Origin: Clostridioides difficile ATCC 9689 = DSM 1296
Lineage (GTDB): Bacteria; Bacillota; Clostridia; Peptostreptococcales; Peptostreptococcaceae
NCBI RefSeq assembly: GCF_001077535.1
Contig: NZ_CP011968.1
Coordinates: 372,001-436,000, forward strand
Direction of reading: 5' to 3'
DNA: 64,000 nt
Shown here: positions 1 to 64,000 of the stretch, piece after piece
Numbering within the stretch: position 1 is the stretch's first letter
Layout: each line of letters opens with the position of its first letter
The notes under the pieces: model-generated
Told to the model about the DNA's origin: nothing
Database searches by the model: none
Seen by the model: the letters and a program-made list of their open reading frames with translations, nothing else
Translations under genes and position numbers: made by a program

Positions 1-1
1 T

Positions 2-541
2 AAAAATTTGGGTGCATTTGGAGATGCAGGAGCTATAGTAACTAGTAATGAGGAAATAGCTGATAAAGTGAAAATTCTTAGAAACTATGGCTCAGAAAAG
101 CGATATTATAATAAATTTGTCGGATATAATTCAAGATTGGACGAAATTCAGGCAGGTTTATTAAGAGTAAAACTTAAATATCTAAATGAAATTGAAATTG
201 AAAAATCAAAAATCGTAGATAGATATCTTAATGAAATTAATAATCCCAAAGTCATACTTCCAAAGATAGAAAATAATTGTACTCATGTATGGCATTTATT
301 TGTTTTACAAGTTGAAAAACGAGATACATTTATGGAATACTTAAAGAAAAATGGTATAGAGTCTATAATACATTATCCGATACCACCACATCTATCTGAA
401 GCATATGCTTATTTGGGATATAAAAAGGGGAGTTTTAATATAGCTGAGAACTATTCAGATAAAGTTGTTAGTATACCTTTATTTATCGGTATGGAAGATG
501 AAGAAGTTAGTTATATAATTAAAATTATAAATGAATATTAA
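2..541 (+). CDS. DegT/DnrJ/EryC1-family sugar aminotransferase, C-terminal part
   Basis: Only the C-terminal 179 residues are present; the reading frame is open to the left edge, so the gene starts outside the window. The first visible residues, [10 protein letters not shown], match the PLP-lysine motif of DegT/DnrJ/EryC1 aminotransferases, which makes the Lys at bases 2-4 the likely Schiff-base lysine. The following [11 protein letters not shown] and [10 protein letters not shown] stretches also fit this family. Such enzymes aminate nucleotide-linked keto-sugars. Its place just before the flagellar operon suggests flagellin glycan synthesis, because glycosylation genes sit here in C. difficile. 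The TTG at 8 is not a real start. The exact sugar is unknown. Confidence 0.85.
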
Positions 542-813
542 ACTACTCATAATAATATCAAAAATAAATTTTTTATATATCATTTATTTAAGTTTCGTTA
601 ATTGACATTTTTAAATATTGATATATTGTACAAATAAAATTGAAATATATGGAAAAATATAGAATTAAGATGAGATTTGTCTTATATTTTTATAAATTAA
701 AAATATTTTCAAAGAGTTTATTATAAAATTCTAGAGTATAGTGTTTATAATATTTGTAATTATTGGTAACTAAATATAAAATATAAAATATTTGATTATA
801 AACAAAAAAGATA
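542..813. other. AT-rich intergenic region, no gene seen
   Basis: About 270 bases between the aminotransferase and the flagellar promoter. I see no convincing ORF, RNA gene or strong terminator; it is very AT-rich. Confidence 0.6.
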
Positions 814-842
814 TTTAAAAAATTTGTTATTTATTGTATACT
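814..842 (+). promoter_or_regulatory. Candidate sigma-A promoter of the flagellar operon
   Basis: TATACT at 837-842 is a good -10 box, with a weak TTTAAA at 814-819 as -35 (17-base spacer). Transcription would start near 849, just before the c-di-GMP aptamer, giving a leader of about 500 bases before flgB. Inferred from position and consensus. Confidence 0.5.
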
Positions 843-856
843 TAAGTTAAAACTAA

Positions 857-940
857 ATAGGCAAATCTAGAGAAATCTAGTGACGCAAAGCTATAGGGAC
901 TAAGGTTTATATACATGAACTATGTCAGCCAGTTGCCAAA
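857..940 (+). promoter_or_regulatory. Cyclic-di-GMP class I riboswitch (GEMM-I)
   Basis: The segment shows the GEMM-I layout. A closing helix pairs GGCAA (860-864) with TTGCC (933-937), a first arm carries GTGACGCAAAGC, and a second arm ends with TGTCAGCCAGTTGCC. A terminator hairpin follows about 45 bases later. In C. difficile this aptamer is known to stop transcription of the flagellar operon when c-di-GMP is high, so motility falls as c-di-GMP rises. Confidence 0.93.
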
Positions 941-980
941 AAGAGTCCTAGGTGTATTGTATACCTAAGAAAAGTCTAGA

Positions 981-1009
981 ATGACTGCCTTTTTGGCAGT
1001 CATTTTGTT
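981..1009 (+). terminator. Riboswitch expression-platform terminator
   Basis: A perfect 9-bp stem ATGACTGCC / GGCAGTCAT (981-989 with 995-1003) with a T5 loop, followed by a T-rich tail. It lies downstream of the c-di-GMP aptamer and is the likely premature terminator. A small competing hairpin (AGGTGTA / TATACCT, about 950-966) lies between the two. Confidence 0.88.
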
Positions 1010-1099
1010 ATGAAAAAATCACTTTATTTCAGTAGAAAATACCTATAATTAACATACTTTACCAAATTATAACATAAAATAAAGAAAAATTATCTTAAA

Positions 1100-1313
1100 A
1101 AGTTACTATTTTACAAAAAATGACTTCTTTATTCGATTAAATAATCGCATTTCCATTACATATTACAATAATGTTTATCATTTTCATGGACTTCATTGAA
1201 AATAATATTAGTTTTCTATGAGTCCATGAAAATGATACATTATTGTATTAATGTAATGGAAATGCGATTAATTTAAATGAATAAAGAAGTCATTTTTTGT
1301 AATATAGCAACTT
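1100..1313. repeat. Flagellar switch: invertible element with imperfect inverted repeats
   Basis: The outer 21-bp arms, 1100-1120 and 1293-1313, are inverted repeats differing at two positions. Similarity continues inward almost to the centre (about 1195-1215), so the whole 214 bases form a near-palindrome with arms of roughly 95 bases. Position in the leader of flgB, after the c-di-GMP riboswitch, matches the known C. difficile flagellar switch that site-specific recombination inverts to turn flagella and toxin expression on or off. The orientation present here cannot be assigned ON or OFF from sequence alone. Confidence 0.87.
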
Positions 1314-1367
1314 CATTTTTTTATTAATAAGCAAAATAAATAAAATATATTTTGAGGAGGAGTGAGT

Positions 1368-1685
1368 GTGAATACATATGACATTATAAAAATGGGATTA
1401 GATGCAACTAATTTAAGAAGTCAGACAATAGCAAATAATATAGCAAATATAAATACTGAAGGATATAAGAGACATTATGTAACTTTTGAAGAAACATTAA
1501 ATGATGCTATGCCCAAAATAGAAGAAAAAACAGATAATTCTAAAGGATTAAGAGTGGATGGCAATAATGTAGATATAGAAGAAGAAAAAGTAAACCAAGC
1601 AATGACAACATTACAATATAATGCTTTGATAAGTTTTGCAAATGGAAAAATAGCAATGACTAAATCAATAATAAGTGGGAGGTAA
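1368..1685 (+). CDS. flgB: Flagellar basal-body rod protein FlgB
   Basis: FlgB is a proximal rod subunit in the periplasm-equivalent space between the MS ring and the hook. The N-terminal region LRSQTIANNIANINTEGYKR is the classic rod/hook signature. The GTG at 1368 is preferred over the GTG at 1362, because GAGGAGG (1354-1360) is 7 bases from the former but only 1 from the latter. This gives about 105 residues, slightly short for the family. It is the first gene of the flagellar operon, with flgC 7 bases downstream, and is controlled by the upstream riboswitch and inversion switch. Confidence 0.95.
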   Translation: MNTYDIIKMGLDATNLRSQTIANNIANINTEGYKRHYVTFEETLNDAMPKIEEKTDNSKGLRVDGNNVDIEEEKVNQAMTTLQYNALISFANGKIAMTKSIISGR

Positions 1686-1692
1686 TTAAAAG

Positions 1693-2097
1693 GTGAGTGT
1701 GTTCAGTGGAATGAGAATATCTGCTAGTGGATTAACAGCAGAAAGCTTGAAAATGGATATCATATCGTCCAATGTAGCTAATATAAATGCCACAAGAGGT
1801 CCAAATGGAGAAGCATATAGGAGAAAAGTTGTTTCATTTGAAGAAAACTATGATAATAAATTAGGTATGCTAGGAGTAAAAGTTACATCTGTTGAAGATG
1901 ATAAATCACCTCTTAAAAAAGTATATGACCCATCTCATCCAGATGCAAAGCCAAATGGATATGTAGAATATCCAAATGTAAATATATTGGTAGAAATGAC
2001 AGATTTAATAACAGCTTCACGAGCATATGATTCTAACGTAGATACATTGAATGCTCAGAAGTCTATGATATCAAAAGCTTTGGAAATAGGAAAGTAG
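1693..2097 (+). CDS. flgC: Flagellar basal-body rod protein FlgC
   Basis: FlgC is a proximal rod subunit. The 134-residue length fits. The N-terminus MSVFSGMRISASGLTAESL followed by MDIISSNVANINAT is typical, as is the C-terminal MTDLITASRAYDSNVDTLN coiled-coil segment. It starts with GTG, 10 bases after GGAGG (1678-1682). It lies between flgB and fliE, the usual order. Confidence 0.96.
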   Translation: MSVFSGMRISASGLTAESLKMDIISSNVANINATRGPNGEAYRRKVVSFEENYDNKLGMLGVKVTSVEDDKSPLKKVYDPSHPDAKPNGYVEYPNVNILVEMTDLITASRAYDSNVDTLNAQKSMISKALEIGK

Positions 2098-2106
2098 GGA
2101 TAAATT

Positions 2107-2421
2107 ATGCCAATTACACAAATTAACAATTTAATGCAAGGTGCAAAGTTAGATAATTTGATTGGAGAAACAAAACCATTAACTCTTAATAAAGAAGAAA
2201 AAAAGAATTTTGAAGATGTAATAATAGATACTATAGATAAAGTTAATTTTCAACAAGTGACAGCAGATGATATGAAAGAAAAATTTATAAAAGGCGAAGA
2301 TGTTTCTATGCATGAAGTTATGTTAATAGGTCAAGAAGCACAGCTATCTATGCAATATTTAATAGAAGTTAGAAATAAGATTCATGATGCATATCAAGAA
2401 ATGAATAAGGTACAAATTTAG
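2107..2421 (+). CDS. fliE: Flagellar hook-basal body protein FliE
   Basis: FliE (104 residues) joins the MS ring (FliF) to the rod. The C-terminal half has the family pattern: VSMHEVMLIGQEAQLSMQYL, then a run ending in ...RNKIHDAYQEMNKVQI. It starts with ATG 9 bases after flgC, and fliF follows 24 bases later. Confidence 0.94.
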   Translation: MPITQINNLMQGAKLDNLIGETKPLTLNKEEKKNFEDVIIDTIDKVNFQQVTADDMKEKFIKGEDVSMHEVMLIGQEAQLSMQYLIEVRNKIHDAYQEMNKVQI

Positions 2422-2445
2422 CCTTTTGAACAGGAGTAATAATCA

Positions 2446-3996
2446 ATGATAGCCAGTTTTAAAAATAAGATTAAAGAGCAAGTTGCTAAATCTAGGACAA
2501 AGATAAGTTCTCTAAAAAAGGGAACTAAAATAGCATTAGGTATAGGGGTTATTGCTATATGTTTAGCGCTAGTATTTACAGCAATATCTGCGAGCAAAAA
2601 TAAGTATGCAGTCTTATTTTCAGAACTAGATGTTCAAGATGCTGCAGATATATCAGCAGAATTAGAGTCTAAAAAGATAGATACTAAGGTAAAGGGAAGT
2701 ACGATTTATGTACCTAGAACAGAAGTTGATAAGTTAAGGCTGGAGTTAGCACCAAGTCTTACAAGTGGTTCTAAAGGATTTGCACTAATGGATGATAGTT
2801 CATCAATAGGACTTACTGATGAAGAGTTTCAGATTAAGAAGCAAAGAATGATACAAGGTGAAATAGAAAAAACAATAAAGAGTTTTCCACAAGTGGAAGA
2901 CACTAGAGTACATATAACATTTGGAGAGTCATCAGTATTTGAGAAGGAGGCTGTTCCAGGGAGTGCAGCAGTTTATTTGATGCTAAAACCAGGGACGACT
3001 TTAGAAAAAAACCAAATAAAGTCTGTTATGGCACTTATATCAGGAAGCGTTACAAATATACCAGAGAAAAATGTTCAGGTTATTGATAACAAAATGAATT
3101 TATTATCTGAAGGTATTTTGGAGGATGAAAATGTTAATGAAAATAATCAACCAATAAATAGTGGCATTAGTGTTGATAAAAATAAGGCATCTGAACAAGC
3201 ATTGAATAAACAACTAGAAAAGTCTATTTTAGAAATACTAGAACCAATATTTGGTAAGGGAAAGGTGAAAGCTACAGTAAATGCTGATTTAAGTTTTGAT
3301 ACAGCTGAAAAAACTGAGATAAAAATTGACCCTGATAAAGTTGCAATAAAAGAGACAAGGTCGAAAAATTCATCTAAATCTGCTACAAATAATGTTCAAG
3401 GTGTAGATGCTAACATGAATAACCAAGGAAATAACAATGGTACTAATACAGAAGATAGTTTAGATGAGAGTTTTGAGTATGAAACAGGTAAGATTGAAAC
3501 TCATACTATAGTTGCGCCTGGAGAACTTAATAGATTGACAGCTTCTGTTGCAATAGATGGAAAAATAGCTAAAGGTGTTCAAGCTGATGTAGAGGATATT
3601 GTTAATAATGCTATAGGTATGGATGGAGCGAGGGGAGATACTCTTAGCGTTGTTTCAATGGTATTTGACCCAGAAGGTAAGAAAGAGGCTAAACAAGAGC
3701 TGGAAGAGATTAAAAAAGAAGGATTTAAAAAGAACATAATAAAAGCAGTTATTGGAGTAGTGGCAGTAGTAGCAATTGGAGCTATTGGATACTTGATATA
3801 TAAGAAAAGAAGTGAACGAGAAGATATGGATTATGAAGATGAAGATTATATTTCTAAATCTGATTCTGTTGATAGAAAAGATAATCCTCTATTAGGAGAT
3901 GACCCAGAACTGACATTAGAGGAAGCTGTTAAAATGTATGCAGAAGAAAAGCCAGACCAAGTAACAGAGATAATAAAAACTTGGTTAAATGAGTAA
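2446..3996 (+). CDS. fliF: Flagellar MS-ring protein FliF
   Basis: FliF (516 residues) forms the membrane MS ring on which the motor and export gate are built. A first membrane segment lies at about residues 29-49 and a second at about 428-450. Between them are the YscJ/FliF ring-building domains (conserved region about 52-220) and a low-complexity Asn-rich linker near 310-335. The acidic cytoplasmic tail (about 455-516, with LTLEEAVKMYAEEKPDQV) is the FliG-binding end. fliG follows 12 bases later. Confidence 0.97.
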   Translation: MIASFKNKIKEQVAKSRTKISSLKKGTKIALGIGVIAICLALVFTAISASKNKYAVLFSELDVQDAADISAELESKKIDTKVKGSTIYVPRTEVDKLRLELAPSLTSGSKGFALMDDSSSIGLTDEEFQIKKQRMIQGEIEKTIKSFPQVEDTRVHITFGESSVFEKEAVPGSAAVYLMLKPGTTLEKNQIKSVMALISGSVTNIPEKNVQVIDNKMNLLSEGILEDENVNENNQPINSGISVDKNKASEQALNKQLEKSILEILEPIFGKGKVKATVNADLSFDTAEKTEIKIDPDKVAIKETRSKNSSKSATNNVQGVDANMNNQGNNNGTNTEDSLDESFEYETGKIETHTIVAPGELNRLTASVAIDGKIAKGVQADVEDIVNNAIGMDGARGDTLSVVSMVFDPEGKKEAKQELEEIKKEGFKKNIIKAVIGVVAVVAIGAIGYLIYKKRSEREDMDYEDEDYISKSDSVDRKDNPLLGDDPELTLEEAVKMYAEEKPDQVTEIIKTWLNE

Positions 3997-4008
3997 GGGG
4001 GATAGAAA

Positions 4009-5079
4009 GTGTCCACGGAAATTACAAATGTTAATGCGTTTGACTTAAGTGATATAAATGAGAGTGATAAGAAAGAGAAGATAGAAGGTGAGGGTTTAAA
4101 AAAAGCTGCTGTATTATTAATGACATTAGGACCAAATGTTTCTAGTGATATAATAAAAAGCTTGCCTGATAAACAAGTTCAAAAAATAGGTTTGGAAATT
4201 GCAAATATTTCTTCAATAGCTTCAAAAGAAAGAAGAGAAATCTTAAAAGAGTTTGTAGAAATAAATAGGGCAAAAGATTATGTTATAGAAGGTGGGCTTG
4301 AATATGCAAGAGAGTTGTTAAGCAATGCTTTAGGAAATGCCAAAGCAAACAAATTACTTGAAGGTATATCAATAAATACAAGCACAAAGCCTTTTAAACA
4401 TATTATAAAACTAGATGTAAAGAAAATATTAGAAATACTTAGGAATGAAAGTGCACAAACTATAGCCGTTTTACTTGCACATATGGAGCCAGAAAATGGA
4501 GCAGAAGTTTTATCATACTTAGATTTTGATTTACAAAATGAAGTAGCTATGAGGATAAGCTCAATGGGTTCAATATCTCCAGAAGTAATAAAAGTAATTG
4601 AAAGTTCATTAGAAGATAAATTACACTCAATGAGTGGTGATGATTTTAAGGATTATGGAGGAGTGTCTACCTTAGTTCAAATATTGATTAATTCTGATAG
4701 AAAAACAGAAAAGAATATTTTGGGAACTATTGAAGAACAAGACCCGGATTTAGCAGCTCAAATTAAATCTCATATATTTGTCTTTGAAGATATTGTCAAG
4801 TTAGATGATATAAGTATACAAAAAGTGTTAAAAGAAGTGACTATGAAAGATTTAGTATATGCCTTAAAAGGTGTGGATGATGAGATTTCAGATGCTATAT
4901 ATAGAAATCAATCTTCTAGGGCAGCAGAGGCACTTAGAGAAGAAATGGAAATGGTTGGTGTCATAAAAGTTACACAGGTTGAGGCTGCTCAACAAAAGAT
5001 AGCAAATATAGTAAGAAAACTTGAAAGAGAAGGTGCCATAACTATTGTAAGGAATTTTGGTGGTGACTTTGTTGAATAA
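4009..5079 (+). CDS. fliG: Flagellar motor switch protein FliG
   Basis: FliG (356 residues) sits on the FliF ring and contacts MotA, transmitting torque. Visible regions are an N-terminal FliF-binding domain (LKKAAVLLMTLGPNVSSDII), a middle EHPQT-like segment in altered form (ESAQTIAVLLAHMEPENGAE), and a C-terminal torque domain with charged helices and VTQVEAAQQKIANIVRKLER. It starts with GTG, about 7 bases after GGGGG. The end overlaps the start of fliH by roughly 10-20 bases, which suggests translational coupling. Confidence 0.97.
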   Translation: MSTEITNVNAFDLSDINESDKKEKIEGEGLKKAAVLLMTLGPNVSSDIIKSLPDKQVQKIGLEIANISSIASKERREILKEFVEINRAKDYVIEGGLEYARELLSNALGNAKANKLLEGISINTSTKPFKHIIKLDVKKILEILRNESAQTIAVLLAHMEPENGAEVLSYLDFDLQNEVAMRISSMGSISPEVIKVIESSLEDKLHSMSGDDFKDYGGVSTLVQILINSDRKTEKNILGTIEEQDPDLAAQIKSHIFVFEDIVKLDDISIQKVLKEVTMKDLVYALKGVDDEISDAIYRNQSSRAAEALREEMEMVGVIKVTQVEAAQQKIANIVRKLEREGAITIVRNFGGDFVE

Positions 5080-5803
5080 TAAGATTATTAAAAGTAAAAA
5101 AGCATTATATAAAGGAGTGCTAGATTTAACCATAATAGATAAAGTTAGAGTGGGAGAATCAAATGTAAATAAAGAAAATGATTGTAGATTTAGGGATGAG
5201 GTAATAAAAGAAGCTATAGAATCTGCTGAGATAAAAAAGAATGAGATATTAGAAGAAGCAAAAATGAATGCACAAAATATAGAAAAGCAAGCATATGAAA
5301 AAGGGTATAGTCAAGGTCAAAAAAATGGATATGAAGATGGATATAAAGAGTCATATAATGAATATACCCAAAAAGCTAAAGATGAAGCAGATTTTATAAA
5401 AAATCAGGCAGACTTAATACTATTACAAGCTAATGAGAAGATGACTGAGTACATAAAAGAAAAAAATAAAGAGATTGTAAGACTTGCTATTAATATGGCT
5501 AGTTCTGTTCTAAAAAAGCATTTCGAAGATGAAGAATCTATGAGTGATTTGTTAAAGCAAATTATTCAAGATTATGAAGGAAGTAGTTCATTTATAGTAA
5601 GATGTAATTCTTTCTATAAAGATAATATAGAGAAAGAGTTTGAATTATTCAAAGAAGAAACATCACTAAAATCAAGTGTATTTGTTATTGCAGATGATAG
5701 TATAGATAAAGGCAATGCTATCATCCAAAAGGAAAATGGAAGAATAATAGTTGGTATCGATTGTGCTATGGAAAAACTAAAAGAAGAATTGCTTGGTGAA
5801 TAA
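5060..5803 (+). CDS. fliH: Flagellar export ATPase regulator FliH
   Basis: FliH binds and restrains the FliI ATPase and links it to the motor ring. The protein (about 247 residues) has a charged coiled-coil middle (residues about 50-130, with the G-rich heptads KGYSQGQKNGYEDGYKESY) and a C-terminal globular domain, as in FliH/YscL proteins. The start is uncertain: TTG 5057, GTG 5060, GTG 5063 and TTG 5069/5072 are all in frame. I chose GTG 5060 because AAGGA at 5049-5053 is 6 bases away. All choices overlap the end of fliG. Confidence 0.88.
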   Translation: MVTLLNNKIIKSKKALYKGVLDLTIIDKVRVGESNVNKENDCRFRDEVIKEAIESAEIKKNEILEEAKMNAQNIEKQAYEKGYSQGQKNGYEDGYKESYNEYTQKAKDEADFIKNQADLILLQANEKMTEYIKEKNKEIVRLAINMASSVLKKHFEDEESMSDLLKQIIQDYEGSSSFIVRCNSFYKDNIEKEFELFKEETSLKSSVFVIADDSIDKGNAIIQKENGRIIVGIDCAMEKLKEELLGE

Positions 5804-5806
5804 AGT

Positions 5807-7126
5807 ATGTATAAAACTGATATATCTATAGATTTTGACAAAATAAATAAGAAAATAGAAAATTTAGAACTCACTATATCAGAAGGTAGAGTCAAAAAGA
5901 TAATAGGACTTACTGTAGAAGTTGAAGGAATAAAAGCTTTTGTTGGAGAGTTATGTGTTATATACAATCAAGTCAATAAACCAGTGAATTGTGAAGTAGT
6001 GGGTTTTAAAGATAAAGAAGTCATATTAATGGCGTTGGGAGAGTTAACATTGATAGCTCCTGGTTGTAAAGTTATTTCTAAGGGGATACCTTTAAGTGTT
6101 ATGTGTAGCGATAATTTACTAGGCAAAGTACTTGATGGTCTTGGAAATCCTATAGATAACTCAGATGCTGTTTTAGGAGATAGATACAACTTGAACAATG
6201 AACCTCCTGATCCAATGAAGAGAAAAAAGATACGAAATATAATGGAAACAGGTGTAAGAGCAATAGATGCATTTACTACTTGTGGTGAAGGACAGAGAAT
6301 AGGGATATTTGCAGGAAGTGGAGTAGGTAAAAGTACGACTCTAGGTATGATTGCTAGGAATGCAAAAGCAGATGTAAATGTAATTGCCCTTATTGGAGAA
6401 AGAGGAAGAGAAGTATTAGATTTTATTGATAAAGATTTAGGTGAAGAGGGAATGAAAAAATCTGTTGTTGTATATGCAACATCAGATAAAGCTCCTTTGG
6501 TTAGGCTAAAAGGTGCTCTTACTGCTACTGCAATAGCAGAGTATTTTAGAGACCAGGGCAAAAAAGTAATACTTATGATGGACTCGGTAACTAGATTTGC
6601 TATGGCACAAAGAGAAGTTGGTGTAGCAATAGGAGAGCCACCAGCTCAAAAAGGATATACACCATCTGTGTTTGCTATTTTACCAAAACTTATGGAGAGA
6701 ACAGGGACATCAGATAAAGGTTCTATAACTGCATTTTATACAGTATTAGTTGATGGAGATGACTTTAATGAGCCAATAGCAGATACAACAAGAGGGATAC
6801 TTGATGGTCATATAGTTTTATCTAGAGACTTGGCAAATAAGAATCATTATCCTTCTATAGATGTATTGAACAGTTTAAGCAGACTTATGAATGAGATTGC
6901 TTCAAAAGAAGACATAAAAATAGCATCTTTTGCGAGAGATATGCTTGCTGAGTATAGAGAAGCAGAAGATTTGATAAATATAGGTGCATATGCTTCAGGT
7001 ACAAACAAAAAAATAGATGAAGCAATCTACTATCATGAGCATATTATTAATTTTTTAAAACAAGGAATAAATGAAAAGAGCTCTTTTAATGAAACTATAA
7101 GTAGTTTAAGAGGAATCTTTGAATAA
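5807..7126 (+). CDS. fliI: Flagellum-specific ATPase FliI
   Basis: FliI is the cytoplasmic ATPase of the flagellar type III export apparatus, related to the F1-ATPase beta subunit. The Walker A motif GIFAGSGVGKST is at about residues 166-177; IALIGERGREV and a Walker B-type LMMDSVTRFAMAQREVG follow. Length 439 is standard. Three bases separate it from fliH, and fliJ follows, giving the usual H-I-J order. Confidence 0.98.
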   Translation: MYKTDISIDFDKINKKIENLELTISEGRVKKIIGLTVEVEGIKAFVGELCVIYNQVNKPVNCEVVGFKDKEVILMALGELTLIAPGCKVISKGIPLSVMCSDNLLGKVLDGLGNPIDNSDAVLGDRYNLNNEPPDPMKRKKIRNIMETGVRAIDAFTTCGEGQRIGIFAGSGVGKSTTLGMIARNAKADVNVIALIGERGREVLDFIDKDLGEEGMKKSVVVYATSDKAPLVRLKGALTATAIAEYFRDQGKKVILMMDSVTRFAMAQREVGVAIGEPPAQKGYTPSVFAILPKLMERTGTSDKGSITAFYTVLVDGDDFNEPIADTTRGILDGHIVLSRDLANKNHYPSIDVLNSLSRLMNEIASKEDIKIASFARDMLAEYREAEDLINIGAYASGTNKKIDEAIYYHEHIINFLKQGINEKSSFNETISSLRGIFE

Positions 7127-7157
7127 ACAATTTAAAAAAATATTTGAATAGGTTGTG

Positions 7158-7604
7158 ATGGAATTGGATAAAAATTTTAAGTTTAGATTACAGAAAGTTT
7201 TAGACTTAAAAATAAAAGATGAAGAAGAGATAAAAATGGAATTTGCTAAGATTCAACAAAAAAAAATAGATATAGAAACTAATTTAGAAAACTTAGAAAG
7301 TAATTACAGCAAATATTCTATAGGTAAAAATAATGATAGTGTTCAAAATCAAAAAATAACTATTAACTATTTGCTAGCTTTAAACAACTCTATAATGGAT
7401 TTATCAGAAAAACTGGATAAGTCGACAAATGAACTTGAAAAAGCTAGAAAACAGCTTATAAGCAAACAGATAGAGAGAAAGTCATTAGAAAAATTAAAAG
7501 AAAAAAAATATGGACAGTATTATAAAGAAGAACAGTTAAAAGAACAAAGCACTAATGATGAGTTTGCAAGCATGAGTTATTTGAGAAATAGACAAGTTCT
7601 ATAA
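7158..7604 (+). CDS. fliJ: Flagellar export chaperone FliJ
   Basis: A 148-residue, highly charged protein predicted to be almost entirely coiled coil, beginning FKFRLQKVLDLKIKDEEE, the FliJ pattern. FliJ escorts export chaperones and activates the FliI/FlhA export engine. An in-frame GTG lies 3 bases upstream (7155). The ribosome binding site is weak, so the exact start is uncertain. Assignment rests on the N-terminal pattern and its position after fliI. Confidence 0.88.
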   Translation: MELDKNFKFRLQKVLDLKIKDEEEIKMEFAKIQQKKIDIETNLENLESNYSKYSIGKNNDSVQNQKITINYLLALNNSIMDLSEKLDKSTNELEKARKQLISKQIERKSLEKLKEKKYGQYYKEEQLKEQSTNDEFASMSYLRNRQVL

Positions 7605-7631
7605 AATAGTAGGAAGTGAGGATATTATTGT

Positions 7632-8837
7632 ATGAAGATACAAGCAGATTCTTATAATATTATTAAAGATATTGGGAATAGAAAAAACTCATCTAAGAAT
7701 AAAAATATAAAAAATGATAAATTTGAAGATAATCTATATAAGACAACAGACCATAAAAAGGTTAAAGATAGAAGAGAAACAAGTAAGCAAAATGTTAGCT
7801 CAGATAGACCGGAAAATAGTGATAATGAGTGTCATTTAGATGAAGATAAAAGTAATCACTTAGAAGATGAAAATACATATGAAAAAGATTGTAGTAATAA
7901 TAATGAAGCTTTGCAGCAATTACTGAATCTTTTAAAAGAGAATTATAAAAAAGATAAAGATATAAACACTATATTGAATAATATAAAAAAACTAAGTATA
8001 TCAGATGAATTAAAACAAGAACTTAAGCTTAATAAAAATATATTAAATAAGATTGCAAATCAAAATTCAGAGCTAAATAAAGCTAATATAAATAACTCTA
8101 ATGATATAGAAAATTTAGACATAGTTAAATTAAGAGAACTTTTGGAGGATAATGCTAATAAAGATATTGAAGTAATTACTAAAACTACAGAAAATGATAC
8201 TAAAAATATAGATTTGTATAGTTTTGATAGCAATAGAATGGATAATCTTAACTCAAATAAACAGAAAGATGATAGCTCTGATATTTTGGAAAAACTAGCA
8301 GGGGTAAATGGAAATAAGAGTGGGAATTTTGGACAAGTAATAAATAAAAATGTTGATATGAATAAAATTAAAAATGATAATGTCAATTTAAAACAGATAG
8401 AATCAAATGTAATGGATGACTCTATAAAAGCTATTAAGCATATGAAAACAAATGATATACAAGAATTGACAATTAAATTAAGACCAAAAGAATTAGGAGA
8501 TATGAATATACAATTGTTAAAAGATGGTGAAAGTATGAGAGCTGTTGTGACTGTTTTCAATAAAGATGTCTTTGACTCTATAAATAAAAACATAGCAGAT
8601 TTAAAGCAACATCTTGAACTTACTAATGTAAATATAAAAGATGTATCAGTGCAAATGCACAGCGATAATACAAATACATCTGATACCTTTGATAAAGCAT
8701 TTGAACAACAGAATAGACAAAATAACCAAGAAAACATGAGTAAGAAGAATACAAATGATAAGCATAATAATGTAGTCATAGAAGATGACATTAAAGAAAA
8801 TACTATTGATGATGATAGAGTAGATTTACTAGCTTAG
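7632..8837 (+). CDS. fliK: Flagellar hook-length control protein FliK
   Basis: FliK measures the hook and switches export specificity through FlhB. The first ~260 residues are low-complexity, rich in Asn, Asp and Lys, and poorly conserved. The C-terminal region has the FliK core: IQELTIKLRPKELGDMNIQL followed by RAVVTVFNKDV and a helix ending VSVQMHS. Length is 401. The ribosome binding site AGTGAGG precedes the ATG. It sits between fliJ and flgD as expected. Confidence 0.9.
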   Translation: MKIQADSYNIIKDIGNRKNSSKNKNIKNDKFEDNLYKTTDHKKVKDRRETSKQNVSSDRPENSDNECHLDEDKSNHLEDENTYEKDCSNNNEALQQLLNLLKENYKKDKDINTILNNIKKLSISDELKQELKLNKNILNKIANQNSELNKANINNSNDIENLDIVKLRELLEDNANKDIEVITKTTENDTKNIDLYSFDSNRMDNLNSNKQKDDSSDILEKLAGVNGNKSGNFGQVINKNVDMNKIKNDNVNLKQIESNVMDDSIKAIKHMKTNDIQELTIKLRPKELGDMNIQLLKDGESMRAVVTVFNKDVFDSINKNIADLKQHLELTNVNIKDVSVQMHSDNTNTSDTFDKAFEQQNRQNNQENMSKKNTNDKHNNVVIEDDIKENTIDDDRVDLLA

Positions 8838-8854
8838 TAAGGGGGAAGTATTGC

Positions 8855-9463
8855 ATGTACGGAATAGCAACGGCTTTGGCAGGAACTCAGGGAAACTATA
8901 GGTCAAATAACTTAAGCCAACTTGAAAGAAATATTAATGATATTGCCAATAAACAAGTTAGAAGCAAAGGAAATCAGACAGTAACAGACAATGGGACTCC
9001 AATTATAGGACAAGGTGATGATGCTGATAAAGACTTGTTTATGAAGATACTTGTGGCACAGATGGGTAATCAAGACCCAATGAATCCGCAAGACCCAACA
9101 GAATATGTGTCACAATTAGCACAGTTTGCAACTTTAGAAAAGATGTCAGCTATGAATGAGAAGCTAGATGTACTTTTAGCCTTAAGTAATTCCACTCTAA
9201 TAAACTCTGCTTTAAGTATGGCAACATCATTAATTGGTAAAGAAGTAGAAGTATCTGGGGAAGAGAAAGAAGATGAAAACATTGTAGGAGTAGTAAAGTC
9301 CACATATATAAAAGATGGGGAAGTACACTTAGAATTAGAAGTAGATGGAAGTGACAAAACTGTAGGTGTTAAATATGAAAAATTACTTAAAATAGGAGAG
9401 GTAGATGAAAATTCAGGAGAAGAAAATGATTCTTCAGAACACGAATCTCCAGAAGAAGCATAA
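8855..9463 (+). CDS. flgD: Flagellar hook capping protein FlgD
   Basis: FlgD caps the growing hook and guides FlgE assembly. The conserved N-terminal signature is clear: DLFMKILVAQMGNQDPMNPQ at about residues 58-77, then TEYVSQLAQFATLEKM. The C-terminal domain is reduced and the tail is very acidic (EENSGEENDSSEHE-like). At 202 residues it is a shorter, Firmicute-type FlgD. GGGGGAAG precedes the ATG, and flgE follows. Confidence 0.95.
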   Translation: MYGIATALAGTQGNYRSNNLSQLERNINDIANKQVRSKGNQTVTDNGTPIIGQGDDADKDLFMKILVAQMGNQDPMNPQDPTEYVSQLAQFATLEKMSAMNEKLDVLLALSNSTLINSALSMATSLIGKEVEVSGEEKEDENIVGVVKSTYIKDGEVHLELEVDGSDKTVGVKYEKLLKIGEVDENSGEENDSSEHESPEEA

Positions 9464-9489
9464 TATTAAATGAGAAAAGAGGTAAATTC

Positions 9490-10473
9490 ATGATAAAAGC
9501 AATGTATTCAGGTGTAAGTGGAATGAAAGCAAATCAAACAAAATTAGATGTAATAGGTAACAATGTAGCCAACGCTGGAACTACTTCTTTTAAGAAAAGT
9601 TCAGCTAGAATAACAGATTCATTTTATCAAACTGTACTATATGCAAGTGCTCCAACAGCTGCATTAGGAGGAACAAACTTAGGACAAGTAGGTGTAGGTA
9701 GTAAGATATCAAGTATAAATAAAGATATGGTACAAGGAAATGTACAACCAACTAATAGACCATCTGATTTAATGATAGATGGAGATGGATATCTTCCAGT
9801 AGTAAGACAAGGAACAGTTATGTATACGAGAGATGGTTCTTTTAATTTAGATACAGGATTTAAAGCAGCTGATGGTGCTTTGAAGAATATTAAAGGTGGA
9901 AGACTTGTAAATGGTGATGGATATATGTTACAAGGTATGATTTATGATGGGGAATATAAAGCTGATACTGGAGAATTTGTTAAAAAGGGTGATGCTAAAG
10001 GAAAAGAGCCTATTGTAATACCACTTCAAAGTATAAGTCCTAAGGATGGAACAGTTCAAAATGTACTAGAGTATAATATATCAAAGGATGGAACAGTAGA
10101 ATTTTTATTGAGTGATGGTCAAAGAACTCAATTTGTCTATGATATACCTGATGGTGCTAAGGTAGGAGATACACCTGCTGGAATAGATAAATTAAAAGGT
10201 ACAATACAAAAAGTGCAAACATATGCATTCCAAAATCCAGCAGGACTAGATGCAGAAGGAGGAAACTTGTTTAAACCATCAGCAAACTCAGGAGACCCAC
10301 AAATAGCAGGAGCTACAGGCACAATAATACAAGGGGCAATAGAAGCTTCCAATGTAGATATAGCAGAAGAATTTACAGAAATGATAATAGCAAGTAGGTC
10401 TTTCCAAGCAAACAGTAAAATAATATCGACATCAGACGAGATACTTCAAGAAATAATAAATCTTAAGAGATAG
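9490..10473 (+). CDS. flgE: Flagellar hook protein FlgE
   Basis: FlgE builds the flexible hook. The N-terminus MIKAMYSGVSGMKANQTKLD, VIGNNVANAGTTSFKK, and the C-terminal EASNVDIAEEFTEMIIASRS with SFQANSKIISTSDEILQE are the hook/rod hallmarks. At 327 residues it is compact compared with the ~400 residues of enteric FlgE, implying a smaller surface domain. It lies between flgD and flbD. Confidence 0.96.
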   Translation: MIKAMYSGVSGMKANQTKLDVIGNNVANAGTTSFKKSSARITDSFYQTVLYASAPTAALGGTNLGQVGVGSKISSINKDMVQGNVQPTNRPSDLMIDGDGYLPVVRQGTVMYTRDGSFNLDTGFKAADGALKNIKGGRLVNGDGYMLQGMIYDGEYKADTGEFVKKGDAKGKEPIVIPLQSISPKDGTVQNVLEYNISKDGTVEFLLSDGQRTQFVYDIPDGAKVGDTPAGIDKLKGTIQKVQTYAFQNPAGLDAEGGNLFKPSANSGDPQIAGATGTIIQGAIEASNVDIAEEFTEMIIASRSFQANSKIISTSDEILQEIINLKR

Positions 10474-10485
10474 TAGGTACATATT

Positions 10486-10689
10486 ATGATAAGAGTAACG
10501 GATTTAAACGGAAGAAAATACATATTAAATTCAGACCTTATAGTGAGGATTGATTCTGTACCAGAAAGTAGGATTCTCCTTACAACAGGAGAAAAAAACC
10601 TTGTAAAAGAGTCGGTAGATGAGATAGTAGATAAAGTAATAAAGTATAAAAGAAAAATAAATGTAGGTTATATTAGGAGCGAAAAATAA
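10486..10689 (+). CDS. flbD: FlbD-family small flagellar protein
   Basis: A 67-residue protein beginning MIRVTDLNGRKYILNSDLI, with a TTGEKNLVKESVDEIVDKVI segment, the FlbD (YlzI/SwrD-like) pattern. In B. subtilis the homologue at this position, SwrD, boosts motor torque; a similar role here is inferred. Its stop codon TAA shares its last base with the motA ATG (10689), so the two are translationally coupled. Confidence 0.88.
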   Translation: MIRVTDLNGRKYILNSDLIVRIDSVPESRILLTTGEKNLVKESVDEIVDKVIKYKRKINVGYIRSEK

Positions 10690-11507
10690 TGAAAAAAACA
10701 GATTCACTGACATTTATTGGACTAATAGTATCTACAGTATTAGTTTTAGTTGGTGCCGCAAAAGGAAGTAGTTCAGGGTTAAAGAATTTTTTTGATGTTT
10801 CATCAATATTAATCACAGTGCTTGGTTCATTTGGAGCTCTAATGATTACATTTACTATAGATGATATAAAACTTATAAAAAATGCATTACAATACTCATT
10901 TAAGACAATGAGTGTATCAAAGTTAGATTTACTAGAACAATTTAAAACACTTTCTAAAAAAGCTAGAAAAGAAGGTCTTTTATCAATAGAGAGTGATGTA
11001 ATGGGAATAGAAGATCCATTTATGAAGAAAGGGTTAGAGCTGTGTATTGATGGATTGGAAATCAATGAGATAAGGTCCATCTTAGAACTAGAGATAGATT
11101 CTGTTGAAGATACAAATAACAGATACTCTAAACTATTTAAAACTTGGGGAACCTTTGCACCTGCTTTTGGGATGTTGGGAACACTAATAGGTTTAATACA
11201 AATGTTAGCTGACCTTACATCTCCAGATTTAATAGCATCTGGCATGGGAAAGGCATTAATTACAACGTTTTATGGTTCTTTACTTGCCAATATCGCTTTG
11301 AACCCAATTGCATATAATATAGATGAGAAGACTGAAAAAGAAATTTATGTAAAGGAAATGATGTTGGAAGGTATAATAAGCATACAATCTGGGGAGAGCA
11401 GTATAGTAGTTGAGGAACGTTTAGCCACATACCTTTCAAACAATGAGAAGTTAGAAATTATGAAATCCAATAAAAATACAGAAAGAGCAATGAGCAATGG
11501 CGCGTAA
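10689..11507 (+). CDS. motA: Flagellar motor stator protein MotA
   Basis: MotA forms the proton-driven stator with MotB. Four membrane segments are visible: near residues 7-24, 35-52, about 155-175 and about 188-208. A large charged cytoplasmic loop between segments 2 and 3 contacts FliG. The WGTFAPAFGMLGTLIGLIQM and YGSLLANIALNPIA stretches are the conserved core. Length 272 is typical. It overlaps motB by 11 bases. Confidence 0.96.
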   Translation: MKKTDSLTFIGLIVSTVLVLVGAAKGSSSGLKNFFDVSSILITVLGSFGALMITFTIDDIKLIKNALQYSFKTMSVSKLDLLEQFKTLSKKARKEGLLSIESDVMGIEDPFMKKGLELCIDGLEINEIRSILELEIDSVEDTNNRYSKLFKTWGTFAPAFGMLGTLIGLIQMLADLTSPDLIASGMGKALITTFYGSLLANIALNPIAYNIDEKTEKEIYVKEMMLEGIISIQSGESSIVVEERLATYLSNNEKLEIMKSNKNTERAMSNGA

Positions 11508-12192
11508 AAAAAATAAGAAAAAGGATGAGATAAATCCAGATGCATGGCTGGCTACTTATGCAGATACTATAACACTGATTCTTACATTTTTCGTATTATT
11601 GTATGCAACATCAGTTGTAGATATGGAAAAATTTAAAAACATAGCAGATGCGTTAAAAGGTCAGTTTTCTGGGACAAGTATATTTAGTACGGGTTCAAGT
11701 ACAAGTGAGAAATCTCCAATAGACAGTGTTTTAGTGGATAAAAATGATAAATCAAATTTAGAACAGGATTTAAAAGATAAAGTTAATAATTCTAACTTAC
11801 AAAATAGTGTAACAGTCAAAGATGATAGTAGAGGGATTTTACTAGAGTTAGATGATTCAATTTTATTTGACTCTGGGATTTCTGAGTTAAAAGTAGATAG
11901 TAAAGCTACTCTTAATAAAGTATATGACATGATAAAGATGATGAAAAATAAGATAGTTATAGAAGGCCATACTGATAATGTACCTGTAAAATCAAGTACA
12001 CATGAATCCAATTGGGATTTATCTTCTAGTAGAGCAGTAAGTGTTGTAAGATACTTTGTAGAAGAAAAGGGCATGGACCCTAGACTATTTTCGGCAACAG
12101 GATGTGGAGAGTATCAACCTTTGGTTTCAAATGAAACAGCAAAGGGAAGGGCTGAGAATAGAAGAGTTAATATACTTATAACTATTGACTAG
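11497..12192 (+). CDS. motB: Flagellar motor stator protein MotB
   Basis: MotB anchors the stator to peptidoglycan and carries the ion-binding aspartate. Residues 15-40 contain AWLATYADTITLILTFFVLL, where the Asp in YADT is the expected proton-binding residue. The C-terminal OmpA-like domain has IEGHTDNVPV and SSRAVSVVRYFVEE, ending ENRRVNILI. Length is 231. ATG at 11497 lies inside the motA end; translational coupling is likely. Confidence 0.96.
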   Translation: MARKKNKKKDEINPDAWLATYADTITLILTFFVLLYATSVVDMEKFKNIADALKGQFSGTSIFSTGSSTSEKSPIDSVLVDKNDKSNLEQDLKDKVNNSNLQNSVTVKDDSRGILLELDDSILFDSGISELKVDSKATLNKVYDMIKMMKNKIVIEGHTDNVPVKSSTHESNWDLSSSRAVSVVRYFVEEKGMDPRLFSATGCGEYQPLVSNETAKGRAENRRVNILITID

Positions 12193-12203
12193 GAGGAAGA
12201 GGT

Positions 12204-12647
12204 TTGTTCAAAAATAAAAAAATTATTATAATTATTTTGATACTGATTATTTTCTCAGCGGGAGCAGGTTTTTTTATATTAGGAGAAGGTGGAAATAAAC
12301 AAGTTGACAAGATTGCAGGTTTGTTTATTCCAACAGGAAAAGGTAAAGATGAAGTAAAGACCGAAAATCTTGACTTAGAAGAGATGGTATTAAAGTTAGC
12401 TGATGAAGGTGTAAGATATTTAAAAGTATCAATAACTGTATCTTATGATTCTTCATATAAAGATATAGAAAAAAATACGCCTTTAATTAGGGATAATATT
12501 ATAAATTGTTTTATGGCAAAAAGGGCAGATGATTTTACTGCTGATAATTTAAAGAACATAAAAGAAGAAATTAAAAATACATTAAATATACAACTAGGTG
12601 AAAATGTAATTCAAAATATATATTTCACAAATATAGTAGTGCAATAA
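12204..12647 (+). CDS. fliL: Flagellar basal body-associated protein FliL
   Basis: FliL is a single-pass membrane protein around the stator. It has one N-terminal membrane segment (residues about 4-24) and a C-terminal domain with the pattern YLKVSITVSYD ... IRDNIINCF ... LKNIKEEIKNTLN. Length is 147. Translation starts at TTG after AGGAGGAAGAGG, 11 bases behind motB. Confidence 0.92.
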   Translation: MFKNKKIIIIILILIIFSAGAGFFILGEGGNKQVDKIAGLFIPTGKGKDEVKTENLDLEEMVLKLADEGVRYLKVSITVSYDSSYKDIEKNTPLIRDNIINCFMAKRADDFTADNLKNIKEEIKNTLNIQLGENVIQNIYFTNIVVQ

Positions 12648-12661
12648 AAGGATGGTAAGAC

Positions 12662-13036
12662 ATGATACTTTATTTACTAAAAATATTAATATGTATCCCA
12701 ATAATTTTAATATTGATAGTCTTATCTTTAAAAATTAGCCAAGGAACTTTATTAAAAAAATATAATGATAAATATGTAAAAATACTAGATATTGTAAATA
12801 TAAGTAAAAACAATAGCATAATAATTTTAAAAATAGGTGAAGAAGGATGCATTATGGCATCTTCTTCTTCTAGCATGAGTAAAATAAAAGATTTGACCAA
12901 AGAAGAAGTATTAAAAATAGAAAACGACATTAAAGAAAGAAATTTTAAAATTCAAGATTTTAAAATGGAAAGAATTAAAAAGAAATATGATTTCAGTAGA
13001 TATATTGGAAAATTTACAAAAAAGGAAGATAAGTAA
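12662..13036 (+). CDS. fliO: Flagellar biosynthesis protein FliO (FliZ/FliO family)
   Basis: A 124-residue protein with one N-terminal membrane helix (residues about 2-24) and a short basic cytoplasmic domain. A weak FliO-like core is visible (KYVKILDIVNISKNNSIIIL then IGEEGCIMASSSSSMSKI). FliO helps assemble the FliP ring of the export gate. The family is poorly conserved, and the call relies strongly on its position directly before fliP, whose ATG follows the stop codon without a gap. Confidence 0.82.
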   Translation: MILYLLKILICIPIILILIVLSLKISQGTLLKKYNDKYVKILDIVNISKNNSIIILKIGEEGCIMASSSSSMSKIKDLTKEEVLKIENDIKERNFKIQDFKMERIKKKYDFSRYIGKFTKKEDK

Positions 13037-13702
13037 ATGGAACTATTATCAAAATTACCTTTGGCTGATGTACCATATACAAGTTCAATGCAATTGTTTT
13101 TATTTCTAACTGCATTAATGTTTTTACCATTTGTAATGTTCATGATGACAAGCTTTGTCAGAATAGTTATAAGTTTATCATTTTTGAAATCAGCATTAGG
13201 AGCACAGCAAGCAATTCCAAGTCAAATTTTGGTAGGACTTGCAATAGTATTGACAATATTTATAATGAGACCAGTATTAAATGAGATAAACGAAAAGGCA
13301 TTACAACCATATATGAAAGAAGAAGTTACTATGGAAGAAGCTATGAAGGAAGCAGAAGGACCTATTAAAGAGTTTTTATTAACACAAACCAGACAGACAG
13401 ATTTAGATTTATTTGTAGAACAGGCTGGTTTAAAAGAAAAGAAATTAACTCGTGAAAATATACCACTATCTGTTGTAGTTCCAGCATTTGCTATAAGCGA
13501 ACTAAAAACTGCTTTTCAAATAGGTTTTTTAATATATATACCATTTTTGATAATAGACCTTGTTGTGGCAAGTGTTTTGATGTCTATGGGTATGTTTATG
13601 TTGCCTCCAGTCATGATATCATTACCATTTAAGTTATTATTATTTGTAATGGTGGATGGATGGAACTTGATAGTAAAAACATTGATATTGGGATTTGGAT
13701 AG
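13037..13702 (+). CDS. fliP: Flagellar export gate protein FliP
   Basis: FliP (221 residues) forms the pentameric core of the export gate. Four membrane segments and the family motifs are present: FLFLTALMFLPFVMFMMTSF, RIVISLSFLKSALG, PLSVVVPAFAISELKTAFQI and PFKLLLFVMVDGWNLI. No cleavable signal peptide is obvious, unlike enteric FliP. It is directly adjacent to fliO and 12 bases from fliQ. Confidence 0.97.
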   Translation: MELLSKLPLADVPYTSSMQLFLFLTALMFLPFVMFMMTSFVRIVISLSFLKSALGAQQAIPSQILVGLAIVLTIFIMRPVLNEINEKALQPYMKEEVTMEEAMKEAEGPIKEFLLTQTRQTDLDLFVEQAGLKEKKLTRENIPLSVVVPAFAISELKTAFQIGFLIYIPFLIIDLVVASVLMSMGMFMLPPVMISLPFKLLLFVMVDGWNLIVKTLILGFG

Positions 13703-13714
13703 GAGAAAAATAGT

Positions 13715-13984
13715 ATGAGTGAATTTATGATAATGAGTGTTCTTAAAAATGGCATGTTTACAGGAGCTATGATTGCAGCTCCAGTACTCATTGTTTCTCT
13801 TGTAGTTGGGCTTTTAATAAGTGTGTTTCAAGCTACAACTCAAATCCAGGAGCAAACATTGACTTTTGTACCAAAACTAATAGCTATTCTTTTAGTAGTA
13901 GCTATCGGTGGAAGCTGGATGTTACATACTCTTATTAGTTTTACTTCTGAGATATTCAATATGATATCTCTTATAACTAAATAA
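13715..13984 (+). CDS. fliQ: Flagellar export gate protein FliQ
   Basis: An 89-residue protein with two membrane helices and the FliQ signature: LIVSLVVGLLISVFQATTQI, then LTFVPKLIAILLVVAI. FliQ wraps the FliP/FliR export channel. It has the standard length and lies between fliP and the fliR-flhB fusion. Confidence 0.97.
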   Translation: MSEFMIMSVLKNGMFTGAMIAAPVLIVSLVVGLLISVFQATTQIQEQTLTFVPKLIAILLVVAIGGSWMLHTLISFTSEIFNMISLITK

Positions 13985-13995
13985 GTAGGATACAT

Positions 13996-15810
13996 ATGAT
14001 TTTTGTATTTATTAGAATAGTAGCATTCTTTGGAACACTAAGAATACTATTTCCAGCTGGTACACCTGCTTTATTTAAGTCACTCTTTGCAATCATTATA
14101 TCAATATTGATTTCAAGTACTATGCAAATTGAATATGCAACAAATATAGACAACATTGTATTGTTTACCTTATATAGTGTAAATGAGACCATAACTGGGA
14201 TTATGCTTGGATATATAACCAACCTATGTTTTTATAGTATCAGAATGGCGGGTTCTATGATGGACCAACAGATGGGATTATCAATGATTAATATGTTTGA
14301 CCCAAATTCAATGACTCAGACAACTTTAATTGATAATCTTATGAACTGGACAGCACTTATGATATTTTTTAACATGGATGGTCATCATGTTTTAATTAGA
14401 GGTATAAGGTATAGTTTTGAGTTAATTCCAATAGGAAAACCATTTGTAGATAATAACATAGATTATATAATAAACATATTTGTGCAGTGCTTTTTAACTG
14501 GATTCAAAATAGCAATACCTATTGTACTTTGTCTGCTTATGGCAGATTTTATTTTAGGGCTTATATCAAGAAGTGTACCTCAATTAAATGTAATGATAGT
14601 TGGTATGCCATTAAAAATATTGGTTGGTATTGCATTATTTATCATATCAATACCTTTAATTGTCAATCAAATAAGTCATTTATTAAGTCAAATACCAAAG
14701 ATGTATGAGGGAACTTTTGCACTAGCTCCTATGTTTTTTATGGGTTCAGCAGATAAAACAGAAGAAGCTACTCCAAAGAAAAAGGGAGAACAAAGAAAGA
14801 AAGGTAATATAGCAAAGAGTAGAGAATTACCCGTTGCAATGACTCTACTTGCATTCACCTTATTAGTACCTACATTATTTTCATATGTAGTAGATACACT
14901 TAAATCTTCGCTTAATTATTTTTTGAGTCTAGATTTTTATATGAACATAAATTATTCAAACCTAGAGAAATTAGTTATAGCAGGATTAATGGATTTTTTT
15001 AAGATATTTTTACCAATAGCTATTCCCTTTTTAGTTTTAGGCATAATAGCAAACCTATTTCAGGTGGGAATACTGTTTACTGGTGAAACTTTAAAACCAA
15101 ATTTATCAAAATTAAATCCAATTAGTGGATTCAAAAACATGTTTTCTATGAGAAGTTTGTCAACCTTAATAAAGGATACAGCGATTATATCTATTTTGGC
15201 TTACATAGGATATACATTCTTCCAAGATAATTATTTAGATATATTAAAGTTAGGTAACATATACCTACCAACTTTAATGTACACAGTTAAAGACTTAGTA
15301 TATTCAATATTGAGTAAGATTTGTGTAGCTATGATAGCTATAGCAGTTGCAGATTATGTTTATCAAAGATACAGTCATAAAAAGCAACTGAGAATGACAA
15401 AACAAGAAGTTAAAGATGAATATAAAAACTCAGAAGGAGACCCAGAAGTAAAAGCTAAGATAAAACAAAAACAAAGACAAATTTCGTCTCAAAGGACAAT
15501 GCAAGCAGTACCAAGTGCTACTGTAATAGTAACCAATCCAACCCACTTATCTATAGCAGTGAGATATGAAAAAGGGAAAGACCAAGCTCCAGTAGTGGTG
15601 GCAAAAGGTGCAGATTATTTAGCTTTTAAAATAAGGGAAATTGCAAAGGGAAATGACATACCTATAATAGAAAATAAACCTATTGCTAGGTTGTTATATA
15701 AGCAAGTAGAAATAGACCAAGAAATTCCAGAGGACATGTATCAAGCTTTTGCAGAGATATTAGTAGCAGTATATAAAATCAAAAATAGATACAAAGTCCC
15801 CAAAAGGTAG
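13996..15810 (+). CDS. fliR/flhB: FliR-FlhB fusion protein of the flagellar export gate
   Basis: One uninterrupted 604-residue reading frame joins FliR (residues 1 to about 250, six or so membrane segments, with RMAGSMMDQQMGLSMINMF) to FlhB (from about 251, starting DKTEEATPKKKGEQRKKG, the usual FlhB N-terminus). The FlhB autocleavage site NPTH is intact at residues 514-517. FliR closes the FliP/Q channel and FlhB sets substrate specificity with FliK. The fusion, known from clostridia, fixes the two at 1:1. No stop or restart signal is seen at the joint. Confidence 0.96.
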   Translation: MIFVFIRIVAFFGTLRILFPAGTPALFKSLFAIIISILISSTMQIEYATNIDNIVLFTLYSVNETITGIMLGYITNLCFYSIRMAGSMMDQQMGLSMINMFDPNSMTQTTLIDNLMNWTALMIFFNMDGHHVLIRGIRYSFELIPIGKPFVDNNIDYIINIFVQCFLTGFKIAIPIVLCLLMADFILGLISRSVPQLNVMIVGMPLKILVGIALFIISIPLIVNQISHLLSQIPKMYEGTFALAPMFFMGSADKTEEATPKKKGEQRKKGNIAKSRELPVAMTLLAFTLLVPTLFSYVVDTLKSSLNYFLSLDFYMNINYSNLEKLVIAGLMDFFKIFLPIAIPFLVLGIIANLFQVGILFTGETLKPNLSKLNPISGFKNMFSMRSLSTLIKDTAIISILAYIGYTFFQDNYLDILKLGNIYLPTLMYTVKDLVYSILSKICVAMIAIAVADYVYQRYSHKKQLRMTKQEVKDEYKNSEGDPEVKAKIKQKQRQISSQRTMQAVPSATVIVTNPTHLSIAVRYEKGKDQAPVVVAKGADYLAFKIREIAKGNDIPIIENKPIARLLYKQVEIDQEIPEDMYQAFAEILVAVYKIKNRYKVPKR

Positions 15811-15818
15811 GATAAGTA

Positions 15819-17894
15819 ATGAATAAGTTTAATTTAAAGGAAAATATGGACGTAATAGTGGCATTTGGTGTTGTAGGGATTGTTCTTATGATGATAGTGC
15901 CGTTACCTACATTTATATTAGATATTTTACTGGCAATTAACATAAGTTTATCTGTGCTAATTTTACTAATGACACTATTTACAACAAATGTACTTGATTT
16001 ATCTATATTTCCAACAGTGTTACTTGTGACAACACTATTTAGATTGGGATTAAATCTTTCATCAACTAGATTGATTTTAACACAGGGATATGCAGGTGAA
16101 GTTATAGAGGCATTTGGAAGTTTTGTTGTAGGTGGAAATTACGTAGTAGGAATAATTATATTCTTAATTATATTAATTGTTCAATTTGTTGTTATAACCA
16201 ATGGTTCTGGAAGAGTATCTGAAGTAACAGCTAGATTTACGTTAGATGCCATGCCAGGTAAGCAGATGAGTATAGATGCAGATTTAAATGCAGGAGTTAT
16301 AGATGACAAAACTGCTAGAAAAAGAAGAAAAGAGCTTCAGCAAGAAGCAGATTTTTATGGCTCTATGGATGGAGCAAATAAGTTTGTAAAGGGAGATGCC
16401 ATAGCAGGTCTTATAGTAACAGCAATAAACATAATAGGTGGAATTGTAATAGGAGCTGTAATGCTGAATATGACTCTTATGGGTGCAGCACAGACATATG
16501 TAAGACTTACTATAGGGGATGGTCTTGTAAGCCAGATACCTGCTCTATTAATATCTACATCAGCAGGTATAATCGTAACAAGAGCTTCTACTGATGAAAA
16601 CTTTGGTGGATTAGTAGGTAAACAGTTAACAGCAATACCAAAAGCAGTAATGATGACTGGCTGTGTTCTAATCGTACTTGGTATGATGCCTGGATTACCT
16701 AAACCAGCATTTTTTTCACTAGGTATAGGTGCTATAGCAGCAGGTTACTTTTTAGGAAGAGAAAAGAAAGATACTTTAGAAGACTTGGAGTTTGAAAAAC
16801 CTGATATGGTAAATCCAGATAAAAATGAAGTAGAAGATGTAACAAACTTAATAAATGTAGAATCAATAGAAGTAGAAATTGGATATGGTTTAATATCTTT
16901 AGCTGATGAATCAGCAGGAGGAGATTTACTTCAGAGAATAGCATCAATAAGAAGACAATGTGCAATAGACATGGGTATAGTCGTACAACCTATAAGAATA
17001 AGAGATAATTTACAGTTAAATCCAAACCAATACAATATAAAAATAAAAGGGAATGTAGTTGGTGGGTATGAGATAATGCCTAATATGGTTTTATGTATGG
17101 ATCCTATGAATCAAGGATTTAGTATATTTGGAATAAAGACAATTGAGCCTACTTTTGGAATAGAGGCACTTTGGATAGAAAGTGACAAGGTAGAAGATGC
17201 AGAGCTAAAGGGTTATACAGTTGTAGATTCATCCACAATACTTATAACTCACTTACTAGATATAATAAAATCAAATGCACACGAATTACTGGGAAGACAA
17301 GAAGTTAAGACTATTATAGATGCAGCAAGAGAAAATTATAGTGCTGTAGTAGATGAATTGATACCAGATTTAATGACACTTGGTGAAATTCAAAAAGTAC
17401 TTAAAAATCTGTTAAGAGAAAAAGTAAATATAAAGGATAGAGTTACAATACTTGAGACACTTGCAGACCAGTCTAGAAATACAAAAGATATAGAGCTTCT
17501 TACTGAATATGTAAGAATAGCTTTGGCTAGAAGTATTTGTAATAATTTAGTTGATGAAGATAAGGCAATTGTAGTGGCTACATTGTCTCCAGAAACTGAA
17601 GAATTGGTATCTAATAATTTACAAAGGTCTGTAAATGGAACTTATCCAGCAGTTGACCCAGAAAATACAAATAAAATATTTGAGAGTATACAAGAAGTAA
17701 TGAACAATGTATATTTCAATCATAATATACCAGTAATAGTAGTATCACCAAAGATAAGAGCTCCATTTAGAAAATTAGTTGAAATTGTATATCCTAATTT
17801 GACTGTATTATCATTAAATGAAATACCTAACGATATTAAAATCAAAGCAGAAGGTGTGGTGAGCATATATGATGACGAAAAAGTATACAGCTAA
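15819..17894 (+). CDS. flhA: Flagellar export protein FlhA
   Basis: FlhA (691 residues) is the ion-conducting and chaperone-docking part of the export gate. Eight or so membrane helices occupy residues 1 to about 310, with the conserved FHIPEP-type loop TARFTLDAMPGKQMSIDADL and RRKELQQEADFYGSMDGANK. The rest is the cytoplasmic docking ring. Its end overlaps flhF by 26 bases. Confidence 0.98.
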   Translation: MNKFNLKENMDVIVAFGVVGIVLMMIVPLPTFILDILLAINISLSVLILLMTLFTTNVLDLSIFPTVLLVTTLFRLGLNLSSTRLILTQGYAGEVIEAFGSFVVGGNYVVGIIIFLIILIVQFVVITNGSGRVSEVTARFTLDAMPGKQMSIDADLNAGVIDDKTARKRRKELQQEADFYGSMDGANKFVKGDAIAGLIVTAINIIGGIVIGAVMLNMTLMGAAQTYVRLTIGDGLVSQIPALLISTSAGIIVTRASTDENFGGLVGKQLTAIPKAVMMTGCVLIVLGMMPGLPKPAFFSLGIGAIAAGYFLGREKKDTLEDLEFEKPDMVNPDKNEVEDVTNLINVESIEVEIGYGLISLADESAGGDLLQRIASIRRQCAIDMGIVVQPIRIRDNLQLNPNQYNIKIKGNVVGGYEIMPNMVLCMDPMNQGFSIFGIKTIEPTFGIEALWIESDKVEDAELKGYTVVDSSTILITHLLDIIKSNAHELLGRQEVKTIIDAARENYSAVVDELIPDLMTLGEIQKVLKNLLREKVNIKDRVTILETLADQSRNTKDIELLTEYVRIALARSICNNLVDEDKAIVVATLSPETEELVSNNLQRSVNGTYPAVDPENTNKIFESIQEVMNNVYFNHNIPVIVVSPKIRAPFRKLVEIVYPNLTVLSLNEIPNDIKIKAEGVVSIYDDEKVYS

Positions 17895-18885
17895 CACAAT
17901 TCAAGATGCTATGAATCTAGCCAAAATGGAATTGGGTGACAATATTACATTAATAGATAAAAAAGAGGTAAGAAAATCTGGAATAAGAGGCATTTTTTCA
18001 AAGAAAGATATTGAATTGACTATTGGATGGGAAAAGAAAGATAATTTAGAACAAAAAGATTTAAAACGAGAGATAGAACAACTAAAGTCAATTATAAATA
18101 ATATGGGGTTTGATAATAAAAATGATAATGATATAGATAAAATATGCAAGAATTTACTAAACTTAGATTTAAATCAAGAAATTGTAGAATTTATAAAAGC
18201 TGATTTACAAGAAATGAAGTTCAATGGAATTGATACAAGTAAAAATTTAGTAGAAAGTCTAAAGAAAAAGATTAAAATAGAAAATCAAGCAATAAATGGT
18301 AAAATTGCTTTAGTTGGACCACCAGGAGTAGGTAAAACGACTACAATAGCAAAGTTGGCTGCCAAATTAGTTTTTGAGGAAAATAAAAAAGTAGGAGTAA
18401 TAACTATAGATACATACAGGATTGGTGCTGTAGAACAGTTAAAGATATATACTGATATAATGAATATTCCTTTTAAAGGGGTAATAAGCCCTGATGAGAT
18501 GGAATTGGCACTTGATGCGATGAAAGATTGTGATGTTGTATTAATAGATACAACAGGTAGAGGCTATAAAAACTCTATGCAAATATTAGAAATCAAAAAT
18601 CTTATAGATAAAGCTGAAACTGATAATATACATTTAGTTTTGAACTGTACAACAAGAGAAAGTGATACAAAAGCAATTATAGATTCATATAGAAATGTGA
18701 ATTTTAAAAGCTTAATAATTACAAAGTTAGATGAAACAATAACATATGGCTCAATATTTAACATAATGAATTATGCACAAAAACCAATATCATATATTAC
18801 AACAGGACAAAATGTTCCTGATGATATTATAAAACCTAATGAAGATAAGATTATAAGATTACTATTAGGAGTTGAAAGTATATGA
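17869..18885 (+). CDS. flhF: Flagellar SRP-like GTPase FlhF
   Basis: FlhF (338 residues) is the third SRP-type GTPase and controls flagellar placement or number. The N-terminal domain begins MTKKYTANTIQDAMNLAKME. The G domain has the P-loop ALVGPPGVGKTTTIAKLA at about residue 146, DTYRIGAVEQLK, DTTGRGYKN and TKLDET. Two adjacent ATG codons (17869, 17872) are possible starts. It overlaps flhA at its start and flhG by 4 bases (ATGA) at its end. Confidence 0.96.
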   Translation: MMTKKYTANTIQDAMNLAKMELGDNITLIDKKEVRKSGIRGIFSKKDIELTIGWEKKDNLEQKDLKREIEQLKSIINNMGFDNKNDNDIDKICKNLLNLDLNQEIVEFIKADLQEMKFNGIDTSKNLVESLKKKIKIENQAINGKIALVGPPGVGKTTTIAKLAAKLVFEENKKVGVITIDTYRIGAVEQLKIYTDIMNIPFKGVISPDEMELALDAMKDCDVVLIDTTGRGYKNSMQILEIKNLIDKAETDNIHLVLNCTTRESDTKAIIDSYRNVNFKSLIITKLDETITYGSIFNIMNYAQKPISYITTGQNVPDDIIKPNEDKIIRLLLGVESI

Positions 18886-19760
18886 TAGACCAAGCTCAAA
18901 TTTTGAGAAAAATGGCAATGGAAAAAAGAGGTTCTGATGAGATTATAGTAGAGAATGAGAATATGCCTAAGATAATTACAATAGCTTCTGGTAAAGGCGG
19001 CGTTGGAAAGAGTAATCTCGCTACAAATTTGTCTATATGCTTAACCAAACTTGATAAAAAAGTTCTTATATTAGATGCAGATATAGGAATGTCTAATATA
19101 GATATAATAATGGGGGTAAATGTAAAAGGGACTATAATTGATGTAATTAATGGCGAAAAAAATATAGAAGATATAATTTCACAGACTAAGTATGGTGTAA
19201 ATGTAATATCTGGAGGTTCTGCCCTTAATCATATAGAAGACTTTACAGAAGCTCAAAGAAATAAGTTTATACATAGCATAGAACAGATTCACAATGTGGA
19301 TTTTATAATAATTGATACAGGAGCTGGTATGAGCAAAAGCCTATTGTCATTTATATACTGTAGTACTGAATTTTTCTTAATAACAACTCCAGAACCGACA
19401 TCATTGACTGACGCATATAGTTTATTAAAAGCTATAAGTAATTTTGGCATAAAGAAAAGTGCAAATATAATAATCAATAGGGTAATTGATTTAGAAGAAG
19501 CGAAATCTACATACAAAAGAATAAAAATGGTTGTGGACAAATTTCTAAACCTTAATCTGGAATTGTATGGATATATAATAGATGACAAAAAAGTAAGTTT
19601 ATGTGTAAAAAAACAGATACCATTCATTTTAGAATATCCTACAAGTATTGCATCAAAATGTATTATAGCCATAGCAAAGAGAATGGTAAGTCAGTCAAGA
19701 GAAGATATTGTTGATAATAAAAGTTTTCTAAGAAAGATGTTTAGTATATTTAAAAGCTAA
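18882..19760 (+). CDS. flhG: MinD-like ATPase FlhG (FleN/YlxH)
   Basis: FlhG (292 residues) is a ParA/MinD-family ATPase that stimulates FlhF and limits flagellar number. The deviant Walker A GKGGVGKSNLATN lies at about residue 36; LDADIGMSNIDIIMG and IIIDTGAGMS follow. The short N-terminal DQAQILRKMAMEK is the region that in FlhG activates FlhF. ATGA overlap with flhF implies translational coupling. fliA follows 13 bases later. Confidence 0.95.
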   Translation: MIDQAQILRKMAMEKRGSDEIIVENENMPKIITIASGKGGVGKSNLATNLSICLTKLDKKVLILDADIGMSNIDIIMGVNVKGTIIDVINGEKNIEDIISQTKYGVNVISGGSALNHIEDFTEAQRNKFIHSIEQIHNVDFIIIDTGAGMSKSLLSFIYCSTEFFLITTPEPTSLTDAYSLLKAISNFGIKKSANIIINRVIDLEEAKSTYKRIKMVVDKFLNLNLELYGYIIDDKKVSLCVKKQIPFILEYPTSIASKCIIAIAKRMVSQSREDIVDNKSFLRKMFSIFKS

Positions 19761-19773
19761 GGAGGCGTAGTTA

Positions 19774-20475
19774 ATGAATAGAGAAGAATTAATAAAAGAG
19801 AATATGCCTCTTGTAAAGAGTATAGCAAGAAAATTTTTTATACCAGGGAAAGGTTTTGAATATCAAGACTTAGTAAATAGTGGAGTCATTGGATTGATTG
19901 ATGCAATAAATAAATTTGATGCTGAAAAAGGGGCAAAGTTTTCTAGTTACTCTTATATAAAAATAAAATCTGCTATATTAGATGAAATTAGAAATCAAAG
20001 TCCAATTTCTAAACATAATCTAACTAAAGTAAATAAGTATAATAGAGTGGTAGAAAAGTTGCAATCTAAATTATTAAGAGAGCCAACTTCATATGAAATT
20101 GCAAAAGAATTAAAGGTTTCAGAAAAAGAACTTCATGATATCGAAAGTAATATAGATATGTTAAATATTGTATCATTAAACTATGTAATCTTTGAAGATA
20201 CAAATGAAACTGTACAAGATGTAATAAGTGATAGAGAAGAGGAAGCTCCAGAAAATATAATAGAAGAAGAAGAAAAGTTAGAGATTCTATCCAAAGCAAT
20301 TAGTAATTTAAATGAAAGAGAAAAATTAATACTTTCACTGTACTATTATGAAGATTTAAATCTAAAGGAGATAGGGAAAGTGCTAGGTGTTTCAGAATCA
20401 AGAGTTTCACAACTCCACAGAAAATCAATAAGAAACTTAAGAAACAAGATAAAAGAACTTAAATATTCTATATAG
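19774..20475 (+). CDS. fliA: Flagellar sigma factor FliA (SigD, sigma-28)
   Basis: A 233-residue sigma factor. Region 2 contains GFEYQDLVNSGVIGLIDAIN and AKFSSYSYIKIKSAILDEIR; region 3 and the region 4 helix-turn-helix (LNLKEIGKVLGVSESRVSQL) follow. It directs RNA polymerase to late flagellar genes; in C. difficile it also activates tcdR and so the toxins, which is how the leader switch at 1100-1313 reaches virulence. AAGGAGGCG precedes the ATG. Confidence 0.97.
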   Translation: MNREELIKENMPLVKSIARKFFIPGKGFEYQDLVNSGVIGLIDAINKFDAEKGAKFSSYSYIKIKSAILDEIRNQSPISKHNLTKVNKYNRVVEKLQSKLLREPTSYEIAKELKVSEKELHDIESNIDMLNIVSLNYVIFEDTNETVQDVISDREEEAPENIIEEEEKLEILSKAISNLNEREKLILSLYYYEDLNLKEIGKVLGVSESRVSQLHRKSIRNLRNKIKELKYSI

Positions 20476-20490
20476 ATGGTGATTGATAAG

Positions 20491-20913
20491 ATGATACAAA
20501 TTATATTAATAGTAGTGTCTATTTTAATAATAGTAACTATAGTTATAAATTTACATAAGGAATCAAAAAATAAAGATAACAGATACTTTGATAAAATATT
20601 TGAGCAAGAATATGAAGCAAATGATAGATTAATAATTGCAGAAAAAAGAAGATTCTTTTTAGACAAAGTACTTGCTGAAATAAGAAGTAATAATCATATA
20701 AAAGTTTATGAAAATTATAACCTAATAAAGGCTAATGAAGAAAGAAAGGAAAACATATTTATAGAATCAAAAAAGGAAGTAAGACAAGAAAATGAGTTAT
20801 CTCTTAAAGTGAAACATCTTATAAGTTCAGGTTATGATGATGTGGAAATATGTAAGATGCTAGATATTGGAAAGGGGGAACTGTCATTAATAAGGAGTTG
20901 TTACAAAATATAA
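20491..20913 (+). CDS. SwrB-position membrane protein with C-terminal HTH-like domain
   Basis: A protein of about 140 residues with one N-terminal membrane helix (IILIVVSILIIVTIVIN), a charged middle predicted as coiled coil, and a C-terminal HTH-like end (LISSGYDDVEICKMLDIGKG). The layout and position directly after the sigma-28 gene resemble B. subtilis SwrB (YlxL), which promotes assembly of the export gate. That equivalence is inferred from synteny, not strong similarity. An ATG at 20476, touching the fliA stop, is an alternative; I prefer 20491. Confidence 0.6.
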   Translation: MIQIILIVVSILIIVTIVINLHKESKNKDNRYFDKIFEQEYEANDRLIIAEKRRFFLDKVLAEIRSNNHIKVYENYNLIKANEERKENIFIESKKEVRQENELSLKVKHLISSGYDDVEICKMLDIGKGELSLIRSCYKI

Positions 20914-21083
20914 GGATATTATTATGTGATAAAAAAGTATTCTTAGGAATAGGTATTGGTATATTAATATCAACTTTATGTATAATGCTTTTTAGTAATA
21001 ATGATATGAGTAAGGCAGAGATAGAAAAAAAGGCCAGAGCGTTAGGCATGAAATATACAAGTGAGATGAAAGTCTTAGAATAG
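20886..21083 (+). CDS. Small single-pass membrane protein of the flagellar operon
   Basis: A protein of about 61-65 residues with one membrane helix (VFLGIGIGILISTLCIMLF) and a short basic cytoplasmic or external tail (KAEIEKKARALGMKYTSEMK). I do not recognise a family. The start is unusual. TTG at 20898 lies directly against AAGGAG with no spacing, while AAAGGGGG (20871-20878) is 7 bases from an ATT at 20886 that would give MNKELLQNIR. The gene overlaps the end of the previous gene. A motility role is inferred only from location. Confidence 0.55.
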   Translation: MNKELLQNIRILLCDKKVFLGIGIGILISTLCIMLFSNNDMSKAEIEKKARALGMKYTSEMKVLE

Positions 21084-21123
21084 ATGATACTGTTTAGACA
21101 TTTACAAAAAAGGAGGTCATAAT

Positions 21124-21897
21124 GTGATAAGAGGATTATATACAGCAGTTTCTGCTATGATAACTAATCAACAAAAGCAAAATGTTGTTGTCAATAACCT
21201 AGCTAATATGGATACAAATGGATATAAAAGTAAACAACTTTTGACTAAAAGTTTTGATGAATTAAAGTTGGAAGGTTACAATAACTACGCAAATGGAACT
21301 AAACAAAAGCAGATTATAGGCGATATAAGTCCAGGTATTTCTATGGATGAAACTATCACAAATTTTAATCAAGGACCTATAAAAACTACTGATAATAAAA
21401 TGGATGTAGCTATTCAAGGTAAGGGATTTTTTCTAGTTAGTGATGCAGCTGGAAATCAATTTTACACTAGAAATGGGAACTTCAGAACAGACAATCAAGG
21501 TGACCTTATAACAAGTGAAGGGTATTATGTACTTGGGACGAATACTGCTACTGGTGCTGTAGGTCATATAAATGTAGGAAATCAAAAATTTGAAGTGGCA
21601 AAAGATAATACAATATCACTAGACGGAAATGCTATGTATAAATTTAATATTGTAGATTTTAATAACTACAATAACTTAAAAAAAGAAGGAGATAACTTAT
21701 ATTCTGGAGGAGGAGCTATGAAAGTAAATAATGCACTTACAATACAAAGTGCGATAGAGTCCTCTAATGTAGATATGGTATCTGAAATTAATAATATGAT
21801 GACAATATCAAGAGAATATGAGGCAAATCAAAAGATAATTCAGGCTATGGATTCTAAATTAGCAAAAATAGCAAGTGAGATTGGTTCAGTAAGATAG
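21124..21897 (+). CDS. flgG1: Flagellar distal rod/hook-basal body protein FlgG1 (FlgF/FlgG type)
   Basis: A 257-residue rod protein: MIRGLYTAVSAMITNQQKQN, VVVNNLANMDTNGYKSKQLL, central MDVAIQGKGFFLVSD, and C-terminal AIESSNVDMVSEINNMM with MMTISREYEANQKIIQAMD. It is one of two adjacent FlgG-like genes; one likely serves as FlgF. It starts at GTG 21124. An ATG two bases upstream is out of frame and would hit TGA at once. AAGGAGG lies 7 bases before. Confidence 0.92.
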   Translation: MIRGLYTAVSAMITNQQKQNVVVNNLANMDTNGYKSKQLLTKSFDELKLEGYNNYANGTKQKQIIGDISPGISMDETITNFNQGPIKTTDNKMDVAIQGKGFFLVSDAAGNQFYTRNGNFRTDNQGDLITSEGYYVLGTNTATGAVGHINVGNQKFEVAKDNTISLDGNAMYKFNIVDFNNYNNLKKEGDNLYSGGGAMKVNNALTIQSAIESSNVDMVSEINNMMTISREYEANQKIIQAMDSKLAKIASEIGSVR

Positions 21898-21917
21898 GTA
21901 ATAGGAGGTGAATTTTT

Positions 21918-22679
21918 ATGTACACAATGTTTTATACTAGTAAAACAGCTTTATCAGCAAATCAAAGTAAACTAGATATAATATCTAACAATATAGCAAA
22001 TTCTGATTCAACAGGATATAAAAAAATAAATATGGAATATTCTGATTTAGTGGATGAAGTACTAAATAGACCATCATACCCTACAAATGGTAAAGATATA
22101 TCGACTGGAACAGGAGCTAAGGCAACAGCTCCCATGAGAAATTATGAACAAGGTGCATTGGCTCCTACAGATAGTAAGAGTAATTTGGCGATAGATGGAG
22201 AAGGATTCTTTAGAGTGATAAGAAAAGATGGTACATATGCATATACAAGAAATGGTGGATTTAATGTAGATGCTTTAGGTAAGATTGTAGATGATAATGG
22301 AAATATATTAGATGTCCAATTTGATGCAGGATATAACTATAATAATACAAATATAGATAGTACAAACCTGACAGTTTCAAGAAATGGAGAGCTATTCGTA
22401 GATAATAAAAAAATAGGAAAAATCAACTTATATCAACCTATAGGAACTCAAAATTTTATATCTGAAGGAGATAGTTTATTCGTCGCAACTGATGCAGCAC
22501 AGATTAAACAAGTTGAGAAAGTCGATATAGTTCAAGGCTATAGAGAGAGGTCAAATGTTTCTTTACAAGAAGAATTTGTTGACTTAATAGCCACTCAAAG
22601 AGCATTTCAAATGAACTCAAAGGGAATAAAGACAGCAGATGAAATGTGGCAAATAGCGAATAATTTAAGAGCTAAATAA
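21918..22679 (+). CDS. flgG: Flagellar distal rod protein FlgG
   Basis: A 253-residue FlgF/FlgG-family protein with MFYTSKTALSANQSKLDIIS, NNIANSDSTGYKK, LAIDGEGFFRV and the C-terminal RSNVSLQEEFVDLIATQRAF motif. Together with the preceding gene it makes the distal rod. AGGAGGTG precedes the ATG. Which of the two is the true FlgG and which works as FlgF cannot be settled here. Confidence 0.92.
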   Translation: MYTMFYTSKTALSANQSKLDIISNNIANSDSTGYKKINMEYSDLVDEVLNRPSYPTNGKDISTGTGAKATAPMRNYEQGALAPTDSKSNLAIDGEGFFRVIRKDGTYAYTRNGGFNVDALGKIVDDNGNILDVQFDAGYNYNNTNIDSTNLTVSRNGELFVDNKKIGKINLYQPIGTQNFISEGDSLFVATDAAQIKQVEKVDIVQGYRERSNVSLQEEFVDLIATQRAFQMNSKGIKTADEMWQIANNLRAK

Positions 22680-22701
22680 TTATGTAAGGTGAGGAATATT
22701 C

Positions 22702-23583
22702 ATGAATGATATGAAAGAGTACGATTTTGGCAAACCTCAGAGTTATTCAAGAGAAAATTTAACTTGTTTAAATTTTTTATTAGCTGAATTTTGTAAAAAA
22801 TATAAAAACTATATAATTTATGAACTTAAGTGTAATTCTAGTATGGTTGTTGATAGTATAGACCAAGTAAATTATCAGACTTTTTTAGATAGAGTAACTT
22901 CTTCGTGCGTAGTAGTACAAAATGCAATGGAACCTGTTATGAAAAACTTTTCTTTTAGAATAGATAGAAGTGTAGCTGATATGTGGATTGATATAACTTC
23001 TGGAGGAACTGGAGTTGTAAAGGATAATGATAGAGAGCTTACAGAACTTGATAAAAAAGTGCTTTTACACCTTATGGATGATTTAGTAAGAAATATGCAC
23101 TTATTTGAGGGTTTTGAAAATATACAAGTATTGGATACACATACACATATTAATTTACCACAATTATGTTCTCCAACTGCACCAGTATGCGTTGTAGATT
23201 TAAAAGTGCTAAATGATAATGAGTATATTGGAAGTGTTTCTCTTTGTTTTCCATACAATGGTTTAGAAGCTCTGTTAGAAAGTATATCTGTTATAGAATT
23301 TTTTGATAATGATATAGGAGATGATTCAGAGGAATTTACCAAAAAAATATATAATAGTGTATCTAATATAGAATTATCGGTTATTGCAGAGATAGGAAAA
23401 GTATCAATTAATGTTGAAGACTTACTTAAACTAGAAGTTGGAGATGTAATAGTAACAAATAAAAAAATAAATGATTATATAGATATATTTGTAGAAAATT
23501 CAAAATCATATACAGCAACACCAGGATTTATATCAAGTAAAAAAGGTGTAAAAATAAATGATGCTGTTGGAAAAGAGGTGTAG
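22702..23583 (+). CDS. fliM: Flagellar motor switch protein FliM, lacking the CheY-binding N-terminus
   Basis: A 293-residue protein of the C-ring. It starts DMKEYDFGKPQSYSRENLTC, the point where FliM proteins enter the CheC-like middle domain (DFxxP...). No LSQxEIDALL-like CheY-binding peptide precedes it. The end (LLKLEVGDVIVTNKKINDYI) is the surface-antigen (SpoA) fold, and the VCVVDLKVLN...GSVSLCFPYN region fits FliM. Length is about 30-40 residues below typical. fliN follows 2 bases later. Confidence 0.88.
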   Translation: MNDMKEYDFGKPQSYSRENLTCLNFLLAEFCKKYKNYIIYELKCNSSMVVDSIDQVNYQTFLDRVTSSCVVVQNAMEPVMKNFSFRIDRSVADMWIDITSGGTGVVKDNDRELTELDKKVLLHLMDDLVRNMHLFEGFENIQVLDTHTHINLPQLCSPTAPVCVVDLKVLNDNEYIGSVSLCFPYNGLEALLESISVIEFFDNDIGDDSEEFTKKIYNSVSNIELSVIAEIGKVSINVEDLLKLEVGDVIVTNKKINDYIDIFVENSKSYTATPGFISSKKGVKINDAVGKEV

Positions 23584-23585
23584 TT

Positions 23586-23960
23586 ATGGACAATAGTAAT
23601 CTTATTTCAGATGAAGAAGCAAAGATGCTATTAAATGATAAAGTTGAAAGTGAAGTTGATGGAGATGATGAGTTAGCCTTAGATGTGTCTGAAGTTAATC
23701 GAAATAATATACAAAGGATACTTGACCTTAAGTTAGAATTATCTGTGGTTATAGGAAGAACTAAGATGACTCTAAGAGATATTTTAAACCTACATAAAGG
23801 TTCTCTTATTGAACTGGATACTTTAGCAGACCAAGATGTGGAAATACTAATAGATAATAAAGTGTTGGCTTATGGAAAAGTAGTGGTGGTAGATTTAAAT
23901 TTTGGTGTAAAGATAACAAGTATAGTAAGTGAAGAAGATATGGTAAAATCTCTTGTTTAG
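23586..23960 (+). CDS. fliN: Flagellar motor switch protein FliN
   Basis: A 124-residue C-ring protein. The C-terminal SpoA domain has LELSVVIGRTKMTLRDILNL, KGSLIELDTLADQDVEILI and KVLAYGKVVVVDLNFGVKIT, all FliN hallmarks. The N-terminal NLISDEEAKMLLND resembles the CheY-binding peptide normally found on FliM or FliY. Start ATG is 2 bases after the fliM stop. Confidence 0.94.
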   Translation: MDNSNLISDEEAKMLLNDKVESEVDGDDELALDVSEVNRNNIQRILDLKLELSVVIGRTKMTLRDILNLHKGSLIELDTLADQDVEILIDNKVLAYGKVVVVDLNFGVKITSIVSEEDMVKSLV

Positions 23961-23991
23961 AGATAACATCAATTAATACTTAAGGCATGAG

Positions 23992-25395
23992 GTGGTACTT
24001 ATTTTAAACTTAAATGATATAAAAAAAGATATATTAAAACTCAATAAAAAAGACTCATGTTCTCTATATAATGAATCTATTAATAATATAAATAATAATT
24101 GTATATCGAGTGGATTGAAATTTTTAAAACAAGCAAGAGATTTAAACCCAGATGATGTTGATATATTAAATCTCACAGGTCTTGTAAATTTACTAAAATG
24201 TAATTTTGATGAGGCTGTAGAAAGTTTCTATAAGAGTTCACTTTGTGAAAAAACTGCTCTGTGTGAAAAGTATATAAACATGCTTACATCTGAGGAGTTT
24301 TTAATTTTCTTTGAAAGGTACAATCAACTCATAAGGTTAATAAACAGAGGAATGTATAAAGAAGCTATACAAGGGTTTAAACTTATAACTGAGCAATACT
24401 GTGATTTAATAGAACCTTATGAATTGCTTGCCTTACTGTATGACAAGGAAGAAGAATATATAAAATTTGATGAATGTTTAGAAGTATTGAAGATTATTGA
24501 TAAGGAAAATTATTTATTAAATCAAGAAAATAACACATTAGATATGTATAATAGTGCTAATATACAAACTAAAAGTAATATAAAAGTAGATGATTATAAG
24601 AATGAGTTCTTACATAAAAGTAGTAGTAACCATAAAATTAATGATTATAATGATGTAACTAAAGAAAAGAGTTCAAGCAAAAACCAGAAAAGTTCAGATT
24701 CTAATAAGAAAAAAAGTATTAAAAAAAATAAATACCTATATATAGCCATAATATTAGGAATATTATTAGTAGGACAAAGTATATATAGTTCTTATAAGAT
24801 GAATAATTTAACTGATAAAATATCTAAAAATAATGAAACCAAAAATGAAGAGTCAATAGATTCTAACTTGACTAAGAAAGAAAATAATATAGAAGAAAAT
24901 GAAGATATGAGTAAGGCTTCTAATATAAATAAGAGTAATAAAAACATTAATAAAGAGGATGATGTAAAATCTAAAAAAAATACTGTAGAAAATGAAGATG
25001 ATAAAGATTCTGACTTATTTACAGAGGATGAATTGATGTCTAAGGCGAATACTTTAAAATCAGAAAAGAAAACTAAATCTTCTATACAACTATATAAGAA
25101 AGTTGCAGATATAGGTGAAAATAAAGGGAATACATCTGAAGCAACTTATCAAGTTGCTATTCTAAGTGAAAAGTTAAAAGACTATAAAACTGCTGAAGAA
25201 TATTATAAAATGTATGTAGAAAATTACTCAGAAAAAGATGCTTATTTTGATGAATCTTATTATAATTTAGGTATGATGTACTATAACAATGGTGATTTAA
25301 AAAATTCTAAATTGACATTAAAGAAGTTGGTTAATAAGGTACCAAATAGTATGTATAATAATTCAAAAGTAAAAGAAATTTTAAAAGAAGAATAG
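23992..25395 (+). CDS. TPR-repeat single-pass membrane protein at the end of the flagellar operon
   Basis: A 467-residue protein. Residues 1 to about 190 look like tetratricopeptide helices (LKFLKQARDLNPDDVDILNL, AIQGFKLITEQYCDLIEPYE). One membrane helix lies at about 249-268, then a low-complexity Asn/Glu/Lys linker to about 340. A C-terminal TPR unit follows (AEEYYKMYVENYSEKDAYFD, YYNLGMMYYNNGDLKNSKLT). TPR modules usually scaffold protein complexes. I do not know a specific function; its place last in the operon suggests a flagellar assembly role. It starts with GTG 23992; weak ribosome binding site. Confidence 0.75.
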   Translation: MVLILNLNDIKKDILKLNKKDSCSLYNESINNINNNCISSGLKFLKQARDLNPDDVDILNLTGLVNLLKCNFDEAVESFYKSSLCEKTALCEKYINMLTSEEFLIFFERYNQLIRLINRGMYKEAIQGFKLITEQYCDLIEPYELLALLYDKEEEYIKFDECLEVLKIIDKENYLLNQENNTLDMYNSANIQTKSNIKVDDYKNEFLHKSSSNHKINDYNDVTKEKSSSKNQKSSDSNKKKSIKKNKYLYIAIILGILLVGQSIYSSYKMNNLTDKISKNNETKNEESIDSNLTKKENNIEENEDMSKASNINKSNKNINKEDDVKSKKNTVENEDDKDSDLFTEDELMSKANTLKSEKKTKSSIQLYKKVADIGENKGNTSEATYQVAILSEKLKDYKTAEEYYKMYVENYSEKDAYFDESYYNLGMMYYNNGDLKNSKLTLKKLVNKVPNSMYNNSKVKEILKEE

Positions 25396-25452
25396 TTAAA
25401 TTAGATAAGAAAAATAAATTATTTTATTTTAAAATAATATGATTATAATATA

Positions 25453-25481
25453 TTGACATACCATTTTAAAAAATTTAAAAT
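25453..25481 (+). promoter_or_regulatory. Sigma-A promoter of htpG
   Basis: TTGACA (25453-25458) and TAAAAT (25476-25481) with a 17-base spacer, 30 bases upstream of the htpG ATG. No CIRCE-type heat-shock inverted repeat is seen here. Confidence 0.8.
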
Positions 25482-25510
25482 ATTAATTATAAAATGAGGA
25501 GGGATAAAAA

Positions 25511-27448
25511 ATGGAATTTGAAAAAGGGAGTATTTCAATTCATACAGAAAATATTTTTCCTATAATTAAAAAATGGTTATACTCTGATAAAGATATATTT
25601 ATAAGAGAGCTTATAAGTAATGGATGTGATGCAGTAAGTAAACATAAAAGACTTGTATCACTAGGAGAAATATCAGAAAATAAGTCATCAGATTATAAAA
25701 TTACAGTATCTGTAAATAAAGGAGAAGGTACACTTAAATTTATTGACAATGGAATTGGTATGACTGAAGAAGAGATAAAAAAATACATAAATCAAGTTGC
25801 TTTTTCAGGTGCTGAAGATTTCTTTAATAAATATAAGGATAAGATGGAAGAGTCAAATGACATAATAGGTCATTTTGGATTAGGATTTTATTCTGCATTT
25901 ATGGTGTCTAAAAAGGTACAAATAGATACCCTTTCATATACAGAAGGTGCAACTCCTGTAAGATGGATATCTGAAGGTGGTACAGAATACGAAATATCTG
26001 AATCAGATACTAGAAATGATAGAGGAACTACTATAACACTATTTATTGATGATGATAGTAAAGAATTTTTAGATGAATTTACTGTAAGAGGAATAATAAA
26101 TAAATACTGTTCTTTCTTACCAGTAGAAATATATTTAGAAGATGTTGAAAGATTAGAAAGAGAAGCTAAAGAAGCAGAAGAAAAAGCTAAAAAACAAAAG
26201 GAAGATGGAAAAGAAGAGATTGTAGATGCAAAAGTAATTGAGCCTTTAAACGACACTAATCCTCTATGGTTAAAATCTCCAAAAGACTGTACTGATGAGG
26301 AGTATAAAGAGTTTTATAGAAAGGTATTCAATGTATTTGATGAACCTTTATTTTGGATACATTTAAATGTAGATTATCCTTTCAATTTAAAGGGTATACT
26401 TTACTTCCCTAAATTAAAAAATGAGTTTGAACTGACTGAAGGAAAAGTAAAATTATACAACAATCAAGTGTTTGTAGCTGACAATATAAAAGAAGTTATA
26501 CCAGAATTTTTACTTTTATTAAAAGGTGTTATAGACTGCCCAGACTTACCATTAAATGTATCAAGAAGTTTCTTACAAAATGACAGAGACGTAAGCAAAA
26601 TTTCTAAGCATATAATTAAAAAAGTAGCTGATAAGTTAAAATCTCTTTGTAAAAATGAAAGAGAAGAATACAATAAGTTTTGGGATGATATACAAATATT
26701 TATTAAATATGGTTGCTTAAAAGATGAAAGTTTCTATGAGAAGGTAAAAGAATGTATATTATTCAAAACTATTGATGATGAGTATATAACATTACAAGAT
26801 TATTTAGAAAAATGTAAGGACAAACATGAAAATAAGGTATTTTATGTAAGTGATAAGGAACAGCAATCTCAATACATTAAACTATTTAAAGAATACGACT
26901 TAAGTGCTGTTGTTTTAAACTCATCAATAGATACTCATTTTATTTCATTTATGGAATATAAAGAGAATGGAGTTAAGTTTAATAGAATAGATGCAGACCT
27001 TTCTGATGTATTAAAAGATAAAAATGAAAATAAAGATAGTGAAGAAAACAAAGAAGAGATAGCTAAGATAGAAGGTCTGTTTAAAGAAGCTGTTGGAGAA
27101 AGAGTGAAGCATTATTCTGTAGAAGGATTGAAAAATGAAGACACTCCAGCTATGGTGTTAGTATCAGAACAATCTATTAGAATGGCAGAAATGCAGTCAA
27201 GATTTGCTGGAATGGATTTAGGAATGAATTTTGAGGAAGAAAAAACTCTTGTAATAAATGAGAACAGTCCAATAATCAAAAAATTGGTTTCTCTTAAAGA
27301 TGATGAGGAAAAGAAAGATAAGATTACGCTTATTTGTAACCAGATAGCAGATTTAGCTTTACTTTCTAATAAAGAATTAAAGCCAGATGAGTTAGATTCA
27401 TTTGTACAAAGAAGTAATAAGCTTATGAGTCTTTTCATAGAATTATAA
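25511..27448 (+). CDS. htpG: Molecular chaperone HtpG (Hsp90)
   Basis: Cytoplasmic Hsp90-family chaperone, 645 residues. The GHKL ATPase domain has RELISNGCDAVSKHKRL, LKFIDNGIGMTEEEIKKYIN and IGHFGLGFYSAFMVS. The middle domain includes LPLNVSRSFLQNDRDVSKIS and the C-terminal dimer domain ends the protein. A Lys/Glu-rich charged stretch (about 215-245) is longer than in E. coli HtpG. AGGAGGG precedes the ATG. It is transcribed alone from its own promoter. Confidence 0.98.
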   Translation: MEFEKGSISIHTENIFPIIKKWLYSDKDIFIRELISNGCDAVSKHKRLVSLGEISENKSSDYKITVSVNKGEGTLKFIDNGIGMTEEEIKKYINQVAFSGAEDFFNKYKDKMEESNDIIGHFGLGFYSAFMVSKKVQIDTLSYTEGATPVRWISEGGTEYEISESDTRNDRGTTITLFIDDDSKEFLDEFTVRGIINKYCSFLPVEIYLEDVERLEREAKEAEEKAKKQKEDGKEEIVDAKVIEPLNDTNPLWLKSPKDCTDEEYKEFYRKVFNVFDEPLFWIHLNVDYPFNLKGILYFPKLKNEFELTEGKVKLYNNQVFVADNIKEVIPEFLLLLKGVIDCPDLPLNVSRSFLQNDRDVSKISKHIIKKVADKLKSLCKNEREEYNKFWDDIQIFIKYGCLKDESFYEKVKECILFKTIDDEYITLQDYLEKCKDKHENKVFYVSDKEQQSQYIKLFKEYDLSAVVLNSSIDTHFISFMEYKENGVKFNRIDADLSDVLKDKNENKDSEENKEEIAKIEGLFKEAVGERVKHYSVEGLKNEDTPAMVLVSEQSIRMAEMQSRFAGMDLGMNFEEEKTLVINENSPIIKKLVSLKDDEEKKDKITLICNQIADLALLSNKELKPDELDSFVQRSNKLMSLFIEL

Positions 27449-27513
27449 GATTGAATTTGAATACATTGAAGCAAATTTATAAAAAGTATTCAATATCAGT
27501 GATGATAAAGAAG

Positions 27514-27620
27514 TGTCTCAAAATGAACTTTTCAGTTCATGGGGCGCTTTTTTTATGTGAAATTAAATTTATTTTAATCATTTCAACAATGAAAAATATA
27601 TTTATCTCTATTTTGAGACA
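27514..27620. repeat. MITE-like repeat, copy 1
   Basis: A 107-bp segment bounded by perfect inverted repeats TGTCTCAAAAT (27514-27524) and ATTTTGAGACA (27610-27620). Its reverse complement aligns along its whole length with 52176-52283. The left part can also form a hairpin followed by a T run, so it may serve as the htpG terminator. No transposase is encoded. Confidence 0.7.
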
Positions 27621-27835
27621 GACCATTCTTTATTTTTTTATCTTTGGTTAATTTTTAAATATTTAAGTAGGTTCTAATAAAAAACTCTATTTAGTTAAAT
27701 ATAGTTAACTTGATATATAATAAGATAATACATATAATTAAGTAAAAGATTGTTTTTTAGTTTATGTTTAAATACATAATTACACTTTGTTAAAAACATA
27801 AAATTATTACTAAAGTAGAAATAGGAGGTTTTAGC
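27621..27835. other. AT-rich intergenic region before the alcohol dehydrogenase
   Basis: Very AT-rich. It should hold the alcohol dehydrogenase promoter, but several -10-like boxes occur and I cannot choose one. No ORF or RNA gene is evident. A short ORF at 27451-27651 runs through the repeat and is not supported. Confidence 0.5.
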
Positions 27836-28966
27836 ATGAATTTTAATTATAATTTGCCAGTAAATATCTTATTTGGGAGAGGCAGAATTAATGATGTGGG
27901 AAAAGAAGTATCTAAATATGGCAAAAAAGTATTGATAGTAACAGGTAAAAATAGTACAAAGAAAACTGGATTACTTGATAAAACAATAGATTTACTAAAA
28001 GACTCTAAAATAGAATATGAAGTTTTTGATAGAGTAGAACAAAATCCTCTTATAACTACTATATATTCAGGAGTAGAAATTATAAAATCAACTGGATGTG
28101 ATTGTGTTTTAGGGCTTGGTGGTGGAAGTATTATGGATGCTGCCAAGAGTATAGCTTTTTCTTATAAAAATTCAGGAGATTTAAATGATTATATATTTGG
28201 AATTAGACAAGGTGAAGAAGCTTTACCTATAATCTTAGTTCCAACAACATCAGGTACAGGTAGTGAAGGAAATTGTTTTGCAGTACTTACAAATTCAGAA
28301 ACTAAAGATAAAAAATCTATAAAGAAGAATAGTATGTATGCAAAAGCATCAATAATTGACCCAGAACTTATGGTTACAATGCCAAAACATATAATTGCAT
28401 CAGTTGGATTTGATGCACTTGCCCATAATATGGAAGCATATCTTTCTAATGGAAGAAACCCTCTTGCAGATGTACAAGCTATTTATGGGATTGAACTTAT
28501 ATCAGAAAACCTAATAAAGGTATATAATGATGTTAATGATTTAGAAGCATGGGAAAAGATAACACTTGCAAGTACTATTGGAGGAATGACGATTGGTACA
28601 GCGGGTACAGCCTTGCCACATGGAATGGAGCATCCTGTAAGTGGTCTTAGAGATGTAATGCATGGAAAAGGACTTGCAGCTTTGACTCCTACTATTATAG
28701 AAAGTTCATGGGATAGTGATATTGAAAGATTTGGTAATATTTCAAAGGTATTAGGAGGAACTTGTGCAGAAGATTGTTCAGATGCAATTAGAAATTTCCT
28801 TAAAAAAATAGATTTAGATATAAAGCTAAGTGATTTAGGTATTGAAAAATCAGATATAGATTGGTTAACTGATAATTGTATGAAAATATCAGTTGCAAAT
28901 ATTAAGAGACATCCAAAGTATTTTAATAAGGAACAAATAAAGGAAATGTACCATAAGTCCTTATAA
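27836..28966 (+). CDS. Iron-containing (group III) alcohol dehydrogenase
   Basis: A 376-residue NAD(P)-dependent dehydrogenase. The cofactor site GLGGGSIMDAAKSIA is at about residues 96-110, PTTSGTGSE follows, and metal ligands are in SVGFDALAHNMEAYLS and ALPHGMEHPVSGL...MHGKGLA (Asp and His residues). These enzymes interconvert alcohols and aldehydes in fermentation; the substrate cannot be told. AGGAGG precedes the ATG. It is flanked by htpG and by the transposon insertion 3 prime of it. Confidence 0.93.
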   Translation: MNFNYNLPVNILFGRGRINDVGKEVSKYGKKVLIVTGKNSTKKTGLLDKTIDLLKDSKIEYEVFDRVEQNPLITTIYSGVEIIKSTGCDCVLGLGGGSIMDAAKSIAFSYKNSGDLNDYIFGIRQGEEALPIILVPTTSGTGSEGNCFAVLTNSETKDKKSIKKNSMYAKASIIDPELMVTMPKHIIASVGFDALAHNMEAYLSNGRNPLADVQAIYGIELISENLIKVYNDVNDLEAWEKITLASTIGGMTIGTAGTALPHGMEHPVSGLRDVMHGKGLAALTPTIIESSWDSDIERFGNISKVLGGTCAEDCSDAIRNFLKKIDLDIKLSDLGIEKSDIDWLTDNCMKISVANIKRHPKYFNKEQIKEMYHKSL

Positions 28967-29105
28967 TTTGACTTTACATATTTAGTTTTATATAAAAATT
29001 ATAAATTAATAATAAAAAATTAAAGATTAAATTTTATATCTGATTTTTGATTATCCGCATAAACACTATACTTTCAAACATTTTGAAGTATAGAAAACTA
29101 TTCAT

Positions 29106-29126
29106 TTTACCACGAATTTACCACGA
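29106..29126 (+). repeat. Candidate integrase arm-binding sites, left end
   Basis: Two direct copies of TTTACCACGA at 29106-29115 and 29117-29126. Near-identical copies lie at the other element end (36751 and 36763). Tn916-type integrases bind such short direct repeats near both ends with their N-terminal domain. Confidence 0.65.
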
Positions 29127-29213
29127 TTGAATGAGCCTTGATATGACACAAAAACAACATGGGAGATAGCACAAATATCTGTGTATCTCCCGTTTTTCAT
29201 TCATGTAGTATGA

Positions 29214-29453
29214 TTATTTTACTCTGATTTCAAATTTCAAGATTGCTTTCATCATTTCTGTATGGATTTGACCTTTTAATTCTTCATCAACCTGCATAAT
29301 GATTTTACCACTTTCAGAGTGGTAAAACGGACGCAAGCATAATTTACATATATAAGCGTCATAAAACTTCAAAATCTCTCTTATGGCAGTTTCATTTCCA
29401 GCAGACGCTTGACATATTACTTTTAATGTAGGGTAGCCATATTCTTTTTTCAT
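29214..29453 (-). CDS. Tn916 Orf8-like helix-turn-helix protein
   Basis: A 79-residue protein beginning MKKEYGYPTLKVICQASAGN, with ETAIREILKFYDAYICKLC, the HTH domain type found next to the Tn916-family sigma factor. It probably helps regulate element excision or transfer genes. It follows the sigma factor gene by 4 bases on the same strand. Confidence 0.8.
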   Translation of the reverse strand: MKKEYGYPTLKVICQASAGNETAIREILKFYDAYICKLCLRPFYHSESGKIIMQVDEELKGQIHTEMMKAILKFEIRVK

Positions 29454-29457
29454 TGGT

Positions 29458-29877
29458 TCAATTCCTTTCTTTCAATACTGTTTTTAGTTTCTTCAATCCG
29501 TTACTTCTTCTGCGATAAATAGCAGAACGTGATACATGATATAATTCGGCTATTTCTTGGTCGCTCATACTTTGAAAATAGCGTAATAGAATTACATCAC
29601 GCTCTTTATTCGATAACTTATATAAAGCAACAGCAAGTTTCTCATTTGATATTTGAATTGTAAAATTCAAGACTTCAAACGAAATGTAATCACAAGAATA
29701 GTTATCCTTAGTTACACATTCAACATTTTTCGTATCTGATAATTCACAGAATAAAACTTCACGCTTAGAACGTCTTGCAAACTGTCTGTTTCTGTTTTTT
29801 ACTGTGCATTTAATAACAGTCATCATCAAAGCATTAAACTGTATTCTAACGATATGCTCGAAAGAAGATGGGTTCAT
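29458..29877 (-). CDS. Tn916 Orf7-like sigma-70 family factor
   Basis: A 139-residue small sigma-like regulator. The C-terminal region 4 HTH is clear: LSNKERDVILLRYFQSMSDQ, EIAELYHVSRSAIYRRRSNG. In Tn916 the equivalent gene is part of the circuit that turns on excision and transfer. Start ATG at 29877 (MNPSSFEH) is preferred because GGAGGTGAG lies 4 bases upstream; a longer frame reaches 29898 without a ribosome binding site. Confidence 0.85.
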   Translation of the reverse strand: MNPSSFEHIVRIQFNALMMTVIKCTVKNRNRQFARRSKREVLFCELSDTKNVECVTKDNYSCDYISFEVLNFTIQISNEKLAVALYKLSNKERDVILLRYFQSMSDQEIAELYHVSRSAIYRRRSNGLKKLKTVLKERN

Positions 29878-29963
29878 AATCTCACCTCCTTTCCGCATAC
29901 GCTGAAATATATAAACGGAGATACCGTCTATATCTTTGGAAAATACAAAAAGAAGAACAAGAA

Positions 29964-30004
29964 AAAAGTCCGTACAAAATATACCGTCTGTACGAACTTT
30001 TAAT
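29964..30004. terminator. Hairpin between sigma factor and MATE genes
   Basis: AAAGTC-CGTACA (about 29966-29976) pairs with TGTACG-AACTTT (about 29989-30000), flanked by A- and T-rich runs. It can terminate the minus-strand MATE operon. A TACCGTCT motif occurs twice nearby. Confidence 0.6.
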
Positions 30005-30068
30005 ATTGTAAAATATTTAGTTGTTGATAAAATGCTGTTAGGTAGTGCATAATCGTATAAGATTATTC

Positions 30069-31454
30069 CTAAAACTTTCCACAGCAGTTACTTTCAATGC
30101 TTTTATATCTTGCTTTTTTAGTCCTATCATAAAGTTTTCCATATAACCGCTTAATAATTTGATTACTTGTTAAAATAGTTATAATGCAGGCGACTATGTG
30201 ACTGATTAAAATCGCTATCCAAACACCATTTAAATTTTCTGCCAGCCAAGATAATAGATAGGCAAAAGGAATACGAATAATAATATAGTAGAATATCATT
30301 AGTATCATACTTTTTGTTGGTTTTCCTATACCATTTAAAGTACCTAAGTAGCAACTAGTAATAGTGTAAAGAACATAACCGATACTAACAATTAAAAAAT
30401 AATGGCTGACAACATTTGTTACAGCTACGTTGGAAACAAACAATTTTGCCAACTGTTTAGAGAAGAAAATAACAACTGCTGATAATACACTTGAAACAAC
30501 AATACCATATTTTAACGCCAATTTCAGATAATTCTTTGCTCTGTCGATACGTTGTGCTCCAATACATTGCCCTACGATTGAAGTCAACACCATATTAAGA
30601 GCCATAGCAGGATAAAATAATATCATTTCTAATTTTCCAGCAACTCCGTAGCCAGCAATAGCAGAAATACTATAAGTACTAACAATAGCAGTTAAAAATG
30701 TTGTACTAATAGCAGGAATACTTTGTTGAATGACAGACGGCACAGCATTTTTTACAAACGGCATAATCTCTTTTGTATCAAAATCAGATAGTGAAAGGTT
30801 AAATAATTTTTTATGATAAATATAAATGCACATAAACGCCAAACAAATAATCTGTGATATTAAGGTTGCGATTGCCGCTCCGTGAAATCCAATTATGTTA
30901 ATGAAAATAGGATCTAAAATAGCATTCAATAAAGTAGACACAAGCATTGCAACTGCTTGAAACATAGTATTGCCAAAACTTCTTAAAATGGCTGTAAAGT
31001 ATAAATACAAATAAACTGCTACATATCCCAAAGCATATATAGATAAGTAATTTTTTGCCATATCAAAAATTTCAGTCGGTGTATTTAAAACTATCAAAAT
31101 AGGCTCTAAAAAAATCTCCAACACAATTGTCATAAACACTGAAAGAATTATAGATACAAAAAAAGAAGTAACTATAATATTCTTTTTCTTTTGCTCATTT
31201 TTCGCACCAATTACCTGTGATAATAGAATGGCTAACCCGTTTGTTGCTCCCATACCAATTGAAGTTAAGATTAAAATAATAGGTGTCGAGTTTGTTAACG
31301 CTGCGTATGCCTGCTCACCTAACAAATTTCCAATCCAAAGACTGTCTACGAGATTATATGCCATATTTAAAAACATAGCTATTATCATAGGAACAGTCAT
31401 TTCAAGTAAACATTTTTTTGTGTTTCCGTTTACAAAATCAATATTTTTGTTCAT
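30069..31454 (-). CDS. MATE-family multidrug exporter
   Basis: A 461-residue inner-membrane antiporter with 12 hydrophobic segments in two homologous halves. MATE traits include LEMTVPMIIAMFLNMAYNLV, DSLWIGNLLGEQAYAALTNS and, in the second half, LNMVLTSIVGQCIGAQRIDR. Such pumps expel cationic drugs in exchange for Na+ or H+; the substrate is unknown. Start at 31454 (MNKNIDF) is chosen because AGGAGG lies 8 bases upstream. It is the last gene of the methyltransferase-tetR-MATE unit, with a palindrome just before it. Confidence 0.92.
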   Translation of the reverse strand: MNKNIDFVNGNTKKCLLEMTVPMIIAMFLNMAYNLVDSLWIGNLLGEQAYAALTNSTPIILILTSIGMGATNGLAILLSQVIGAKNEQKKKNIIVTSFFVSIILSVFMTIVLEIFLEPILIVLNTPTEIFDMAKNYLSIYALGYVAVYLYLYFTAILRSFGNTMFQAVAMLVSTLLNAILDPIFINIIGFHGAAIATLISQIICLAFMCIYIYHKKLFNLSLSDFDTKEIMPFVKNAVPSVIQQSIPAISTTFLTAIVSTYSISAIAGYGVAGKLEMILFYPAMALNMVLTSIVGQCIGAQRIDRAKNYLKLALKYGIVVSSVLSAVVIFFSKQLAKLFVSNVAVTNVVSHYFLIVSIGYVLYTITSCYLGTLNGIGKPTKSMILMIFYYIIIRIPFAYLLSWLAENLNGVWIAILISHIVACIITILTSNQIIKRLYGKLYDRTKKARYKSIESNCCGKF

Positions 31455-31465
31455 TTTAATTCCTC

Positions 31466-31491
31466 CTATTGAATGAAAATTATTCATTTAA
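31466..31491 (-). promoter_or_regulatory. Candidate TetR operator before the MATE gene
   Basis: GAATGAA, five central bases, then TTCATT form a palindrome at about 31471-31488. It resembles the larger palindrome at 32778-32802 upstream of the operon, so both may bind the TetR regulator encoded between them. Confidence 0.5.
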
Positions 31492-31505
31492 TTTATTTAA
31501 ATATT

Positions 31506-31524
31506 CCCTGCCTTTTGGCAGGGG
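31506..31524 (-). terminator. Attenuator-like hairpin between tetR and MATE
   Basis: CCCTGCC (31506-31512) and GGCAGGG (31517-31523) form a strong 7-bp stem with a 4-base loop, directly after the tetR stop codon. On the minus strand the tail is only moderately T-rich (AATATTTAAAT), so partial read-through into the MATE gene is likely. Confidence 0.55.
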
Positions 31525-31529
31525 AAGAT

Positions 31530-32090
31530 TTAAAGCCTAAACAAGTCCCTAAAAAATGCCTTTATCCGTGAACTCTTTTCTTTAATTGATATATCGGTAT
31601 TTAAAATAATTCCTAGTTGTCCATATATGCAAAAACTGGCATACATTTCAACATCATTGACTTGTATTTCATTTGTGTAATTTGCTCTTTCAATAATTTC
31701 AGATACAATAGGAAAAAGTTTTTCACATACATTCAATGTTAATAAATTATGGAAATTTTTATTTTGGTTATTATGAAAAACTGGATAATATGTATCATCT
31801 TCTTGTTCTGCAAAAAGTATCATCTTCCGCAAAATATCTTTTAAACTATCCTTTTTTATATTTATATTTTTTGTCATATTGGCGACTAAAATATTTGAAT
31901 ATTCATTGATAGCAGACTGAAAAAGTACATCTTTTGATGGGAAATATCTATAACATAATCCTTGTGCTATTCCAATTTCTTTTGCTATGTCTGATATTGA
32001 AGTTTTTTCAAACCCATTTACACTAAATAATTTAATGGCTGTTTCTAAAATTTCTTGTTTACGTTCCTCTGGTTCTTTTGAAATACGCAT
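31530..32090 (-). CDS. TetR-family transcriptional regulator
   Basis: A 186-residue repressor. The N-terminal HTH is typical: RKQEILETAIKLFSVNGFEK, TSISDIAKEIGIAQGLCYRYF, PSKDVLFQ. The C-terminal ligand-binding domain is unassigned. It lies between the methyltransferase and MATE genes on the same strand, and probably represses them through the GAATGAA palindromes. The ligand may be a drug exported by the pump; that is inference. Confidence 0.9.
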   Translation of the reverse strand: MRISKEPEERKQEILETAIKLFSVNGFEKTSISDIAKEIGIAQGLCYRYFPSKDVLFQSAINEYSNILVANMTKNINIKKDSLKDILRKMILFAEQEDDTYYPVFHNNQNKNFHNLLTLNVCEKLFPIVSEIIERANYTNEIQVNDVEMYASFCIYGQLGIILNTDISIKEKSSRIKAFFRDLFRL

Positions 32091-32113
32091 TGTTTTCTTT
32101 CCTTTCTTGCGGT

Positions 32114-32725
32114 TTAATTATTGTATGCTATAATTAAACAAGATCTTGTGCCAAAAGATTTCCATTCAATTTCGTGGAAGTCTTTTGATAATAATAACAA
32201 CATTTCCTTTTTTGAATAAATCTTTACATCTCCACTATTGCTGTGTTTCATATAGTAATTCATTATCTGTCTTGCTCCGATTGGTTGCCAACAATCACCG
32301 ATAATGAATACTCCATTTTGCTTTAAACACCTAGACACTTCTTTCTCTACAATATCTGGTTGTGGATAATGATGAAATGAGTCATTACATACAATGGCGT
32401 CAAAAGAACTATCTTCAAAAGGTAATCTCTCAGAGTCGCCTAAGATAAGTGTTGCATCATTTCCTAGTTTATTTTTTGCAATTTCAAGCATATTGGGAGA
32501 TATATCTATTCCAAATAGTTGTTCTGCTATATTTAATTCTTTTATTTCTTTAAGTAACGCACCCGTTCCACAACCTAAATCTAATATAGAATGTATATTC
32601 TTATTTTTTAAATTTTCTATAATCGGCTTATAGAGTTTTCGAGCATGTTCCCCCTGAATATTTGTATCATAATCGGCAGCTTGCTTATCAAAAGTCTTTT
32701 GTGATTTTTGTTTCGTAATATTCAT
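32114..32725 (-). CDS. SAM-dependent methyltransferase (class I, UbiE-like)
   Basis: A 203-residue protein with SAM motif I ILDLGCGTGALL (about residues 46-57), LFGIDISPNMLEIAKNK, and a motif II/III region DAIVCNDSFHHYPQPD. It methylates an unknown small molecule. Start 32725 (MNITKQK) has AAAGGAG 8 bases upstream. First gene of the cargo operon under a consensus promoter. A resistance role (drug methylation plus export) is plausible but unproven. Confidence 0.87.
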   Translation of the reverse strand: MNITKQKSQKTFDKQAADYDTNIQGEHARKLYKPIIENLKNKNIHSILDLGCGTGALLKEIKELNIAEQLFGIDISPNMLEIAKNKLGNDATLILGDSERLPFEDSSFDAIVCNDSFHHYPQPDIVEKEVSRCLKQNGVFIIGDCWQPIGARQIMNYYMKHSNSGDVKIYSKKEMLLLLSKDFHEIEWKSFGTRSCLIIAYNN

Positions 32726-32747
32726 GTAATCAACTCCTTTCACTAAA

Positions 32748-32776
32748 ATTATATCTCGTGAATGAACGATTGTCAA
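32748..32776 (-). promoter_or_regulatory. Consensus sigma-A promoter of the cargo operon
   Basis: On the minus strand TTGACA (complement of 32771-32776) and TATAAT (complement of 32748-32753) are separated by exactly 17 bases. Both boxes are perfect consensus, as expected for a gene kept off by a repressor. Confidence 0.88.
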
Positions 32777-32777
32777 T

Positions 32778-32802
32778 GAATGAAATTCATTGAATTTCAT
32801 TC
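32778..32802. promoter_or_regulatory. Candidate TetR operator palindrome
   Basis: GAATGAAAT (32778-32786) and ATTTCATTC (32794-32802) are a perfect 9-bp inverted repeat with a 7-base centre, touching the upstream edge of the -35 box. A further half-site TGAATGAA lies inside the promoter spacer (about 32759-32766). Similar bases precede the MATE gene. Confidence 0.65.
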
Positions 32803-32978
32803 ATTTCAAAGACGTGTATCTCTGATTTAAAATACACGCCTTTTTGATTACCCTACAATCTTCCAGTTACTATTCCTTATATAGCCCAAACTTGTACCGT
32901 GACAATTTCATTGATATTATCCGATTTACCACAAATCAAATTTTATCTTTTCTTCCTCTTGATTACCCTCCACAGAAA

Positions 32979-33047
32979 AGAAAAAGCCCTGTCAAGAGCC
33001 TTGCCACCATTGGTGGTGCTTTGCACTCTTTACTGGGCTTTTTGTTT
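32979..33047. terminator. Large bidirectional hairpin after the XRE gene
   Basis: AAAGCCC near 32982-32988 pairs with GGGCTTT near 33037-33044. Nested inside is CCACC / GGTGG (about 33005-33017). A T run follows on the plus strand and an A run precedes it, so it can stop transcription from both sides. The rest of 32811-33075 holds no supportable gene. Confidence 0.6.
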
Positions 33048-33075
33048 GCTGTATCTTCTACAAAGAGGAAAAAAG

Positions 33076-33711
33076 TTATTCGTCCTCATCATCAAAATGG
33101 TTATTTTTCAATACTTCCCGTAATAATTCCATATCTTCTTTTGCATTTGGGTTTATCATTTTTACGACTTGATAAGGTGTCCTATATTTATGTCCCTCTA
33201 TGCTTTCCCCGAACATATCCATGCTGTATAAATCATCATAGCGTTCTAACAGTTTTTGAAATTTCAAATGCTGGATAAATTCTTTGATTGGATAAAGGTC
33301 GGACGCTACAATACTTTTCCCGTTGATGTAGTCGGTAATATATTCCCGTAACTTTTCCAACTCATATTCCAGCCATTCTTCCTCGCTGTCAAAGAAGTTG
33401 TCATAATGTCCATGTTTTAGTTCTGCATTTAATCGTTCTTCAATTCTTAAAAACTGGCAGACTTCCTTTTCGGCTTGATTAACATACTTCCATTCTCCCG
33501 ATAATAATTCATTGGGCGTTACTCCCAGCACGTCCATTATCTTCTCTAACGTATCAAAGGTAGGATAATTCACGCCACGTTCAATCTTGGAAAGGCTCTG
33601 CATATTGATACCGATTTTATCCGCAAGTTCTTGTTGTTTCATTCCTCTGTGTTTTCTTATGGTTTGTATGTTCTCTCCTAAGAAACTAACTTTCTTTTCA
33701 TAATGCTCCAT
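33076..33711 (-). CDS. XRE-family transcriptional regulator
   Basis: A 211-residue protein with an N-terminal HTH_3 domain (residues about 12-66: NIQTIRKHRGMKQQELADKI, MQSLSKIERGVNYPTFDTLE, VTPNELL) and a helical, acidic C-terminal region of no known fold, ending DDEDE. It probably controls element maintenance or transfer. The ATG at 33711 lies about 15 bases after AAAGGAG, a long spacing, so the start is not fully certain. Confidence 0.82.
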   Translation of the reverse strand: MEHYEKKVSFLGENIQTIRKHRGMKQQELADKIGINMQSLSKIERGVNYPTFDTLEKIMDVLGVTPNELLSGEWKYVNQAEKEVCQFLRIEERLNAELKHGHYDNFFDSEEEWLEYELEKLREYITDYINGKSIVASDLYPIKEFIQHLKFQKLLERYDDLYSMDMFGESIEGHKYRTPYQVVKMINPNAKEDMELLREVLKNNHFDDEDE

Positions 33712-34160
33712 AACTTAGTATAACCGCTCCTTTCGTTGCTTTTCTTGGTATTTATAAGCATATCATACTTAATATATATCTAAAAGTCAACAAAAACTTC
33801 TTGACAAGTAATTCTAATGGCGTTATTATCATATCAGTTAGAGTGATTAAGCACACTAGGGTCAATCACACGCTTGAGTAAGCATAGAAAAGATATATTT
33901 TCACTTTGATAGCATGAATAAGCATGGACTATCAGACCGAAAATAAGGTTTCTGACTGGGGCTGTTCCGTTTAGCCACGAGCCTTACAAGGCTCGTGAGC
34001 GTTAAGAACGGATCAGACACAGGAAGAAAGGGAACGCCTTTAGGCGTTCGTAAAGGGCGTATATGTAACACCGCCCTGCGTATACATGTCATAGTACCTA
34101 GAAACTGTGATAAATAAAGGAAAAAACACGATTTTTACCCCGCAAAAAAACGGGGCATAC
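33712..34160. other. Non-coding region with several hairpins, possible oriT
   Basis: Three strong inverted repeats lie here: CACGAGCC / GGCTCGTG (about 33976-33997), GAACGCC / GGCGTTC (about 34031-34049), and CCCCG / CGGGG with an A-rich loop (about 34139-34155). Located directly upstream of the Rep/relaxase-like gene, this would be the natural place for an origin of transfer. A 63-codon minus-strand ORF at 33901-34092 has no family features and is not annotated. Confidence 0.45.
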
Positions 34161-34170
34161 GAAAGGAGCA

Positions 34171-35269
34171 ATGCACTATAACTACACACAAAAATTTATC
34201 CGTTAAGATTGATTACATCAGCATTGTATTTGAAACTGCAACCGCTGAAGATGTAATCATGCACATTTTAGATTTACCGACTGACATTTTCAATGTTTAT
34301 CCAGCAACGATAAAATTCAAGACTTATCAAGCACGCTGGCAGATTGGAGATATTTATGTATCGGGGGACGCAAGAAAGACAGAGGACAACCCACAGGGAC
34401 TAGGCTGTTATCTTGTTATGACTGGCAGAGGTTGTGATGATATTTTCCGTATTCTCGACAGTAGGAATTATACCTTTGGGGATATGTTCCGACGCTGTGA
34501 GCGAAGATACGGACTGGATAATTTCCATTTCACAAGACTTGATATTGCCATTGATGATAAGAACGAAAAGCCATTCTTTACCATAGAGCAGATAAAGAAG
34601 AAATGCGAAAAAGAGGAATTTATCTCGAATAGTGAGGGCTACCACTTTGACGAAAGCAAGTTTGATGATTTCGACACCGCAAAGACTGTTTATATCGGTG
34701 CTGGTAAATCGGGATTGTCCTACCGCTTTTATGATAAAGATAAGGAAGTCTGTTCAAAACATAATAAGACACTTGATGAAGTCGGCAGTTGGAAACGGAC
34801 AGAAATGCAACTGCGTGATGATAAGGCTCATGCTTTTGCCATGACATTCAAAGACAGACCGCTGGAACTTGGGGAACTGGCTTTCGGGCTATTGGCAAAC
34901 AACTTACGCTTTGTCGTGCCAAACAGAAATGAAAGTAATAAGAGCAGATGGAAAACGTGTCGGTTTTGGGAACGCTTTTTAGGGGCTGTGGAAGTCTTGA
35001 AACTGCAAGTACCGAAACTACATAATTCTCTTGAAGAAACACAGCAATGGCTCACAGAGGGTGGTGTGATTTCCGCTGTCAAAAGTTTTTACTTCTTAGA
35101 AGAACATGACGCATTAGGTGGACTGGAAAAAGTGGGAACTATGCTTGATAAGGCAAGATACAGCAATTCCCTTTCCAGTAAACTAACCGCCCACTTACAG
35201 AGGATAGACCGCACCGACCTTATCCCCTATATCCAGTATGACACGAAACATGGGAAAGGGGGTATCTGA
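34171..35269 (+). pseudogene. Tn916 Orf20-like Rep/relaxase protein with apparent N-terminal frameshift
   Basis: The main frame (34259-35269, 336 residues from ATG 34259) encodes a replication-initiation/relaxase-like protein of Tn916 type, with FHFTRLDIAIDDK, GLSYRFYDKDKEV and WKRTEMQLRDDKA. Coding similarity clearly extends upstream of that ATG (KIDYISIVFETATAEDV at about 34205-34255), but no start codon exists in that frame. The ATG at 34171, after GAAAGGAG, reads MHYNYTQK and then stops. Removing one A from the A5 run at 34190-34194 joins the frames. It is either a frameshift mutation, a sequencing error, slippage, or a start at 34259 giving a shortened protein. Its end overlaps xis (ATGA). 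Confidence 0.7.
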
Positions 35270-35472
35270 TGAATAACAACGATATTCCTGTATGGGAAAA
35301 ATACACCCTTACCATTGAAGAAGCGTCAAAGTATTTCCGTATCGGAGAAAACAAGTTAAGACGATTGGCAGAGGAAAACAAGGACGCTGGCTGGCTCATT
35401 ATGAATGGCAACCGCATACAGATTAAACGCCGACAGTTTGAACAGGTTATTGACAAATTGGACGCTATCTAA
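35269..35472 (+). CDS. xis: Tn916-type excisionase Xis
   Basis: A 67-residue DNA-binding protein: [34 protein letters not shown], with the winged-helix excisionase fold of Tn916 Xis. It directs the integrase toward excision. GGGGG precedes the ATG, which overlaps the stop of the upstream gene. int follows 78 bases later. Confidence 0.92.
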
Positions 35473-35550
35473 TGCAAATGAGCCTTGTATGTGTTATGAT
35501 GAACACAAGTCATATCAAGGCTCTTTCCAACAAGGAAAGGAGCAGACACC

Positions 35551-36744
35551 ATGAAAGAAAAAAGACGGGATAGTAAAGGACGTATCCTGCATACTGGAGA
35601 GAGCCAACGAACAGACGGAAAATACTTATATAAATATGTGGACGCATTTGGAAACACAAAATATGTGTATGCTTGGAGATTGACACCCACAGACCCGACA
35701 CCAAAGGGAAAACGGGAAAAACCCTCACTTCGTGAACTGGAACAGCAGATAAGACGGGATATTGAGGACGGTATCGACAGCACAGGCAAGAAAATGACGC
35801 TTTGCCAACTCTACGCCAAACAGAACGCACAGAGGGCAAATGTGAAGAAAAGCACACAGAAACAACGGGAACAGCTCATGCGGTTATTGAAAGAGGACAA
35901 GTTAGGTGCTAGGAGCATTGATACGATAAAACCCTCTGACGCTAAGGAATGGGCGTTACGCATGAAAGACAAAGGCTTTTCCTATAACACCATTAACAAC
36001 CATAAACGCTCGTTAAAAGCGTCATTCTATATCGCCATACAAGACGATTGTGTAAGGAAAAACCCTTTTGATTTCAAGTTAAGTGAAGTCATAGAAAATG
36101 ATACCAAAGAGAAAGTCGCATTGACAGAGGAACAGGAACAAGCCCTACTCTCATTCATCAAGACGGACAATGTGTATCACAAGTATTATGATGATGTGCT
36201 GATACTGTTAAAGACAGGACTTCGTATCTCGGAACTGTGCGGACTAACAATCATGGACATTGATTTTATCCATGAAGTTGTGGTTATCAACCATCAGTTA
36301 TTAAAGAGCAAGGAACAGGGCTATTATATTGAAACGCCTAAGACAAAAAGCGGAACAAGGCAAGTGCCATTAAGTAGAGAAACGATACAGGCATTTCAAC
36401 GGGTTATAAAGAAACGCCCAAAGGCAGAACCATTTGTGATAGACGGACGAGGCAACTTTCTATTTGTCAATCATAAAGGCAAGCCCAAAGTTGCGATTGA
36501 TTACAATATGCTTTTTGTCCGTATAGTAAAGAAATACAACAAGCACCATAAGGATAACCCTTTGCCACATATCACACCACATACGCTACGCCATACATTC
36601 TGCACAAGATTGGCAAGCAAGAACATGAACCCGAAAGATTTACAGTATATCATGGGACATTCAAACATCAGTATCACAATGAACTGGTATGCTCATGCGT
36701 CCATAGATACCGCAAAATCAGAGGTTCAGCGTCTAATTGCATAA
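35551..36744 (+). CDS. int: Tn916-family tyrosine integrase
   Basis: A 397-residue tyrosine recombinase. The N-terminal arm-binding domain (KEKRRDSKGRILHTGESQRT, YLYKYVDAFGNTKYVYAWRL) is that of Tn916 Int. Catalytic residues are visible: Arg in LKTGLRISELCGL (about 227), His/Arg in HTLRHTFCTRLA, His in MGHSNISI and the nucleophile Tyr in MNWYAHAS near the end. It carries out integration and excision of the element. Slightly shorter than Tn916 Int (405). AAGGAG precedes the ATG. Confidence 0.95.
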   Translation: MKEKRRDSKGRILHTGESQRTDGKYLYKYVDAFGNTKYVYAWRLTPTDPTPKGKREKPSLRELEQQIRRDIEDGIDSTGKKMTLCQLYAKQNAQRANVKKSTQKQREQLMRLLKEDKLGARSIDTIKPSDAKEWALRMKDKGFSYNTINNHKRSLKASFYIAIQDDCVRKNPFDFKLSEVIENDTKEKVALTEEQEQALLSFIKTDNVYHKYYDDVLILLKTGLRISELCGLTIMDIDFIHEVVVINHQLLKSKEQGYYIETPKTKSGTRQVPLSRETIQAFQRVIKKRPKAEPFVIDGRGNFLFVNHKGKPKVAIDYNMLFVRIVKKYNKHHKDNPLPHITPHTLRHTFCTRLASKNMNPKDLQYIMGHSNISITMNWYAHASIDTAKSEVQRLIA

Positions 36745-36750
36745 GAAGTA

Positions 36751-36824
36751 TTTACCACGATTTTAACCACGCTTGATAGCGAAAATATAAGAAGATAGAC
36801 CTAGATATGTGAGGTTTACCACAA
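36751..36824 (+). repeat. Candidate integrase arm-binding sites, right end
   Basis: TTTACCACGA (36751-36760), TTAACCACGC (36763-36772) and TTTACCACAA (36815-36824) are direct repeats matching the pair at the left end (29106-29126). The spacing of the first two (12) is close to the 11 of the left pair. Confidence 0.65.
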
Positions 36825-36828
36825 AAGC

Positions 36829-36871
36829 AAAATGCCCGTAGAGCCGATAAAATAAGGCTTTGCGGACATTT
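36829..36871 (+). terminator. Terminator-like hairpin after int
   Basis: AAATGCCCG-TAGAGCC pairs with GGCTTT-GCGGACATTT around an A-rich loop. It lies just inside the right end of the element. Confidence 0.6.
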
Positions 36872-37083
36872 AAGAAGATATAAAAAGATAGTCAAAAAGA
36901 CATATATAATTTATAAGTAATTAATAGTAAAAAAATTGTGTATAGAAGTTATATATATAATAAATTTGTCTTAAGCTTTTATTTTACTTTCTAATAAATA
37001 AAGGAGTTTAAAAAAGGGAAGATTAATTAAGTAATATTTTATAAAATTCTTCGATTTAAAAACTTTAAGTAGAGGTGAAATAA
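36872..37083. other. Element right junction and spl upstream region
   Basis: AT-rich; should contain the exact junction and the promoter of the next gene. No ORF. The ribosome binding site GAGGTG lies at 37073-37078. Confidence 0.4.
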
Positions 37084-38106
37084 ATGTTTAATCCCAAAAG
37101 AATAATATTCGAAAAAGGAACTTTAGACACTGATGTGGGTAAAAAAATATACAATAAATTTAGAGATAATAAAGATGTAGAGATAATTAATATATCATCA
37201 AATAGGATTAAAGAACATATTCCAGGTGAAAATCTATATGAACAATATAGAAGTGGGAAGCAGACTATGGTAGTTGGGATTAGAAAAAGTCTGAAGTTTC
37301 AAACATGTAAACCTTCTGCTAATTATCAACTACCACTTGTCAGTGGATGTATGGGAAGATGTGAGTATTGTTATTTGAACACACAATTAGGTGATAAACC
37401 ATTTATAAGGGTATTTGTAAATGTAGATGAAATACTTGAACAGACAAAAAAATATATTGAAGATAGAAAGCCACAGGTAACCATATTTGAAGGGGCAGCT
37501 ACATCAGACCCAGTTCCAGTAGAGCCATATACTAATTCTTTGAAGAAAACAATAGAGTTTTTTGGAAGAGAGGAAAAAGGAAGATTTAGATTTGTTACTA
37601 AATACAGTGATGTGGATAGCTTATTGGATGCTGAACATAATAATCATACAGAAATACGATTTAGTATCAATACTCCTAGAATTATAAATGAACATGAGCA
37701 TTATACAGCCTCTGCAAATAAAAGAATAGAGTCAGCTGTAAAACTTGCTAGGGCTGGTTATCAGATTGGTTTCATAATAGCACCTGTGTTTTTATATGAA
37801 GGTTGGAAAGAAGAGTATAAAAATCTGATTATAAGTATAAAAGAAGCTTTACCAAAGGATTTTGATAAAAAAATTATATTTGAAGTTATATCTCATAGAT
37901 ATACAACTAAAGCAAAAAATAGAATACTAGAGATTTATCCAGATACACTATTGCCAATGGAAAATGAAGATAGAAAGTTTAAATACGGTCAATTTGGATA
38001 TGGTAAGTACGTGTATGATAAAGAACAATTAGATGATATGAAAGAGTTCTTTCTTAAGGAAATAAATGGAGTATTTAAAAATAGTTTAATAAAATATATA
38101 ATATAG
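37084..38106 (+). CDS. splB: Spore photoproduct lyase (radical SAM DNA repair enzyme)
   Basis: A 340-residue radical SAM enzyme that splits the spore-specific thymine dimer in UV-damaged DNA during germination. The [4Fe-4S] motif CMGRCEYC (CxxxCxxC) is at residues 89-96, followed by YLNTQLG. TIFEGAATSDPVPVEPYT and SLKKTIEFFG match SplB. The position of the B. subtilis H-donor Cys141 (in an ACTSD context) is Ala139 here, while a Cys is present at residue 75. Length equals B. subtilis SplB. Its stop lies inside the following terminator. Confidence 0.92.
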   Translation: MFNPKRIIFEKGTLDTDVGKKIYNKFRDNKDVEIINISSNRIKEHIPGENLYEQYRSGKQTMVVGIRKSLKFQTCKPSANYQLPLVSGCMGRCEYCYLNTQLGDKPFIRVFVNVDEILEQTKKYIEDRKPQVTIFEGAATSDPVPVEPYTNSLKKTIEFFGREEKGRFRFVTKYSDVDSLLDAEHNNHTEIRFSINTPRIINEHEHYTASANKRIESAVKLARAGYQIGFIIAPVFLYEGWKEEYKNLIISIKEALPKDFDKKIIFEVISHRYTTKAKNRILEIYPDTLLPMENEDRKFKYGQFGYGKYVYDKEQLDDMKEFFLKEINGVFKNSLIKYII

Positions 38107-38140
38107 CAAATCTTACCTAAAGATTTGCTATATTTTATTT
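38102..38140 (+). terminator. Terminator of the spore photoproduct lyase gene
   Basis: A 13-bp perfect stem, 38102-38114 with 38120-38132 (TAGCAAATCTT / AAGATTTGCTA core), followed by a T-rich tail. The stem includes the stop codon. Confidence 0.8.
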
Positions 38141-38287
38141 TTATATATTTTATGTTTATAATAAAGCAATGAGATTTAGCACTATCATATAAGAAAATTA
38201 AAAAGGGCACTATCTATCAAGAACATTTTTTCTAGTTTTGATACTATAAAGGATAAGAGTAACAAAAATATCAGGAGGAGTTATAGT

Positions 38288-39199
38288 ATGCATGCATGGG
38301 AGTCTATTCAAATTACATTGGATTTAATAGAAGCAAATTTATCAGAAGAAATATCAATTAATGAATTAGCAAATAAAGCAAATTTATCACCATTTTACTA
38401 TCAAAGACTATTTAAAAGATTGGTAAATAAGACTGTAATGGAGTATATAAAGCTTCGTCGTCTTGCAAGAGCTTCTGAATACTTAGCAGAACATAAGAAT
38501 CGTATACTTGATGTAGCTTTAAATTTTGGATTTGCTAGTCATGAGACATTTACACGTTCCTTTAAAAAAGCATATGGATTAACTCCAGAAAAATATAGAG
38601 CAAATCCAGTAAAACTCAATCACTTTATTAAGCCAGAATTAATTTTAAATTATGCTATGGTTGATGAAGGTGTTCCACTGATTGCAGATGATATAGTGAT
38701 TGAAGTCAATCGTAAGACATTGAGTAATCCAAGGACATTTGTTGGAATAGAAATAGAAGTACCTATTTGCCAGTTGGTGGGCGGTGAAACAACTGGAATT
38801 GCAATAGTAGAGGAATTATGGATGAAACTTGGAAGTCAAAGACATAATATACCAAATCAAATTCCAGGTGGAAATGAATTTGCTGCTCTTTATATGGGAA
38901 ATGCAAAAGAAGGAAATTGTATGTATATGGCAGGTGTAGAGGTAGAGTCAGGTACATCAGTAGAAGGATATAGTACTTTTGAGTTGCCAGCTAAAGAATA
39001 TTTAGTATGTGGATTTGAGGCAGAAAACTTTAATGAGTTAGTTAATTCAGCTGTTTTTAAAGCAGATAAATTTATGGAAAGATGGATGAAGAAACATAAT
39101 TTAACAACTACTGATTTTGCAATTGAGATGTATTACCCCACTACACCTGAAGCAGCATATCTGGAACATTGGATTGTTCCGGTTCCTATTGAACAATAG
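38288..39199 (+). CDS. AraC-family regulator with GyrI-like effector domain
   Basis: A 303-residue regulator. Two N-terminal AraC HTH motifs (residues about 8-105: ISINELANKANLSPFYYQRL, ILDVALNFGFASHETFTRSF, KKAYGLTPEKYR). Residues about 135-303 form a Rob/GyrI-type effector-binding domain ending YYPTTPEAAYLEHWIVPV. Such proteins sense small hydrophobic or cationic compounds. AGGAGG lies before the ATG. The following gene, 14 bases away, is likely cotranscribed. Confidence 0.9.
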   Translation: MHAWESIQITLDLIEANLSEEISINELANKANLSPFYYQRLFKRLVNKTVMEYIKLRRLARASEYLAEHKNRILDVALNFGFASHETFTRSFKKAYGLTPEKYRANPVKLNHFIKPELILNYAMVDEGVPLIADDIVIEVNRKTLSNPRTFVGIEIEVPICQLVGGETTGIAIVEELWMKLGSQRHNIPNQIPGGNEFAALYMGNAKEGNCMYMAGVEVESGTSVEGYSTFELPAKEYLVCGFEAENFNELVNSAVFKADKFMERWMKKHNLTTTDFAIEMYYPTTPEAAYLEHWIVPVPIEQ

Positions 39200-39213
39200 A
39201 AAGGATGATGAAT

Positions 39214-39630
39214 ATGAATTGGCAAGATGCGTTTTTTCAAGATACTAAACCTACATTTGAGCAAATTAATGAATTTATTAATAATCCATTATGGGACAAG
39301 TTAAATAAAACTTTGGTTTCTACTTATAATGTAGAACCTAAGCTTGAATACAGTAAATGTTCAATGCAAAGAGGTTGGAATGTAAAATATAAAAAAAGAG
39401 GTAAATCACTATGTACTTTATATCCACAAGAAGGTTATTTTAAAGCTTTGGTTATTGTAAGTGAAAGCAATAGAGTAGAGGTTGATTTATTTATTAATAC
39501 TTGTTGTGATTATATCAAAAAAATATATAATGAGGTAAACTTTTTTAATGGAAGTAAATGGCTAATGATTCAAGTAGATAGTTTATTGGTATTAAACGAT
39601 ATGCTTGAACTAATTAAATTTAGAGCTTAA
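39214..39630 (+). CDS. DUF3788-like protein
   Basis: A 138-residue cytoplasmic protein with features recalled for DUF3788: KPTFEQINEFINNPLWDKLN, YSKCSMQRGWNVKYKKRGKS, LCTLYPQEGYF, and a final helix. The function is unknown. ATG 39214 is chosen because AAAGGATG lies 5 bases upstream; ATG codons at 39205 and 39208 overlap that site. Probably in an operon with the AraC regulator. Confidence 0.72.
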   Translation: MNWQDAFFQDTKPTFEQINEFINNPLWDKLNKTLVSTYNVEPKLEYSKCSMQRGWNVKYKKRGKSLCTLYPQEGYFKALVIVSESNRVEVDLFINTCCDYIKKIYNEVNFFNGSKWLMIQVDSLLVLNDMLELIKFRA

Positions 39631-39637
39631 CATATAG

Positions 39638-39672
39638 AACAGGATGAATATATAAGTCATCCTGTTTTTATA
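39638..39672 (+). terminator. Terminator after the DUF3788-like gene
   Basis: A perfect 10-bp stem AACAGGATGA / TCATCCTGTT (39638-39647 with 39657-39666) followed by a T run. It may also serve the converging HxlR gene. Confidence 0.85.
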
Positions 39673-39729
39673 TTCAATCAGATAAATTAATATATAGTCT
39701 ATAATATGAATAATTTAGTAAATTTAAAT

Positions 39730-40122
39730 TTACTTTATCTTTCTACATTCTTTGCAACTAAGTCCACATGTGTTTTTTTCTTGCATATTAGTAGCACCCC
39801 AATTAGCAAATTGTTGTAAAATAGGCACAATACTTTTACCTTTACTTGTTAATGTATATTCAACTTTTGGAGGAATTTCATTATATTGTTTACGATGAAC
39901 AATACCAGTAGACTCTAAATCTTTTAATGATTGAGCTAGCATAGTATTTGTAATGCCATCCAATTTTCTTTTTATGCTACTATATCTAATTGGATTTTCA
40001 ACTGCTAACATACATATAATAGGTAATTTCCACTTACCACCGACAATGTCTAATGCATAACGGATTGGACAGGTTAATTCTTCAACGTTTTTAGTTATAT
40101 TTTTTTCAGTATTTATACTCAT
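39730..40122 (-). CDS. HxlR-family transcriptional regulator
   Basis: A 130-residue winged-helix regulator: CPIRYALDIVGGKWKLPIIC (the HxlR CPV..GGKW signature), PIRYSSIKRKLDGITNTMLA, QSLKDLESTGIVHRKQYNEI. The Cys in the CPIR motif can sense redox or electrophiles in this family. The tail has extra Cys (TCGLSCKECRK), unusual. It is divergent from the flavin-oxidase gene, which it probably controls through the 140-base gap. Confidence 0.9.
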   Translation of the reverse strand: MSINTEKNITKNVEELTCPIRYALDIVGGKWKLPIICMLAVENPIRYSSIKRKLDGITNTMLAQSLKDLESTGIVHRKQYNEIPPKVEYTLTSKGKSIVPILQQFANWGATNMQEKNTCGLSCKECRKIK

Positions 40123-40262
40123 TTTAATTACTCCTTAGTTATAGTAGTATCTTTTTTATACTTTATCAGAAAAAACTGCATACTTGTTTTTTCTGTATTT
40201 TATATTAAAATTATATCAAAGGATAATCCTTAATACAAGTATTTAAAAGGGGTGTAAGAATT

Positions 40263-40658
40263 ATGAAAGCATTAGAATTTTTGAACAAGGCACGAGTTTA
40301 TTATTTAGCAACAGTTGATGAGAACAATCAAGCACATGTGCGTCCTTTAGGATTTGTTATGGAATACAATGGTAAACTTACATTTTGCACATCTAATCAA
40401 AAGGATATGTTTAAGCAACTTATTTTTAATCCAAAGGTTGAACTTTGTTGTATAGACCAAAACCTTAATACTCTACGTATTTTAGGTGAAGCAGTATTTG
40501 TTACATCAAAAGAAACACAAGCTAAGGCACTTGAAATAATGCCAAGTTTAGGTCAGATGTACTCTGTAGGAGATGGTAAGTTTGAAATATTCTCTATTGA
40601 TAAGGCAAAAGTTAGTTGTTGTTCAATGAGTGGTAAAAAGATTGATGTAGAGCTTTAA
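40263..40658 (+). CDS. Pyridoxamine 5'-phosphate oxidase-like flavin protein
   Basis: A 131-residue split-barrel protein: VYYLATVDENNQAHVRPLGF, LTFCTSNQKDMFKQLIFNPK, VELCCIDQNLNTLRILGEAV. This family binds FMN or related cofactors and reduces diverse substrates; the reaction here is unknown. AAAGGGGTG precedes the ATG. Divergent from HxlR, a common pairing for redox stress responses. Confidence 0.85.
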   Translation: MKALEFLNKARVYYLATVDENNQAHVRPLGFVMEYNGKLTFCTSNQKDMFKQLIFNPKVELCCIDQNLNTLRILGEAVFVTSKETQAKALEIMPSLGQMYSVGDGKFEIFSIDKAKVSCCSMSGKKIDVEL

Positions 40659-41060
40659 TTATAATTGAATCGACATCCATAGTGAAAATTAAGAAAACGT
40701 TATTACTGAAATGTTGATAGATTTAATTTAAATGCAATAAAAAGATTTTTAAATAATGAATATGTAAAAATTTTTAGTTATTAGATGTGTATTTCAATAA
40801 TGATATACTATTTTGAATAATTACATACTAGAAATAAGATAATTAAAATTTACTTTATAATGGGATAGATTTCTTTTAAAAAATATTTTAACTATAATTG
40901 ATTTTTATTTAATCTGAAAAAAATATTATGACTATAAAAAATTGCTACTTATTATTTGGATATTTTTATATATAAATAATAAGTAGCATGACTTTATACA
41001 TTAATAATGATAGAATATAAATTAATAGATAAGATATGATTTTAAAAGGAGTGATATAAG
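40659..41060. other. AT-rich intergenic region with a long inverted repeat
   Basis: About 400 bases with no supportable ORF. The notable item is a perfect 15-bp inverted repeat at 40943-40957 and 40974-40988 (TGCTACTTATTATTT and complement) with a 16-base loop and no T tail. Confidence 0.55.
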
Positions 41061-41267
41061 ATGAGTAAATATAGTTCTTTATGGGAATATGTTAAGAAAA
41101 ACAATAGTCAATCGTTTAAATTAACTTTTGAAGAAATAAAAGATATTGCTGGGATAGAGATAGACCATTCGTTTTTGAAATATAAAAAGGAATTAAATGA
41201 ATATGGATATCAAGTAGGAAAAATCTCTTTAAAAGAGAAGACTGTTATTTTCGATAAAATTGGTTAA
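41061..41267 (+). CDS. Small conserved-looking protein, unknown function
   Basis: A 68-residue protein starting MSKYSSLWEYVKKNNSQSFK, followed by LTFEEIKDIAGIEIDHSFLK and a strand-like GYQVGKISLKEKTVIF. The pattern resembles small DUF7662-type proteins, but I am not sure. AAGGAGTG lies 9 bases before the ATG. A terminator follows. Confidence 0.65.
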   Translation: MSKYSSLWEYVKKNNSQSFKLTFEEIKDIAGIEIDHSFLKYKKELNEYGYQVGKISLKEKTVIFDKIG

Positions 41268-41324
41268 GACATAAATAATTACATATAATAAAATAATTTG
41301 TATTGATGATTATTACAAATAAAA

Positions 41325-41363
41325 AAGGGCGTAGCACTATTTTTTAGTGTCACAGCCCCTTTT
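41325..41363. terminator. Bidirectional terminator
   Basis: AAAAAAGGGC ... GCACTA / TAGTG ... GCCCCTTTTTT forms an imperfect stem flanked by A and T runs. It lies between converging genes (41061-41267 plus, 41424-42155 minus). Confidence 0.75.
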
Positions 41364-41423
41364 TTGTTTATAATTATGTACATTTCACATTATCACGATA
41401 TAAGCATTTTTCTTATGAGAAAA

Positions 41424-42155
41424 TTAATTAGAATTATTTTTATTCATATTTAAATTATTTAAATTGTTTTCCCAGTTTTTTATCTCCTTTTTAACTTCTT
41501 CACTTAAAGTATCACTTGAAGATATTTTCTTTAATTTATCATTCAAAGATTTCTTTTGTTCCTCTGAAAGGTCTGTTTTTATTGTAGGATCAATAATATC
41601 TATTACATCTTTTACATCAAAATCAACAAATTTGCACAGTTCTTCTAGATGATCAATTAGAAAATCTAGACCTTCATATGACCATTCTTTATAATCTTTT
41701 CCGTTTTTTAATAGAAACTCATTCACTTGGTAATTCTGATTTGCTAATTCAAAGAATGAACCTGAAGGATCCATTATATCATTTATAGAGTTTTCATAGT
41801 TAACAATATTAATTTGTCTTATTAATTTCTCTTTTTCTGTTAAGTTGCTATAATTCTTGTTAACAAAAGCTACTAATCCAAATTCAAAGTTTAAAATTGA
41901 ATCTTTACGTTTTTTTACTGAATCTTCTCCAAATTCCCTAAGACCTTCTAAATTTTTATCAATGGCTTTATCTCTAATCTCTATTAATTGTTCTATACTT
42001 AAACCTTCTAAGTTTTTAGGTACTATTTCTTCATTATTCTTAGTAACTTCTTTCAATTTATTGTTAGTATTTTTATTATTGAAAATAAATATAGCAGTTA
42101 ATAAACTTAAAATTATTACTAAAATAATTAAACTTACATTTTTTTTACTTAACAT
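41424..42155 (-). CDS. Membrane-anchored protein of unknown function
   Basis: A 243-residue protein with an N-terminal membrane anchor (VSLIILVIILSLLTAIFIF, residues about 6-24; no lipobox Cys) and an acidic, helical extracellular part rich in Lys, Glu and Asn. No known motif recognised. AGGAGG lies before the ATG. Flanked by terminators on both sides, so it is probably transcribed alone. Confidence 0.7.
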   Translation of the reverse strand: MLSKKNVSLIILVIILSLLTAIFIFNNKNTNNKLKEVTKNNEEIVPKNLEGLSIEQLIEIRDKAIDKNLEGLREFGEDSVKKRKDSILNFEFGLVAFVNKNYSNLTEKEKLIRQINIVNYENSINDIMDPSGSFFELANQNYQVNEFLLKNGKDYKEWSYEGLDFLIDHLEELCKFVDFDVKDVIDIIDPTIKTDLSEEQKKSLNDKLKKISSSDTLSEEVKKEIKNWENNLNNLNMNKNNSN

Positions 42156-42992
42156 ATTAAACCTCCTTTTTTAAATAAGTATTGTACTTGTGAAAAATAA
42201 ATTTGTTTATGAAGATAACATTTACTACTGTTTGTTCTAAAGATTATAATAGAATATTTTTTTGATATAATCTATATTTTTCTTATTAAATTTTCTTATT
42301 AGATATTTAATATCAATATTTTTTAGATAGAAAAGATTTTAATAACTCCAAATATTTAATAAGTAAAATAAAATTATTGCTTTAAAATATATTTTTATAT
42401 GTTTTAAGTTTTATAATAAGTAATATTGTATGATAAATTAAATTTAAATATTTAGAGATAAGCTATTATAGAATTTGCTTAGTTTAAGTTAAATTTTAAA
42501 ATATTCAAAAAGGGGCTAGAGTCTGGAAATTTTTATTTAAAGAATACACATAAAAATTTCTAGACTCTCATCATTTAAAAGAAGTATTCTAAATTTATTA
42601 TTTATAATTAAATATTATCTGAAAAAATGGTATTTTTATACCTTTGTTTGTTATGCATAATTTTACTTAGAACATAAGCTTTATATAAAATAATTAAAAA
42701 TATACCTAATTAAAATAAGTAAAAAAAGAGCTATCATAGAACAAATTTAATTTGCTCATGTGACAGCTCCTTTTTAGATGATGCTTTTTTAGATTTATAC
42801 TATAAGGTATATAAAACTAAGTTTATTAAAAATGTTATAATTTCTATTGCTATCATAGACCATATCAATCCATCAAGTTCATAAAAGTAATTAAGCTTTA
42901 TTAAATAGCTTCTTTATTATAATTTCTTTATTTCATATAATATAAATAGTATTAAAATTTTTATGGGAGTTAAAGTAAGCATGTATTATTAC
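42156..42992. other. Long AT-rich intergenic region with two hairpins
   Basis: About 840 bases without a supportable gene. An 18-bp inverted repeat with one mismatch lies at 42518-42535 and 42551-42568. A second hairpin with A/T runs lies at about 42724-42775 and may terminate the minus-strand PHP gene. The remainder shows nothing clear; a small RNA here is possible but unsupported. Confidence 0.5.
42724..42775. terminator. Bidirectional hairpin terminator
   Basis: AAAAAGAGCT ... AGCTCCTTTTT arms with inner CAAATTTAATTTG. Similar in design to the hairpin at 41325-41363. Confidence 0.6.
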
Positions 42993-43736
42993 TTAGATAT
43001 TTGTATAATCAACATCTAGTAATTTACCTTTTTGGTGAAAATGATTAATAAGTTTTTTAGGATAATTCATTATTAATTCATCTGGAAAATTAATTTCCTT
43101 TAAGATATTTTCAGAATACTCATAGTTACCTATGTCAAAACAAATGTGAGCATCTGAAGTCAGTATGATTTTAGCACCATATTTTTTGCAAAGTGTAGCA
43201 ATATACTTACAGTTATCCGAGCTACCATTTCTTGACACGCCTTTAATAGAACAATTATTTATTTCTATTAAGATATTCTTTTCTATAGCTAATTTAATGA
43301 TTAATTCATAGTCGATTGGGTAGTTTGGGTTTCCAAGGTGTCCTAATATTTCAATATTATCATGCTTATTTATTGCATTTATTAAAGCTTTAGTATTATT
43401 CTCTAATGTATTTGGAGAAAACACAGCTTCGTGAAATGACAAGATAAGATAATCTAACCGAGGAATTACAAAAGGCTCTAGGTCTATGTTTCCTTTAATA
43501 TCTAGTATATTTGCTTCACAGCCTCTTAAAATTATAATGTTATTTATGATTCTTGGGATATTTTGAATGTTGTGAAAGTACCATTTGTGGGGAGAACCAG
43601 GCATCTTAGGACCATGTTCAGATGTACCTAGTATCTTAATTCCATTTTCTTTACAATAATTAATATTTTCTAGTAAAGTGCTATAGCCATGACCACTGAC
43701 TATAGAGTGTGTGTGTAAATCTGATAAAAAATTCAT
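42993..43736 (-). CDS. PHP-domain metal-dependent phosphatase (YcdX-like)
   Basis: A 247-residue PHP hydrolase. Metal-binding motifs: SDLHTHSIVSGHGYSTLLEN (residues 4-23), GTSEHGPKMPGSPH, ILGHLGNPNYPIDYE and LTSDAHICFDIGNYE. Such enzymes hydrolyse phosphoesters with two or three metals; the substrate is unknown. ATG 43736 follows GAGGAGG by 6 bases; the frame extends further up but without a ribosome binding site. Divergent from the LevR-type regulator. Confidence 0.88.
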   Translation of the reverse strand: MNFLSDLHTHSIVSGHGYSTLLENINYCKENGIKILGTSEHGPKMPGSPHKWYFHNIQNIPRIINNIIILRGCEANILDIKGNIDLEPFVIPRLDYLILSFHEAVFSPNTLENNTKALINAINKHDNIEILGHLGNPNYPIDYELIIKLAIEKNILIEINNCSIKGVSRNGSSDNCKYIATLCKKYGAKIILTSDAHICFDIGNYEYSENILKEINFPDELIMNYPKKLINHFHQKGKLLDVDYTNI

Positions 43737-43901
43737 ATAAATTCCTCCTCTATAAAAGATGAGGGTAACGTAATTTATATTATAAAACGAATAGGAAAGA
43801 AAATCAATAGTTACATAATTAGACAAAAATATTAAAATATTGTAGAATTAAGCTTAATAATAAATGTTTAACAGTATTACTGCTTATAGGGGAGGTTAAC
43901 T

Positions 43902-46469
43902 ATGACACAAAAGAAGCTATCAAGGAAAGAAAAAGTTTTAATTTGCTTGAAAAGGTTAACAGAAGAACACTTGAACTTTAATAATGGCATTAGATTTGGA
44001 TTTGATGCAGAATATATAGCTACTGAAGTAGGTATAAATAGAAGTAATGCTAGTAAGGAATTAAATCAATTAATAAAAGAAAGTATTATTATAAAGATAA
44101 AGGGTAAGCCTGTTCAGTACTTATATAAAGAAAGTATTGAGAGTATTTTAGGAAAGAAACTAAATAAAGGGATATTTGATAATATTAACTCTATAAACGA
44201 ATATAGTGAAAATGATTCTATCAAAGATGAGTATATTTTAGAGAGTATAAAAAAAGAGAACAATATTTTTAATTTAGTAGGATGTGATGGAAGTTTAAGG
44301 TCCCAAATAGAACAGGCTAAAGCAGCAGTAATATATCCACCTAAGGGGTTGAGTACATTAATAATAGGACCTACAGGAGTTGGTAAATCTATATTTGCAG
44401 AATATATGTATAAGTATAGTTTAACTATAAAAGAAGATAGTGATAATGCACCATTTATCATATTTAACTGTGCTGATTATTCTGATAATCAGCAATTATT
44501 ATTAGCGCAGCTTTTTGGATATGTAAAAGGAGCATTTACTGGAGCTGATAAAGATAAGTATGGTATTGTACATGAAGCTAATAATGGAGTATTGTTTTTA
44601 GATGAAGTTCATAGATTATCTGCAGAGGGACAAGAAATGCTATTTCTGCTTATGGATAAAGGGATATATAGAAGGTTAGGAGAGGCTAATAAGGTACACG
44701 AGTGTAGAGTTATGATAATTGCAGCCACTACAGAAGACCCAGAAACAGCAATGTTGGAAACGTTTTTAAGAAGAATACCTGTAACTATAAAGATTCCGTC
44801 TTTAGAGGAAAGAGGCTTTCAAGAGAGAATGAAGCTTATATGTTATTTTTTTAAAGAAGAGAGTGTTAGGATTGGTGTTAAGTTAAAGGTTTCAAAAGAA
44901 GTTATTAAGGCATTTATTTTATATAAGTGTAAGGGAAATATAGGCCAATTAAAAAGCGATATACAATTAATTTGTGCAAGAGCTTTTTTAGATTATATGA
45001 CCTATAAAAGGGAATGTGTATATGTAAGGCTCTCTCTTCTACCAAATAATATTAGAGAATCATTATATGGAAATAATAGAAAAGAGGAGTTTGTACAAAA
45101 TTTCAGTTTTATTGGAAAAGATGATATTATTTTTTTACCAGAAGAAAAGGATTTTGAAAGTGAAAATTTATTAATAGAAAATAAAAAATATGATTTAGAT
45201 TTTTATGGAATGATAAAAGAAACTTGGAATAAACTTCAACAAGAAGGTATTAAAGAGTCACAAATTAGAAGTGTTATAGATGGAGACATACAGAAGTATT
45301 CCTATAATTTAATGAATACTTTTATATATAATAGTAGTAATCAAACAGCTTATAACAACATTGTTAATGATTCAATTGCAACTACTGTAAAATATATTTT
45401 ACAAAAGCATGATAAATGGAGCAAAAGAGAAGGATTAGATAAATTAATAAAAGCTATAGCTTTACATATTCAGAATTTAATTGAAAGAATAAAGATTGGA
45501 AATATAGTAAAGCATCCTAATAAAGATGAAATTATGAAGGAAAGAGCATATGAATATAACATAGCAAAAGAAATATTATCTAACATGTCATTAATGTATG
45601 GAGTAGAGTTTCCAGAAGATGAAGCAATTTTTTTAGCAACATTTCTTTATTTATCGTATGTGGGATTAAATGAGGAGAGTATAGCAATATTAGTCATAAT
45701 GCATGGTGAATCTACAGCATCTAGCATGGTGAATGTAGCCAATACTTTACTGGATTGTAACCATGCAGTGGCAATTAATATGGGATTAGAAGATAGAGTT
45801 CAGGATATTTTAGTACAAGCTGTAGAAATAGCCAATAAAATTGATAAAGGAAAAGGAATTTTAATTTTAACTGATATGGGGTCTATTTTAACATTTGCTA
45901 AAGTTATTCGTGATGCTACAGGAAAAGAAGTAAAAGCAATAGATATGGTAAGTACACCTATTGTAATAGAAGCAACTAGAAAGGCTCTAACTCCAGAAAT
46001 GACATTAGAGAAATTATATTTTAATATTATAGAATCTATAAAGAAACATTATGGAGATATGGAAGTTACATATGCTGAAAAAGATAATGGTGGTAGATAT
46101 TTTGATAGATTACTAATTGATAATATTAGTAAAACTTTGACTTTTTTAAATGGGGAAAAGGCTTATTTTATATTAAAAGAAGTAATTAATAGAATTAGTG
46201 AACACTATTCTTTAGTAATTCAAGATGAACTTTTAGTAAAGTTTATATTTCATTGTTCATGTATGATTGAAAGAGTAATAATAAAAGAGTCTTTAGTTTA
46301 TAAATCATATGAAGAAAGAATTAGTAGAAATAAAGAATTATATTTAGTTATAAAAGAAAGTTTTAAGCTAGTAGAAGAGACATTCGATATAATTATTTCA
46401 GATATGGAATATGCAAATATATTAGATATATTTGAATCACAATATGATACAGATAAATTCAAAAGTTGA
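43902..46469 (+). CDS. LevR-type sigma-54-dependent PTS regulator
   Basis: An 855-residue activator. An N-terminal winged HTH (residues about 1-70) is followed by an AAA+ domain with P-loop LIIGPTGVGKSIFAEY (about 150), the sigma-54 contact GAFTGA (about 210) and FLDEVHRLSAEGQEMLF. Then come a PRD, an EIIA-Man-like domain (AILVIMHGESTASSMVNVAN, about 598-617), an EIIB-like part and a C-terminal PRD. PRDs are phosphorylated by the PTS to tune activity. It should activate the sigma-54 promoter at 46647 for the PTS operon. AAGGAGG-like GGGGAGG precedes the ATG. Confidence 0.95.
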   Translation: MTQKKLSRKEKVLICLKRLTEEHLNFNNGIRFGFDAEYIATEVGINRSNASKELNQLIKESIIIKIKGKPVQYLYKESIESILGKKLNKGIFDNINSINEYSENDSIKDEYILESIKKENNIFNLVGCDGSLRSQIEQAKAAVIYPPKGLSTLIIGPTGVGKSIFAEYMYKYSLTIKEDSDNAPFIIFNCADYSDNQQLLLAQLFGYVKGAFTGADKDKYGIVHEANNGVLFLDEVHRLSAEGQEMLFLLMDKGIYRRLGEANKVHECRVMIIAATTEDPETAMLETFLRRIPVTIKIPSLEERGFQERMKLICYFFKEESVRIGVKLKVSKEVIKAFILYKCKGNIGQLKSDIQLICARAFLDYMTYKRECVYVRLSLLPNNIRESLYGNNRKEEFVQNFSFIGKDDIIFLPEEKDFESENLLIENKKYDLDFYGMIKETWNKLQQEGIKESQIRSVIDGDIQKYSYNLMNTFIYNSSNQTAYNNIVNDSIATTVKYILQKHDKWSKREGLDKLIKAIALHIQNLIERIKIGNIVKHPNKDEIMKERAYEYNIAKEILSNMSLMYGVEFPEDEAIFLATFLYLSYVGLNEESIAILVIMHGESTASSMVNVANTLLDCNHAVAINMGLEDRVQDILVQAVEIANKIDKGKGILILTDMGSILTFAKVIRDATGKEVKAIDMVSTPIVIEATRKALTPEMTLEKLYFNIIESIKKHYGDMEVTYAEKDNGGRYFDRLLIDNISKTLTFLNGEKAYFILKEVINRISEHYSLVIQDELLVKFIFHCSCMIERVIIKESLVYKSYEERISRNKELYLVIKESFKLVEETFDIIISDMEYANILDIFESQYDTDKFKS

Positions 46470-46639
46470 TACAAAATTTAAAAATAGCCAAAAGGCTATC
46501 TTTTTTTTACTTTTTTTGATACAGATTTGATACAGGTTGAAAAAATCTTTTGATACATATCGAAATAATAAGTTTTTAAAAAAAATTGAGTAAAAAGTTT
46601 TGATTAAATCCTGTAAAATAGCCATTTGTTATTGATACA
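46466..46639 (+). promoter_or_regulatory. Five TTGATACA repeats: candidate activator binding sites
   Basis: The octamer TTGATACA occurs in the same orientation at 46466, 46516, 46527, 46550 and 46632. The 11-base and 23-base steps are one and two helical turns. They lie 10-180 bases upstream of the -24 box, where enhancer sites for LevR-type activators are expected. The first copy overlaps the regulator's stop codon. Confidence 0.6.
46483..46510 (+). terminator. Terminator of the levR-type gene
   Basis: AATAGCC / GGCTATC-type stem with an AAAA loop, followed by eight or more T residues. Confidence 0.85.
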
Positions 46640-46646
46640 CATAAGT

Positions 46647-46661
46647 TGGCACGGCAATTGC
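46647..46661 (+). promoter_or_regulatory. Sigma-54 (-24/-12) promoter of the PTS operon
   Basis: TGGCAC (46647-46652), five bases, TTGC (46658-46661) fits the sigma-54 consensus exactly. Transcription should start near 46673, shortly before the EIIA gene. The regulator upstream carries the GAFTGA loop needed to activate such promoters. Confidence 0.93.
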
Positions 46662-46698
46662 TTATATAAAAAGTGACAAGAAAAGTGAGGTGAAATTG

Positions 46699-47103
46699 GT
46701 GATAGGAATAATAGTTATGACTCATGGGAGTTTTAGTGAAGAAATTATAAAAAGCTGTGAACTTATTGCAGGACCAGCAGAAAGAACAGCAGCAATTAAA
46801 CTAAATAGGAATGATAATATTGAAGACTTAAATAAAAATTTTGTAGAAAAGTTAAATGAATTAGATGAAGGTGACGGAGTTTTAGTATTAGCTGACCTAT
46901 TAGGAGGTTCGCCAAGTAATGTTGCAAGTTTAAACCTTAAAAAAGGTGGCAAGTTTCATGCACTTACTGGAGTAAATCTTCCAATGCTACTTGAAGCTTT
47001 AATTAATAGAGAGGGAAAAAGTTTAGAAGAGTTAGCAGAAGCATGTATTGAAGCAGGACAAACTGGTATAAACAATATTAATAAAGTTCTTAGCTCAATG
47101 TAA
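46699..47103 (+). CDS. PTS mannose-family EIIA component (first copy)
   Basis: A 134-residue cytoplasmic phosphocarrier. The N-terminal IIVMTHGSFSEEIIKSCELI carries the phosphorylated His (MTHG), and VLVLADLLGGSPSNVA is the second family motif. It passes phosphate from HPr to EIIB. GTG 46699 is chosen (MIGIIVM), as GTGAGGTG (46685-46692) is 6 bases upstream; GTG 46690 lies within that site. Confidence 0.93.
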   Translation: MIGIIVMTHGSFSEEIIKSCELIAGPAERTAAIKLNRNDNIEDLNKNFVEKLNELDEGDGVLVLADLLGGSPSNVASLNLKKGGKFHALTGVNLPMLLEALINREGKSLEELAEACIEAGQTGINNINKVLSSM

Positions 47104-47126
47104 TAGAAAAAGGAGTTTGATTAAAA

Positions 47127-47624
47127 ATGTCTTTAGTAAAATATTGCAGATGTGATGATAGATTAATACATGGTCAAGTTATATATAAATGGGTTAAGCA
47201 TCTAGGTGTAAAAAAGATAGTAGTAGTAGATGATGAAACAACCAATGATGTTATTGCTAAAGGTTTGATAAAAATGGCAGCACCAAAGAATATTGATTTA
47301 TCAATATTAACTGTAAGTGAATCAAGGAGATATTTTTATAATAATCAAGCTGATGATAACGTTTTTGTATTAATTAAAAATTTAGATACTGCAAATAGAA
47401 TGATAGAAGAAGGGATTAATATCAAAAAACTTATTGTTGGAAGAATACCTACAGGAATAGGAAAAAAGAAAATATCTCAAAATGTATACATTAATAAAAA
47501 AGAGTTTCTTTTAATAGATGAATTTATTAAAAAGAATATTAATGTATCAATTCAAATGGTACCTGATGAAGAAGAAGTAGAATTAAACCAAAATATTAAT
47601 CGCTATAAAGGAGAGTTTATTTAG
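47127..47624 (+). CDS. PTS mannose-family EIIB component (first copy)
   Basis: A 165-residue protein with VKYCRCDDRLIHGQVIYKWV, where the His in LIHGQV is the phosphorylation site, and KLIVGRIPTGIGKKKISQNV. It transfers phosphate to the incoming sugar at EIIC/EIID. It is about 23 bases from the EIIA gene, with AAGGAG before the ATG, and differs clearly from the second EIIB copy at 48046. Confidence 0.93.
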   Translation: MSLVKYCRCDDRLIHGQVIYKWVKHLGVKKIVVVDDETTNDVIAKGLIKMAAPKNIDLSILTVSESRRYFYNNQADDNVFVLIKNLDTANRMIEEGINIKKLIVGRIPTGIGKKKISQNVYINKKEFLLIDEFIKKNINVSIQMVPDEEEVELNQNINRYKGEFI

Positions 47625-47626
47625 CA

Positions 47627-48028
47627 ATGAATAAATATAAGGTAATCATACTGTGCCATGGAACTTGGGGAAAAGTCTTAGTAGAAGAAACAAATAAAAA
47701 CTTTGGATTGTCAAATCAATATGAAGTTTTATCACTAAGTTCTGAAAAAGATGTTTCTGTATTTATGAAAGAGGTTGAAGAAGTAGTAGATAAAGAAGAT
47801 GTGAAAATTATAATATCAGATTTATATGGAGGATCTACATCAAGTGTTGCAATAGCTGTTGCTATAAGAAGAGGAATAGATGCAATAAATGGACTTAGCT
47901 TACAGACAATTTTAATCGTAGATGAAGAATTAAGCAAAGAAGATAAATTACATACATTACCAGAAAGAATCGTCAAAAAAAATAATAACCTTTGTGTGGA
48001 TTTAATTAAAGAATTTAAAAAAATATAA
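47627..48028 (+). CDS. PTS mannose-family EIIA component (second, divergent copy)
   Basis: A 133-residue EIIA-like protein: KVIILCHGTWGKVLVEETNK retains the His (CHGTWG), and IIISDLYGGSTSSVAIAVAI matches the EIIA core. It is divergent from the first EIIA. It may be a second phosphocarrier pairing with the second EIIB, or a regulatory one acting on the LevR-type activator. ATG lies 2 bases after the previous stop. Confidence 0.85.
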   Translation: MNKYKVIILCHGTWGKVLVEETNKNFGLSNQYEVLSLSSEKDVSVFMKEVEEVVDKEDVKIIISDLYGGSTSSVAIAVAIRRGIDAINGLSLQTILIVDEELSKEDKLHTLPERIVKKNNNLCVDLIKEFKKI

Positions 48029-48045
48029 ATTATGAGGTGAATATA

Positions 48046-48534
48046 ATGGCAAAAATAACATTAGTAAGAGTAGACCACAGATTAATTCATGGGCAAGTTA
48101 TAACAAAATGGGTAAAAATCGCTCAAGCTCAAAAAATAATAATAGTTGATGACTTCTTAGGTCAAGATGAATTTATGGCTGACATATATAAAATGGCAGC
48201 ACCATCAGGAGTAGAAGTAGTTATTTTAACAGCAGAAGATGCGGGACAAGCATTCCAAAACAACACTTTAGGAGATAAAAATATATTTATTCTATTTAAA
48301 AATGTTGATATGGCAAATAAGGCTTATAAAGCTGGACTTAAATATGAAAAGATTCAATTAGGAGGTATTCCAAATGAAGCAGGAAAGAAAATGGTGTTTA
48401 CAGCTGTTTCATTAGGAAATGAGGATGTAGAACAACTTAATGAACTTAATGAAAATGGGGTTGAAATAGTCCTACAAGTTATACCAGAGGAATCATCTAT
48501 GACATATGAAAATGCGTTAAAGAAATTTAAATAA
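48046..48534 (+). CDS. PTS mannose-family EIIB component (second copy)
   Basis: A 162-residue protein with ITLVRVDHRLIHGQVITKWV (active His in LIHGQV) and IQLGGIPNEAGKKMVFTAVS, the canonical EIIB-Man pattern. ATG 48046 is chosen over GTG 48037, because TGAGGTG (48033-48039) is 6 bases upstream. The EIIC gene follows 26 bases later. Confidence 0.94.
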   Translation: MAKITLVRVDHRLIHGQVITKWVKIAQAQKIIIVDDFLGQDEFMADIYKMAAPSGVEVVILTAEDAGQAFQNNTLGDKNIFILFKNVDMANKAYKAGLKYEKIQLGGIPNEAGKKMVFTAVSLGNEDVEQLNELNENGVEIVLQVIPEESSMTYENALKKFK

Positions 48535-48560
48535 AAAATATAAATTAGGAGGAATTATAA

Positions 48561-49316
48561 ATGGAATCTGTTTTGATGTTGGCAATTGTAACAGGATTAT
48601 GGTATTGGTTTGCAGCAGGTCTTGCAGGGTATACCCTTTTCTCAACACTAAAGTCTCCTTTATTTATAGGTTTTAGCCTTGGATTACTTTGGGGTGATGT
48701 AACAACTGGTATGATTGTTGGTGCAAGTATAGAAATGGTTTATCTAGGAATGGTCGCAGCAGGGGGAAATATTCCATCAGATAAATGTCTAGCTGCTCTT
48801 ATTGCAATACCAGTAGCACTTCAAACTGGTGTTAATGCAGAAGTTGCAGTATCTATTGCGGTACCTTTAGGTGTTATAGGAGTATTAGTTAATAACTTAA
48901 GAAGAACTGGTAATGCTGTATTGGTTCATAAGGCAGATAAGTATGCTGAAGAAGGTAATACAAAAGGCATCTGGAGATGTGCAACACTTTATTCTTTAAT
49001 ATTTGGGTTTGTTTTAAGGTTTCCAATAGTTTTTGTATGTAACTTTTTTGGAGCAGATTTAGTTCAATCATTATTAGATGTTATACCACAATGGTTAATG
49101 AATGGATTAACAGTAATGGGCGGTATATTACCTGCATTAGGTTTTGCAACAACAATATTTACTATAGGTAAAAATAAATTTTTACCAATGTTTATTATAG
49201 GATTTTTTATGGTTCAATATTTTGAAATATCAATTACTGCAGCTGCAATATTTGGTGTTTGTATAGCTCTTTTAATTACCTTTATGAAAGAAGACAAAAG
49301 GGTAGGTGAAGTATAA
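48561..49316 (+). CDS. PTS mannose-family EIIC membrane component
   Basis: A 251-residue membrane permease subunit with about seven hydrophobic segments; conserved LWGDVTTGMIVGASIEMVYL and AAGGNIPSDKCLAALIAIPV. With EIID it forms the channel. AGGAGG precedes the ATG. Its stop overlaps the EIID start by one base (49316), so synthesis is coupled. Confidence 0.95.
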   Translation: MESVLMLAIVTGLWYWFAAGLAGYTLFSTLKSPLFIGFSLGLLWGDVTTGMIVGASIEMVYLGMVAAGGNIPSDKCLAALIAIPVALQTGVNAEVAVSIAVPLGVIGVLVNNLRRTGNAVLVHKADKYAEEGNTKGIWRCATLYSLIFGFVLRFPIVFVCNFFGADLVQSLLDVIPQWLMNGLTVMGGILPALGFATTIFTIGKNKFLPMFIIGFFMVQYFEISITAAAIFGVCIALLITFMKEDKRVGEV

Positions 49317-50179
49317 TGCAAGAAATAAAAAATAAAGAAGTTAAAAATGGACAAGGTCCAACTGAAGTTAATAAGACAAGAGTACTTACAAAGAAAGATG
49401 TAACAAAAACATATCTAAGATGGTGGTGGACAGCAGAATTATCCAACTCTTTTGAAAGAATGCAAGCATTAGCAGTTTGTGCAAGTTTCACTCCGGCTTT
49501 AGAAAAGTTATATAAGAGAAAAGAAGATTTAGTAGATGCGTTAAAGAGACACTTACAATTTTTTAATACTCAAGCTATATGGGGAGGATTAATTCACGGT
49601 ACAGTTTTAGCTATGGAAGAAGAGAAAGCTACTGAAGGAAAAATCCCAGGAGAAGTTATTTCAGGTGTTAAGAATGGTCTTATGGGACCTTTGGCTGGAA
49701 TTGGAGATACTTTAGATTTTGGTACATTTCAAACAATATTCTTAGCTTTAGGTGCTTCATTTGGAGCAGAAGGAAGTGTTATAGGTGCATTTTTCCCAAT
49801 AATGTTTAGTATATTACTATTTTGCGAAGGTTATTACTTATTTCATTTAGGATATTCTTTAGGTAGAGATTCAATTAAGAAAATTCTATCAGGTGGTATT
49901 GTCAATAAGATAATTGATGGTGCTTCAATTCTAGGAATGTTTATGATGGGAGCATTATCTGCAACTACAGTTAAGCTTTCAACTCCGCTATCATTTGATA
50001 TTGGTGGTAAAGCAATTGTTGTTCAAGATACATTAAATATGATTGCTCCAGGTTTATTACCACTTGGTGTTGTATTCTTCGTATATTGGGGAATGAAATA
50101 CAAGAAGTGGACAATAACTAAGTTATTAGTAATTTTAGTTGTATTAGCATTGGTAGGGTCATTCATTGGAATATTCTAA
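49316..50179 (+). CDS. PTS mannose-family EIID membrane component
   Basis: A 287-residue protein with WTAELSNSFERMQALAVCAS, FFNTQAIWGGLIHGTVLAME, NGLMGPLAGIGDTLDFGTFQ (family signature) and C-terminal membrane helices. An N-terminal extension of about 30 charged residues precedes the domain. Forms the sugar channel with EIIC. Confidence 0.95.
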   Translation: MQEIKNKEVKNGQGPTEVNKTRVLTKKDVTKTYLRWWWTAELSNSFERMQALAVCASFTPALEKLYKRKEDLVDALKRHLQFFNTQAIWGGLIHGTVLAMEEEKATEGKIPGEVISGVKNGLMGPLAGIGDTLDFGTFQTIFLALGASFGAEGSVIGAFFPIMFSILLFCEGYYLFHLGYSLGRDSIKKILSGGIVNKIIDGASILGMFMMGALSATTVKLSTPLSFDIGGKAIVVQDTLNMIAPGLLPLGVVFFVYWGMKYKKWTITKLLVILVVLALVGSFIGIF

Positions 50180-50225
50180 TTCACAGTGATTAAAATATAG
50201 AATTTAATTTTAGGAGGAGAAAGAA

Positions 50226-50705
50226 ATGTCAGAAAAAATGTATACAGAAAAGGAATATTTAGAAGGAATTAGAGGAGCAACAGGAGAAAGAGCAGTATGG
50301 TTCTATCTTCTTATGAAAGAAGCTGAAAAATTAGGAGCTAATCCAGATGATATATGTAAAGAAGCAATATATGGATTTGGTAAAATGAGAGGTCAAAAAT
50401 ATAACGTAGCAGATACTCCAGGAAAAATGGCAGAAATGTTATATAACAGTAAAGGACAAAAAGTGTTTGAAATGGAATTAGTAGAAAATACAGATGAGAA
50501 TGGCGTTTTAAAATTCCATCACTGTCCATTAGATGCTGCTTGGAAAGAATATGGATTAACTAAAGAAGAAAGAAAAGAAATTTGTAGATTAGCTTGTTAT
50601 GGGGATTATGGAAGAGTTGACTGCGCACAAGGTGTTAAATTAGATTTTGCTCAAAAATGTGCTCATGATGATGAAGTTTGTGAATTAGTATTTACAAAAA
50701 AATAA
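50226..50705 (+). CDS. L-2-amino-thiazoline-4-carboxylate hydrolase-family protein
   Basis: A 159-residue cytoplasmic protein. YLEGIRGATGERAVWFYLLM, KFHHCPLDAAWKEYGLTKEE and GDYGRVDCAQGVKLDFAQKC fit the ATC hydrolase family (AtcB-like) as I remember it. The known family member opens the thiazoline ring of ATC to N-carbamoyl-L-cysteine. His and Cys residues in HHCPLD and VDCAQG are likely functional. It closes the sigma-54 PTS operon, with AGGAGG before the ATG and a terminator after it. The real substrate here is unknown. Confidence 0.8.
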   Translation: MSEKMYTEKEYLEGIRGATGERAVWFYLLMKEAEKLGANPDDICKEAIYGFGKMRGQKYNVADTPGKMAEMLYNSKGQKVFEMELVENTDENGVLKFHHCPLDAAWKEYGLTKEERKEICRLACYGDYGRVDCAQGVKLDFAQKCAHDDEVCELVFTKK

Positions 50706-50712
50706 TTTTTAA

Positions 50713-50750
50713 TGCTAAAAGCCTGTTCTTTAAGGACAGGCTTTAAAAAG
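50713..50750 (+). terminator. Terminator after the ATC hydrolase gene
   Basis: AAAGCCTGT / ACAGGCTTT, a perfect 9-bp stem with a loop of about 9 bases. The tail is A-rich rather than T-rich on the plus strand, so read-through into the M20 peptidase gene is possible. Confidence 0.7.
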
Positions 50751-50769
50751 ATAGAAAGTAGGTTGATTT

Positions 50770-52077
50770 ATGGATATAAGCAGAAGTGTAGATAATAGTT
50801 TAAATAGAACCATAGAATTTCTAAAAGAATTGATAAAAATTGATTCACAACAAGGTGAACCTATTTCACAATGTCCTTTTGGTATAGGACCTAAAAAATC
50901 TTTAGATAAAACTTTAGATTACTGTGCTAGTTTAGGTTTTAGTGTTAAAAATATTGATAATTATATTGGATATGCAGAAATTGGAGAGGGAGAGGAATTA
51001 ATAGGGATTCCAATGCATTTAGATATAGTTCCACCAGGAGAGGGGTGGAGTGTAGACCCATTTTCGGGAGCAGTAATTGACAATATTATTTATGGAAGAG
51101 GTGTCATAGATAATAAGGGTGCTGTATCTATGCTTATACATGTATTGAAAAACATAGAGGATATGTATCCTACAATTAATAAAAGAATAAGATTAATTTT
51201 TGGTACAAATGAGGAGACAGGTATGAAATGTATCAAATATTACTTAGATAAAGGTGAAGAAATTCCAAGTATGGGATTTACTCCAGATGCTATGTATCCA
51301 GTGGTTAATGGAGAAAAAGGAAGGGTTCATATAAGGATAGAAAAAGAAATTAAAATTGACAAAAGTAAACCTTACATAATAGTAAGGGGAGGAACTAAAG
51401 AAAATGTTGTTCCATCTCATTGTACTGCAAAAATTATTAATGGAATTATTTCAGAGTTAACTACTAAAGGAGTAGCTGTACATGCAAGTAATCCTGAAAA
51501 GGGAGAAAATGCTATATCTAAAATGGTAATAAAGATAGTTGAGGATAATATGGATTTTCAGCATAGAGAAGATATAGAATTAGTTTCAAAATACCTTTGT
51601 AGTGATTATTATGGAGATGCATTGGGGATTAATCAATATGATGAGGTATTCAAAAACACTACCTTAAATTTAGGAATATTAAAAGTAAATGAGGAAAAAA
51701 TCGTATGTGAGTTAGATATAAGGTATGGTAAAAATATAGTTTTAAATAACATAATAGATAGATTCAAAAAGGTTTTTTGTAATGGTTGGAAAATAGAGGT
51801 TATTGCTCATAAAGACTTACATTATGTGGATGAGAGTAATTTAGTACTTAAAAAATTATTAGAAGCCTATGAAGAAGTAACAGATGAAAATGGATATACA
51901 ATTGCTATGGGTGGTGGCACATATGCAAGTTGGTTTAAAGATATGGTGGCGTTTGGACCTAAGTTCTTAGCGTATAAAACTGGTGGTCATGGAGTAGATG
52001 AAAGAGTACCAATAAATCATATACGAAAGAATATGGAGATATATACTTTGGCTTTAATAAAACTATTAGAATTGTAA
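50770..52077 (+). CDS. M20-family metallopeptidase (dipeptidase, PepV-like)
   Basis: A 435-residue zinc enzyme. IPMHLDIVPPGEGWSVDPFS carries the first His and Asp; YGRGVIDNKGAVSMLIHVLK and FGTNEETGMKCIKYYLDKGE give the bridging Asp and catalytic Glu pair. HCTAKI and GGGTYASWF follow, and the last His is in TGGHGVDERVPINH. Related enzymes cleave dipeptides or N-acyl/N-carbamoyl amino acids. It follows the PTS/ATC-hydrolase genes by 64 bases; cotranscription by read-through is plausible. Confidence 0.9.
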   Translation: MDISRSVDNSLNRTIEFLKELIKIDSQQGEPISQCPFGIGPKKSLDKTLDYCASLGFSVKNIDNYIGYAEIGEGEELIGIPMHLDIVPPGEGWSVDPFSGAVIDNIIYGRGVIDNKGAVSMLIHVLKNIEDMYPTINKRIRLIFGTNEETGMKCIKYYLDKGEEIPSMGFTPDAMYPVVNGEKGRVHIRIEKEIKIDKSKPYIIVRGGTKENVVPSHCTAKIINGIISELTTKGVAVHASNPEKGENAISKMVIKIVEDNMDFQHREDIELVSKYLCSDYYGDALGINQYDEVFKNTTLNLGILKVNEEKIVCELDIRYGKNIVLNNIIDRFKKVFCNGWKIEVIAHKDLHYVDESNLVLKKLLEAYEEVTDENGYTIAMGGGTYASWFKDMVAFGPKFLAYKTGGHGVDERVPINHIRKNMEIYTLALIKLLEL

Positions 52078-52175
52078 AAGAAGAAGAGACTTTATGTGCA
52101 AATTTACAGATATCTTAAAAAGAGAGATAAAACGAGTTCAACCTTATTTAAATGTTCAACACCATCAAATGGGGC

Positions 52176-52283
52176 TGTCTCAAAATAGAGATAAGCCTCT
52201 TACTTATTGTTGAAATGATGAAAATATATTTTACTTCATACAAAAAAGAGTGCCTTATGAAGTAAAAAGTTAATTTTGAGACA
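52176..52283. repeat. MITE-like repeat, copy 2
   Basis: A 108-bp segment bounded by TGTCTCAAAAT (52176-52186) and ATTTTGAGACA (52273-52283), matching the reverse complement of copy 1 (27514-27620) throughout. The first ~20 bases and the last ~30 are nearly identical. It has no coding capacity. Confidence 0.7.
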
Positions 52284-52389
52284 CCCTCATTTGATGATGT
52301 TGAAGAGAAAATAAGTATGAAATTATTAAAAAAGATGATTTTAAAAAAGTTAAGGTTGAAAAGAAAAGTTAATTAAATGGAATTAGATA

Positions 52390-52527
52390 AATGGAGAAGG
52401 ATGTATACTATCTAATAAAATAACAAAAGAGTGTTATAAAGTTGGTTATATGATTAGAGAAAAGTCTATTGATACTTATCCAGATAGTGGATGGGGATTT
52501 ATGACTTGGGATGAAAATGGAGAATAA
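52390..52527 (+). pseudogene. Remnant of a DUF2185-like protein gene
   Basis: The frame ending at TAA 52525-52527 reads GCILSNKITKECYKVGYMIR then EKSIDTYPDSGWGFMTWDENG, which resembles the core of DUF2185 proteins. A TAG at 52384-52386 closes the frame upstream, and there is no start codon or ribosome binding site. The gene is therefore a decayed fragment, though an intact upstream part may have been lost by deletion. Confidence 0.6.
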
Positions 52528-53036
52528 TAAAAATTATAGTTTATACAGTTTAATAAGATATATGTACAAGCAGTTAATCTAAATGATTGACTGCTTTTCT
52601 TTTATAGATTTTTATATAATAGACAAATACCAATACATGATAGTTGCCTGTTATAATTAGAGGAATAAATACGAATAATAACTTTATAAAAGAATTAAAT
52701 GGAAAATCGAAGAGTTATATTCAGTATTTTAAAAAGAATATGAAATGAGAAATGAAAATAAGGTGTTTATATTAAAAGAGGTTTTACACAAAATATTTAA
52801 AAACGTGATAAATAAAAACTGTATTTAGATAGATTAACTATTAGTTTTATATAATATGGATTTTATTTACAAAGTTTACATATTTTACAAAAGAGATTAA
52901 ATATAAATTTAAATATATATTTTATATACTTGTTTATTTGTTTCTCTGTGGTTGATTTTTTCGTCAAAAGTCAACTTCAAATCGCTTGTTAGCTTTACAT
53001 GTTTAAGGATATAATTATACATAAGGAGGGATTGAC
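52528..53036. other. Intergenic region before the XRE-ABC operon
   Basis: About 500 AT-rich bases with no supportable ORF. An imperfect inverted repeat GTTGATTTTTTCG / TCAAAAGTCAAC (about 52950-52974) lies about 65 bases upstream of the XRE gene and could be an operator. The ribosome binding site AAGGAGGG is at 53022-53029. Confidence 0.45.
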
Positions 53037-54131
53037 ATGAATGAATTAAACATCGCAAAAACGCTGATTTTAAAGCGTAAAGAAAAAGGAATTACACAAG
53101 ATGAACTTGCAAATTATATAGGCGTTTCTAAAGCTTCTGTATCTAAATGGGAAACTGGACAAAGCTATCCTGACATAACCTTTTTACCGCAACTCGCGAC
53201 ATATTTCAACATTACCGTTGATGAGTTAATATGTTATGAACCTCAAATGATGAAGGAAGATATTAATAAACTGTATAATAAACTGTGCAAAGACTTTACG
53301 GTTAAACCATTTGATGAAGTCATGGATGAAATAAGAGAAATCATAAAAAAATATTATTCATGTTTTCCTTTGATTTTTCGGATGGGTCTTTTAATAGTTA
53401 ATCACTATGATATTGTAGATGAAAAAAAGCGTGAACTATTAATTAGTGAAGCATTAGAAATATTTATTCGTATACAGGAAACTTGTAATGACATAGATAT
53501 TTGCCGTCAAGCAAAAAGTATGGAGGCAACTTGTTATATATTGTTAAATCAACCCATACAAGTGATTGATTTATTGCAAAACAGCAATTTTCCCATGATA
53601 AATGAATCTATACTTCTTGCACAGGGGCAAATGATGAATGGCCAAATGGATGAAGCAAGAGAAACATTTCAACTTGGTGCATATCAGAACCTTATATCAT
53701 TAGTCCAAAACCTAGTGGGTATTTTGCAAAATGCAGATAAATTACAAATGAAGGAAATAGAAAGACGTATTCTAGCAATTTCAGATATATTTGAGCTTGA
53801 TACATTATCTCCTGCTATTATGCTTTCTTCATATTTAACACAGGCACAAATTAATTTAATACATGGTGATAATGAAGGAGCTATTAAATCATTACGAAAA
53901 TATGTAGATTTAGCAACACGTGATATATACCCAATTATAATACATGGGGATGACTTTTTTAATAAACTTGACAGATGGATTTCTGAAATTGGAACAGGTA
54001 TTACACGTGATGATACAATCGTAAAAGCAGGTATTGTTGCTGCTATTAAAAATAATCCAATGTTTTCTGTATTAAGTGAAAACAAAGAATACAAATTTCT
54101 TATAGAAAAATTATCTTTATTGGAGGAATAA
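53037..54131 (+). CDS. XRE-family regulator with helical C-terminal domain
   Basis: A 364-residue protein. The N-terminal HTH_3 is clear (residues about 9-63: RKEKGITQDELANYIGVSKA, SVSKWETGQSYPDITFLPQL, ITVDELICYE). The remaining ~300 residues form helical pairs like TPR repeats, as in many ABC-linked XRE regulators. It begins an operon with the PLDc_N and ABC genes (4-base gap) and likely controls it. Confidence 0.88.
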   Translation: MNELNIAKTLILKRKEKGITQDELANYIGVSKASVSKWETGQSYPDITFLPQLATYFNITVDELICYEPQMMKEDINKLYNKLCKDFTVKPFDEVMDEIREIIKKYYSCFPLIFRMGLLIVNHYDIVDEKKRELLISEALEIFIRIQETCNDIDICRQAKSMEATCYILLNQPIQVIDLLQNSNFPMINESILLAQGQMMNGQMDEARETFQLGAYQNLISLVQNLVGILQNADKLQMKEIERRILAISDIFELDTLSPAIMLSSYLTQAQINLIHGDNEGAIKSLRKYVDLATRDIYPIIIHGDDFFNKLDRWISEIGTGITRDDTIVKAGIVAAIKNNPMFSVLSENKEYKFLIEKLSLLEE

Positions 54132-54135
54132 GATT

Positions 54136-54336
54136 ATGGAAAATTTGATGGAATACTTACCACTTTTGGTTCCTGTTATTATTTTAGATTTAATACTTAT
54201 AATTACTGCACTTGTTCATGTGTTGAGACATCCAAATTATAAAATTGGAAATAAGGCAATATGGATTATTGTAGTACTGTTTATTAGTTTAATAGGACCA
54301 ATTTTGTATTTTACAATAGGAAGAGGTGAAGAATGA
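54136..54336 (+). CDS. Small PLDc_N-domain membrane protein
   Basis: A 66-residue protein with two membrane helices (LLVPVIILDLILIITALVHV and IWIIVVLFISLIGPILYFTI) around a short loop HPNYKIGNK, the phospholipase-D N-terminal (PLDc_N) type. It has no catalytic domain. In B. subtilis YxlE, a protein of this type sits next to an ABC transporter and acts with the regulators. Its stop overlaps the ABC ATPase start (ATGA). Confidence 0.88.
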   Translation: MENLMEYLPLLVPVIILDLILIITALVHVLRHPNYKIGNKAIWIIVVLFISLIGPILYFTIGRGEE

Positions 54337-55253
54337 TGAATATTGTCTCAATAAATGGATTATCAAAAGGTTTTGGTAATCGAAAGATAATAGATAATTT
54401 AAATTTTACTGTACCAGAAGGGTCAGTCTTTGGGTTTGTAGGTAAGAATGGTGCAGGTAAGACTACAACAATGAAAATGGTACTTGGGTTACTTAAACCA
54501 GATAGTGGAACTATAGATGTTTGTGGTGAGAAAGTGACCTATGGGAAAACAAGTTCTAATCGTCATGTAGGTTATCTGCCTGATGTTCCAGAGTTTTACA
54601 ATTATATGAGACCACTTGAATATCTTTCTCTTTGTGGTGAAATTACGGGACTTTCAAAAAAAGAAATACAGATAAGGAGTGAAGAGTTGTTATCACTTGT
54701 GGGTCTTAGAAATGAAAAGAGACGAATAGGTGGGTTTTCTCGTGGAATGAAGCAACGACTTGGTATAGCTCAAGCTTTGCTTTCACGCCCCAAATTACTT
54801 ATTTGTGATGAACCAACAAGTGCACTTGACCCTGTTGGTCGAAAAGAAATATTAGATATTATGCTTAAAATCAAAGACTCAACAACTGTAATATTTTCAA
54901 CACATATACTATCAGATGTTGAAAGAATCTGTGACCATGTTGCTATATTAAACAAAGGAAGCATTGCCCTTAGTGGTACACTTTCAGAAATAAAAAGTAT
55001 GCACGGAAAGGATAGACTTTTACTGGAGTTTGCAAGTAATGATGAAATTCAAAAGTTTAAGTCTAGTGATGGTATTAAATCCTTACTAAAAGATTCAGAA
55101 GAAACTAATATGGAAATTGTTTTGCATGGTAAAGATATAAAAGCAATACAAAAAACAGTTATATCTACACTCGCAGAAATGAATCTTTGTCCAGTAAAGA
55201 TGGAACTAATAGAATTATCACTTGAAAATTTATTTTTGGAGGTAGTAAAGTGA
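54333..55253 (+). CDS. ABC transporter ATP-binding protein
   Basis: A 306-residue ATPase. Walker A GFVGKNGAGKTTTMKMV, signature GGFSRGMKQRLGIAQALL, Walker B LLICDEPTSALDP and switch His in STHILSD are all present. A C-terminal ~90-residue extension is typical of ABC-2 exporters for peptides or antibiotics. It overlaps the permease gene by 4 bases. ATG 54336 is an alternative start. Confidence 0.95.
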   Translation: MMNIVSINGLSKGFGNRKIIDNLNFTVPEGSVFGFVGKNGAGKTTTMKMVLGLLKPDSGTIDVCGEKVTYGKTSSNRHVGYLPDVPEFYNYMRPLEYLSLCGEITGLSKKEIQIRSEELLSLVGLRNEKRRIGGFSRGMKQRLGIAQALLSRPKLLICDEPTSALDPVGRKEILDIMLKIKDSTTVIFSTHILSDVERICDHVAILNKGSIALSGTLSEIKSMHGKDRLLLEFASNDEIQKFKSSDGIKSLLKDSEETNMEIVLHGKDIKAIQKTVISTLAEMNLCPVKMELIELSLENLFLEVVK

Positions 55254-56008
55254 GAGAATACATAGCATTTACAAAAAAAGAATTTAAAGAGAATTTAAGA
55301 AATTATAAATTATTTAGTTTAATTATTTTATTTCTAATATTTGGTATAAGTAGTCCTATTTCTGCAAAATTTATGCCAGACTTGATTGCTCATTTTGCAC
55401 CGACTTTAAAAGTTACTGCTGCACCAACTGCTTTAGATTCTTGGACACAATTTTTTAGCAATATCTCTGGTCTTGGTATGAGTTTAACTCTAATTATTTT
55501 TTGTAATATTTTATCAAATGAATATTCTAAAGGGACACTTGTTATTATGCTGACTAAAGGTTTATCACGTTCATCTATAGTATTGTCTAAATTCTCTGTT
55601 ACGGTGATTATTATGACAATTGGTTTTTGGTTGAGTTTTTTATTTGCTTATGGATATACAATGTATTTTTGGCCAACTGCAAATCTTAATCATATTATAT
55701 TTTCAGCATTTAATTTATGGCTTATAGGAATTATGTATATTAGTGTATTAATTCTTGGGTGTGTACTATTTAGACCAGCATTTGCCAGTGTTTTACTTGT
55801 ATTGGTGGCAACTCTTTTATTGAGTTTAATTTCTATTCCTAAACAGATTGCACCTTATACTCCTAATTTCTTGATGTCAAAAAATATAGACTTGATTTCA
55901 GGGAAAGTGGCAATGCCAGAATTTATTATTCCAATTATTATAACAGTTCTTATTTCTGTAGTATGTTTACTAGCAGCTGTTATTTTATTTAATAAAAAAC
56001 CAGTTTAA
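55250..56008 (+). CDS. ABC-2 type transporter permease
   Basis: A 252-residue membrane protein with six hydrophobic segments (LFSLIILFLIFGISS, LGMSLTLIIFCNILSNEY, then four more). NEYSKGTLVIMLTKGLSRSS is the ABC-2 motif. It starts with GTG inside the ATPase end (GTGA). Partner of the upstream ATPase; the substrate is unknown. Confidence 0.92.
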   Translation: MREYIAFTKKEFKENLRNYKLFSLIILFLIFGISSPISAKFMPDLIAHFAPTLKVTAAPTALDSWTQFFSNISGLGMSLTLIIFCNILSNEYSKGTLVIMLTKGLSRSSIVLSKFSVTVIIMTIGFWLSFLFAYGYTMYFWPTANLNHIIFSAFNLWLIGIMYISVLILGCVLFRPAFASVLLVLVATLLLSLISIPKQIAPYTPNFLMSKNIDLISGKVAMPEFIIPIIITVLISVVCLLAAVILFNKKPV

Positions 56009-56063
56009 TAATACCTTTATCACAAGGTAAAGTAATCTTATGTTGTTAAAAACTACACCTAAA

Positions 56064-56108
56064 AATCAAAAAGACTTGGACTTAAGTTTCAAGTCTTTTT
56101 GATTTTTA
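56064..56108. terminator. Terminator of the XRE-ABC operon
   Basis: AAATCAAAAAGACTTG pairs with CAAGTCTTTTTGATTT around a short centre, with T residues following. Perfect stem of about 16 bp, functional in both directions. Confidence 0.88.
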
Positions 56109-56255
56109 ATATATAGAATTAAGTGTAGAAAATAATACAAATAATATTATTTGTATCAAATAAATATAAGAATATTTAATTATGTTAAAATATACTAAAA
56201 ATTACTTTAAAAGTGATAAAATTAGTATAAGTAAATATTTTAAAGGGGTGTAGAT

Positions 56256-57329
56256 ATGGAAAAGTCAAAAGTATATTTTTGTGATTTATACTCAAATTCG
56301 CAAAATAAAAACGTACCAAACAATGTAAGAAGATTATTTGATGAAGCAGGATTCAAAGATTTAATAGAAAAAAATGACCAAGTCGCAATTAAACTTCACT
56401 TTGGAGAAAAGGGAAATACTACATATATGAGTCCTGTGGCAGTTAGACAAGTGGTTGATAAGGTTAAAGACTGCGAAGGAAAGCCATTTTTAACAGATAC
56501 AAATACACTGTATACAGGGAGTAGAACAAATTCTGTAGACCATCTTACAACTGCTATAGAAAATGGATTTGCTTATGCAGTTGTAAATGCACCAGTAATA
56601 ATTGCAGATGGATTATATAGTAGAAATTATGAGAATGTAAAAATAGACAAAAAACATTTTGAAAGTGTAAAAATAGGTGGAGAAATTTATAATTCTTCTG
56701 CAATGATAGTAATGAGTCATTTTAAAGGTCATGAAGCAGCAGGTTTTGGAGGAGCATTAAAAAACTTAGCTATGGGATGTGCAAGTGCAGCAGGAAAACA
56801 AATGCAACATTCTGATGTTACTCCAGTAGTAAAGGAAAAGAAGTGTGTAGGTTGTGGAAAGTGTGTTAATTCTTGTCCTACAAAAGCTATAAGTATAGTG
56901 GATAAAAAAGCAGTTATAGATTCTGATGTATGTTATGGATGTGGAGAATGTCCAACTGTCTGTCCAACTAGAGCAGTAACTATACAATGGGAAAGTGACT
57001 CAGATGTGTTTGTCGAAAAGATGGCAGAATACGCTTATGGAGCAGTATCAAATAAAAAAGACAAGGTAGGGTATATAACTTTTGTTATGAATGTAACTCC
57101 ACTTTGTGATTGTGTACCTTGGTCAGGTAGACCAATTGCCCATGATATAGGAATATTAGCATCAACAGACCCTGTAGCTATTGAACAAGCATGCTATGAT
57201 TTGATTTGCAAGGAAATGGGTCATGATGTTTTCAAACATGAACATCCTCATGTAAATGGAACTAGAATAATAGACTATGCATGTGAAATGGGTATGGGAA
57301 GTAAAGAATATGAATTAATAAAATTATAA
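56256..57329 (+). CDS. DUF362 protein with inserted 2x[4Fe-4S] ferredoxin domain
   Basis: A 357-residue protein. DUF362 parts are VAIKLHFGEKGNTTYMSPVA, and SHFKGHEAAGFGGALKNLAM. A two-cluster ferredoxin insert lies at about residues 192-245 with CVGCGKCVNSC and CYGCGECPTVC. The last third closes the DUF362 fold (STDPVAIEQACYDL). Such proteins probably transfer electrons in anaerobes; the reaction is not known. GGGGTG precedes the ATG. Confidence 0.92.
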   Translation: MEKSKVYFCDLYSNSQNKNVPNNVRRLFDEAGFKDLIEKNDQVAIKLHFGEKGNTTYMSPVAVRQVVDKVKDCEGKPFLTDTNTLYTGSRTNSVDHLTTAIENGFAYAVVNAPVIIADGLYSRNYENVKIDKKHFESVKIGGEIYNSSAMIVMSHFKGHEAAGFGGALKNLAMGCASAAGKQMQHSDVTPVVKEKKCVGCGKCVNSCPTKAISIVDKKAVIDSDVCYGCGECPTVCPTRAVTIQWESDSDVFVEKMAEYAYGAVSNKKDKVGYITFVMNVTPLCDCVPWSGRPIAHDIGILASTDPVAIEQACYDLICKEMGHDVFKHEHPHVNGTRIIDYACEMGMGSKEYELIKL

Positions 57330-57398
57330 GAATAGTAGCACTTAAATGCATATAATTATTGTAAGAGAAATCTAAAAGTATCAAAGGAGTATGCATTT

Positions 57399-57662
57399 AT
57401 GAAAATTTACTATGAGAAGGAAAACAGCAAGAAGGCTAATGTAAACAATATTCCAAGTGTATTTGCGTTTAATTTTCTAAGAAACTTTTTGACTAGCAAA
57501 GAGTATGAGGAAACTAGAAAAGAATATTTTATAAATAATCTAACAAAAAGTCAGGTTAATCAAGCCATGAAGGATTTAAAATGGCTATTTAGAGAATATG
57601 AAGGCTTAGAGGTTATTACAATGGAAAGCTTGGATGGAGTTAAGACAAGGATAGTTTTATAA
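57399..57662 (+). CDS. Small protein of unknown function
   Basis: An 87-residue, Lys/Glu/Asn-rich, mostly helical protein (SVFAFNFLRNFLTSKEYEET, KSQVNQAMKDLKWLFREYEG). I do not recognise a family. AAAGGAG lies before the ATG and a strong terminator follows, which supports a real gene. Confidence 0.7.
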   Translation: MKIYYEKENSKKANVNNIPSVFAFNFLRNFLTSKEYEETRKEYFINNLTKSQVNQAMKDLKWLFREYEGLEVITMESLDGVKTRIVL

Positions 57663-57686
57663 ACCAGTAAGAATTATATTCTAATA

Positions 57687-57753
57687 AAAAATACTGCTTT
57701 AATAATAATATGTATAATCCATATACTAATATTATTTTGAAGCAGTATTTTTT
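57687..57753. terminator. Long terminator hairpin
   Basis: AAAATACTGCTT / AAGCAGTATTTT arms with further A/T pairing inside (AATAATAT / ATATTATT) and T residues after. It isolates the bioB promoter from the upstream gene. Confidence 0.85.
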
Positions 57754-57761
57754 TGTGTATA

Positions 57762-57789
57762 GTAAACTTGTGTATAAAATAAAGTTGAC
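57762..57789 (+). promoter_or_regulatory. BirA-like operator 1 of bioB
   Basis: GTAAAC (57762-57767), 16 bases, GTTGAC (57784-57789). It matches the layout of the B. subtilis BirA site (GTTAAC-N16-GTTAAC), one change per half. The right half overlaps the probable -35 box TTGACC (57785-57790). Confidence 0.7.
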
Positions 57790-57825
57790 CAATAAATGTT
57801 ATATATGCAATACTATATATAATAA

Positions 57826-57853
57826 GTAAACTACATAAAAATATTAAGTTGAC
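57826..57853 (+). promoter_or_regulatory. BirA-like operator 2 of bioB
   Basis: GTAAAC (57826-57831), 16 bases, GTTGAC (57848-57853): same half-sites and spacing as operator 1, exactly 64 bases downstream. It ends shortly before the ribosome binding site AGGAGG. Confidence 0.7.
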
Positions 57854-57867
57854 AAATAGGAGGATAT

Positions 57868-58845
57868 ATGGAAAAATACATAATAAAATTAAAAAATAAA
57901 GTATTGAGAGAAAAAGAAATAAGTTATGAAGAAGCTCTTAATTTAATAAGCCTTGATACAAATAATAAAAACGATTTTGATATTCTATTAAAATCTGCAA
58001 ATGAAATAAGAGAATATTTTATGGGAAGAAAAGCAGATTTATGTACGATAATGAATGCTAAATCTGGCAAATGTAGTGAAGACTGTAAATTTTGTGCTCA
58101 GTCTTCTTATTATAAAACTGGTGTAGAAGAATATTCATTATTAGATTACAATGAAATCTTAAATAGAGCTAAAGAGATGGAGAGTAAAGGAGTGCATAGA
58201 TTCTCATTGGTTACAAGTGGTAAAGGTATGTCAGGAAAGGAGTTTAATAATATTTTAAATATCTATGAAGGATTGAGGGAAAATACTAATTTAAAATTAT
58301 GTGCATCTTTAGGTATTATAGATTATGAGCAAGCTAAAATGTTGAAGTCAGCAGGTGTGACTACATATCACCACAATGTTGAGACGTGTAGAGATAATTT
58401 TCATAATATATGTACAACACACACATATAAAGATAGGATAAAAACTATAAAAGATGCTAAAAAAGCTGGGCTAGATGTATGTGTAGGCGGTATAATTGGA
58501 ATGAATGAGAGTGAAGAACAGAGACTAAAAATGGCTTTTGAAATACGAGAATTAAATGTAAAATCATTTCCAATAAACATTTTAAATCCTATTAAGAATA
58601 CACCAATGGAAAATTATGATGTATTAGAACCAATGGAAATACTAAAAACAACAGCAGTATTTAGGTTTATAATTCCTAATGTGTACATAAGGTATGCTGG
58701 TGGAAGGCTATCATTAAAGGGATATGACAAAGTTGGATTTAATGGGGGAGTAAATTCTGCAATTGTTGGTGATTATTTGACAACTGTTGGAAGTGGGATT
58801 GAAAATGATAAAAAAATGATTATAGAGCAAGGATTTGAACTTTAA
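57868..58845 (+). CDS. bioB: Biotin synthase BioB
   Basis: A 325-residue radical SAM enzyme that inserts sulfur into dethiobiotin to make biotin. The cluster motif CSEDCKFC (CxxxCxxC) is at residues 71-78 with CAQSSYY after it. HHNVETCRDNF and CVGGIIGMNESEEQR are conserved substrate/cluster regions. AGGAGG precedes the ATG. No other biotin genes are adjacent, so it may work on imported dethiobiotin. A terminator follows. Confidence 0.95.
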   Translation: MEKYIIKLKNKVLREKEISYEEALNLISLDTNNKNDFDILLKSANEIREYFMGRKADLCTIMNAKSGKCSEDCKFCAQSSYYKTGVEEYSLLDYNEILNRAKEMESKGVHRFSLVTSGKGMSGKEFNNILNIYEGLRENTNLKLCASLGIIDYEQAKMLKSAGVTTYHHNVETCRDNFHNICTTHTYKDRIKTIKDAKKAGLDVCVGGIIGMNESEEQRLKMAFEIRELNVKSFPINILNPIKNTPMENYDVLEPMEILKTTAVFRFIIPNVYIRYAGGRLSLKGYDKVGFNGGVNSAIVGDYLTTVGSGIENDKKMIIEQGFEL

Positions 58846-58862
58846 TAAATACTGCTTAAATT

Positions 58863-58912
58863 AATTAATATACTTTTAGATAATTATAAAAGTATATTAA
58901 TTTTTTTTTGCA
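58863..58912 (+). terminator. Terminator of bioB
   Basis: A perfect 16-bp A/T-rich stem, 58863-58878 with 58887-58902 (TAATATACTTTTA core), followed by nine T residues. Confidence 0.9.
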
Positions 58913-58993
58913 GATTAATTTAAATATTAAAATTGAATTATAAGTTGCAATATTTTGAAAAAAGGGAAAAATATCAAAATTTATATAAAATGG

Positions 58994-59022
58994 TTGCAAA
59001 TGAAAAAAAGATGTGATAGTAT
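58994..59022 (+). promoter_or_regulatory. Sigma-A promoter of the ribose operon
   Basis: TTGCAA (58994-58999), 17 bases, TAGTAT (59017-59022). The operator palindromes begin 5 bases downstream, placing the repressor over the transcription start. Confidence 0.75.
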
Positions 59023-59027
59023 CTAGG

Positions 59028-59051
59028 TAACCGGTTAAGTAAAACGGTTTC
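59028..59051 (+). promoter_or_regulatory. RbsR/LacI-type operators
   Basis: TAACCGGTTA (59028-59037) is a perfect palindrome with the CG-centred form of LacI-family operators; a second, imperfect AAACGGTTTC site follows (59042-59051). RbsR probably represses its own operon here. Confidence 0.75.
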
Positions 59052-59073
59052 CTAAATTTTGGGGGTGAACTTC

Positions 59074-60087
59074 TTGAGTATAACTATAAAAGAAATTGGC
59101 GAATTGGCTGGTGTTTCTAAAACAACTGTGTCAAAAGTCATTAATAATAAAGATGAAAATATAAGTCAGGCAACAAGAGAAAAAATTTTGAAAATAATGA
59201 AGGAAAAAAATTATGTACCAAATAAATTAGCACAAAGTTTAGTAACTAAAAAAACTAATACTATAGGGCTTCTTATACCAGATATACGAAATCCATTCTT
59301 TACAGATGTATCAAGAGGTGTAGAAGATAAAGCTAATGAAGAAGGCTACAATATAATTTTATGTAATACAGATGAAGATGCTAAAAAAGAATATGAAGGA
59401 ATAAGAACACTATCAGAGAGGATGATAGATGGAATTATATTTGCAGCATCTTCAAATACAAACTGGAAAGAAGCAAATTATAAAGATATAAAAATACCAA
59501 CTGTCTTGATTGATAAGAAGATAAGTATGAACAAAGAAACCTTAAAAGGAATTGTTAAAATAAATAACTTTGAAGGGGCCTATATAGCTACAAAACATTT
59601 ATTAGATATTGGAAATAAGAAAATAATATACCTAAGTGGTCCACTTCAAAATGAAATAGCAGTAGATAGATTAGAAGGATATAAAAAGGCTCTAATCGAG
59701 TGCAATTTAAGCTACAATCCTGCTTATGTATTTGAAGGAAAATATAAGATTGAATGGGGACAAGAATTTATAAAAAATTTAGAAAAGATAGATTTTGATG
59801 CAATATTTTGTGCAAATGATTTGATTGCAATAGGTGTCATAAGAGGTCTTAAAGAAAGAGGATTAAGTATACCAAATGATGTAAGTGTCGTGGGATTTGA
59901 TGATATTCAAACATCAAGTCTAATAAGCCCTTCTCTTACCACAGTAAAACAGCCATCTTATGATATAGGATATAAAGCCAGTGAAATATTGATAAATTGT
60001 TTAAGAGGAGATAAAAAAGAATCGTTTGATGAATTGATTTTCAAACCAGAATTAGTCATAAGAGATTCAACAAAAGAAAGTGAATAA
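59074..60087 (+). CDS. rbsR: Ribose operon repressor RbsR (LacI family)
   Basis: A 337-residue repressor. The N-terminal HTH is TIKEIGELAGVSKTTVSKVI, then a hinge region and a periplasmic-binding-like effector domain (IGLLIPDIRNPFFTDVSRGV, VSVVGFDDIQTSSLISPSLT). TTG 59074 is chosen because GGGGGTG (59061-59067) lies 6 bases upstream. Ribose specificity comes from the following rbsK, B, A, C genes. Confidence 0.92.
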   Translation: MSITIKEIGELAGVSKTTVSKVINNKDENISQATREKILKIMKEKNYVPNKLAQSLVTKKTNTIGLLIPDIRNPFFTDVSRGVEDKANEEGYNIILCNTDEDAKKEYEGIRTLSERMIDGIIFAASSNTNWKEANYKDIKIPTVLIDKKISMNKETLKGIVKINNFEGAYIATKHLLDIGNKKIIYLSGPLQNEIAVDRLEGYKKALIECNLSYNPAYVFEGKYKIEWGQEFIKNLEKIDFDAIFCANDLIAIGVIRGLKERGLSIPNDVSVVGFDDIQTSSLISPSLTTVKQPSYDIGYKASEILINCLRGDKKESFDELIFKPELVIRDSTKESE

Positions 60088-60128
60088 CAGCACGAGAGAC
60101 ATAAATAGATATGTAAAGGAGTAATGTA

Positions 60129-61019
60129 ATGGGAAACATAGTTGTCATAGGAAGTGTAAACATGGACATGGTATGTTCTGTAGATAAAAGACCAGAAAAA
60201 GGAGAAACAGTATTAGGTAATAGTTTTTTTACATCACCTGGAGGAAAAGGGGCTAATCAAGCTATCTCAGCTTCTAAACTAGGAGCAAATGTAAAAATGA
60301 TATCATGCATAGGGGAAGATGGCTTAGGAGAGGAGTTAATAAGAAATTTTAGAACGAATAAAGTTGATTATAGTTTAGTATCCAGAAATAATCACAAAAG
60401 TTCTGGTGTTGCTGTTATAACATTATGTGAAAATGATAATAGTATTGTTGTTGTACCAGGGACGAATGAGCTAGTAGATATAGAATTAATTAAAAAGAAT
60501 GAAGAAGAGATAAAGAATGCAGATATAGTATTGCTACAATTAGAGATTCCATTAAAAACAATAAATTATGTAGTGAATTTCTGTTTTGAAAATAGGATTA
60601 AGGTTTTATTAAATCCAGCACCAGCAGTAAAACTAAATGAAGATATAATAGAAAAAGTAACTTACTTAACACCAAATGAACATGAATATAAGATAGTTTT
60701 TGACACAAATGAAGGGATAGAAGAAGTATTAAAAAAATATCCAAATAAACTTGTAATAACAGAAGGAAAAAATGGAGCTAGATTTTATGATGGTGAGGAA
60801 ATCAAGCATGTATCTTGTATAAGTGTTGATGTTCAAGATACCACAGGAGCAGGAGATACATTTAATGGAGCATTGGCAGTGGCTATAACAGAAGGGAAAA
60901 ATTTATATACAGCAGTAGAATATGCAGTAGTAGTATCAGGTCTTTCTGTAACTAAACTAGGTGCACAATCTGGTATGCCCTATAAAGAAGATGTTGAAAA
61001 ATATTTAAATAATAAATAA
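60129..61019 (+). CDS. rbsK: Ribokinase RbsK
   Basis: A 296-residue PfkB-family kinase that makes ribose-5-phosphate. VVIGSVNMDMVCSVDKRPEK, GGKGANQAISASKLGA and the active-site motif DTTGAGDTFNGALA (catalytic Asp in GAGD) are all present. AAAGGAG precedes the ATG. Placed between rbsR and rbsB. Confidence 0.95.
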   Translation: MGNIVVIGSVNMDMVCSVDKRPEKGETVLGNSFFTSPGGKGANQAISASKLGANVKMISCIGEDGLGEELIRNFRTNKVDYSLVSRNNHKSSGVAVITLCENDNSIVVVPGTNELVDIELIKKNEEEIKNADIVLLQLEIPLKTINYVVNFCFENRIKVLLNPAPAVKLNEDIIEKVTYLTPNEHEYKIVFDTNEGIEEVLKKYPNKLVITEGKNGARFYDGEEIKHVSCISVDVQDTTGAGDTFNGALAVAITEGKNLYTAVEYAVVVSGLSVTKLGAQSGMPYKEDVEKYLNNK

Positions 61020-61066
61020 AAATCTAATTTGTTCAAATTTAAAACTATTAAAAATGGAGGTTAATT

Positions 61067-62029
61067 ATGAGAGTGAGAAAAATTTTATCTTTAGGAATTG
61101 CTGGAATACTAGCAATAGGAATGTTAACAGGGTGTTCAATGGAAGGACCAAGTAAATCAGATAATAAAGGTGGTTCAGACAAGAAAGATTTAACTATTGG
61201 AGTATCTACAATAACTCTTCAACATCAATTTTTTATAGATATTGATGAGGGAATAAAAGAAAAAGCTAAAGAATTAGGTGTGAAAGTTATAGTAAATGAC
61301 CCAGACCAAGATGTAGCTAAGCAAACATCAGCAATAGAAGATTTTATACAACAAAATGTAGATGGAATGATAGTACTTGGAACTGATAATTCGGCTATAG
61401 TACCAGCAGTAGAAGGAGCATTTGAAAAAATGCCAGTAGTTACAGTAGATGCTGTATTAAATACTGAAAATATTACAAGTTATGTAGGAACAGTTAGTTA
61501 TGATGCTGGTAAAAAATTAGGGGAATACACTAAAAAATACATAGATGAAAAGTTAGGTGGAAAGTCAGAAATAGCAATAGTGACAGATTTAAAATCTCAA
61601 ATACAAATGCAGAGAATAGATGGATTTAAAGATGCATTAAAAGGTTCAGCAAATGTTAAGATATTAAATTCACAACCAGGATATGACAGAGAAGAATCTC
61701 TTAATACAGTAGAAAACTTAATTCAATCTAATCCAGATGTAGATATAATATATGCAACAGCTGAAAATAGTGTACTAGGAGCTAAAGCTGCACTTGAATC
61801 TGCAAAAAATAAGGATGTTAAGATTGTAGGATTTGACTTAACTGAAGAAGCATCAAGTGGAATAACAGATGGAACTATTCTTGCTATGATTCAACAACAA
61901 CCTAAAGAGATGGGACGTTTAGCTGTAGAAGCAGTAGTAAAAGCTATAAAAGGGGAAAAGGTAGAAAAGAATATACCAGTACCAGCTTTACTTTATGATA
62001 AGGAAAATATAAAAGACTTTAAGAATTAG
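61067..62029 (+). CDS. rbsB: Ribose-binding lipoprotein RbsB
   Basis: A 320-residue extracellular binding protein. The signal peptide ends in a lipobox (LAIGMLTGC, Cys at about residue 23) for lipid anchoring. The mature part has TIGVSTITLQHQFFIDIDEG, NVDGMIVLGTDNSAIVPAVE and IVGFDLTEEASSGI, the sugar-binding fold. No rbsD gene precedes it. Confidence 0.94.
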   Translation: MRVRKILSLGIAGILAIGMLTGCSMEGPSKSDNKGGSDKKDLTIGVSTITLQHQFFIDIDEGIKEKAKELGVKVIVNDPDQDVAKQTSAIEDFIQQNVDGMIVLGTDNSAIVPAVEGAFEKMPVVTVDAVLNTENITSYVGTVSYDAGKKLGEYTKKYIDEKLGGKSEIAIVTDLKSQIQMQRIDGFKDALKGSANVKILNSQPGYDREESLNTVENLIQSNPDVDIIYATAENSVLGAKAALESAKNKDVKIVGFDLTEEASSGITDGTILAMIQQQPKEMGRLAVEAVVKAIKGEKVEKNIPVPALLYDKENIKDFKN

Positions 62030-62082
62030 TAAAATAAAATGAGATTATTTGAAAGAAATCCTATTTAAAAAGGAGTGTCATT

Positions 62083-63594
62083 ATGAGTAATATAATTCTG
62101 AAGTTAAGTAATATTGCTAAAGAATTTCCTGGTGTCAGAGCATTAGATAATGTTAATTTTGAGTTATTTCATGGCGAAGTTCATGCACTACTGGGTGAAA
62201 ATGGTGCTGGTAAATCAACAATGATAAAGATTTTAACTGGGGCACATTCGAAAACTTCTGGAAAATTTATTTTTGAAGGCAAAGAAATAGAGAATATATC
62301 CCCAGATATCTCTAAAAAGATAGGTATAAATGCCATATATCAAGAACTAACAGTTTTTGACGAATTAACAGTAGCACAAAATATTTTTATGGGAAAAGAA
62401 ATAAATGGCAAAGTCTTAACCAATGACAAAAAAATGAATGAAGAGGCTAAAAAGATTTTCGATAATATGGGAATAGATATAAATCCAAATAGCTTAGTCA
62501 AAGAGCTTAGTATAGCTCAAAAACAAATGGTAGAAATAGCAAGAGTTTTATCATCAGAAACTAAAGTATTAATAATGGATGAACCTACTTCTTCAATAAG
62601 TAAAAAAGAGACTGAAATACTTTTTAGACTTATAAATGATTTAAAAGAGAGTGGAGTTAGTATAATATATATATCCCATAGGATGGAAGAACTCTTTGAG
62701 ATTTGTGACAGAATAACTATAATGCGAGATGGGAAAACGATTTCGACTTTGAATACCAAAGATGTATCGTCTGAGGAAGAATTAGTTAATTTAATGATAG
62801 ATAGAAAGCTAGACCAATTTTTCCCAAAAAGAAAAGTAGAAATAAAAGAAGAAATTATGCGAGTGGAAAGTCTAACTAAGAACAATGTTTTTAATGATAT
62901 TAGCTTTAATATAAGAAAAGGTGAAATATTGGGAATAGGTGGACTAGTTGGAAGTAAGAGAAGTGAAATAGTAGAAGCTATATTTGGACTTAGAACATAT
63001 GATTCTGGGAAAATATATTTAAACAATGAAGAAGTAAAGTTTAAAACTCCATCAGATGCAATAGAAAATGGACTAGGATTAATAACAGAAGATAGAAAAG
63101 GTACTGGATTGTTTTTACAAATGAGTGTCAAAGAAAACACAACTATGGCTGGGTTAAAAAAGATATCTAAGTTTAAATCAATTATAGATAGAAAAAAGGA
63201 AAAAGATATTTTAGAAAAATACATAGAAGCTTTAAAGATAAAAACACCACATATGAATCAAGTTATACAAAGTTTAAGTGGTGGAAACCAACAAAAAGCT
63301 ATAATAGCAAGATGGCTTTTATTACAACCAGATATATTAATTATGGATGAACCAACCAGAGGTATAGATGTAAATGCTAAGGCAGAGATATACAATCTAA
63401 TGGGAGATTTAGTGGAGAGTGGTGTAAGTATAATAATGATATCTTCTGAAATACCAGAATTAATATCAATGAGTGACAGAATAATGGTTATGAGAGAAGG
63501 TCATATAAGTGGATTTTTAGAAGGTGAAGAAATGGTTGAAAATAATGTATTAAAATTGGCTTTCGGAGGTAAAATTAATGAGTTCAATAACTAA
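62083..63594 (+). CDS. rbsA: Ribose ABC transporter ATP-binding protein RbsA
   Basis: A 503-residue protein with two fused ATPase domains. The first has GENGAGKSTMIKILTGAHSK and LSIAQKQMVEIARVLSS. The second has a degenerate P-loop (GGLVGSKRSEIVEAIF), signature LSGGNQQKAIIARWLL and ILIMDEPTRGIDV. This asymmetry is normal for sugar ABC proteins. AAGGAGTG precedes the ATG. It overlaps rbsC by 17 bases. Confidence 0.95.
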   Translation: MSNIILKLSNIAKEFPGVRALDNVNFELFHGEVHALLGENGAGKSTMIKILTGAHSKTSGKFIFEGKEIENISPDISKKIGINAIYQELTVFDELTVAQNIFMGKEINGKVLTNDKKMNEEAKKIFDNMGIDINPNSLVKELSIAQKQMVEIARVLSSETKVLIMDEPTSSISKKETEILFRLINDLKESGVSIIYISHRMEELFEICDRITIMRDGKTISTLNTKDVSSEEELVNLMIDRKLDQFFPKRKVEIKEEIMRVESLTKNNVFNDISFNIRKGEILGIGGLVGSKRSEIVEAIFGLRTYDSGKIYLNNEEVKFKTPSDAIENGLGLITEDRKGTGLFLQMSVKENTTMAGLKKISKFKSIIDRKKEKDILEKYIEALKIKTPHMNQVIQSLSGGNQQKAIIARWLLLQPDILIMDEPTRGIDVNAKAEIYNLMGDLVESGVSIIMISSEIPELISMSDRIMVMREGHISGFLEGEEMVENNVLKLAFGGKINEFNN

Positions 63595-64000
63595 GCATAA
63601 AGAAGAAAAATCTTCTCCATTATTGACAAAATTAACAAGTGTATTTAGAGACCAAGGGAGTGCAGCTGTAGGACTTGTAATAATTTTTATAATAATGAGT
63701 GTAGCTTCATCTAACTTTTTAACTTTAGACAATTTAATTAATGTTGGAAGACAAATATCAATAAATGCAATACTTGCAGTAGGTATGACATTTGTAATAA
63801 TTACAGGAGGAATAGATTTAAGTGTAGGAGCAGTAATTGCTTTAGTAGGTACATTTTGGGCTACAACAGTAGTGAATTATAATGCACCTATATGGGGAGG
63901 TATGATACTTGCATTAGCAATAGGGACAATATTAGGAGTCATAAAAGGTGCAATTATTTCAACACAAAAACTACCTCCATTCATTGTAACTTTAGCCATG
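63578..64000 (+). CDS. rbsC: Ribose ABC transporter permease RbsC, N-terminal part
   Basis: The frame from ATG 63578 runs off the window end; 141 residues are visible. After a basic N-terminus come membrane helices (AAVGLVIIFIIMSVASSNFL), QISINAILAVGMTFVIITGG and the family signature GGIDLSVGAVIALVG. CGGAGGT (63564-63570) gives the start. The start overlaps the rbsA end by 17 bases. Confidence 0.94.
   Translation, partial: MSSITKHKEEKSSPLLTKLTSVFRDQGSAAVGLVIIFIIMSVASSNFLTLDNLINVGRQISINAILAVGMTFVIITGGIDLSVGAVIALVGTFWATTVVNYNAPIWGGMILALAIGTILGVIKGAIISTQKLPPFIVTLAM

Follow-up and report, generated by a model that had tools for sequence, protein, structure and literature searches.

A horizontally shared phosphotransferase cassette of Clostridioides that probably imports a sugar joined to cysteine

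The ATC-hydrolase family takes its name from a Pseudomonas enzyme that hydrolyses L-ATC to N-carbamoyl-cysteine and so takes part in the formation of cysteine. The Pseudomonas route, summarised in PMC10821248, leads from ATC to L-cysteine and shares with the locus described here an ATC-family protein and an M20-superfamily enzyme, followed by cysteine degradation. The Salmonella D-glucosaminate system Dga, with its activator DgaR and the enzymes DgaE and DgaF, shares a mannose-family phosphotransferase system (PTS) and a LevR-like sigma-54 activator. The deglycases GfrE and GfrF define Gfr, the glucoselysine/fructoselysine PTS of Salmonella. According to PMC4987338, the sugar that Gfr handles is linked to an amino acid, and the system is controlled by a LevR-like sigma-54 activator. 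CyuP-CyuA and CdsB cysteine fermentation shares the CyuA desulfidase, which is present with its essential residues in the operons of relatives of our locus. Finally, the C. difficile SigL operon CD0284-CD0289 has the same PTS, activator and promoter as our locus and has already been published; the published operon ends at EIID, and the portion of its description covered here does not mention the ATC-family, M20 and PHP genes or the CyuA remnant considered below.

The window analysed here, a 64,000-nucleotide stretch of the Clostridioides difficile ATCC 9689 = DSM 1296 genome, contains a 9.2-kb cassette at 42897..52126. Within it the original prediction placed an activator, a -24/-12 promoter, EIIA-EIIB-EIIA-EIIB-EIIC-EIID, an ATC-hydrolase-family protein and an M20 enzyme, and all of these lie at the positions it gave. 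It overlooked a divergent PHP gene, which belongs to the block, and a CyuA stub after the M20 gene, as well as CyuA, RidA and HAD genes in relatives; the best clues to function come from these overlooked genes. From the first EIIA gene through the ATC-family gene the intergenic gaps are -1 to 46 bp, with 220 bp between the activator and the first EIIA gene and 64 bp between the ATC-family and M20 genes.

The extent of the cassette is that of the blastn match between the window and three loci, L119 (C. paraputrificum), L120 and L121, at 94-95% identity. These loci have different flanks, the block ends sharply against each of them, and no further blastn match to the window was found outside 42897-52126 (E <= 1e-10); the flanks shared between the window and L122 extend longer. 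The block is 94% identical in DNA to that of L119, whereas HtpG of L119 is 74% identical, compared with 96-98% within Clostridioides. This difference indicates transfer between genera, and the HtpG values argue against the C. paraputrificum locus being mislabelled Clostridioides.

Conservation of the gene set bears out the link that the original prediction drew between the PTS and the two hydrolases. The PTS, hydrolase and M20 genes are jointly present in six of the eight Clostridioides genomes, the other two having no close copies of any of the three, and co-conservation of the hydrolase and M20 genes with the PTS extends over several species and genera and over two phyla. Outside Bacillota, seven Actinomycetota loci have the order IIA-IIB-IIC-IID-ATC-M20, and in 7/7 of them the full arrangement is IIA-IIB-IICD-ATC-M20-CyuA-HAD. 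Recurrence in seven loci, together with the shared sharp-ended block, led us to reject a chance neighbourhood of hydrolase and M20 genes. A horizontally shared, catabolic cassette forms part of our best explanation.

The activator gene (43902..46469, forward strand) encodes a LevR/DgaR-type protein with Pfam Sigma54_activat, PRD and EIIA-man matches. Its AAA+ sigma-54 domain, PRDs, EIIA domain and adjoining -24/-12 promoter are those of a LevR-like activator, and it is named as the LevR-type CD0283 in PMC7438776. The promoter, TTGGCACGGCAATTGCTTA, at 46646..46664 on the forward strand, is the element printed for C. difficile CD0284 in Table 4 of that paper. Five TGATACA repeats at 46467..46639 (forward strand) are candidate activator sites; the repeat occurs four times in L119 and five times each in L120, L121 and L122.

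The PTS genes all lie on the forward strand. The first EIIA (46690..47103; PF03610 EIIA-man, 94 bits) has the conserved His, and the two EIIBs (47127..47624 and 48037..48534; PF03830 PTSIIB_sorb, 151 and 162 bits, respectively) both contain RLIHGQV. The second EIIA-like gene (47627..48028) is divergent, with zero Pfam matches and weak NCBIfam EIIA matches of 23-27 bits, and has an N-terminal histidine. EIIC (48561..49316) matches PF03609 EII-Sor and EIID (49316..50179) PF03613 EIID-AGA. At E <= 1e-50, an EIIC search of 348 genomes of the phylum returned the own genome only, indicating that the system is rare there. The single Atopobiaceae EIIB is closest to the second EIIB of the window (59-62% identity, L123-L128), and in the EIIC tree the window and Atopobiaceae proteins form one clade (support 100/99). 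The nearest other PTS lineage is a Dga-type EIIC clade (support for this relation only 86/89, which weakens our best explanation), and its seven loci all carry DgaE and DgaF. As this lineage is of the type for the amino-acid-like sugar D-glucosaminate, the relation fits an amino-acid-linked substrate.

The same tree could be read to mean that what the PTS imports is a common sugar or an amino-sugar acid (D-glucosaminate, for example), and that the ATC-family and M20 genes are passengers of the mobile block with unrelated roles. Mobile blocks can carry passengers, and the best NCBIfam model for the regulator is DagR (NF047795), though at 542 bits it falls far under the cut-off of 1400, in which the block also differs from Dga. 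We consider this reading distinctly unlikely. Neither the DgaE ammonia lyase nor the DgaF aldolase was matched in L119-L128 or L160, or among the window block genes, which instead include the ATC-family and M20 genes and, in relatives, CyuA; the order ATC, M20, CyuA is kept in two phyla at 38-60% identity; and the ATC-family gene is under comparatively strong constraint within the block (dN/dS 0.04 and 0.09). The block also differs from Gfr, as its hydrolases are of the ATC and M20 types and no GfrE/GfrF deglycase-type gene is present among its annotated genes. A GfrR-gfrABCDEF regulon, possibly at another locus, is listed for Clostridioides in PMC6615313, which we count against our best explanation.

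The ATC-hydrolase-family gene (50226..50705, forward strand) matches PF14196 ATC_hydrolase with 36.2 bits (cut-off 28.1), and its similarity to the Pseudomonas protein is at the level of this family only. Invariant residues in a 26-sequence alignment include R16, R22, W25, C100, C120, D127 and C152. A profile sequence search of the PDB gave a single match at E 0.72, which we take as chance, the AlphaFold model (11 related sequences) had an unusable mean pLDDT of 46, and no relative was found in a scan of viral_contigs. A hydrolase mechanism is putative, given a sequence without a solved relative and an unusable model. Three invariant cysteines might hold a metal or cluster, and complete Liv-type ABC transporter sets adjoin 19 of 43 other family members, as might be expected of a protein that binds small molecules or partners importers and CyuA rather than a ring hydrolase. 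This we judge quite improbable, as the route of the namesake enzyme to cysteine fits the link to CyuA.

That link is a feature of the relatives. In the seven Actinomycetota loci, genes for a CyuA-type L-cysteine desulfidase and a HAD phosphatase lie downstream of the M20 gene, which is a new observation, and L119 has intact CyuA and RidA genes in the corresponding position. The original proposal of a link to cysteine is thus strengthened by a desulfidase gene adjacent in relatives. The CyuA proteins match the solved L-cysteine desulfidases 9he0/9fsl over their full length. PMC12647591 describes a Cys and a Glu of CyuA as essential, and neither is conserved among serine dehydratases according to that paper. 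These residues and the three Fe-S cysteines (CECCC) are kept in 7/7 operon copies, by which we rejected assignment as serine dehydratases, and L119 CyuA has the GCTE and cysteine motifs. Near other ATC-family genes, CyuA occurs in 11 of 43 stretches (0.23 expected), and within 250 bp in 7 of 43 (0.008 expected); among these 11 CyuA-like neighbours, four have Asp replacing the key Glu, and the aligned part of one is interrupted by a stop codon, which complicates the picture. No PepV-like M20 gene lies beside the other ATC-family genes (0/43), a finding that speaks against our best explanation.

The window block contains no intact CyuA gene, which also counts against our best explanation. A stub of a decayed gene, in which roughly a dozen codons follow the start codon, was recognised at 52094..52130 (forward strand) by visual comparison with L119 and L122; it is too short for a tblastn match, and none was obtained in the window slice. 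One unlinked CyuA homologue, presumably CdsB, is encoded elsewhere in the genome (G000 C1:3616430-3617692).

The M20 gene (50770..52077, forward strand; Pfam Peptidase_M20) encodes a dipeptidase of PepV/Sapep type (TIGR01887, 347 bits, cut-off 208) resembling the solved structures 3khx and pepV 1lfw. It scores below the models for PepV proper (NF005591, 367 against 435 bits; TIGR01886, 258 against 632 bits). The likeness to the Pseudomonas amidohydrolase drawn in the original prediction is at the superfamily level only, and the family assignment rules against a Pseudomonas-type carbamoylase. The Atopobiaceae M20 scores 347 bits against the window protein and its next match in the own genome 117 bits, a contrast by which the two are judged orthologous. 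Between the ATC-family and M20 genes, a conserved hairpin (50718..50744, forward strand) has three T at the stem foot and no T-run after it, and is absent from the computed terminator list. It may limit transcription of the M20 gene, which counts against our best explanation.

Alternatively, the substrate might be a 2-thiazoline or N-acyl-cysteine of a sugar acid. On the model of the Pseudomonas ATC route, the ATC-family enzyme would open the thiazoline to the N-acyl-cysteine and the M20 enzyme would cut the amide, leaving cysteine and a phosphorylated sugar acid. Both enzymes would then act in the classic order without an extra peptide, CyuA would still follow in relatives, and the PTS lineage nearest to the clade belongs to a sugar-acid type. 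This reading is unlikely, as the M20 enzyme belongs to a dipeptidase family, making an N-acyl-cysteine amidase role putative, and we know of no plentiful supply of these compounds in the gut. A thiol with a Cys-aminosugar amide, a bacillithiol or mycothiol fragment from which M20 would free cysteine and leave glucosamine phosphate, would connect cysteine with a PTS of amino-sugar type and with an enzyme that cuts amides. We regard it as very improbable, as it gives the ATC-family protein no clear job and, to our knowledge, the enzymes for such thiols are not of M20 type.

The divergent PHP gene (42993..43736, reverse strand) encodes a phosphoesterase-like protein (PF02811, 28.8 bits, cut-off 26.4; NF006702, 348 bits). 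Its presence pattern is nearly that of the operon, with at least 95% identity in six of eight Clostridioides genomes and best matches of 44-45% in the remaining two. The copy in G010 covers residues 118-247 only, and this apparent truncation suggests that the gene may be dispensable.

Our preferred reading is that the Clostridioides PTS probably imports a sugar joined to cysteine. The gene content, its co-conservation, the decay of CyuA and the relation to Dga-type PTSs are results of the analysis; all reactions on the actual substrate, their order and the identity of the substrate we infer. The mannose-family PTS would import and phosphorylate a conjugate of a sugar-like compound with cysteine or with a dipeptide that contains cysteine. 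Chemically this is most likely a thiazolidine, suggested here by inference, between an aldose and Cys or Cys-Gly. The sulfur-nitrogen ring would be opened by the ATC-hydrolase-family protein and the Cys dipeptide split by the PepV-type M20 enzyme; a Cys-sugar thiazolidine alone needs no M20 enzyme, so that the peptide is added by assumption. Release of cysteine is well supported by context. CyuA would convert it to pyruvate, ammonia and H2S, RidA would remove the enamine, and a phosphatase, perhaps PHP in clostridia and HAD in Atopobiaceae, would handle the phosphorylated sugar part. In Clostridioides, where the cassette CyuA has decayed, the unlinked homologue may substitute. The pathway would differ from the Pseudomonas route in PTS import and phosphorylation and in a dipeptidase-type M20, and from CyuP-CyuA/CdsB in that a PTS and hydrolases, not a cysteine importer, apparently supply the desulfidase. 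We place the whole sequence, from import of a Cys- or Cys-dipeptide-sugar adduct through ring opening and dipeptide cleavage to cysteine breakdown, slightly short of an even chance. More tentatively still, a PTS route for Cys-sugar or Cys-Gly-sugar thiazolidines, yielding sugar phosphate, cysteine, pyruvate, ammonia and H2S, may be common to gut clostridia and Atopobiaceae.

We know of no earlier PTS substrate class with a sulfur heterocycle. Literature searches combining ATC hydrolase with phosphotransferase, or PTS with thiazolidine or glycated terms, and searches for CD0290/CD0291 (names extrapolated from the numbering up to CD0289), gave nothing on this pathway as judged by title and abstract start, with few subscription journals covered. 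Right or wrong, the analysis provides a precise, testable gene set. If true, the proposed pathway would add a class of nutrients not previously named for Clostridioides and gut Atopobiaceae and a new source of gut H2S, and would give the poorly studied ATC-hydrolase family a role in anaerobes. A SigL-controlled PTS that carries the annotation mannose/fructose/sorbose would then be something other than a plain hexose system.

Analysis of ORFs with Pfam and NCBIfam located every gene of the original prediction at its given coordinates in the window. The block consists of a divergent PHP gene, a LevR-type activator, EIIA, EIIB, an EIIA-like protein, EIIB, EIIC, EIID, an ATC-hydrolase-family protein (ATC) and an M20 dipeptidase, and the predicted -24/-12 element indeed sits upstream of EIIA. 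Five TGATACA repeats lie upstream of this element, of which four or five are retained in L119–L122, further loci bearing the block. An additional EIIB-EIIA pair (47127–48028) is present between EIIA(1) and EIIB(2); the related operons of Atopobiaceae have one of each. Rep-like and integrase-like ORFs at 34259–36744, downstream of flagellar-looking genes, appear by eye to be part of an integrative element. An identical promoter sequence and PTS have already been published as the SigL-dependent operon CD0284–CD0289 with LevR-type CD0283; in a sigL mutant its expression falls to 0.2 to 0.3-fold (PMC7438776, Table 4). The promoter of this operon is described as weaker in an RT078 strain (PMC9130780), and the PTS as raised two- to threefold in low iron (PMC6311696). 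As presented in these three sources, the last gene of the operon is EIID. A GfrR-gfrABCDEF regulon has also been assigned to Clostridioides, at this or another locus (PMC6615313).

The linkage of ATC and M20 to the PTS was borne out within the genus: EIID (at least 97% identity), ATC (at least 96%) and M20 (at least 93%) are present together in six of eight genomes, while in the other two ATC has no match, EIID reaches at most 43% and M20 34% over its full length. The PHP gene is distributed likewise, save that in G010 the match covers residues 118–247 only. Homology between the window and L119 (a Clostridium paraputrificum record), L120 and L121 spans 42897–52126 and ends abruptly at either side; in L122, from a Clostridioides genome, the homologous flanks extend further. 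Because the L119 block is 94% identical to that of the window although its HtpG is merely 74% identical, we infer horizontal transfer. HtpG places the window genome in Clostridioides, being 97–98% identical to that of three genomes recorded as C. difficile. Between the window and L119, dN/dS is 0.04 for ATC, 0.18 for M20 and 0.05–0.24 for the PTS genes.

A hairpin between ATC and M20 (50718–50744) is kept in six loci, across which substitutions preserve pairing, one pair varying as T.G, T-A or C-G. Since it lacks a T-run and terminator scoring of the window did not score it as a terminator, transcription likely continues through it into M20.

A scan of named genomes yielded six Atopobiaceae loci (L123–L128), in which ATC and M20 are 55–60% and 38–39% identical to the window proteins, and searching 346 genomes from the Atopobiaceae class with EIIC added a seventh (L160). 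The order IIA-IIB-IICD(fused)-ATC-M20-CyuA-HAD occurs in all seven, with family names assigned in L127 and by similarity in the remaining loci. A divergent DUF4143 ATPase gene also lies upstream of each operon.

The EIIC search gave 30 places, four already collected; 14 of the other 26 were fetched, the 12 left unfetched being at most 43% identical. The fetched loci comprised L160 (66% identity), seven at 48–50% and six at 38–42%. All seven of the intermediate group encode DgaE and DgaF and lack ATC and M20; the six more distant loci have neither pair. DgaE was identified by a match to a solved ammonia lyase (7lc0) and a score above the DgaE-family NCBIfam model, short of the strict cut-off (468 bits of 600), and DgaF by matches to solved aldolases and a DagF NCBIfam model above cut-off. 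A tree built from 34 of the 56 collected EIICs groups the ATC-type PTS into a single clade (100/99), with the Dga-type clade as closest neighbour (86/89), consistent with an importer akin to the D-glucosaminate kind. On chemical grounds, glucosaminate, with its open-chain polyol, amine-bearing carbon and carboxylate, resembles an aldose-cysteine thiazolidine. The Salmonella Dga and Gfr systems are precedents of PTS uptake for amino-acid-like sugars (PMC4987338).

The CyuA-like protein of L127 aligns almost end to end with solved L-cysteine desulfidases (E 3e-31). Cys23 and Glu25 are essential in the Methanococcus enzyme and are not conserved in serine dehydratases (PMC12647591), and the Fe-S cysteines are listed in PMC5767170; all five positions (catalytic Cys and Glu, three Fe-S cysteines) are retained in the seven operon copies. 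L119 carries an intact 421-aa CyuA that begins 16 bp past M20 and shares 59% identity with the L127 protein; after it comes a gene for a Rid-family enamine deaminase. Cysteine desulfuration gives aminoacrylate, a product that such a deaminase suits; RidA is found in L119 alone, with no match in the 15 other loci and window slice searched. In Clostridioides the block CyuA has decayed: fragments were found in four of six block-bearing genomes (G004, G005, the source of L122, G006 and G009), tblastn found none in G010 or the window, and in the window a stub with its start codon and roughly a dozen codons can be made out by eye. Shortly after the stub, at 52155–52304, is an inverted repeat of 32 nt, its arms 91% complementary and separated by 86 nt, perhaps the remnant of a small transposon. 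The window's own genome keeps one CyuA homologue not linked to the block, presumably CdsB.

Across 297 genomes of the order, 49 ATC-family matches were found in 43 genomes, and all 43 matches outside the genus (37 genomes) were fetched and examined. A complete Liv-type ABC transporter set adjoins 19 of these 43 genes (L099–L108, L113–L116, L186, L190–L192 and L194), which points to uptake of an amino acid resembling 2-aminothiazoline-4-carboxylate. CyuA lies in the same stretch for 11 and within 250 bp for seven, against chance expectations from CyuA copy numbers of 0.23 and 0.008, the 11 loci spanning five families and related genomes not being independent for this figure. In L111, L112, L117 and L176 the CyuA-like neighbours have Asp replacing the essential Glu, and perhaps act on another substrate. 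A PepV-like M20 was found beside none of the 43; it thus seems specific to the version with the PTS.

Gene content, order, conservation and the decay of CyuA are observed directly; from them we infer the reactions and substrate of a possible pathway. The D-glucosaminate-like PTS would be the importer of a route leading to cysteine; M20, being of dipeptidase type, points to a dipeptide of Cys, for example Cys-Gly, and the PHP or HAD protein to a dephosphorylation step. All searches together amounted to 1155 genome look-ups, repeats counted, and further lineages with this system may exist beyond them. A consistent reading is that the ATC-family proteins of anaerobes serve uptake routes ending in cysteine.
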